Shown one piece after another: positions 1 to 30,370 of a DNA stretch of 30,370 nucleotides. How positions within the stretch are numbered: the stretch's first letter is position 1; each line of letters begins with the position of its first letter. The notes below the pieces were generated by a model. The model worked only from the letters and a program-made list of their open reading frames with translations, was not told the origin of the DNA and did no database searches. Position numbers and translations under genes: made by a program. Source of the DNA: a virus; the IMG/VR virus record IMGVR_UViG_3300009428_000042, positions 1-30,370 of that record, one strand, 5' to 3'.

Positions 1-249
1 AATACTATTGAAACATGAACCTGATAGTGCGCTTGTTTCAAAACATTCAGTAGTCCCTGTAAATAAGTCATTATATGGTACTCCGCTAATGCTACAAGTT
101 ATTTCAGGACAATTAATACTACTTGCACCACTCATTGTAAATGATGGTCTGTTAAATACGCATATATCTGAACTTGTCTTTACTACTGGACCTACAAAGT
201 TTCTATCGCATTTTCCATTTTGACTATATATTTTTTCTTGGTAGCTCAT
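1..249 (-). CDS. Cys-rich putative virion protein, 3' end beyond window
   Basis: The first 83 residues are present, beginning MSYQEKIYSQNGKCDRNFVG; the frame stays open to the left window edge, so the C-terminus is missing. The ATG overlaps the stop of the upstream 80-aa gene as TAATG, which suggests translational coupling. Five cysteines fall in this short stretch (about residues 14, 30, 47, 52 and 68), with another near 78. The rest is rich in Ser, Thr, Gly and Asn, like the 1553-aa and 922-aa proteins just upstream. No known domain is recognised. Its place at the end of the baseplate/fibre run suggests another tail-tip or fibre component, but that is inference from context only. Confidence 0.7.
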   Translation of the reverse strand, partial: MSYQEKIYSQNGKCDRNFVGPVVKTSSDICVFNRPSFTMSGASSINCPEITCSISGVPYNDLFTGTTECFETSALSGSCFNSI

Positions 250-491
250 TAATACGAAATTTGTAATTCAATAAATTCTCTATTATTGTTTATATTTAAA
301 CCTATATCTCTATTCTTACCTAAGTCGGTCATTTCGGTTACCTTCTTGTAGTTTTGTATAAAGACCTCTAGGTGCCCTATTTTGAACCAATCTTTATAAC
401 CAAATGAGGTTTCAACAAACCTTATGGCTTCAACATTACTATTTATGTTGTCCGATACTTTTCCTACTATATTTTTTATTAATACTGGCAT
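249..491 (-). CDS. hypothetical 80-aa protein in the fibre region
   Basis: A complete small ORF of 80 aa starting MPVLIKNIVGKVSDNINSNV. It lies 16 bases after the 1553-aa gene and overlaps the next gene by one base (TAATG), so it fits the operon and is probably translated. The sequence is mixed alpha/beta in character with several aromatic residues (FGYKDWFKIGHLEVFIQNYK). There is no signal peptide, membrane segment or cysteine. I do not recognise a family. A small baseplate or fibre-assembly protein is possible from position alone. No Shine-Dalgarno sequence precedes the start; the leader is a TATATATA-like run. Confidence 0.7.
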   Translation of the reverse strand: MPVLIKNIVGKVSDNINSNVEAIRFVETSFGYKDWFKIGHLEVFIQNYKKVTEMTDLGKNRDIGLNINNNREFIELQISY

Positions 492-507
492 ATATATATA
501 AATAGTG

Positions 508-3500
508 TTAACTTGGTATTATTGTACCGTTAATATCAATTGTTGTAACTTCACCTAAGAAGTCACTTTCACAACCAGTATCCTTTATCCAAACCCCATT
601 ACATTTAGTTATTGATGGTTGTAGTGTAATTAACCCACCTGTAGTCCCAGTTGTAGGTATAGAACTCGGTAACACTTGACTGATTACACTAACCGTAGAG
701 TTACTTGCTAAGGGTAATATTGTAGGTGGAGGTGTTACAACTGTTGGTGTTGACGTTGTTGTTATTAATGATACCGTATTGATAGGTTTCCATATTAGTG
801 GTGTTACTCCGTCAAGTTCTGTACGTGAATTTGTCCCGTTATCAAAATCAAAACTAACTGGACCTTGGTACGATGACGTAGTGTTTAGGGTTATTGTATC
901 TATTTGATTTACTTTAGTAATATCTTTTACTATAGTTTCATAAGCTAAATACTCTATATCAAAATATATTTCTAAATGTACATTTCCAGAAATCCCTTGC
1001 CTACCAATAACTAAAGGATTAACAATTAATTTTACTCCATTCCTACTGAAGAAATCATTTTCAATGTCTGTTGCAAAATTAGATAGACTATAAGTTGTTG
1101 AGTCTGATTGACCCATAGTTACGGTAGTTCCGTCGTAATACTTTAACTCTCTCTTTCCTCCCTTAATAGTTGTAGTTGCGTCCCCTAAATATATATTATC
1201 ATTATCGATAACTACGTTAACCTTAGAGGGGTCCGAAGCATAGGGTCCAGAGTTGACTAATTCAGTATTATCACCACGAAACATAAAAAGATAATAACCA
1301 GTATCTGACGGATTAGAGTTAGTACCATTTGCAGACCATAAATCTACGTATATACCGTCGGGTATGTTTTGAAGCACACTTCTAGCCTTTACTATACCTG
1401 TTGTCACTGTTGATGTTATTGTTGTTGGTAATGATGTTGTTCCGCTAGTTGGTATATTACATAGGTATAAATTACCACGTTTATAATTAAATTTCTGTTG
1501 GTCAAATACTGTATTTTTGTAAGCGTATGTTGAACCCCATATTGTCGTAGCTGGTACAACTTGTTCTATTAAGTCAATCCAATAATTACCAACGGTCTTT
1601 CCGAAGGTGTCCATGTCGGAATAATCATACTTAGAACTATTAATTCCACAAAATTCTAATGAACGAGTGTTATATCTGTCGTAAAGCATTCTTAATGTTG
1701 CATAGCTACTAATTGTTTGTCTGTTTTTAACATCAATTAATTCACTACTTAATGTACTGGCAAATTCATTAACTGTATCTATTTGACTAAGTTCAGTTGT
1801 TAGTACGTCGTCTAGGTCAATACAGCCATTATCACCACATTTACTATAAACACACTTGCTAGTGTTTTTATCCCAAGTCGCATTTGGATATGCGTTAATA
1901 CCCTGGTTAAACATATCAGCGTATATTTCAAATGCATCATCAATTACCTTACAACATGTCTCATTTACTTGACTTGACACATTTTCTTGTGTGTTTGTTG
2001 TTCCACTAATCCATTTTGATACATAAACCCCGATAGTTCCATTGTTTTCTTCTGTAATCCAAAACCCATCAAACGATGTTGTTGTACCTGAACCTATAGC
2101 GTAGGCTGTTCCACCGTTTGCCACATTAATAGGTTTTAATGTTGTAGTAGTTCCGTAATTATTTACTAGTGTGGTTATATCATTACATACAAAATTTGTT
2201 GTAGTTGTAGTCGTTGTAGCACTTGTTGCGCAACCTGATGCAGGAGTCACGGTTGATATCGAAGGTGATAGAGGTAGTTCAATTGTCTTATTTTCGTAAC
2301 CTTTAACAATTAACGGAAATCCGTCACAAGGACAGTATTCGTCTGATTGTTCATCTTCTCTTGTGATTCTATCAATCTTAGTACATACTGTAGAGCCTGA
2401 TACACAGGTATCTAATGAATAACCTACTGGACATGAATAAGCGCTAAATTCACCTAAATCAAAAGTAGTACCTATTCTATCAATAGTACTAAATATCCTA
2501 ACTGAATTAAGTTCACTTTCAAATCTAATATTTTTTAGTTGTGCTTCACTAGCGTCATATATTTCACAAACAAATCCAGCAATACCACTAGTATTGTTGT
2601 AACCTTCGATTTCTATAATGTTTTTACCAGCAGATAACTTAATACCCATGACCACGTAACTTTGAATACTTCTTGAGTAAGAAATACTAAAGTTATTATG
2701 TATTCCAGCGTAATGTGATGGCGCTGTAACTGGGTTTATTAAGTACTCACCGTTTATTTTTATTTTTGTTTCGTCATCAGCAGCAAACCCTAACCTATAT
2801 GTCTTTGTTTCTGTTAGTTCAAGACAGTATGATAAACCAATCCATTCTTGAACTGGAAGTGTTCCTGGATTAGACCAAACTGATGCGTTTAGTAATCTAC
2901 CAGCATTGTTAGTACTTGTTAAGTTGTTATACGTTGAGGCTGATACTGAACCGTTTGTACCACCCCAAAGTATATTGGGGTTAAACATACTAGAGATTAC
3001 GTCTGAATTATTTTTACCAAATTTACTTTTAATACCACTAAAGGCGTCTGGTGAAGAATATTGTAATGTTCCATCTGAAAACTTATTAATTCCGAAACCA
3101 CTATGTGTTAAATAATTTCCAGAAGAATCTATTAAATAATCTACGTTGTAGTAAGGTCCAACCCAGCTATCTTTAGTTGTCCCTGTCCAGTATATCGGCC
3201 ATTGGTTGTCTGTTACGTCTTCAACGAAGATAGTACCTCTAGATAAATAATGTACTGAGTTAGTTAAACCTACACCAGGACCTACTGTATAGGTTGTAGC
3301 ACTGCTTGTGGTTGCCGTTACCGTTAGTTCTGTACAACTGTCTCCATCAACATCTAATGTATATCCAGAAGGGCAGCTAAATGAGTTGTATGTTTCTCCG
3401 CTAGAAATGCAACCTTCAAGGATGCAGTTGTTATCAGATACGTAGCACCAAACATCTTGTTCAACTGCTCTAGAAGGACTTAAATTTAAATCTACTTCCT

Positions 3501-5169
3501 TAGTGTTAACTACGAGTTTGTGATGATTAGTGTTGTATTCTGTACCTCTATATTTTAAATCAAAGAATCTTTTGTCTTTTATTTCGTTAGATACCCATGA
3601 TTTTTTATTATCAGGAACTTTGACTAATTCAAATTTTGGTGGTTCCGATATGAATTTTTTTATATTATCAACTTTGGTACACACTTTATTCATCTTAATC
3701 CTATCTAATAAGATTGTGAAATCTACACAACTATTCTTTATTGATATCGTGATGTTAATTTTTCTATTTTCTATTGCATCTAAAACTAGTTTATCAGTAA
3801 TAGTGGTTTCATAATTTAACCAACATGATTGATACCATCCAGTTAATCCGCTGAATATCTCTAACTGCTCTTGTTGAGTAGATGGTAGTGTATTTGTTTC
3901 TAAATATTGATTAAATAAATCCGTAACTAAGTTATCTCTAATTTGAGTACATAAATCAGCATTACTACTTAATAACTGACTTTGTGCGAGTGTTGGCATA
4001 AATCCTGTATCACCAGTAATTATTATACCTGTCTTGCCAGATGTGGAGTCAATATAATTATATAGGTTATCAGTCCCAATATTCATTAGCGTTTCTTCAT
4101 AAACACTTGTTAGTATTTTTGTCGTACCTGTACTTTCTACTTCAAGTGTAAATGCAGTTTCGAATTGCTCAAACATATCAATATATGTAGTACATACACC
4201 TGGAATTGGGGCTGTGTAGGGTGTAGTTATGATGTTTCCTGTTATACCAGTAATAGAATTTGTTAAAGTTTGTAATTCAGCCTTACAGTTATTTAGTATG
4301 GGTGTATATTTGGTTATAGTGTCTTCCGCTCTTTCTCTATCATATATAGAGTAATTACACACACTTGTGTGATAGTCCCCTGGACTTGGTTCACTATCAA
4401 TAAATGACTTGACTTGTGCGTTAGTGTAGGTTGTTGTGTCGGTACCGTAACTAGCTGACCATGTGCCACCTGTCACTACGTTAGTTTCCCATTCCTGTTT
4501 CCCAAGGTCTGTTAAACAATAACTTACCACGTTAGGGTCGAAAATACCATAAGCTAATGGAGGTAGATTGCCTCCATAGTATAACGATGGGTTGGTTGGA
4601 ATGGTTATACCATTTGGACCTATTACTCCTGGAGCTAAATATTGGATAACATAAGGTACTGAATCTGCGTTATCTATAATATCTTGGTAAAAGTCACACT
4701 CTGTACTTACTGTGTTTGCGGACGATTCTAGTTCGTCTAAAGTCGTTAATGTGGTAGAGTTGGCGCCGACAATCCCTAGAGCATTAGCTTTGGCTTTACG
4801 CAGTTTATCACATTCAAACATGTATAAATAATCAAAAGATATTTTTAGTTCGCAGGTTTCATTAGGTTCAACATTAAATAGTGTGCTTGAGTTTCCTTCT
4901 GGATTCAATATAACCTTAAATAATTCGGAATTATCTAATGCCCACATACATTTTTGTGTTGTAACATCAAAAGTATAACCTAGTAATTCACAACATGGTT
5001 TTGTTTGGTGACTAGTTATAGGATTTTGAACTACAGCACCACTAGGTAGTGTTGTTGGTGGTTCGTATAGTCCAACTGTACCGCCAGATAGTTCAATTAT
5101 TGTGTATCCGTCGGCTTCGTAAGAATCTTTAGTTCTACAATTTTTACTATATAAGGTTATTGCTGGCAT
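508..5169 (-). CDS. giant Cys/Thr-rich tail fibre or adhesin-like virion protein (1553 aa)
   Basis: The 1553-aa protein is unrecognised as a whole but has the look of an extended virion surface protein. Cys-rich modules recur: CCELLGYTFD...KCMW near residues 59-76, SCPSGYTLD near 600, SCPVGYSLD near 915, CPCDG near 945, and a second CC...KC module near 1075-1110. Residues about 770-880 (GFAADDETKIKINGEYLI, then AGKNIIEIEGYNN) resemble a PA14-like or carbohydrate-binding beta-sandwich; this is a weak match by eye. A poly-threonine run lies near residue 990, and the C-terminus is rich in Thr and Pro. There is no signal peptide or membrane segment. It follows the gpI-like 922-aa gene, where fibre genes are expected in myoviruses. 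Receptor binding is inference. An AT motif shared with three other structural genes lies 9 bases upstream of the start. Confidence 0.8.
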   Translation of the reverse strand: MPAITLYSKNCRTKDSYEADGYTIIELSGGTVGLYEPPTTLPSGAVVQNPITSHQTKPCCELLGYTFDVTTQKCMWALDNSELFKVILNPEGNSSTLFNVEPNETCELKISFDYLYMFECDKLRKAKANALGIVGANSTTLTTLDELESSANTVSTECDFYQDIIDNADSVPYVIQYLAPGVIGPNGITIPTNPSLYYGGNLPPLAYGIFDPNVVSYCLTDLGKQEWETNVVTGGTWSASYGTDTTTYTNAQVKSFIDSEPSPGDYHTSVCNYSIYDRERAEDTITKYTPILNNCKAELQTLTNSITGITGNIITTPYTAPIPGVCTTYIDMFEQFETAFTLEVESTGTTKILTSVYEETLMNIGTDNLYNYIDSTSGKTGIIITGDTGFMPTLAQSQLLSSNADLCTQIRDNLVTDLFNQYLETNTLPSTQQEQLEIFSGLTGWYQSCWLNYETTITDKLVLDAIENRKINITISIKNSCVDFTILLDRIKMNKVCTKVDNIKKFISEPPKFELVKVPDNKKSWVSNEIKDKRFFDLKYRGTEYNTNHHKLVVNTKEVDLNLSPSRAVEQDVWCYVSDNNCILEGCISSGETYNSFSCPSGYTLDVDGDSCTELTVTATTSSATTYTVGPGVGLTNSVHYLSRGTIFVEDVTDNQWPIYWTGTTKDSWVGPYYNVDYLIDSSGNYLTHSGFGINKFSDGTLQYSSPDAFSGIKSKFGKNNSDVISSMFNPNILWGGTNGSVSASTYNNLTSTNNAGRLLNASVWSNPGTLPVQEWIGLSYCLELTETKTYRLGFAADDETKIKINGEYLINPVTAPSHYAGIHNNFSISYSRSIQSYVVMGIKLSAGKNIIEIEGYNNTSGIAGFVCEIYDASEAQLKNIRFESELNSVRIFSTIDRIGTTFDLGEFSAYSCPVGYSLDTCVSGSTVCTKIDRITREDEQSDEYCPCDGFPLIVKGYENKTIELPLSPSISTVTPASGCATSATTTTTTTNFVCNDITTLVNNYGTTTTLKPINVANGGTAYAIGSGTTTSFDGFWITEENNGTIGVYVSKWISGTTNTQENVSSQVNETCCKVIDDAFEIYADMFNQGINAYPNATWDKNTSKCVYSKCGDNGCIDLDDVLTTELSQIDTVNEFASTLSSELIDVKNRQTISSYATLRMLYDRYNTRSLEFCGINSSKYDYSDMDTFGKTVGNYWIDLIEQVVPATTIWGSTYAYKNTVFDQQKFNYKRGNLYLCNIPTSGTTSLPTTITSTVTTGIVKARSVLQNIPDGIYVDLWSANGTNSNPSDTGYYLFMFRGDNTELVNSGPYASDPSKVNVVIDNDNIYLGDATTTIKGGKRELKYYDGTTVTMGQSDSTTYSLSNFATDIENDFFSRNGVKLIVNPLVIGRQGISGNVHLEIYFDIEYLAYETIVKDITKVNQIDTITLNTTSSYQGPVSFDFDNGTNSRTELDGVTPLIWKPINTVSLITTTSTPTVVTPPPTILPLASNSTVSVISQVLPSSIPTTGTTGGLITLQPSITKCNGVWIKDTGCESDFLGEVTTIDINGTIIPS

Positions 5170-5177
5170 TAAATAAG

Positions 5178-5187
5178 TTTATTATAA
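5178..5187 (-). promoter_or_regulatory. late-promoter-like AT motif before the 1553-aa gene
   Basis: The minus strand reads TTATAATAAA here, 9 bases before the ATG. The same ten bases occur before the gp25, 106-aa and 303-aa genes. It is very close to the start, so if it is a promoter the leader would be almost absent. A translation-initiation element is an alternative. Confidence 0.35.
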
Positions 5188-5250
5188 TTATTAGTTAATA
5201 TAATTTATTTTAAAAAATAGTAAATTATATTTCATTATATTATTAATATA

Positions 5251-8019
5251 TTACACTATATCTTTATAGCATCCGATTATATTTCTAGCTCTTTGTTCGT
5301 ATAACTGATATATAATATTTGTTTTAGTTGGGTTATCGGTAAATTCCTTAACACCTTTAGTGTTTAGTTTACATCCGTAACCTTTTTCACCTGTATATGG
5401 GTCTGTAATTAATTGATAATTAATATCGTAAAGGCCTCCTGGGCAAAAACCTGTATCGGTATTAACTACTCTTGAATCACCTTTAGGGTCTATAAATTTT
5501 AAATAGTAGTTAGTTCCGATTAATTCCATACTACCTAGTGTCGAGCCTGCTAATACCCACTGACACGCTAAAGTGGAACCTACCCCTCTTTTTCTTGAAT
5601 CATGAAACGGAATTTGTGTACTTACTGAGCTAGTTTGGTTCGTTGGAACGCAAAGATATCCGCAGTTAACTAACTCCCATTGAAGAGTACTCCCAGTAGT
5701 ACCTGTACTTGTATTTATGTATTCTTCATGATAGAACGGTTTACTACCTGGGGCTAGTGCGTTGCAGCAATTCGGGTCTAACCATTTTGTCGTATTAGTG
5801 TGCGTACTTGATACTGTACCATCAGGTTCGTATAGTTCAAACTCTACTTCAATATAATTACCATCTAAAGTGACACCTGTAGGGTTTACTATATTTTGAC
5901 CTATCATACCTTCTTTACATTTCTTGTCTTTTTGTAGTTGATTTAAGTTGTTAGTGTATGGGTTATTATTAGTTACGTCAATCCTTAACGCTTCATCATC
6001 TTCAGGTATATCACATCCGCAGTCCGTTTGCTCTACTTGAGGGCACGGGTCTTTTATTATAGAACTTTCAACTTTTGAGATATTAGTTAAATCTACACCG
6101 CTATCATTCTGAAGTGTAATGTGTGTGGCACCAGTGTATTGATTAAATAACCCAGAATTATAATTTGTAAATAACTTTGCGTCAGTTGTTGTGATAGTTG
6201 TTGACGTAAGTGTAAACGGTGTAAAGTCTGGAATTATATTTTCTAATTGATTAATATATTCTTTTCCCCCATCATAAGGTCCTACGTGTGGGTTATTACC
6301 ATTAAGTATGTATTGCGTTGCGGTTTCACCGCCAGTTTCCCTATACCATTGACCACCTTTTTGAAAGTACATATTTGGTGTGTCTCTAAAGAATTTAGGG
6401 TATCCATCATAATCTACGTTGTATAGGTCTATGTCGTCGTCTAAGCCATTAGCTTCAAGCGTGGCATAGAATAGTTTCATATCTATTGGTTCTTTGGCTA
6501 CGTATACGTGTTCGTCAAACTCAATAAGACCGTCTGGAGCACCTATTAATTTAAAGAAAAATTCAATTGTTTTTCTAGTACCTTTAGATTTCCAAATCCA
6601 AGATGAATTAAGTATTAGCCTTCTCCATAATTCAGTCTCAGCTTCAGCTGGTGTTAGCCCTCTACTTTGTCCAGCGTAGGTCCTAGCGCCAACGTTTAAA
6701 TATGAGTTTACTAAGTCGTTCTCTACTATTGAACTTGTCAATTCCCAACCTAGTACTCTAGCTAAGTATTTAACTAATTGGTCTGGTGTGTTTTTTTTCT
6801 TATCGTATGTTACAACGTTAGCAAATGATATACCGTCAATATATTTTTTTATCTCGTCAAATTCCCTACCGTAAATTTTTAAGGTTTTGTTCATTTTCTG
6901 ACCAGCAGTTTCTTCTTCATCACCTTCACAATTTGGTATAGTGTCAAAATCTGATATAGATTCAGCCGTTAAGAATCTAGCCATAAGGTTGGTTTCGATA
7001 CCATCCTTACTATTCGCTATTTCTATCAATTCACTTACAAATCTAACATATTCAGCAGTGTTGTAATCTATATTGTAACCATCAGTTGTTGGCCATGTTA
7101 GTGTTTTTTCAGAAATCGTAATTGTTCCATCGTCTTCATCTTTTTTGTAGTTGTATGTGGATGTGTATTTAGGTAATGTTAACCTGTTTAATAGATTATT
7201 TTCATATTGACTTATACTATTAAAAAAAGACTCTTCAATAATCTTATTTGGTTTTATATGGTATGTTGGGGTACTATCTGCTGAACCATTAAAACCAAAT
7301 GGGTCACCTTCTACTTCTAGTTTGATTGTATCGTTACCAATACTTGTTGCTCCTGAAAACCCTAATACTTTATATTCGTTATCATTAATTAATATAACGT
7401 AATCAGCATAACTAACTTGTAGGTTTCTGAGTTTGTTTTTTTTATTAAATGTATTTATTATTGTTCCGTTATTTAAAAAATTAATATCAAATTTATTATC
7501 AATGAAGTTGACATCAACATTAAATGTTGCCTTATTCAAGACTGAATTATAATTATAGTTAGATATAGTGTCACCTACAATCGTATTTATACCATCATTT
7601 CTTAACGGTGTAACATATAGTGAGGCTGGCCAATTTGTAATTATATTTTCAAGACTAACTCTAATAAATTCCGTAGCAGAACCAAAGTATACTAAATCAC
7701 ATAAGTTACCATTATCTAGATTAAGGGTTACTTTAATGTTGTTATTTAGTATTAACTTACTACCAAAACTTGTCAAGTCGTAGCTATCTAGTGAGTAGAA
7801 ATTACTATATTTTTTACTTGTATATAGTCTGGTGAGTCTACCCCCGTAATTTGTCGTAGTTACGAAATTACCGAATGTAAATACAGACGTCTCTCCGTCA
7901 GCGTTTTCAGTTTGCTGATTACCTACTAGTCCGTCACTAAAGTTTCTATATTCGATTCCACCATTATAAAAGACTCTTTGTGCGTAACCCGCTACCTTTA
8001 CTCTGTTATTTTCACCCAT
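5251..8019 (-). CDS. baseplate wedge protein with P2 gpI / T4 gp7-like domain and long extensions (922 aa)
   Basis: The central part, about residues 330-500, looks like the phage tail protein I family. It has an acidic helical stretch, KYLARVLGWEL, and then a block ending ILNSSWIWKSKGTRKTIEFF, matching the family pattern of a Trp/Ile-rich helix followed by KGT and a helix. P2 gpI and T4 gp7 are related wedge subunits that bind the gpJ/gp6 dimer, and gp6 is encoded in this same cluster. Residues 1-300 form an Asn/Thr-rich beta region of unknown fold. The C-terminal 300 residues contain many cysteines (CPQVEQTDCGCD, DPNCC, VNCGYLC, FCPGG) like the following 1553-aa protein. The protein is far longer than P2 gpI (roughly 180 aa). 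Its start lies 4 bases after the stop of the 303-aa gene. Domain assignment is by eye. Confidence 0.75.
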   Translation of the reverse strand: MGENNRVKVAGYAQRVFYNGGIEYRNFSDGLVGNQQTENADGETSVFTFGNFVTTTNYGGRLTRLYTSKKYSNFYSLDSYDLTSFGSKLILNNNIKVTLNLDNGNLCDLVYFGSATEFIRVSLENIITNWPASLYVTPLRNDGINTIVGDTISNYNYNSVLNKATFNVDVNFIDNKFDINFLNNGTIINTFNKKNKLRNLQVSYADYVILINDNEYKVLGFSGATSIGNDTIKLEVEGDPFGFNGSADSTPTYHIKPNKIIEESFFNSISQYENNLLNRLTLPKYTSTYNYKKDEDDGTITISEKTLTWPTTDGYNIDYNTAEYVRFVSELIEIANSKDGIETNLMARFLTAESISDFDTIPNCEGDEEETAGQKMNKTLKIYGREFDEIKKYIDGISFANVVTYDKKKNTPDQLVKYLARVLGWELTSSIVENDLVNSYLNVGARTYAGQSRGLTPAEAETELWRRLILNSSWIWKSKGTRKTIEFFFKLIGAPDGLIEFDEHVYVAKEPIDMKLFYATLEANGLDDDIDLYNVDYDGYPKFFRDTPNMYFQKGGQWYRETGGETATQYILNGNNPHVGPYDGGKEYINQLENIIPDFTPFTLTSTTITTTDAKLFTNYNSGLFNQYTGATHITLQNDSGVDLTNISKVESSIIKDPCPQVEQTDCGCDIPEDDEALRIDVTNNNPYTNNLNQLQKDKKCKEGMIGQNIVNPTGVTLDGNYIEVEFELYEPDGTVSSTHTNTTKWLDPNCCNALAPGSKPFYHEEYINTSTGTTGSTLQWELVNCGYLCVPTNQTSSVSTQIPFHDSRKRGVGSTLACQWVLAGSTLGSMELIGTNYYLKFIDPKGDSRVVNTDTGFCPGGLYDINYQLITDPYTGEKGYGCKLNTKGVKEFTDNPTKTNIIYQLYEQRARNIIGCYKDIV

Positions 8020-8023
8020 TTAA

Positions 8024-8935
8024 TTATGTATTTGATACGTCGTTGAATCCTTTTGTGAAATCAATGTTATTAAGTCTATCTTCTTTAATTTCGAATAATG
8101 GTTTACCAGTAAATCTATCTTTAATTTCATATAGATTATATTGTTTATAAATTTCATTCGTAAAGTTGTATATACTATAAATACCATCCTCAAGACCCTT
8201 ACTTTGATTACCAAACATACCAATTGCGAGACTTTCAATGTCGTAGTCAACAATTTCTACTTCCATAATAAATGGTGAAAAAAATGTGTTTGTGATGATT
8301 ATTTCTTGATTTGGTGAACCAATGTACGGAAGTGTGTTTGGGTTAACATTTGATGGGGCTGATGGTGATAGCGTACAAAAAACAAGTGACGAGTTGTTAT
8401 TAAATCTGTATCTAATAGCTTTTTGGTTAACATTTGTTAAGTTTTGGTTAACAGGTTCTGCTCTATTATTTGACGTAACTATTCTAAAGAAGTTTTTTAT
8501 TTTTCTATCAGAAGCTGATGTGTCAGTATTAATATATTCAATTCTGTAACCAACTAAGTTATTGTTTTCAAATGCCCCTATATTTTGACTTACATTAAAG
8601 TCTGAGGTATCTAGAACTAGACCTTTTATGTCTGGAAAAGCAGATAAAACACCACAATCTACAATCCTAGTTCTAATTTCCCTAGGTTTGAATGTTATAG
8701 TATATATCCCTTTAGTTCCAAATTCACTAATAGGTAATTTAAGTGTATATAACCCCCCGAAAATCTCAAACCCTGTTGTGTTCTTTGGGTTGTTTATTGG
8801 TATTAAGTTAGATGAACTTAAACTAAACACTCTTGTGTTAGATGATTCTCTATTTGCTGAGTAAAATACTGTCATTTCTACGTCACTTGGTAACATATCT
8901 GCAGGTCTTATTGTACCGTAAACTCCACTTGCCAT
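8024..8935 (-). CDS. hypothetical baseplate-region structural protein (303 aa)
   Basis: A 303-aa protein starting MASGVYGTIRPADMLPSDVE. It is mostly predicted beta by composition (many alternating hydrophobics, Asn, Ser and Thr), with no membrane segment, signal peptide or recognised motif. The N-terminal part (DVEMTVFYSANRESSNTRVF) and a later region (YTITFKPREIRTRIVDCG) read like beta-sandwich strands. The gene sits between a 300-aa unknown and the gpI-like 922-aa gene and is separated from the latter by only 4 bases, so a baseplate role alongside that protein is likely but inferred. It has a short intergenic leader with an AT motif identical over 16 bases to the one upstream of gp25, which suggests it heads its own late transcript. 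Confidence 0.75.
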   Translation of the reverse strand: MASGVYGTIRPADMLPSDVEMTVFYSANRESSNTRVFSLSSSNLIPINNPKNTTGFEIFGGLYTLKLPISEFGTKGIYTITFKPREIRTRIVDCGVLSAFPDIKGLVLDTSDFNVSQNIGAFENNNLVGYRIEYINTDTSASDRKIKNFFRIVTSNNRAEPVNQNLTNVNQKAIRYRFNNNSSLVFCTLSPSAPSNVNPNTLPYIGSPNQEIIITNTFFSPFIMEVEIVDYDIESLAIGMFGNQSKGLEDGIYSIYNFTNEIYKQYNLYEIKDRFTGKPLFEIKEDRLNNIDFTKGFNDVSNT

Positions 8936-8952
8936 TTTAAATTATTTTTATT

Positions 8953-8968
8953 TCTTTATTATAAATAT
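8953..8968 (-). promoter_or_regulatory. late-promoter-like AT motif before the 303-aa gene
   Basis: The minus strand reads ATATTTATAATAAAGA, identical over all 16 bases to the element upstream of gp25 at 20061-20076. It ends 18 bases before the ATG. The repeat of the same sequence before two separate structural genes suggests a late promoter element of this phage. The -10 position and the sigma factor are inferred. Confidence 0.5.
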
Positions 8969-8970
8969 CA

Positions 8971-9873
8971 CTATTTTTGTAAATTATAGAAACCATTTCC
9001 ATAATTTATTAATTCTTCCATATTTGTTATATCACTAAGTTGCATATGACTCTGAATAACCGTTGACCTACCTCTATCGATGAATAAATCATTAAAGACT
9101 GTAGGTGATTCAGTTATCCCAAATAAATAACCTTCTCTAGTTTCTGCGGATAAGTGAATGTTGGTTTCGTTAAACCCTTCAGAATTGTAATTAATTTCAG
9201 TATATGGTATTTTATATTTACCAAGAACATTACTAGTTATAGTTCTGGTTTCTCCAGTTTTAGTCGTATAATAAATACCTCTTTTAGTTATTGGTAATAG
9301 CGCAAGTTCTGCTGGGTCTGTATCGCCTTCAATTAAATATGTTATCGGATTTAGATTACTATTTGATATAACTCTTGTCCCAGAAATAAATGGTGCGTTT
9401 TGATAATCAATAGCACTAATATTTCTGGTTATATCAAAATTTGGTTTGTACCTTAAATTAGCGTCGTATGAAACTACAGAGTCAAGTCTATTTTCTGTAA
9501 GTCCAGTAACTTGTATAGGTAGGGTAAAGTACTGATTAATGGTCTTATCTGGATATCTTGTATTAGGATAAGCTCCTGTTTGTGAGAAATTTGTTGTACC
9601 ACCTGTCATAAAATTAAATTTATAACCGTTATTGTAAATTGTAGTTCCAGATTTTATTAACCCTTGGTAGTCAACTAATAAATTTTTATTATTTGGGTCT
9701 GTAGTGTAATTCCATTTAGCTATAAACGGTAATTCGGTAGAAACGCCCATATCATCAGTGTCTTGTGTGAAAAATACATTAATATTAAATGTACTTGCAG
9801 TCATTTGTCCCCAATTAGATTGTTCTCTACTTGTATAATTATCTAACGCTATTTTTCTCTTTATAACCTCCAT
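8971..9873 (-). CDS. hypothetical baseplate-region structural protein (300 aa)
   Basis: A 300-aa protein starting MEVIKRKIALDNYTSREQSN. The ATG overlaps the stop of the upstream 391-aa gene as TAATG, so the two are probably translationally coupled and made in related amounts. It contains no cysteines, no membrane segment and no motif I recognise. It is rich in Asn, Thr and Tyr, like the other structural proteins around it. The position between gp6 and the gpI-like protein points to a baseplate or peripheral baseplate part. T4 has proteins of similar size at similar positions (gp9, gp8), but I see no sequence reason to equate them. Confidence 0.75.
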   Translation of the reverse strand: MEVIKRKIALDNYTSREQSNWGQMTASTFNINVFFTQDTDDMGVSTELPFIAKWNYTTDPNNKNLLVDYQGLIKSGTTIYNNGYKFNFMTGGTTNFSQTGAYPNTRYPDKTINQYFTLPIQVTGLTENRLDSVVSYDANLRYKPNFDITRNISAIDYQNAPFISGTRVISNSNLNPITYLIEGDTDPAELALLPITKRGIYYTTKTGETRTITSNVLGKYKIPYTEINYNSEGFNETNIHLSAETREGYLFGITESPTVFNDLFIDRGRSTVIQSHMQLSDITNMEELINYGNGFYNLQK

Positions 9874-11048
9874 TACATTGTACTTATTTCATACAGTTCT
9901 ATATTATACTTACCAGTAGTTACATTAGATGTAGTTACATTTGATGTAGTTACATTAGATGAGTAGTTTTCATCTATCTCGTAGAAGTAACCGTCAATAT
10001 CCCTTGTTAATATATATCTAGTATATAAGTTATTTTTAACACTTGTACCTGTTAAGTTCATAGTTGTCATCATTAGTTCATCAATAGGTAGGTTGGGACT
10101 ATTTGAAGATATCAGACCTGTTGATATACCAGTCTTAGCGTTATTAAATTTAGCCTTCATGTAAAGGTGTTTAGGTGCATTAAGTATTTTAGGTGGTATT
10201 TCATCCTTAAAATGATATAAAGCAAATCCTTCACCATTTCCGTTTCTATCTAATAACGTGTTAGTTAATTCAAAATCCAATTGGTAAGTTGTTGGGTCTG
10301 GCACATTACCCTGCCCTGCAGCGGCAATATCTATTGAACTAAATTTAGGGTATAGTGTGATAAATGATATAAAATTTTGATTTGTAGCTATATCGCTATC
10401 GTAAAAATCAAGCCTTAAAAAACTTTTAGTAAATGATTTCTTTTTAAAAAGAAAATCGTTATAATCGAAACCTATGTCAGACCAAAAGTTTGATTTTTTT
10501 TTAATTGAACTTTTGGTGATAGTCCCGTTGATTAAAGCTAAATTTGAAGGTGTAGGGTTTATGTCAATAACAAATACTGTGGGTGAATCAAGTCTTTTTA
10601 CTGTAAACTCTTTATCAAAAATATTACTTAGCGGACTTAATATTACAATTTTTTCACCTAATTTTAAATTATGTACTTTTGATGTTTCAAGAGCTAACAT
10701 ACTACTTGTTATTACATTCCCACTGTTTCCTACAATTGCAATGGAAGAGGAATAACTTAATATAGTTACCGAAGATGCTCCGATTAAATTATTGCTTTCT
10801 GTTTCTAGTAAATTAATATTATATGTTATATCAGTTATTGGAACAGTATCATCTTTAGGTAGTAGTTTTACCTTTTCATAATCATATATGACGTTAACAG
10901 CCTTGTCTACTTCAGTCTCTATGAATTCACTTTCAATTGACTCTTGTTGTCCGACAAAGCCTACATTTTGACTCATAGATAAACTAATGTCGTAACCTGT
11001 GGTCCCGCTTAATTGTGAATTAACTATCGTATATTTATTAACAAACAT
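9873..11048 (-). CDS. hypothetical structural protein with an HGL-type beta module and C-terminal NVTTS repeats (391 aa)
   Basis: A 391-aa protein starting MFVNKYTIVNSQLSGTTGYD. Residues about 113-182 (SKVHNLKLGEKIVI, then FTVKRLDSPTVFVIDI) closely resemble a module in the neighbouring 609-aa protein (TQHGLENGDRVRLTG, then HTVKRL and NYFVIDV). This pattern, H-[GN]-L-x(2)-G-[DE]-x-[VI], is seen in phage fibre and baseplate proteins. Near the C-terminus the five residues NVTTS occur three times in tandem. The start overlaps the end of the 609-aa gene by 11 bases and its stop overlaps the next ATG, so it is part of a tightly coupled late operon. No known family is identified; a baseplate-associated role is inferred. 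Confidence 0.75.
   Translation of the reverse strand: MFVNKYTIVNSQLSGTTGYDISLSMSQNVGFVGQQESIESEFIETEVDKAVNVIYDYEKVKLLPKDDTVPITDITYNINLLETESNNLIGASSVTILSYSSSIAIVGNSGNVITSSMLALETSKVHNLKLGEKIVILSPLSNIFDKEFTVKRLDSPTVFVIDINPTPSNLALINGTITKSSIKKKSNFWSDIGFDYNDFLFKKKSFTKSFLRLDFYDSDIATNQNFISFITLYPKFSSIDIAAAGQGNVPDPTTYQLDFELTNTLLDRNGNGEGFALYHFKDEIPPKILNAPKHLYMKAKFNNAKTGISTGLISSNSPNLPIDELMMTTMNLTGTSVKNNLYTRYILTRDIDGYFYEIDENYSSNVTTSNVTTSNVTTGKYNIELYEISTM
9916..9960. repeat. three tandem 15-bp units encoding NVTTS
   Basis: Three copies of GTAGTTACATTAGAT (plus strand) lie head to tail; the middle copy differs only at 9942. They stay in frame and encode NVTTS three times near the end of the 391-aa protein. 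Such in-frame repeats can change copy number by slippage without shifting the frame. Confidence 0.9.
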
Positions 11049-12867
11049 CTTGTCCTTTTTTTACTATAAAATTATCAGTAATAGCGTCACCTATTGGGTC
11101 TGGTGGGTCAAAAGGTCCGTTCCCAGTGATATTACCTTGGTAGTATAAATCGTATTGACCAAATGGGTCTTGTCTTTTAGTCATGAGACATATGTTTTGG
11201 TGTATATAGTGGGCACCATTTGTAAATGGATAGTCTAGCTCTTCACCTTCCCCATCATAAACTCCAATATCTAATAAATCTCTCCATAGGTATCTCCCGT
11301 CATTAACACCTAAATATTCACGGTAATCTGGAATACCACCTGTCTTCTCATCACCTTGTTCTATATATAGTGAGAATTCTCTAATTTTAAATAGATAATG
11401 AGGTTTATATAAATAACCTTCTCTTCTAGGACCTTTAGCGAGTCTTGATGCATTTGCATTTTCTCTATCAACGGTGTTAAACCTATGTAGTACATCTGCT
11501 AGTTTAGTTTCTCTAAGTGTAAACTTGTTGTACTCAACAACGTCACCATAAAACCAGTCTTTAGTGTTGAAAGTGCTACCGTATATATTACCTTCATTTG
11601 GTAGTGTAATGTGGCTGTCGAAGCCAGTCCAAGATGCAGGTCCGTCGTGAATTCTCCTAACATTACTTATTTTGGTATCAGTTAGATTACCTTCTATAAA
11701 TTCTAAATCCAAACCTGACTTTAACGGACCAAACATACCGTCACTATCGGTTTTTATAAAGGTAATATATAACTCACTAAGTGGTCTACCTAAATTATCA
11801 CGTATTTCAACACCTGAGTCATCAATCCCTACATCTATATCTTCGTTGATGATGAACTGGTAGTTTAAGTCATTAAATATTGTTCTACTGAAACCTAATG
11901 GATACATTTCGTAATCATCCTTTAACAGTATCTTTTTGAATTTTCTTAAATAGTATCTTGATGGTTCACCGTTGACTAGTTTTTTCATTCTACCAGTACT
12001 GTTTATAATACCTAAAGTATTTGGTTTTACGTCTATTACGAAGTAATTAGCTAAGTAATCACCATTATTAAGACCTAGTCTTTTTACTGTATGGTCACCA
12101 TTATAACTTGCAGTCATTCCAGTTAGTCTAACCCTGTCACCGTTTTCTAACCCATGTTGTGTACTAGTACTTAAGGCTACCATTGGTATACCTCCCACTT
12201 CTACCGCTGCTGCTGAAACTATTAGTAACCCGCCATTAACAACGTGATGTGTGTCGTCACTATCGTATGGGTATGTTACTGTTAGTTGCCAATTTTTATC
12301 AATACTTGAGTTTAGGTCAAATCTATCTCTAGTTGGTTCGATATCAATGAAGTTACAAAAACCTGATTTACTAATGTCTGGGTTAGTAAATCCAAACCAA
12401 CCTTGATTCTCTTGTAAGTAAGTGTTAAGTGAGTCTTTATATGTTAAATCTAATTTACCTATTGAATTCTGGAATATAGAGGGTGATGCGTCAGAACTAG
12501 TTTGGTCCTTTACAAAGTACTTTGCAAAGAACACGTCTAAACCATTACCTGTTTCGGGAGGAGTAAAGTTAATAACGCTACCATAAGTAAAGTTTGCAGT
12601 CACATTATTAAGTGAATAAAAGGATGGTTTTGTAGTCACGTTCATTAGTGGATTACTAAATAAAGGTTGAACTGTACCTTGTAATCTGTATATTTTTGAC
12701 TTATTTCGCTCTTTAGCAAACTCAGCACCAACATCAACCACATGATTTATTTCACCAACGGGTAATACTTTTCTTTCACCACCGAACCCTACTTTTATAA
12801 ATGTATCCTGGTTCACGTCGTTTTTAGAACTACTCTCTCTTAATTTATATTTTAATCTATTTCTCAT
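11038..12867 (-). CDS. large structural protein of the baseplate region (609 aa)
   Basis: A 609-aa protein starting MRNRLKYKLRESSSKNDVNQ. Residues about 228-296 hold an HGL-type module (TQHGLENGDRVRLTG, YNGDHTVKRL, NYFVIDV) shared with the 391-aa protein encoded next. The N-terminus is basic, and the remainder is beta-rich with many aromatic and Asp/Asn residues, including FFAKYFVKDQTSSDASPS and a C-terminal Pro/Gly-rich stretch. No membrane segment or signal peptide is visible. It follows the 1513-aa gene by 24 bases and overlaps the 391-aa gene by 11 bases. I do not recognise a named family. Its place between gp6 and the gpI-like gene makes a baseplate wedge or peripheral baseplate protein the most likely reading. 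Confidence 0.75.
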   Translation of the reverse strand: MRNRLKYKLRESSSKNDVNQDTFIKVGFGGERKVLPVGEINHVVDVGAEFAKERNKSKIYRLQGTVQPLFSNPLMNVTTKPSFYSLNNVTANFTYGSVINFTPPETGNGLDVFFAKYFVKDQTSSDASPSIFQNSIGKLDLTYKDSLNTYLQENQGWFGFTNPDISKSGFCNFIDIEPTRDRFDLNSSIDKNWQLTVTYPYDSDDTHHVVNGGLLIVSAAAVEVGGIPMVALSTSTQHGLENGDRVRLTGMTASYNGDHTVKRLGLNNGDYLANYFVIDVKPNTLGIINSTGRMKKLVNGEPSRYYLRKFKKILLKDDYEMYPLGFSRTIFNDLNYQFIINEDIDVGIDDSGVEIRDNLGRPLSELYITFIKTDSDGMFGPLKSGLDLEFIEGNLTDTKISNVRRIHDGPASWTGFDSHITLPNEGNIYGSTFNTKDWFYGDVVEYNKFTLRETKLADVLHRFNTVDRENANASRLAKGPRREGYLYKPHYLFKIREFSLYIEQGDEKTGGIPDYREYLGVNDGRYLWRDLLDIGVYDGEGEELDYPFTNGAHYIHQNICLMTKRQDPFGQYDLYYQGNITGNGPFDPPDPIGDAITDNFIVKKGQDVC

Positions 12868-12891
12868 ATCTTAAAGTAATTAATTTAGTAT

Positions 12892-15800
12892 TTAAATACT
12901 AACACCACCATAATTTTGTAGGACTACTACGAAATCACTAGTAAGACAACCCTTACCGTTTCTGTCCCTAACTTTAATAGTATATTTAACAGGTGGGGCG
13001 AGTTGAGGTATGCCATTAACATCTATTATTACAGGATTAGCTGGTGGAAGGTTGTATACATCGTTTGAACCAGAAAGTTGTTTAACGACGTCTGGTGTTG
13101 TGCTTGACCCTTTATACCATTCTATCACGTATTTATAAATATCAATCCCGCTTGTAACATTAAGGTTAAATACACCGCCGTCAATAGTAGCTGTAATTGT
13201 ACCTAAAGTTGTATCGCTTTTTAGTACTGCGGTAAGAGGTATGTCTGGTGAAAATACATCAACAAATTCGCTTTTGGTGCATCCACTTACGTCTGTAACT
13301 GTAACCTCATATGCGTTAACACCATTCCCTTCATCTAGCCCAAGTCCTGAATTATCGAATGTTACATCGGTACCAGTTTTTGATTCTGTAGAAATAGTTG
13401 TTATGTATGGTCCTCCTGACCCACCTACAATATTATTAACTGATATAGAAGCTATTGAACCGTTGCAGTTACCATCCACAATAGTTATAGGGTCGTAAGT
13501 TATTGGTTGTGGTTCGTTTACGGCAACACTAAAATTTGTTGTCGTATTAGCTCCGTCATCTGTAACATCAACAGAATACGTTCCAGCATATAGGTCATCT
13601 ATTAGACTTGTTGTTTTCCCATTACTCCATAAAAATGAATACGGACCTACACCTCCACTAACGTAACTTATAATACTTCCACTTTTTTCACCGTTACAGG
13701 CTACGTCCTCAGGAGTTAATACTACGTTTAATGCCTGAGGTTCAATTATTTCTATTAATTCGTCACAGCTAGTCTGAGGTGTGCTAGAGTCGGTTACAAT
13801 TACTTTGTAATATCCTTTACCTAGATTAGATATAAGTCTACTTGTGGAGTTACCAGTGGTTGGTGGCCCTACAGGGGATAATAAAGTACCTGGTGGTGAT
13901 GGGTCGTATTCATATGTTGTGACAGTGTATGGTGGTGTTCCGTTACTTATGTCGATTGTTATTTTACCGTCAGTATAACCGTTAGCGGTTATATCAGTTT
14001 TTTGTGTGTTACAGTAAGTTGATGGTGCACCTGGAACTATAAATGTGCTGTCGGTTACATTTCCTGCTGAATCGGTAACTGTAACGGTGTATGTTCCAGC
14101 ATATAATCCAGTTATTGAGTTTGTATTACCACTTTGTGGTGTGTAGTTGGGAGTTAATGGGTAACTTAAACCATTTATGGTTGGCCCATTCCACGAAAAT
14201 GTGTATGGTCCGACACCCCCAGATACTTGTATCGTTATCTCACCTGAGCCATTACTTAGTGAGTCACTTGTGATATCAGTTGCGATAACGAAAAAATCTA
14301 TACCTGGTTCTGGTGTACATTTTGCAAAATATTTACTTTTCATTTTACTTAGTGCGGTTTTACCTTTATTTAAGCCAAAGTAGAAATAGTATGAACTTTC
14401 ATAAAACCATATTTGACCATCAGTCTTTTGAATTGAACCAATACCAATTAATAGAGGGTTAGGTTGAAAAAAAACTTGACTACCTACTGAGTAGCGTTTA
14501 TTTACATTTCTAAATTCTTTGTAGTGTACATCCTCGTAATCATAGTAATCTTTTTCATCAATTCTAACTGATGGTATTTCTGTTAAGTTTGGTGAATTTA
14601 AATACGTAAACATACCTCTTACAAAATCTGATTCAACATCCTCGTTACCAATACGATTATTAGGTACACTGCCAGTGTCATCTCTTCTTTCGTCTAAGCC
14701 CATACCTAATTCACTTAACCTTTTTATGTTGTTACAATTTTTACTGTTGGTTTGAAGACCTCCACAGGTTATGTTTCCGATTAACCCTGATTTAAGTATT
14801 CCGAACGTTCCGATAGGGATTATCACTACATTAGGAGTTGCTGGGTTTACACCAACGTTATATATTCCATTGTTAATCTGTGGGATAGGAATATAAGAGT
14901 AGTAGGTTGAGAGTGGTGTGTCAAACCCTGTTATTTGTATAGGTCCGTTACCCCCAGAAGCTGTAGGTTCGTATTGAGCTACAAGTGGTGGAATATTAAA
15001 GGTTGTGTCTGTTAAATATTTATAAAAAACTGGTTCACCTTCCCAGTCACAATCGAATACTGAACCTAGGTTAACGATATCGGTGGCATATAACTTAATG
15101 TCACCGTCTCTTGTTATCGGTGAATAGTATAATTCACCATCATTTTTCTTAATGTATCCACTTCTTATTTTTATAGCATCGTAAGCATTAACACCGCCAT
15201 TAGGGTTTCCATTAGCGTCTGCAGCCGTAAAAGAAGTGCTAAATTGAGGTTGTGAACCTGTACATACGTCAATTATATAGTTACGTTGACATCTATTATC
15301 AGGTTTTCCGTTATCATTATTATCTACACCTGTGTTGGCAATCTGTCTACAATCTACCTCGCAAAATCTTTCCCTACCAGCTCCATTCCTTCTGATTTTA
15401 TATTTTAATAAAAAACTATATAGTGAACCATTAATCCAATCATTATAAAAATCGAATTTAAAGATATCGAAAGCGTCTGCTAATGCTAGTGTTTGACAGT
15501 GTGACCATCCAGCGTCACAGCCTTCTATTGATAGAAGTTTTAAAGCTGTACATTCATGTTCATCCGCTCCGTCGTTAACATAGTGGAAATCTTCTTTAGT
15601 TTCTAGTTCAGTTTCTGGGTCTACACTTGCGTAAGTTGCATCCCATGCCTTACGAAACACACTTGATTTCGTTTTACCACGCCTACCACCTGGAGCGTAT
15701 TTTTTTCCACTATCATCGGCACTACAACCTAAGGTTATGTATGGTACGTATGGAATAATATCTTTACAATCACAGCTGTTGTCGCTAGCCTTAAAGGTAC

Positions 15801-17433
15801 CTATACATCCTCCTGACCTACAGGACGACTTATAATAAGCTAATTTAATCCCACATACAAGCGAACCTATTTGGTATAGTGCAATACATATACCTCTCAT
15901 TATGAGGTTAAGTAGCATCATAATAAGGTTAATTATCGCAATAATGATAAAATTTATTACACCAACTATTCTTGCTATAATCCTAATTATTATACAAATT
16001 ATTGTAAAAAGTGGGTTAATTTTGTTGTCCAATTTATTAAATGGAAATGGGTTTCTATTCTTAGAATCATCAACATTTTTAAGCCCTATGAAGTTTCTGA
16101 CTTCATCATTAAGTGTAGGTTGTGCTCTAGTTATGTGATTTTTAACTGTATATATTTTGTTCCATGATAATTCGGTAAAATGTTCATCCTTTGTTGTACT
16201 GTCAAAACTAAAATCAACACCCTTTAAAAATGGACTATAACTAGTGGTGCCAGGAGTACCTATTTCTTTAGCGCCCTTCCATGTATCTGGATTGTGTGGT
16301 ACCAGAAATTTAGCTCTTGTTCTGTTTCTCCCTTCATCACCCTCTATATTCATTCCGATTCTAAATCTTACTTTAGCTTTTGTTGGGATACCTTTTGATG
16401 AATCTTCTGATGGGATAAAATTTCCATATTCATCAGTTATCATGTAGTTTCTATTCATGGGTATTTGATACGCCCACGCACCATCTTCATCAATTAATTC
16501 ACCACCCTCAACATCATACCTTTCGGTTTTATCGTCGTTAGTTTTTCTTATCATTTCGATTCTACCTTCACCAGTTACAAGTTCGTCCATTTTACCTAAA
16601 TTTTTTCTAGGTGCACATGATTTGCTGACCGCATGTTTATCGTTATCGCTGATGATTGAACCCATGAATATAGCCTGAGGTACTATATTTGTAGCTAAAT
16701 TAATGTCACTTCTAGCTATACCGATTCTACATTCTTCGGTGTCTCCCCAGAATGGTGGTACTGTAACACTTGTTGGTGAGGTTGTTTTTAATTGAGTAAG
16801 CGTTAAAGTTTCACTTATACCTTTAAATTTTGTTGTTGAGGTAAATTTACCAATAGGGTTACCTTCTCGGATTGAATCGTATGGTCTCTGAGAAAGTACG
16901 CCTATATCTGAAATGTCAGCGTCTACATGCATAAAGTGTGTACCTACTGGGACTCCGAAAATCATAAAATCACCAGATTCGTTAGTTGTAACGGTGAATT
17001 TATAGTAATCACAATATATATCACCCATTTCTGGATTGTCTTGTATTTCCCTTTTACTTGGAAATGTGCCTATTGGTGAGAAACATTCATCTTTTCCCCT
17101 GTTGTTTCTAGGTAGGAGGTTGTATGGGATTCCTTTATCATTAGTATCAGTTATTCTTTCGTACGGATATAGTCCAAAGATTTCTGAATCTTCTGCATCT
17201 ACTTCATCAATTGGTATAAAAATCGACACTTTTGCATTAGGAACACCTACTCCGTTATTAACTATAACTCTTCCGACGACTACACCGTAGTCAGAGCAGA
17301 ATCGTCTGTACGCTTCAGCTTGTGAAATTTTAAGTGAAAGAATTTCTATAAAATCAAATTTTTGATTTATTTTTAAATTTATATTCTTACTCCTTGAGCC
17401 TGGTGTTGTTTTTATCCTGATATTATCTGACAT
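12892..17433 (-). CDS. giant baseplate/tail-tip protein with Cna-B-like fold, membrane-like segment and SprB-like repeats (1513 aa)
   Basis: This 1513-aa protein has three visible parts. Residues about 52-75 and 145-172 (VVVGRVIVNNGVGVPNAKVS; NESGDFMIFGVPVGTHFMHV) match the carboxypeptidase regulatory-like/Cna-B beta-sandwich pattern. Residues about 474-534 are a long hydrophobic stretch (FTIICIIIRIIARIVGVINF, then IIIAIINLIMMLLNLIM), followed at once by a Cys-rich turn (CRSGGC...CDC). Residues about 1053-1395 hold four divergent repeats of SprB type (SGGVGPYTFSWNG...GLYAGTYTVTVTDSAG; SGGVGPYSFLWSNG...LYAGTYSVDVTDDG). SprB is the gliding adhesin of Flavobacterium, and this repeat family is typical of Bacteroidetes surface proteins. 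The gene lies between gp6 plus a small membrane protein and the other baseplate genes. Host attachment or envelope contact is inferred. No sequence similarity to T4 gp7 was seen. Confidence 0.8.
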   Translation of the reverse strand: MSDNIRIKTTPGSRSKNINLKINQKFDFIEILSLKISQAEAYRRFCSDYGVVVGRVIVNNGVGVPNAKVSIFIPIDEVDAEDSEIFGLYPYERITDTNDKGIPYNLLPRNNRGKDECFSPIGTFPSKREIQDNPEMGDIYCDYYKFTVTTNESGDFMIFGVPVGTHFMHVDADISDIGVLSQRPYDSIREGNPIGKFTSTTKFKGISETLTLTQLKTTSPTSVTVPPFWGDTEECRIGIARSDINLATNIVPQAIFMGSIISDNDKHAVSKSCAPRKNLGKMDELVTGEGRIEMIRKTNDDKTERYDVEGGELIDEDGAWAYQIPMNRNYMITDEYGNFIPSEDSSKGIPTKAKVRFRIGMNIEGDEGRNRTRAKFLVPHNPDTWKGAKEIGTPGTTSYSPFLKGVDFSFDSTTKDEHFTELSWNKIYTVKNHITRAQPTLNDEVRNFIGLKNVDDSKNRNPFPFNKLDNKINPLFTIICIIIRIIARIVGVINFIIIAIINLIMMLLNLIMRGICIALYQIGSLVCGIKLAYYKSSCRSGGCIGTFKASDNSCDCKDIIPYVPYITLGCSADDSGKKYAPGGRRGKTKSSVFRKAWDATYASVDPETELETKEDFHYVNDGADEHECTALKLLSIEGCDAGWSHCQTLALADAFDIFKFDFYNDWINGSLYSFLLKYKIRRNGAGRERFCEVDCRQIANTGVDNNDNGKPDNRCQRNYIIDVCTGSQPQFSTSFTAADANGNPNGGVNAYDAIKIRSGYIKKNDGELYYSPITRDGDIKLYATDIVNLGSVFDCDWEGEPVFYKYLTDTTFNIPPLVAQYEPTASGGNGPIQITGFDTPLSTYYSYIPIPQINNGIYNVGVNPATPNVVIIPIGTFGILKSGLIGNITCGGLQTNSKNCNNIKRLSELGMGLDERRDDTGSVPNNRIGNEDVESDFVRGMFTYLNSPNLTEIPSVRIDEKDYYDYEDVHYKEFRNVNKRYSVGSQVFFQPNPLLIGIGSIQKTDGQIWFYESSYYFYFGLNKGKTALSKMKSKYFAKCTPEPGIDFFVIATDITSDSLSNGSGEITIQVSGGVGPYTFSWNGPTINGLSYPLTPNYTPQSGNTNSITGLYAGTYTVTVTDSAGNVTDSTFIVPGAPSTYCNTQKTDITANGYTDGKITIDISNGTPPYTVTTYEYDPSPPGTLLSPVGPPTTGNSTSRLISNLGKGYYKVIVTDSSTPQTSCDELIEIIEPQALNVVLTPEDVACNGEKSGSIISYVSGGVGPYSFLWSNGKTTSLIDDLYAGTYSVDVTDDGANTTTNFSVAVNEPQPITYDPITIVDGNCNGSIASISVNNIVGGSGGPYITTISTESKTGTDVTFDNSGLGLDEGNGVNAYEVTVTDVSGCTKSEFVDVFSPDIPLTAVLKSDTTLGTITATIDGGVFNLNVTSGIDIYKYVIEWYKGSSTTPDVVKQLSGSNDVYNLPPANPVIIDVNGIPQLAPPVKYTIKVRDRNGKGCLTSDFVVVLQNYGGVSI
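13250..14285 (-). repeat. four SprB-type protein repeats within the 1513-aa gene
   Basis: Four units of about 75-95 codons each run from roughly 14285-14030, 14025-13740, 13735-13495 and 13490-13250. Units 1 and 3 are clearest, sharing SGGVGPY-[ST]-F-x-W and YAGTY-[ST]-V-x-VTD. Unit 2 keeps ISNGTPPYTV and KGYYKVIVTD. Unit 4 keeps VGGSGGPYI and YEVTVTDVSGC. The pattern is that of the SprB repeat family, recognised by eye. DNA identity between units is low, so the duplications are old or imported separately. Confidence 0.75.
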
Positions 17434-17451
17434 TTATACCTATTTATTTAC

Positions 17452-17772
17452 TTATTCCGAATCTAATAATTCAAATTCATCCTCATCATCAAAATCATAC
17501 TCATCATCATTATTTTTATTTTTCTTAAATATAACATTACCGATAGATTTTAAATTATCAGTAACATCCACACCTTTGTTGAAAAAGATAACTTTAAAAA
17601 GCATATAAATAGAAAACGGTATAACGATTATAGCTGTTAATAACGAAGCGAGTATAAATAAAAAACTCTTAGTTATTAATATAATACCTTTAATAACTAT
17701 TGGGTCTTTTTTTCCACTTGGTGTTTGCTTAGTATCAACACTATTATTGTCTTTTTTACAATTACATCCCAT
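17452..17772 (-). CDS. small membrane protein in the baseplate cluster (106 aa)
   Basis: A 106-aa protein beginning MGCNCKKDNNSVDTKQTPSG. Residues about 25-65 are strongly hydrophobic (IVIKGIILITKSFLFILASL, then LTAIIVIPFSIYMLFKVIFF), long enough for one long or two closely spaced membrane helices. The N-terminus has a CxCKK motif and the C-terminus is an acidic tail (DDEYDFDDEDEFELLDSE). There is no cleavable signal peptide or lipobox. It sits between gp6 and the 1513-aa protein, which itself has a membrane-like segment, in a block of otherwise soluble structural genes. An AT motif shared with other late genes lies 42 bases upstream. Function is unknown; an envelope-interacting virion part or an accessory inner-membrane protein are both possible. 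Confidence 0.75.
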   Translation of the reverse strand: MGCNCKKDNNSVDTKQTPSGKKDPIVIKGIILITKSFLFILASLLTAIIVIPFSIYMLFKVIFFNKGVDVTDNLKSIGNVIFKKNKNNDDEYDFDDEDEFELLDSE

Positions 17773-17813
17773 ATTTTTTAATTTAAAATTTTATAATATA
17801 AAAATAGTGTTTA

Positions 17814-17823
17814 TTTATTATAA
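17814..17823 (-). promoter_or_regulatory. late-promoter-like AT motif before the 106-aa gene
   Basis: The minus strand reads TTATAATAAA, the same ten-base core found before gp25, the 303-aa gene and the 1553-aa gene. It lies 42 bases upstream of the ATG and just after the gp6 stop codon, a sensible promoter spacing. Confidence 0.4.
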
Positions 17824-17832
17824 AGTGAATAC

Positions 17833-19650
17833 TTATTTTACCCTTACTTTTATATCGCTGGTGGGGTGTTTAACTTCAAACATACCAGTAGGGTCACCAA
17901 AAAGAGTGTATTCTCCAAGTAGGTCAATCTGTCTAGTTTCGTCGCTGACGTATGGTTGAGATACTTCGTTTGAAGAGTATTTACCACCACCTACTTTATT
18001 ATAAACCCTTAAGTCAACAACATTTAGTACTCCTGCAACGTTGTTTATTTGTTCAATAAGTTGTGCTATATATATGTTGTCACCCATGCCCCATTTATTA
18101 ATATCAAAATAATCTGTAATATTATTAATAGTTTCGGTAATTACTTCAGATTGTGAAAATTGTTTATCAACAAATAAATCAACTTCAAAACCTAAGTTAA
18201 ATACTTTACCGTTAGATACTTCAACGTAGTCATTAAGCATTCTGTAATTTGATAAATAAGTCCCTATGTTTTCTCTTAGTGTGGATGTTAAATTTGTACT
18301 TAATTTACTATTTTCATCAAGAGTTAGTGTATATATTCTTATTTTATTTTGAATTTCGATTACGTTATTTCTAAACGGTACACCAAATTCACCTGGAATA
18401 AGAGCGATTCTAACTTTATAATCTTCAATAGTAACACATCTTTCTTGTGACGCAAAATTATATCTAACAAGGTTTCTTAATTCTTCAATTGAAGGTTCGT
18501 CTTTACCACCAAGCGCTGGTAGGGGATTGCTAACTTTTAGTGAATTACGAACGTTTTGATTAATTGTAGAGTCCGCTCCATTAACGAATTGCTCAACACT
18601 ATTAATATTTATTAACGTATTAGGTCCAATGTTGGTACTTGAACCACCACCTACCCTGTAGGATATAAACATTGTCTTATTAGCTGTTAAGGTTAGCCCT
18701 AACGATAGATTATTGATAAAGTCACCAATCCTACCAACAAGTGATTTATCTACGTCAAAATCACACAATGAGCTTATGTCTTGGGTACCGCCACCAAATA
18801 TTATCTTGGTAAATCCGTTATCGGTAAATTCTTTTATGAACCTTTGGTCAACTCTTTTAAATTTACCAGGTTTGACTGTTGAGTTATCACTGAGTCTTGT
18901 ATTGTCTGGTATAAATACCACATCATCAGCAAGTGCACTTACTTCGTACCATCTAATATCTTCATCGTAAAATTGAGAACTAGATGGTGTTTTTGTTAAG
19001 TTTGTACCTTCAAGAGTTATAATAGAATTTATTGATAATATGTCATCATCTGGAAGTACTACTTCTAAGAATGGTTTTACGTCTGAGCTAGTTATTACTC
19101 TTTTAAATATTTTTGTAACACCATTTATTACCATTTCTCTTTTTGTTAACGTATAGTTAATAATATTTCCGTTACTATCTAAGTTAGGTAATACGAGTCT
19201 GTTTGGTATTCCACCTGTTGTAAACGGTGAGGAAAAATCAATTTCATCTGATGTTTCGAAAACTTTACCTGAGCCACTGATTTGCGCACCCCTTTTAATT
19301 ATTGGGGCGTAAGACACATCAAAAGTATCACCTATAACTGGTATTGTTACTGAAAAATCAGCAATACTTACTGAGGGTCTTTTTCCTGGAATCTTAAGTC
19401 CAAATGTTCTTGCCATTGATAGTATTGAACTTCTTTCCTGTGCAAAGTCTATTTGTGTTTCTTGAAACATTCTATCAGTTTGGAATGATAACATATCACC
19501 TACCGCAGCGTTTAGTTCTAAAAGCATCATACCTACTGACGCATCGTTAAAGTCGTTAAGTGTGTCTGGGTAGTATTGTTTAACGTACCCTATCAGTTCT
19601 TGTCTGACGTCAGCAAAGTTACGACTATAATAATTTATTTTTTTTGACAT
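17833..19650 (-). CDS. gp6: baseplate wedge protein gp6 (baseplate J-like)
   Basis: The 605-aa protein matches the baseplate J-like/T4 gp6 family. The N-terminus reads YYSRNFADVRQELIGYVKQY, followed by DFNDASVGMMLLELNAAVGD and then LSFQTDRMFQETQIDFAQER and SILSMARTFGLKIPGKRPS. This is the hallmark order of gpJ-type proteins: Asp-Phe, a Met-Leu-Leu-Glu-Leu helix, a Gly-Asp-x-Leu turn, an E-x(7)-A-x-x-R helix and Gly-x-x-x-x-G. T4 gp6 is about 660 aa, so the length fits. Two gp6 chains and one gp7/gpI chain form the core of each wedge, and gp6 rings join the wedges around the hub. The gene starts 11 bases after gp25, its usual partner in T4-like and P2-like phages. The A-rich start has no Shine-Dalgarno sequence. 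Confidence 0.93.
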   Translation of the reverse strand: MSKKINYYSRNFADVRQELIGYVKQYYPDTLNDFNDASVGMMLLELNAAVGDMLSFQTDRMFQETQIDFAQERSSILSMARTFGLKIPGKRPSVSIADFSVTIPVIGDTFDVSYAPIIKRGAQISGSGKVFETSDEIDFSSPFTTGGIPNRLVLPNLDSNGNIINYTLTKREMVINGVTKIFKRVITSSDVKPFLEVVLPDDDILSINSIITLEGTNLTKTPSSSQFYDEDIRWYEVSALADDVVFIPDNTRLSDNSTVKPGKFKRVDQRFIKEFTDNGFTKIIFGGGTQDISSLCDFDVDKSLVGRIGDFINNLSLGLTLTANKTMFISYRVGGGSSTNIGPNTLININSVEQFVNGADSTINQNVRNSLKVSNPLPALGGKDEPSIEELRNLVRYNFASQERCVTIEDYKVRIALIPGEFGVPFRNNVIEIQNKIRIYTLTLDENSKLSTNLTSTLRENIGTYLSNYRMLNDYVEVSNGKVFNLGFEVDLFVDKQFSQSEVITETINNITDYFDINKWGMGDNIYIAQLIEQINNVAGVLNVVDLRVYNKVGGGKYSSNEVSQPYVSDETRQIDLLGEYTLFGDPTGMFEVKHPTSDIKVRVK

Positions 19651-19661
19651 ATTTTTTATTT

Positions 19662-20051
19662 TTAAATTTGGATTAATATAAAATCTGTTTCAACAAATGT
19701 ATCCTCTGTAACTGTGTAATCTATTCTTAGTATTGATACGTGTTCATTTCGGTCACTGGTTGTGACTGATACGTCATTTATTGAAAGGTTTGGTAAGTAT
19801 TTTTTAACTGTTTCGTTAATATCATCTTTTATATTTCCTTTGGTTGCATCATCGTTTAAATCAAACATATACTTAAGAAGGTCTGTACCAAAATCTGGCA
19901 TGTAAAGTCTCTCACCTTTCCTTGTTAATATTAAGTGCATTAAATCAGACTTGATAGCAGAAGCGTCTTCATTATTTAACATTATATAATGACCTAAGTT
20001 ACTGTCTTTAAACGGAAACTGTATATTTATAAACTTACCATTACCAGCCAT
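19662..20051 (-). CDS. gp25: baseplate wedge protein gp25 (GPW/gp25 family)
   Basis: The 129-aa protein has the length and core pattern of the gp25/gpW family. The helix DASAIKSDLMHLILTRKGER leads into RLYMPDFGTDLLKYMFD, equivalent to the conserved R-x-x-x-P-x-F-G-[ST]-x-L motif. It ends in an alternating beta region (SILRIDYTVTEDTFVETDF). gp25 sits at the inner edge of the baseplate, contacts gp6 and helps start sheath assembly; related proteins act in type VI secretion. It is the first gene of the structural block, directly downstream of a terminator and a late-type AT motif, and gp6 follows after 11 bases. Confidence 0.93.
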   Translation of the reverse strand: MAGNGKFINIQFPFKDSNLGHYIMLNNEDASAIKSDLMHLILTRKGERLYMPDFGTDLLKYMFDLNDDATKGNIKDDINETVKKYLPNLSINDVSVTTSDRNEHVSILRIDYTVTEDTFVETDFILIQI

Positions 20052-20060
20052 AATATCTTT

Positions 20061-20076
20061 TCTTTATTATAAATAT
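20061..20076 (-). promoter_or_regulatory. late-promoter-like AT motif before gp25
   Basis: The minus strand reads ATATTTATAATAAAGA, identical to the element before the 303-aa gene at 8953-8968. It lies 10 bases upstream of the gp25 ATG and downstream of a strong terminator, so transcription of the structural block must begin near here or read through. That makes a promoter role plausible. Confidence 0.5.
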
Positions 20077-20111
20077 TATAATAAAACTTTTTTAAAAATA
20101 AATAGATAAAT

Positions 20112-20143
20112 AAAAAAAGGTCTAACGTTACGCTAGACCTTTT
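20112..20143 (-). terminator. intrinsic terminator after the HNH gene
   Basis: On the minus strand the transcript folds into a stem AAAAGGTCTAGCG / CGTTAGACCTTTT with a three-base loop (TAA). It has thirteen pairs including one G-U pair that exists only in the minus orientation, and is followed by seven U. It lies 24 bases beyond the HNH stop. Confidence 0.9.
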
Positions 20144-20166
20144 CTTTTACTTTGTGTTAATGTGTG

Positions 20167-20628
20167 TTAATTATCACACATTGCAATTACACGTTTATAT
20201 AATCTACTCACAGTCTGACCGTTCCAAAACCCGCCTGTTGAAGTTATAAACCCCATTTCGGTGACGTTTCTTGCTATTTCTGCAAAGCTACTCCCTTTTT
20301 CACGCATACCTACAATAATATCACTAACCTCTTTGTTAAATAACCTCGCTTCCCTTTTTTTTCTATCAGCACCTTTTTGTGATGCTTCTTTAGTGAGGTT
20401 TTCTGGTTTACCTAGTTTAACCCCTCTAGCTCTAGCTATAGCTAACCCCTCCTTAGTTAACTTAGAATGACCTTCTCTACCAGTGATACCATGAACTTTT
20501 CCGTGGCAAGAGCTACATAATGGTATTGTACGTTTACCTCCTCTTACTCTTGGAATAACGTGATGCATCTCTTCCTGAGGTCCACCACATTCGAAACATT
20601 TATCTAAGTCTATTGTTAATTGATTCAT
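20167..20628 (-). CDS. HNH endonuclease with serine-recombinase-like C-terminal domain
   Basis: I choose the ATG at 20626-20628 (153 aa, MNQLTIDLDKCFECGG); an in-frame ATG ten codons upstream would only add a hydrophobic leader. The N-terminal half is an HNH nuclease with zinc-binding C11-x2-C14 and C38-x2-C41, the catalytic pair H22-H23, and a final VH at 45-46. Residues about 57-75 (GLAIARARGVKLGKP) match the hinge that follows the catalytic domain of serine recombinases. Residues 98-146 (VGMREKGSSFAEIARNVTEM, then SRLYKRV) resemble their helix-turn-helix. No serine catalytic domain is present, so recombinase activity is not expected. The gene stands alone between two terminators, as free-standing phage homing endonucleases often do. 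Homing is inferred, not shown. Confidence 0.88.
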   Translation of the reverse strand: MNQLTIDLDKCFECGGPQEEMHHVIPRVRGGKRTIPLCSSCHGKVHGITGREGHSKLTKEGLAIARARGVKLGKPENLTKEASQKGADRKKREARLFNKEVSDIIVGMREKGSSFAEIARNVTEMGFITSTGGFWNGQTVSRLYKRVIAMCDN

Positions 20629-20684
20629 GTAATATATTATATCGAAAATAATTAACAATGTAAACCATTATTAAATTTACCCAT

Positions 20685-20719
20685 AAAAAAAGAGGAGAAC
20701 CTTTTGGAACCCCTCTTTA
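20685..20719 (-). terminator. intrinsic terminator after nrdA
   Basis: On the minus strand AAAGAGGGG pairs with TCTCCTCTTT around an internal UU/UU mismatch, CC/GG pairs and an AAAA loop, followed by seven U. One G-U pair works only on the minus strand. It closes the replication and nucleotide operon, and the HNH gene begins about 57 bases beyond it. Confidence 0.88.
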
Positions 20720-20750
20720 TCTTATTTATTATTTATTTTAATATGTGTCG

Positions 20751-22619
20751 CTAACCGTCACATGCGATACAGTCAACCATTGCTGCTTGGGCAATGTCAC
20801 CCCTTAGGACGCTTTCAGTTCTCATGTAGTATAGAGTTTTAACGCCTAACTTCCATGCTTCTAAATGTACTTGATTAAGCCACTTTGGTGAAGCTTCTTT
20901 TGGGAATGCTAAATTAAGTGATACGGACTGGTCAATGTATTGCTGTCTAATCCCTGCTTGAGTAATTAAATCAAGTTGGTTAATCTCTTTAAAAGTTTTA
21001 AACACCTCTTTAAAAGCTACTATCTCATTAACTATTGTATTTTCTTCAATGGTGGTGATATTTTTTAATTTACCATCAATAAACCCCCAGTCATCAAAGT
21101 CTGAAATATCTTGAACAGAACCACCGTCGTAAAGCATCTTATCCCAGATTTCTTTAGTGTTCAATTTCATCTTTTTTAAGTACTTTTCTAATGAAGGATT
21201 TTTCCTGATAAAAGTACCCTTAGCTGATTGGTCTGTCCATACATTTGCTGGCCATGGTTCTATACCTGCTGATAGGTTACCTGCATTCTTAGAGTTGGAT
21301 ACCGTTGGTGCTACTGCTCTTAAGTGGGTGTTTCTCATTCCAGTACCTATACACCAAAGTGGTTCACCATACTCGTCAGCTAGTGCTCTTGACGCTCTTT
21401 CCGATTCTAACTTCATTTGTGAGAATATCTTTCTAGTTTCATATTGTGCTAAAAGTCCTTCAAACGGAAGACCTTTATTTTGTAGATAAGAGTGCCACCC
21501 TAGTACACCAAGACCTAACGCCCTACCTTTTTCAGCACTTCTAACAGAGTTTTCAAATCCTCTCATGTTTTTAGCTTTCTGAATAAACTCTTCTAATACA
21601 CCATCTAGAAATATAGTTGCAGTATATATTAAGTCAGTATCTTTCCATTCGTCAAATTTAGCTAAATTAAGAGAAGATAAACAGCAAACAAATGAATGTG
21701 ACTCATCGGTTGCGAGTGTAATTTCGCTACAGATATTTGTCATAAATACTTTTAAGTTATTTTTTTTATACGCTTCTGGGTTTTGATTATTAACATTACC
21801 TTTAAACATAATATATGGTTCACCAGTTTGCCTTCTTTTCTTAAGGACCGCTCCCCACCTTTTCCTAGCGTCCTCATTACCAGATTCAACTTTCCTCATA
21901 AATTTATTAGAAATAACAACACACTGATGCATGTTAAGACATTGTCTGTTTACATCACCTTTTGGTTCTCTTATCTCTAACCAGTCGTAAAAGTCATCAT
22001 GCTCTATATTCATGTTGACACTAGCAGCACCTCTTCTAACAGCACCTTGATTAGTCGCAAGAATAGTTGAGTCGTACATTTTGACGAAGGGGATGACACC
22101 GTCAGACGTGCCGTTACCTGTGATACTAGAACCTGCTGGTCTTATCTGATTAATACCAATACCAACACCTCCACCATGCTTAGCTAAAAGCATCATTTCT
22201 AAGTTTTTTTGTCCTATATCTAGGATTGAATCTGCAATATCAATTCCAAAACATGAAATAGGTAAACCTCTCTCTGTTCCTGTGTTAGATAATACTGGCG
22301 TAGCTAAACATAGCCAGCCTTGCCAGATGTAATCAAAGAATTTTGAAGCCATTTTAGGTTTACCGAGTCTTCTAGCTACTGTCGTGGATACCCTCCAGTA
22401 AGCATCTTTTGGTGTTTCATCTTCCATTAAGTAACCTTTAGATATAGTCTTAATATAAACTTCGGTACATCCCCACTCTGGAATATCAACACCTTTTTCC
22501 CAACCTAACTCTTCAATTAGTTTTTTTACTTCTTTGTTTGAAGTCTCTTTAATATTAACTTCTTTTATACTTTCTGAGATTGTCTCAGTATCTTTTTTAT
22601 CCAAATTACTCTTATTCAT
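20751..22619 (-). CDS. nrdA: class I ribonucleoside-diphosphate reductase, large (alpha) subunit
   Basis: NrdA reduces ribonucleoside diphosphates to dNDPs for phage DNA synthesis, using the radical made by NrdB. Catalytic residues are visible: C123 in ISCFG, the N295-x-C297-x-E299 motif in TNICSEIT, C312 in VCCLSSLNL, and the radical-transfer pair Y597-Y598 in KTLYYMRT. The C-terminal tail has a redox CxxC (C617-IA-C620). At 622 aa it is shorter than T4 NrdA (about 750 aa), and I see no N-terminal ATP-cone. Allosteric control of overall activity by dATP may therefore be missing. The gene starts 33 bases after nrdB and ends at a terminator. The nrdB-nrdA order is the reverse of T4. Confidence 0.96.
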   Translation of the reverse strand: MNKSNLDKKDTETISESIKEVNIKETSNKEVKKLIEELGWEKGVDIPEWGCTEVYIKTISKGYLMEDETPKDAYWRVSTTVARRLGKPKMASKFFDYIWQGWLCLATPVLSNTGTERGLPISCFGIDIADSILDIGQKNLEMMLLAKHGGGVGIGINQIRPAGSSITGNGTSDGVIPFVKMYDSTILATNQGAVRRGAASVNMNIEHDDFYDWLEIREPKGDVNRQCLNMHQCVVISNKFMRKVESGNEDARKRWGAVLKKRRQTGEPYIMFKGNVNNQNPEAYKKNNLKVFMTNICSEITLATDESHSFVCCLSSLNLAKFDEWKDTDLIYTATIFLDGVLEEFIQKAKNMRGFENSVRSAEKGRALGLGVLGWHSYLQNKGLPFEGLLAQYETRKIFSQMKLESERASRALADEYGEPLWCIGTGMRNTHLRAVAPTVSNSKNAGNLSAGIEPWPANVWTDQSAKGTFIRKNPSLEKYLKKMKLNTKEIWDKMLYDGGSVQDISDFDDWGFIDGKLKNITTIEENTIVNEIVAFKEVFKTFKEINQLDLITQAGIRQQYIDQSVSLNLAFPKEASPKWLNQVHLEAWKLGVKTLYYMRTESVLRGDIAQAAMVDCIACDG

Positions 22620-22652
22620 AATTTATTTTTAGTTATTTAATTTTATTTAATT

Positions 22653-23654
22653 TTAAAATAAGTCATCCCAGTTATCATCTTCACCTGCTTTTGAGTAGTC
22701 GGTTGGTCTTACTGCGAAAAAATCGGTATGAGTATGTCCCCCAGTTAAATGATAAAACCACTCTAAGTTGTCAGCTGATTCTTTATCATATTCAATAAAT
22801 GGTCCGTCAGTGTAACCTAACTCTCTAATTTTATCGTTAGCTCTTGCTTTGATAAAGTTCTTAAGGTCGTCTTTTTTAAGATTTTCTAAGTCACCTTCTT
22901 CAAACATTTTATCTATAAATTCAAGTTCCATTTGAACCATTAGGTTCCCAGCTTCTATAACCTTACTCTTGACAGACTCAAGTAATTCAGGATATTCTTC
23001 ACACATATGTCTAAATAGTTGACATCCCATTTTAGAATGTAATGATTCATCTCTAACTGACCATTTCATTTGTTGACCTATCCCTTTTAACATGTTTCTC
23101 ATTTGGAATGAATACAGTACCGCAAACGAGCTGTATAATGACACTCCTTCTGCAAAGCCTGAGAATACAGCAAGACTTCTAGCTACTTCTTCTCTAGCTT
23201 TTGGGTTTATCGCTAATTCTTCATGGTTGTAAGTATCTCTAGTGTTCATTAGGAATTCAAACTTAGCTGATGTTGCTGGTTCATGTAGAAACGCTGCGAA
23301 ATCGTCAAGACCAAGAGATTCGTTTAAGTAAGAATACGCTACTGCGTGTATTGTTTCTTGAGACCCAAACATCATTGACATGTGTTTTATTTCGTGCTTC
23401 GGAAACCAATTGGTTACCATCCCAGTCCAATAGTCAGATACTGCACATTCTGTTTGTGAAAAACCTAAAAGAATATTACCTACTAGGTTTTTTTCATGAG
23501 GCTTTAAGTTTTCATTCCAGTCCTTAACGTCACCACCCATAGCTATTTCAGTATGTAACCAAAATGCCTGCGCCTGAAGTAACCAACCTTCATTATAATA
23601 TACTGGGTAATCAAAAGGTTTATATTCTACCCTATTTTCAAATAATTTTGCCAT
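22653..23654 (-). CDS. nrdB: class I ribonucleoside-diphosphate reductase, small (beta) subunit
   Basis: NrdB carries the di-metal site and stable tyrosyl radical needed by NrdA. The 333-aa protein has metal ligands E100 and H103 in SQETIHAVAY, E169 in FAEGVSLY, and E203 and H206 in RDESLH. The radical tyrosine is Y107, four residues after H103 as in Escherichia coli (H118, Y122). The first ligand position, 38 residues before the tyrosine, is E69 (SQTEC) where E. coli has Asp84; glutamate occurs there in some other R2 proteins. The C-terminus NWDDLF is the acidic, aromatic tail that docks into NrdA. It lies 20 bases after the helicase gene and 33 before nrdA. Confidence 0.96.
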   Translation of the reverse strand: MAKLFENRVEYKPFDYPVYYNEGWLLQAQAFWLHTEIAMGGDVKDWNENLKPHEKNLVGNILLGFSQTECAVSDYWTGMVTNWFPKHEIKHMSMMFGSQETIHAVAYSYLNESLGLDDFAAFLHEPATSAKFEFLMNTRDTYNHEELAINPKAREEVARSLAVFSGFAEGVSLYSSFAVLYSFQMRNMLKGIGQQMKWSVRDESLHSKMGCQLFRHMCEEYPELLESVKSKVIEAGNLMVQMELEFIDKMFEEGDLENLKKDDLKNFIKARANDKIRELGYTDGPFIEYDKESADNLEWFYHLTGGHTHTDFFAVRPTDYSKAGEDDNWDDLF

Positions 23655-23674
23655 AATATTTATTTATTTTATTT

Positions 23675-25087
23675 TTAATTAGTGTTTCCGTTAACACCTG
23701 GTAATTTGTTAAGACTCTCAAGAGCTTCATTAACTCTGTTTTGGTCGTTAATAGCTTTTACTGCGTTACTTTGCAGGAATGTATTACCCTTGCCACTATC
23801 TTCTGTCATGTCAATTTGAACAGTAGCGTTATTGAATATAACATTATCGAATTGAATACCATCCTTACCGAATCTAGACTTAAGAATCGCCATATTAGCA
23901 AAGCCAGTTTCCTTTTGTTCAAGTGACTTGGCGATTGACAATATAAAGTGACCTATTTGACCTTTCTTTATAGAACCACCCATCATACTTGAATCGACAG
24001 TCTCTGCGTTGATGGAACTTCTATTACCTTGTACCGCTGTCCAACCTGCGATATCTAATTCGCTAAGAAGTGTTTCGAATTGTCTCATTACGTTACCTTC
24101 ACCAGACCATTCGTCAGAAAACGACTTACTTGGTTGCACAACATCAATATAGTCAAGAATAACCATATCAGGTCTAAATCCAGTAGATATTAACTTCTTA
24201 ATATATTGCTTAATCATAGGGATAGTTGTACCATCACTAGGAAACTTCTTTAATTTAATCTGACCTGGTTGTTCTTCTCTAGCTTTAGCAGTCGCAATTA
24301 TCTCGTCAAAGTTCTCAGTTAATTCATTAAGAGTGTATTTACCCTCCATCCAACATGTTAAGTGTTTTCTTTGTATTACCTTTGGGTTGTCCTCAAAGAA
24401 AATCTGTAAGACGTTTTTTCCGACGTTCTTAGCGTTGTTTGCTATCTTAGTCATAAGAGTAGTCTTACCAACTCCGAAAGGCGCTAAAATTACAGCTAAC
24501 TCCCCTTTAGATAGGCCACCATCCATGTATTCGTCAAGTCCATTAATACCAGTTGGTATTGGGTTTCTAAAATCTTCGGCTAATACGCTTTCAAGGTCTT
24601 CAAACACATCCATTCCATCATCTTTACTGTCACCGACTTCTAGTGCTTTCTTTAGGATGTCCTCACATTCTGGATAGTCATCTAAGTTTCCTGTTTCGAT
24701 AATCTTTTGTATCTCTCTAACAGACTTCTTAAGTTCTTGTTGTTTACAGAACTTCATAGCTGTGTCTTGAATATGAAGACTGTTGTTAAGTTCTGCATTT
24801 TTTACCTTATCAAACTGCTCAATATACATTTCTTTATCAATCTCATTAGAGACAGTTGATAAAATCATTGATTCTAAGTTACTAACATCAGGTATTACGC
24901 CGTACTCCTCATAGTTGTCAGCAATCTTTAATGAAGCAGTTCTTAGGAAACTATCTTCAAAATAATTAGGCTGTAAGATGTCAATAATAGTTTCTCCAAA
25001 TTTTCTATCCACTAGAAGTTGTTGAATTAATCTATATTGAAAATCTAATCCTAAGTAACCTAATTTGTTTTTGTCAATTAAACTCAT
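23675..25087 (-). CDS. gp41: replicative DNA helicase, gp41/DnaB-like
   Basis: This 470-aa protein is a RecA-fold hexameric helicase of the DnaB/T4 gp41 type, which unwinds the phage fork on the lagging-strand template. Walker A is APFGVGKTTL with K208. FFEDN at 230-234 holds the likely catalytic E232. Walker B is MVILDYIDV with D312. QGNRSS near 353 fits the H3/sensor loop, and KSRFGKDG near 403-410 fits the region of the conserved C-terminal arginine. The N-terminal 150 residues are helical, as in the DnaB N-terminal domain. The length is close to T4 gp41 (475 aa). It sits with uvsX, the 5' nuclease and nrd genes. No primase or loader gene is recognised here. Confidence 0.93.
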   Translation of the reverse strand: MSLIDKNKLGYLGLDFQYRLIQQLLVDRKFGETIIDILQPNYFEDSFLRTASLKIADNYEEYGVIPDVSNLESMILSTVSNEIDKEMYIEQFDKVKNAELNNSLHIQDTAMKFCKQQELKKSVREIQKIIETGNLDDYPECEDILKKALEVGDSKDDGMDVFEDLESVLAEDFRNPIPTGINGLDEYMDGGLSKGELAVILAPFGVGKTTLMTKIANNAKNVGKNVLQIFFEDNPKVIQRKHLTCWMEGKYTLNELTENFDEIIATAKAREEQPGQIKLKKFPSDGTTIPMIKQYIKKLISTGFRPDMVILDYIDVVQPSKSFSDEWSGEGNVMRQFETLLSELDIAGWTAVQGNRSSINAETVDSSMMGGSIKKGQIGHFILSIAKSLEQKETGFANMAILKSRFGKDGIQFDNVIFNNATVQIDMTEDSGKGNTFLQSNAVKAINDQNRVNEALESLNKLPGVNGNTN

Positions 25088-25115
25088 TTTATAAAACTTG
25101 TATTAAATAAATATC

Positions 25116-25661
25116 TTACTTTGTCTCAAACTTATGAGGTGCTAACGATTTTGTTATATCATACCCTCCGTATGATGTTGTATAGTTATCTCTACTTAAA
25201 TATTCTGAAATTTCAGCAATAATACTAGGTATAATTTCTCTAATATTTACCTCATACCTAACATCTTTTTGAAACCAGTTTCCAGAAAAAGAACTCTTAG
25301 CTATTACTTTTTTATCTACTTTAATTTCAAAAGTAAATATATCTTCATTTTCAAATACGTTCTTTGTATCGTCGTCAATCGGAACCACTCTGTACGGGTT
25401 GTAACCTGACCAAGCATATTTCTTAGATATCTTCTTAAGAAAGCTAGGAATCATACCCATAGTTGGTGTATGTATACCTGTTAGTTCATCGATTAATTCT
25501 TTAATCTCTGCAGAGTTAATTGCGTTTTTATTATAACCTCTAATGTCAAACATTCTTTGACAGATAATTGGTTTCTTCGCGTTTTCAGTTTTTTTAGCTG
25601 CTTCATTGATGTACAATGCAAATTCAAATCTAAAATTGTCCCATGGGTTTCTACTTTTCAT
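25116..25661 (-). CDS. hypothetical protein in the replication operon (181 aa)
   Basis: A 181-aa protein starting MKSRNPWDNFRFEFALYINE. The N-terminal half is helical and basic (INEAAKKTENAKKPIICQRM). The C-terminal half has beta-like stretches (IFTFEIKVDKKVIAKSSF, DVRYEVNIREII). There is no signal peptide, membrane segment or recognised motif. It lies 11 bases after the 5' nuclease and 28 bases before the helicase, so it is co-transcribed with replication genes and may act with them. T4 has the helicase loader gp59 and mediator UvsY among comparable genes, but no sequence feature here lets me assign either. Confidence 0.75.
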   Translation of the reverse strand: MKSRNPWDNFRFEFALYINEAAKKTENAKKPIICQRMFDIRGYNKNAINSAEIKELIDELTGIHTPTMGMIPSFLKKISKKYAWSGYNPYRVVPIDDDTKNVFENEDIFTFEIKVDKKVIAKSSFSGNWFQKDVRYEVNIREIIPSIIAEISEYLSRDNYTTSYGGYDITKSLAPHKFETK

Positions 25662-25672
25662 AACTTTTAATT

Positions 25673-26740
25673 TTAATTTATAATATTTTCTTTTTTCTCT
25701 CTTTCCATTAATTTTTTAAACGGAAGTAAGTAAGTTTCATACCTAGACTGTCCAAGTATTTTATCTAGTCCGTCATTTTTTAACATTCTATATGCGTTTT
25801 TTATTGACCTATCATCACTTAGTGGTGAATCTATTAATAAATTAACATCTTTTAACGCTTTTTCTGACACTAGTGGTGTTGTTAAGTCAATAAGTTTTCT
25901 ATTGATTTCATATAGATTATCACCTTGAACTCCTTCGGTTGTTCCGTTAATGATATTGTCAAGAACCTGTAACTTATTCTTTTTACCTTGTAATCTTTCT
26001 TCTTGTAATTTACTAGCATCATTGATAATTTCATCTAGTGTTACTTTTCTTTCGGTAAGTTGAGGGAAGTGTTTGAATAGAGTACCTTCACCTAGTCTCT
26101 TAACACCCTTTATATTATCGCTTGAGTCACCGCAAAGAATTTTCATTACCGCAATGTTTTCATGATGATATCCAAATTGTTCTTTGAAGTTACTCGGTGT
26201 AATGTATTTTTTTAAATGAAGAAGGTATAGTCTTATATTTTTACTTACAAGTTGTGCAATATCCATATCGCTTGTAACTACTGTTATATTTTCTACATCT
26301 TGTTTCACTTTGCAAAAGTACGCAATAAAATCGTCTGCTTCAACCTTTTCGTCAATTAATTGTCTAATATATAATTCTTCTAGATAATTAAATACAACTT
26401 CTCTCTGGTGGACCTCCATTAAATCATCTGGAATAGTTCCGTTAATGTAGTCTTTATTTCTATTGCCTTTATAATCTTTATAGATTTCCCATCTCATTTT
26501 TCCAGAAAATTTACCATCCCAGAATACATATACTTTGTGATATAGGTTTTCTTCCATTAATTTTCTTAGTACAGTCAGAAACTGATAAACACCCCCGTTT
26601 TGATTACCACTTTCATCGTAGTCATCCTTAGTTGCGGAATACCCTCTTTTAAAGAGGGCATTACCATCTACAACTAATGTGTTTATACTAAGTTTATTAT
26701 CTAATTTACTAATGCCAGTTTTTGGCGGTGTTCTTTTCAT
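25673..26740 (-). CDS. rnh: 5'-3' exonuclease / flap nuclease, T4 RNase H-like
   Basis: The 355-aa protein belongs to the FEN/T4 RNase H family, which removes RNA primers and flaps from lagging-strand fragments. Acidic metal-binding residues appear in the family order: D25 in LVVDGNALF, D75 in VFWDGKFSGKMRWEIYKDYK (with R83, K91 and R94 behind it), E134-A-D136-D137 in VEADDF, D158 and D160 in TSDMDIAQL, and D205 and D208 in GDSSDNIKGVKRLG. The last is the helix-hairpin-helix metal-binding region. T4 RNase H is 305 aa, so this one is somewhat longer, mostly at the N-terminus and in the C-terminal helical part. It follows uvsX by 39 bases and precedes the 181-aa unknown gene. Confidence 0.93.
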   Translation of the reverse strand: MKRTPPKTGISKLDNKLSINTLVVDGNALFKRGYSATKDDYDESGNQNGGVYQFLTVLRKLMEENLYHKVYVFWDGKFSGKMRWEIYKDYKGNRNKDYINGTIPDDLMEVHQREVVFNYLEELYIRQLIDEKVEADDFIAYFCKVKQDVENITVVTSDMDIAQLVSKNIRLYLLHLKKYITPSNFKEQFGYHHENIAVMKILCGDSSDNIKGVKRLGEGTLFKHFPQLTERKVTLDEIINDASKLQEERLQGKKNKLQVLDNIINGTTEGVQGDNLYEINRKLIDLTTPLVSEKALKDVNLLIDSPLSDDRSIKNAYRMLKNDGLDKILGQSRYETYLLPFKKLMEREKKENIIN

Positions 26741-26779
26741 TAAAACCTATTAAAAGGGTTAAACAATATATTTAAAATA

Positions 26780-27877
26780 TTAAGCTTTTGTTTCAGCTTT
26801 TTCTTCTACCTCTTCCTTAACAACAACAAAGTCAGCTGATTCACTGTTAAGTTTTTTAAGGATGTAGTCTCTATGTTCTTTTTTGTATTCCTCAATCTTA
26901 GATGGGTTCCAGTAACCATGTGGAGTTGACGCTAATTTACCTTGCTCTTCAACACCGTTAACTTGATTCTTCTCACATCTTACCTTTGTTTCAATACCAA
27001 ATTGATATACCTCACCTCCAGAAGTTGCTTTTAACTTAACTGTTGAATGTGTAAGAATCCCTCCAAAGTGTACGATTACTCTTGGTGCGTAAAAAAATGC
27101 TTCACCACCCTTGTGTTTGATAACAGTATTCATGTTATCTAACCAAATCTTTTGTACCACTGCGAACGTATTTGTGTACGGTTTACCCATTCTTCTAGAT
27201 GATGGAAGTCTGTGTTGAGTTAACGACTTGAAAGCCGTTTCCATAGAACCAGCGTTCCATTGATTATTACTAGACTTAGACATTACCGATTGATAACCGT
27301 TAAGTGAACCAACGGAGTCCCAAAGAAAACATAAATCTCTGTCTAATTCACCTTTTTCTTGTAGGTCAAGTAATTCAGTCATAAATCTAGCAATATCTTC
27401 AATAATCGGCTCATACCTAAGTGGTTTAGTACCAACTTTACCATTTGAGTAATCAACATTCTGAAATCTCTTCATAAGGTCGTCACCGTTCATGAATACA
27501 AAGTCACCCTCATAGTCGATTACTTCACCAGTACTTTCGTCAATAACTTCTTCGAATTGAACACCGATATTCCTAGCGTGTTCCCATGACCAATTACCCT
27601 CAGTTTCCATAATCACTGGTAAATCACCAACTTTTTGTGCTCCAGCAACTGCTTCATAAATCGCTGTAGACTTTCCTGTATTACTGTAACCTCTAAATGA
27701 AGTGAAGTATCCTCTTGCTAAACCTGGAATCTTTAATGCTTCGTGAAATGAATCTGATAACGGTATCCATGATAATTCTTTTTCTTTAACTACAATATCA
27801 AGTCCATTATTCTTTTTAAACGCTTTATTGTCAAACGCCTTCTTTTTAATTGGTTTTTTTGGTGCTTTACTTGCCAT
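26780..27877 (-). CDS. uvsX: UvsX/RecA-like recombinase
   Basis: This 365-aa protein is a RecA-fold strand-exchange protein that would load on ssDNA and drive recombination-dependent replication with the gp32-like protein. Walker A is FRGYSNTGKST with K69 and S70. The sequence VIMETEGNWSW near 89-98 holds the likely catalytic glutamate. Walker B is DLCFLWDSVGSL with D187. SKSSNNQWNAGSMETAF just after matches the L1/L2 DNA-binding region position. A lysine-rich N-terminal 20 residues precede the core. The length is near T4 UvsX (391 aa). The gene is preceded by the terminator of the gp32-like gene and heads the replication operon. No clear promoter was found in the 83-base gap, so some read-through is possible. 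Confidence 0.93.
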   Translation of the reverse strand: MASKAPKKPIKKKAFDNKAFKKNNGLDIVVKEKELSWIPLSDSFHEALKIPGLARGYFTSFRGYSNTGKSTAIYEAVAGAQKVGDLPVIMETEGNWSWEHARNIGVQFEEVIDESTGEVIDYEGDFVFMNGDDLMKRFQNVDYSNGKVGTKPLRYEPIIEDIARFMTELLDLQEKGELDRDLCFLWDSVGSLNGYQSVMSKSSNNQWNAGSMETAFKSLTQHRLPSSRRMGKPYTNTFAVVQKIWLDNMNTVIKHKGGEAFFYAPRVIVHFGGILTHSTVKLKATSGGEVYQFGIETKVRCEKNQVNGVEEQGKLASTPHGYWNPSKIEEYKKEHRDYILKKLNSESADFVVVKEEVEEKAETKA

Positions 27878-27911
27878 AACTTTTTTTATATTTATTATTA
27901 ATTATTAGAGG

Positions 27912-27936
27912 AAAAAAATGGGCAACAAAGTACCCA
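27912..27936 (-). terminator. intrinsic terminator after the gp32-like gene
   Basis: On the minus strand TGGGTA pairs with TTGCCCA (six pairs including one G-U pair that exists only in this orientation) around a six-base loop, followed by seven U. A modest hairpin, so it may be a partial terminator that lets some transcription reach uvsX. Confidence 0.75.
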
Positions 27937-27960
27937 CCTTTTATCTATATATTATTTAAT

Positions 27961-28899
27961 TTAGAATGGTAAGTCGTCATCCTCATCCTCAACATTAGTT
28001 GTCGGAGCTGGAGTTACTACTTCTACCACTGGTACAGTTGGGACTACTTTTTCTGTAGTAAGTGTTAAGTCCTTAAAATCAGACGCAGTACCCATTGTTA
28101 ATTCAGAATCATCATCCTCGGTCCGTGAAGATGTTTCAATAGCGGCAGCATCAAGGCTACTCTTAGATACCCACTTATCATTCTCTTTGCTCCATGTCGG
28201 GACTTCACCAGATACTACAATCTTTAAGTAGTTATAATCTCTAAGACTATAAACATCTCTCCATGTTCTAGTGTCGTTAGCCCATACTGAAGCCTCGTTA
28301 TCATCCTCACTTAATGGTGTTGATTCTAATGGGTAAGCTACTGATTGAACTATTGGAACTTTAAATTGATTTCTTGCAATATTTAAAATTAAATCTCTAC
28401 CTGATTGCGGGTCTGTAATGTCATGCTTGACAGCTTTAACTGCTCCCATTATTTTATCTAGTGTTCCACCGCCATCCCATGCGTGATTAAATCTCCAGAA
28501 TTTTACACCTTCTTTTTCATTACCTCTTTCAATAACCTTAAGGATGTACATTTTTCTAGCTGAATACTTCTTTGCTAATTCCTTGTCAGCTTCTTTACCA
28601 GTCGCCCTTAATGTTTGATTAACTTCGCAGAACGGACACTCAGTATCTTCTTCGTGTTTAAGACATGGAAACGTTTTCCATGCACCATCAACTTGTGCTT
28701 TGTGTCCCCATAAAGTATCCCAGAATACGTTTTGACCTTCTTTAGGTGGTAGGATTCTTATTACCTTTGTTGTTGAATTTTCGTTAGGCTGTAAAAAAGT
28801 ACTAAAATAGTTAGATAACTCGTACTTCTTTATTTCTGTTTTTTTTTCGGCTTGCTGAGAGTCAGCGTAACCTTTCATCATGTTTTCAAATTTGTTCAT
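27961..28899 (-). CDS. gp32: single-stranded DNA-binding protein, gp32-like
   Basis: This 312-aa protein has the layout of T4 gp32 (301 aa). It coats ssDNA and coordinates helicase, recombinase and polymerase. A basic N-terminal segment is followed by the core with a zinc site, C79-x2-H82-x5-C88-x2-C91 (FPCLKHEEDTECPFC), comparable to the His-Cys3 site of gp32. Aromatic-rich stretches (FWDTLWGHKAQ, KFWRFNHAWDGG) could stack on DNA. The acidic C-terminus ends DDDLPF, which looks like the protein-docking tip of bacterial SSB proteins. The gene has its own promoter, structured leader and terminator. That fits a separately controlled, highly expressed protein; T4 gp32 is autoregulated through its leader. 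Confidence 0.93.
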   Translation of the reverse strand: MNKFENMMKGYADSQQAEKKTEIKKYELSNYFSTFLQPNENSTTKVIRILPPKEGQNVFWDTLWGHKAQVDGAWKTFPCLKHEEDTECPFCEVNQTLRATGKEADKELAKKYSARKMYILKVIERGNEKEGVKFWRFNHAWDGGGTLDKIMGAVKAVKHDITDPQSGRDLILNIARNQFKVPIVQSVAYPLESTPLSEDDNEASVWANDTRTWRDVYSLRDYNYLKIVVSGEVPTWSKENDKWVSKSSLDAAAIETSSRTEDDDSELTMGTASDFKDLTLTTEKVVPTVPVVEVVTPAPTTNVEDEDDDLPF

Positions 28900-28944
28900 A
28901 ATTTGCTTTTGTTTTTTTTTAAATTAGTTTATATTATTGCTATA

Positions 28945-28996
28945 GTCTTACAGGTAACCCCTGCTTATATAAATATCGGTAAATAAGCAGAAAGAC
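28945..28996 (-). promoter_or_regulatory. structured 5' leader of the gp32-like mRNA
   Basis: In the minus-strand transcript CTGCTTAT (28983-28990) pairs perfectly with ATAAGCAG (28961-28968) across a 14-base loop. An outer pairing GTCTT/AAGAC (28992-28996 with 28945-28949) could close it. No U-run follows, so it is not a terminator. T4 gene 32 is autoregulated by gp32 binding a pseudoknot in its own leader. An analogous operator here is a hypothesis. Confidence 0.45.
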
Positions 28997-29041
28997 CAAT
29001 AATTAGTTCTTTTTTTTAAACTTTTTAACCACCCTGTTACA

Positions 29042-29072
29042 CAAATATATGAGTAAATTAAGTGTAGTGCAA
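29042..29072 (-). promoter_or_regulatory. Bacteroidetes-type housekeeping promoter for the gp32-like gene
   Basis: The minus strand has TTG at 29072-29070, a 20-base spacer, and TATATTTG at 29049-29042. This is an exact match to the Bacteroidetes sigma-A pattern TTG-N(17-23)-TAnnTTTG. It lies directly after the preceding terminator and would give a leader of about 135 bases before the ATG at 28899. Confidence 0.7.
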
Positions 29073-29082
29073 TAGTTAAGGA

Positions 29083-29118
29083 CAAAAAAAATGAGGTAAT
29101 TGTTATAACTACCTCATT
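29083..29118 (-). terminator. intrinsic terminator after the acidic 244-aa gene
   Basis: On the minus strand AATGAGGTA pairs perfectly with TACCTCATT around an 11-base loop and is followed by eight U. It lies 26 bases beyond the stop of the 244-aa gene and separates it from the gp32 transcript. Confidence 0.9.
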
Positions 29119-29143
29119 ATTAATTAATTAATTTTAATTTTAT

Positions 29144-29878
29144 TTAGAAATCTTCTTCCTCAAACTCGTTTTTATCAATAAAACTATCTTTAAGTTTATC
29201 GTCAGAGTAGTCTTTTTGTATTTCCTTTTTATCTAATACATATTCCGTTTCTTTCTTCTCACTTGACATCACATCGTACTGACCTTCTTGGTCTTTCCAG
29301 AAGTCACCTAGTCTCATATTAAATGGAGCTGAATCCATAGAAATCATTTCTAATTTTTCGTTAGGTGTTGGTGCTCTCTTTTCTAATTCACTTTCAAGAC
29401 TATCAATTTTAGTTGATATTGAACTCATTGAGGTTACTTGGTTCTCTAAGTTGTCAATCATTCCCATTAACTGGTCAATCTTTTGATTAGCTGAATCTGC
29501 AGACGCTTTAGCTTCTTCGGAACCTTTTACTAATTCAGTAACATCTAGCTCAACGGCATCGTCCATGGATTCCATTTCTGGCTCTTCTACTGAGTCTTCA
29601 TCACCGAAACCTACTTCATCATCACCAAACCCTTCAGCGTCTTCTGAGTCGTCTAATGGTTCGTCTTCACTTTCTTCTTCTCCAGGTATGTTTATATCCT
29701 CGTCTGGGATATCTAGTTCTTCGTCTTCTTCTTTAATGTTACTAAGTAGTAAGTCGTCTACAGTTTGTTTAGTGTCTTCATCTTCATCTTCATAGAATAG
29801 AAAGCTGTTTTCTAAAATATTTTTAAACCTGTTTACTTCTTCTTTTAATAGACTTTTTTTATTGTTTTTCTTATTCAT
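29144..29878 (-). CDS. highly acidic coiled-coil protein of unknown function (244 aa)
   Basis: A 244-aa protein. The first 25 residues are basic and helical (KKNNKKSLLKEEVNRFKNIL). Residues about 33-115 are extremely acidic and of low complexity (EDEDEDTK, EEESEDEPLDDSEDAEGFGD). Residues about 115-170 have the heptad look of a coiled coil (SANQKIDQLMGMIDNLENQV, then SKIDSLESELEKR in loose form). A charged C-terminal region ends EFEEEDF. There are no cysteines. I do not recognise a family. Acidic coiled-coil proteins in T4-like phages include prohead scaffold parts, but the neighbours here are small unknowns and gp32, so that is only a guess. It starts 11 bases after the 59-aa gene. Confidence 0.8.
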   Translation of the reverse strand: MNKKNNKKSLLKEEVNRFKNILENSFLFYEDEDEDTKQTVDDLLLSNIKEEDEELDIPDEDINIPGEEESEDEPLDDSEDAEGFGDDEVGFGDEDSVEEPEMESMDDAVELDVTELVKGSEEAKASADSANQKIDQLMGMIDNLENQVTSMSSISTKIDSLESELEKRAPTPNEKLEMISMDSAPFNMRLGDFWKDQEGQYDVMSSEKKETEYVLDKKEIQKDYSDDKLKDSFIDKNEFEEEDF

Positions 29879-29889
29879 ATTTGTATGTG

Positions 29890-30069
29890 TTACATAAGTA
29901 GCTCTCTACCGTCTTCAGTTATGATTTTCTTATTAATTCTTTCAACTAGACTTTTATCACCTTTAATCACACAAACCCCCTCGGAATTACAATCCATTTG
30001 TTCTTGTCTAGATTTTTCTTCGTCAGTAAGAAAGTTGTTGATACTTTTTTTTAAATTTTTATCACTCAT
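29890..30069 (-). CDS. small hypothetical protein (59 aa)
   Basis: A complete 59-aa ORF beginning MSDKNLKKSINNFLTDEEKS and ending IITEDGRELLM. It is co-directional, lies 11 bases before the 244-aa gene and has the same A-rich, Shine-Dalgarno-free start as its neighbours, so it is probably real. It has two cysteines (MDCNSEGVCVIKG), basic and acidic residues throughout, and no membrane segment. The C-terminal part (VERINKKIITEDGRELLM) looks like a helix followed by a beta-turn-beta. The family is not recognised. Confidence 0.65.
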   Translation of the reverse strand: MSDKNLKKSINNFLTDEEKSRQEQMDCNSEGVCVIKGDKSLVERINKKIITEDGRELLM

Positions 30070-30119
30070 ATTATTCTTTGTTTACGTTCGTTATTATATT
30101 AATAAATATATGGGAATTA

Positions 30120-30370
30120 CTAAAAAATACGCTTTATGTTAGATATATTTAACTTATTGTCATTTGTTAGCATTATTTTACCTTGATAGTCTTCCCAGTT
30201 AATCTTAACCGACTTGTGGTCAATATTACCGTCGTCAGTGTCTGAAATTTTTTCAATTAGTTTATTTAATGCGTTTATAGTGTAAATGCAACTACCTTTT
30301 TTATGTATTAGAATTGCGTTTGGAAATAAGTCTTTAAAGTTAACTCTTTCAGTTCTAGATATTGTAAATT
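30120..30370 (-). CDS. hypothetical protein, 5' part beyond window
   Basis: The frame is open from the right edge for 82 codons and ends at a TAG at 30122-30120; the start is outside the window. The visible part includes RTERVNFKDLFPNAILIHKK, YTINALNKLIEKISDTDDG and, near the end, KINWEDYQGKIMLTNDNK. It looks like a small globular alpha/beta protein with no membrane segment. About 50 bases without a gene separate it from the 59-aa gene. No family is recognised. Confidence 0.65.
   Translation of the reverse strand, partial: FTISRTERVNFKDLFPNAILIHKKGSCIYTINALNKLIEKISDTDDGNIDHKSVKINWEDYQGKIMLTNDNKLNISNIKRIF

Follow-up and report, generated by a model that had tools for sequence, protein, structure and literature searches.

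The window analysed here covers 30,370 bases of a virus record, a fragment in which all credible genes lie on the minus strand. One of them encodes a gp32-like single-stranded DNA-binding protein (PF08804, E 3.2e-13; phrog_1192, E 2e-15), and co-oriented genes for a UvsX-like protein, an exonuclease, a helicase and ribonucleotide reductase lie behind it. Upstream, the gap 28900-29143, at 244 nt the largest in the window, separates gp32 from a gene for an acidic protein; an acidic ORF resembling it also lies 5' of gp32 in two related loci, L003 and L004. In the direction of transcription this gap presents a terminator-like hairpin, a TTG, 20 nt, TATATTTG (the last three forming the element called P1), and then a second element, P2. 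The features are as follows.

27961..28899, minus strand: gene for the gp32-like single-stranded DNA-binding protein
28951..28963, minus strand: short hairpin or dyad, CAGGGGTTACCTG, where a P2 transcript would be expected to begin
28969..28976, minus strand: P2, ATATTTAT (GATATTTATATA), candidate late-class promoter 77 nt upstream of the gp32 ATG; identical in the window, L003 and L011
29042..29049, minus strand: P1 -7 element, TATATTTG; TA..TTTG present at all 11 distinct P1 sites
29070..29072, minus strand: P1 -33 element, TTG (context TATTGCACT); each of the 11 distinct P1 sites has the TTG
29090..29118, minus strand: terminator-like hairpin closing the upstream transcript, 17 nt ahead of P1
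29144..29878, minus strand: upstream gene from the ORF list, 244 residues, acidic, no PHROG match and no function assigned

The window was extended with a 71,552-base contig (G001), which matches it across about 29.9 kb and continues beyond. The joined working contig is 72,023 nt long, and its gene calls are our own ORF calls.

The P1 element and its conservation

P1 occupies positions 29072-29042 of the minus strand, 173 nt upstream of the gp32 gene. The earlier note had described it as an exact Bacteroidetes -33/-7 promoter. The TTG, the N20 spacing and TATATTTG are indeed as described, on the minus strand, but "exact" is slightly generous: the -33 region reads ATTG and thus contains the TTG, with three of the four letters of the published TTTG. 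The -7 element matches both TANNTTTG and the refined form TAHHTTTG. Among the 11 distinct P1 sites the spacing is always N20; after the TTG, ten have C at position 4 and ten have A at position 5. The placement of P1 in the largest gap, behind a terminator, was borne out, and the junction recurs: a hairpin terminator (29118-29090 in the window) stands 2-32 nt ahead of P1 in 11 of 12 loci, with stems of differing sequence. The exception is the P1 locus of phage Mel-JY01, where no terminator hairpin was detected.

The promoter rule for Flavobacterium johnsoniae (PMC6847099) is TTTG / TAHHTTTG with 4-5 nt to the start, a leader averaging 33 nt and a weakly evident -33 region. Under this rule, transcription from P1 would start near 29037 and the leader would be about 138 nt long. 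Compared with the sigma-ABfr promoters described there, P1 shares the -7 TATATTTG, the preceding TTG and the lack of a Shine-Dalgarno sequence downstream. The P1 family differs from them in its fixed N20, its conserved -33 (mostly TTGCA) and its leader of about 138 nt, whereas the host promoters have a weak -33 and, on average, a 33-nt leader.

The string alone proves little, since TTG-N19..21-TAnnTTTG has further matches inside genes of the window: there are five matches on the minus strand and two on the plus strand, P1 being the sole intergenic one. In the window's 300 nt upstream of gp32, TTG-N20-TAnnTTTG has a probability of 0.005 under dinucleotide shuffling. Sigma-70-like matches are also present in this AT-rich region (55 vs 42.7 in shuffles). 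Two scans of viral contigs for gp32 yielded 3 loci and 22 loci. Once duplicates had been discarded and the window, Mel-JY01 and the Flavobacterium phage immuto included, the set comprised 15 distinct upstream regions. TTG-N20-TAnnTTTG occurs within 300 nt in 12 of these 15, vs 0.07 expected from dinucleotide shuffles, the regions being related to each other and so not independent draws. It is absent from the upstream regions of L028 and L029, whose gp32 is 28-30% identical, and of immuto. The P1 position itself is occupied in 11 of the 15; in L022 the match sits at a second promoter, and the P1 position carries TATATTTG without a TTG. Between the window, L003 and L011, none of the seven letters of the -33 region is changed and the 13 letters starting with the -7 are identical, while the spacer differs at 9, 3 and 11 of 16 positions in the three pairwise comparisons; in the two nearest relatives up to 9 of the 16 spacer bases are unlike the window's. 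P1 is taken as real because these relatives keep the elements while the spacer has drifted.

The earlier note had proposed searching other early gaps for the same pattern. In the 72-kb extended contig, TTG-N19..21-TAnnTTTG occurs on the gene strand 8 times in 5,368 gap nt vs 6 times in 66,655 coding nt, a density about 17 times higher in gaps than in genes, and on the opposite strand 0 times in gaps and 4 times in coding sequence. Downstream of the gap sites lie gp32, a gene resembling a primase (9.7e-34 to the immuto primase by blastp), small unknown genes, the tmRNA gene and an FKBP-like gene; the gap of the site at 47478 of the working contig possibly hides an uncalled ORF. The tmRNA gene of G001 (locus L030, 7646-8011, minus strand; Rfam RF00023, 55 bits) was missed by ARAGORN. 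A P1-type promoter lies just 5' of it, and the FKBP-like gene behind it has its own.

The fixed pattern was also counted against a backward control, both strands summed, in all 19 records, and the support is strong in some members of the group and weak in others. An excess of motif over control is found in G001 (8/3), G003 (30/8), G005 (7/1) and Mel-JY01 (28/8); further relatives give 3/0 (G006, G008 and G009) and 3/1 (G010). Little or no excess is seen in G002 (27/15), G004 (10/6), LR756508 (15/7) and G007 (2/2), and immuto gives 3/4. Phages of other hosts give 2/4 (T4), 3/6 (44RR), 4/9 (Aeromonas phage 65), 5/2 (Syn1), 3/3 (ACG-2014d) and 1/1 (Moby).

A second motif class and a gp55-like protein

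P2, which the earlier note did not contain, reads GATATTTATA in the window and lies 65 nt downstream of P1. The string GATATTTATATA (from 28977 on) is common to the window, L003 and L011 at this same distance from P1. In the more distant L004, L018, L021, L022 and L024, a second TTGAC..TATATTTG promoter stands in place of P2.

The motif was first spotted by eye in the listed gaps and then pursued by k-mer counts. It belongs to a class, (A)TATTTAT(A/T), that is over-represented in gaps and usually lies 12-30 nt ahead of start codons. The top 9-mer of the contig gaps, GATATTTAT, occurs in 8 gaps vs 0.24 expected and not at all on the opposite strand. On the gene strand of the contig, ATATTTAT is found 14 times in gaps and 7 times in genes (4 and 9 on the other strand); in G003 it occupies 41 of 90 gene-oriented gaps vs 6.3 expected, with 10 reversed, and in immuto there are 20 gap and 11 coding copies vs 1 and 3. 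Within 50 nt of starts, sense and reverse counts of TATTTAT(A/T) are 31/12 in immuto and, in G003, 36/4 for minus-strand and 7/8 for plus-strand genes. The loose form TATTTAT(A/T) gives no clear enrichment in the contig (14 sense vs 10 reverse) or in Mel-JY01 (15 vs 10). Besides P2, copies in the window include the following.

25107..25114, minus strand: ATATTTAT element, 27 nt upstream of the ATG of the DnaB-like helicase gene
20069..20076, minus strand: ATATTTAT element, 25 nt upstream of the gp25-like baseplate wedge gene (20051-19662), behind a terminator at 20146-20112
8961..8968, minus strand: ATATTTAT element, 33 nt upstream of a 303-residue gene (8935-8024; no PHROG match)

The late promoters of T4 have the consensus TATAAATA. 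P2 does not carry it on the sense strand, where it reads ATATTTAT, and on the gene strand of the contig TATAAATA occurs twice in gaps and 10 times in genes. A T4-type late promoter TATAAATA on the opposite strand was considered and rejected, since transcription from it would run away from all genes and, in some gaps, head back into the terminator. The P2 class nevertheless resembles T4 late promoters in being short, in having no evident -35 element and in lying close to start codons; both kinds stand ahead of baseplate and other structural genes, and relatives carrying the P2 class encode a gp55-like protein. It differs in that a TATTTATA-type core replaces TATAAATA. By this analogy the class looks like the late promoter of a T4-like system with a sequence unlike T4's own, whereas T4 relatives of several other hosts are described in PMC2988020 as keeping highly similar late consensus sequences.

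The late sigma factor would be supplied by the phage. The gp55 family (phrog_234) matches one ORF of G002 (E 3.4e-4) and one of immuto (immuto26A_153, E 0.008); the same search gave no match in G003, G004, G005, G006 or G001, the last being a fragment. With the G002 protein as query, relatives were found in G003, G004 and immuto, so that four large relatives carry a candidate, and a scan of viral contigs found 173 stretches encoding relatives. Those located, all annotated as hypothetical or unannotated, include:

L040, 1276-2049: gp55-like candidate
L044, 1492-2220: gp55-like candidate
L045, 1492-2220: gp55-like candidate
L039, 1489-2187: gp55-like candidate
L053, 8764-9534: gp55-like candidate
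L054, 295-1005: gp55-like candidate

Aligned with hhalign to six gp55 proteins, the candidate scored 94.6% (E 7e-8) with a diverse set and 43% (E 2.5e-4) with a narrow one, and a PDB sequence search with its profile matched only gp55 (7d7c, E 0.049). A Pfam search of the candidates found nothing, and PHROG scans of eight contig proteins revealed no sigma factor. The structure model was weak (pTM 0.41) and was left out as support; Foldseek with it gave no match at E <= 0.001, with sigma chains among the top ranks. The profile comparisons make a gp55-type sigma the likely identity of the candidate, short of proof.

A competing reading is that the P2 class is no promoter and instead acts within the leader of the mRNA, as an element for translation or RNA processing (AUAUUUAU). 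In its favour, the distance to start codons is narrow and often 11-13 nt, leaving almost no leader. Against it, several copies lie directly behind terminators, so that transcription has to start anew there, and several large relatives encode the gp55-like candidate, so that a leader signal appears unlikely, though it keeps appreciable weight. Several ATATTTAT copies in G003 and immuto lie 11-13 nt ahead of the ATG and, if they are promoters, would give nearly leaderless late mRNAs.

Taking P2 as a late promoter, and with the -13/-12 numbering of T4 (PMC2988020) as a guide, its transcript would start near 28962, at the dyad 28963-28951. In L011 this dyad reads CAAGTTTAACTTG, one compensatory pair away from CAGGGGTTACCTG. 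Folding of the leader predicts a 5-bp hairpin followed by an unstructured stretch, with an energy no better than shuffles, and we therefore do not claim a structured riboregulator; an Rfam scan of the window gave no match, the gp32 leader corresponding to no known RNA family. The arrangement recalls the translational operator of T4 gene 32, for which PMC535899 describes a folded 5' element followed by an unstructured A/U-rich leader. There, the 5' element is a pseudoknot and the leader contains UUAAA, whereas a 5-bp hairpin is predicted here, folding found no pseudoknot in the window's gp32 leader, and the dyad is absent from more distant relatives. The conserved leader string occurs once in the window and, among viral contigs, solely in the G001 and L003 contigs. 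The dyad is a possible site of gp32 autoregulation.

Which polymerase reads P1, and in which host

By nrdA, the Flavobacterium immuto phages are the closest annotated isolates (59% identity); they also provide the sole matches of the UvsX-like protein and are among the best for the baseplate wedge protein. A strict Shine-Dalgarno string is found ahead of 0/56 genes in the contig, 2/158 in immuto, 6/181 in Mel-JY01 and 5/26 in a stretch of T4; with a looser set the figures are 2/56, 3/157, 35/181 and 9/25. For the FKBP of the contig, the best three cellular relatives are from Bacteroidota and the others are mixed (45 loci). Isolates, absent Shine-Dalgarno sequences and FKBP relatives together favour Bacteroidota as the host phylum, without proving it. 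The earlier note had counted the promoter as independent evidence for the phylum; the phylum has gained support from the isolates and the Shine-Dalgarno counts, while the motif itself speaks of the host RNA polymerase and assigns no host.

Mel-JY01 (PP395634.1, loci L050-L053) is labelled a phage of Microcystis elabens, a cyanobacterium. It carries intergenic TTG-N19..21-TAnnTTTG at 20 plus-strand and 4 minus-strand positions (e.g. 53695, 63040, 68717, 143674), one of them preceding an ssb-like gene, and it has relatives among Flavobacterium phages. A search of open-licence papers found none naming Mel-JY01. Because its promoters are of the Bacteroidota type, the host label is doubtful, and the phage may in fact infect a member of the Bacteroidota present in the culture.

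In immuto, no intergenic gene-strand TTG-N19..21-TAnnTTTG was found, and the ssb gap holds just TTG-N20-TATATTAT, and no clear copy of the promoters that form an array elsewhere in that genome. This array (MW353175.1, 22-76 kb), which lies among the small ORFs of this T4-like phage of Flavobacterium, consists of 20 similar TTG-N20-TATATTTAG promoters, each preceding a gene; the TTG lies exactly 20 nt upstream in 20 of 20 intergenic sites, and 19 of the 20 stand 30-39 nt ahead of an ATG by our own gene calls, most with GTAT behind. Like P1, it places TTG exactly 20 nt ahead of a TATATTT core; unlike P1, its -7 ends in TTTAG rather than TTTG. The array promoter is a close variant of the TTG-N20-TAnnTTTG promoter.

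This rigidity could mean that P1 is read by a phage-encoded or phage-modified polymerase, the likeness to host promoters being mimicry with an N20 that these lack. The exact spacing in all 20 immuto sites, the departure of immuto from the host -7 and the weakly evident -33 of F. johnsoniae (PMC6847099) fit such a polymerase, but the -7 matches TAHHTTTG in most members and the one sigma candidate detected resembles gp55, a late-type sigma in T4; this makes the reading improbable. That an AT-rich gap spells a loose consensus by chance, P1 having no function, is a reading that the in-gene matches and the three-letter -33 would favour, yet the 12 of 15 upstream regions, the elements kept identical beside a diverged spacer and the gap enrichment make it very improbable indeed.

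P1 is thus very probably a host sigma-A promoter of the Bacteroidota type, as the earlier note had proposed, a reading well supported by the observed conservation, gap enrichment and terminator-promoter junction. As P1 fits the F. johnsoniae rule and the host evidence points the same way, direct transcription of gp32 by host RNA polymerase is likely.

Proposed early and late transcription of gp32

We infer the following course, including its start sites, timing, sigma usage and the part played by P2. Upon infection, unmodified host RNA polymerase would bind the TTG and TATATTTG, 20 nt apart, and transcribe from about 29037 through gp32 and the recombination and replication genes (UvsX-like, exonuclease, helicase, ribonucleotide reductase), which would make the expression of gp32 early; the hairpin ahead of P1 would insulate it from the upstream unit. 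Later, host polymerase equipped with the phage's gp55-like late sigma would use P2 (GATATTTATA) to produce a further, shorter gp32 transcript. We hold this joint reading, with P1 as the host sigma-A promoter for gp32 and the genes behind it and P2 adding a late-sigma transcript, with considerable confidence.

A broader proposal stands at about even chances. T4-like phages of Bacteroidota would run a two-class programme, with an array in the host's own promoter style, TTG-N20-TATATTT(G/AG), and late (A)TATTTAT(A/T) promoters read on Bacteroidota polymerase by a divergent gp55-type sigma, unlike the TATAAATA that T4 relatives keep in other hosts. Both classes would serve gp32 in the window's lineage; a transcript from the late start would have a leader of about 63 nt beginning with the hairpin, and gp32 could bind this leader, limiting its own synthesis.

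A search of open-licence papers found none on the promoters of Bacteroidota T4-like phages. P1 in itself is nothing unusual, being a host-type promoter that now has good support; more interest attaches to the second class of motif and the sigma candidate that goes with it. A P1-type promoter lets a host be read at the level of phylum from phage DNA without an isolate, and one host label in the databases, that of Mel-JY01, is already in doubt because of it. The P1/P2 pair, together with the sigma candidate, offers a tractable route to studying a T4-style early-to-late switch where the polymerase uses another kind of primary sigma.
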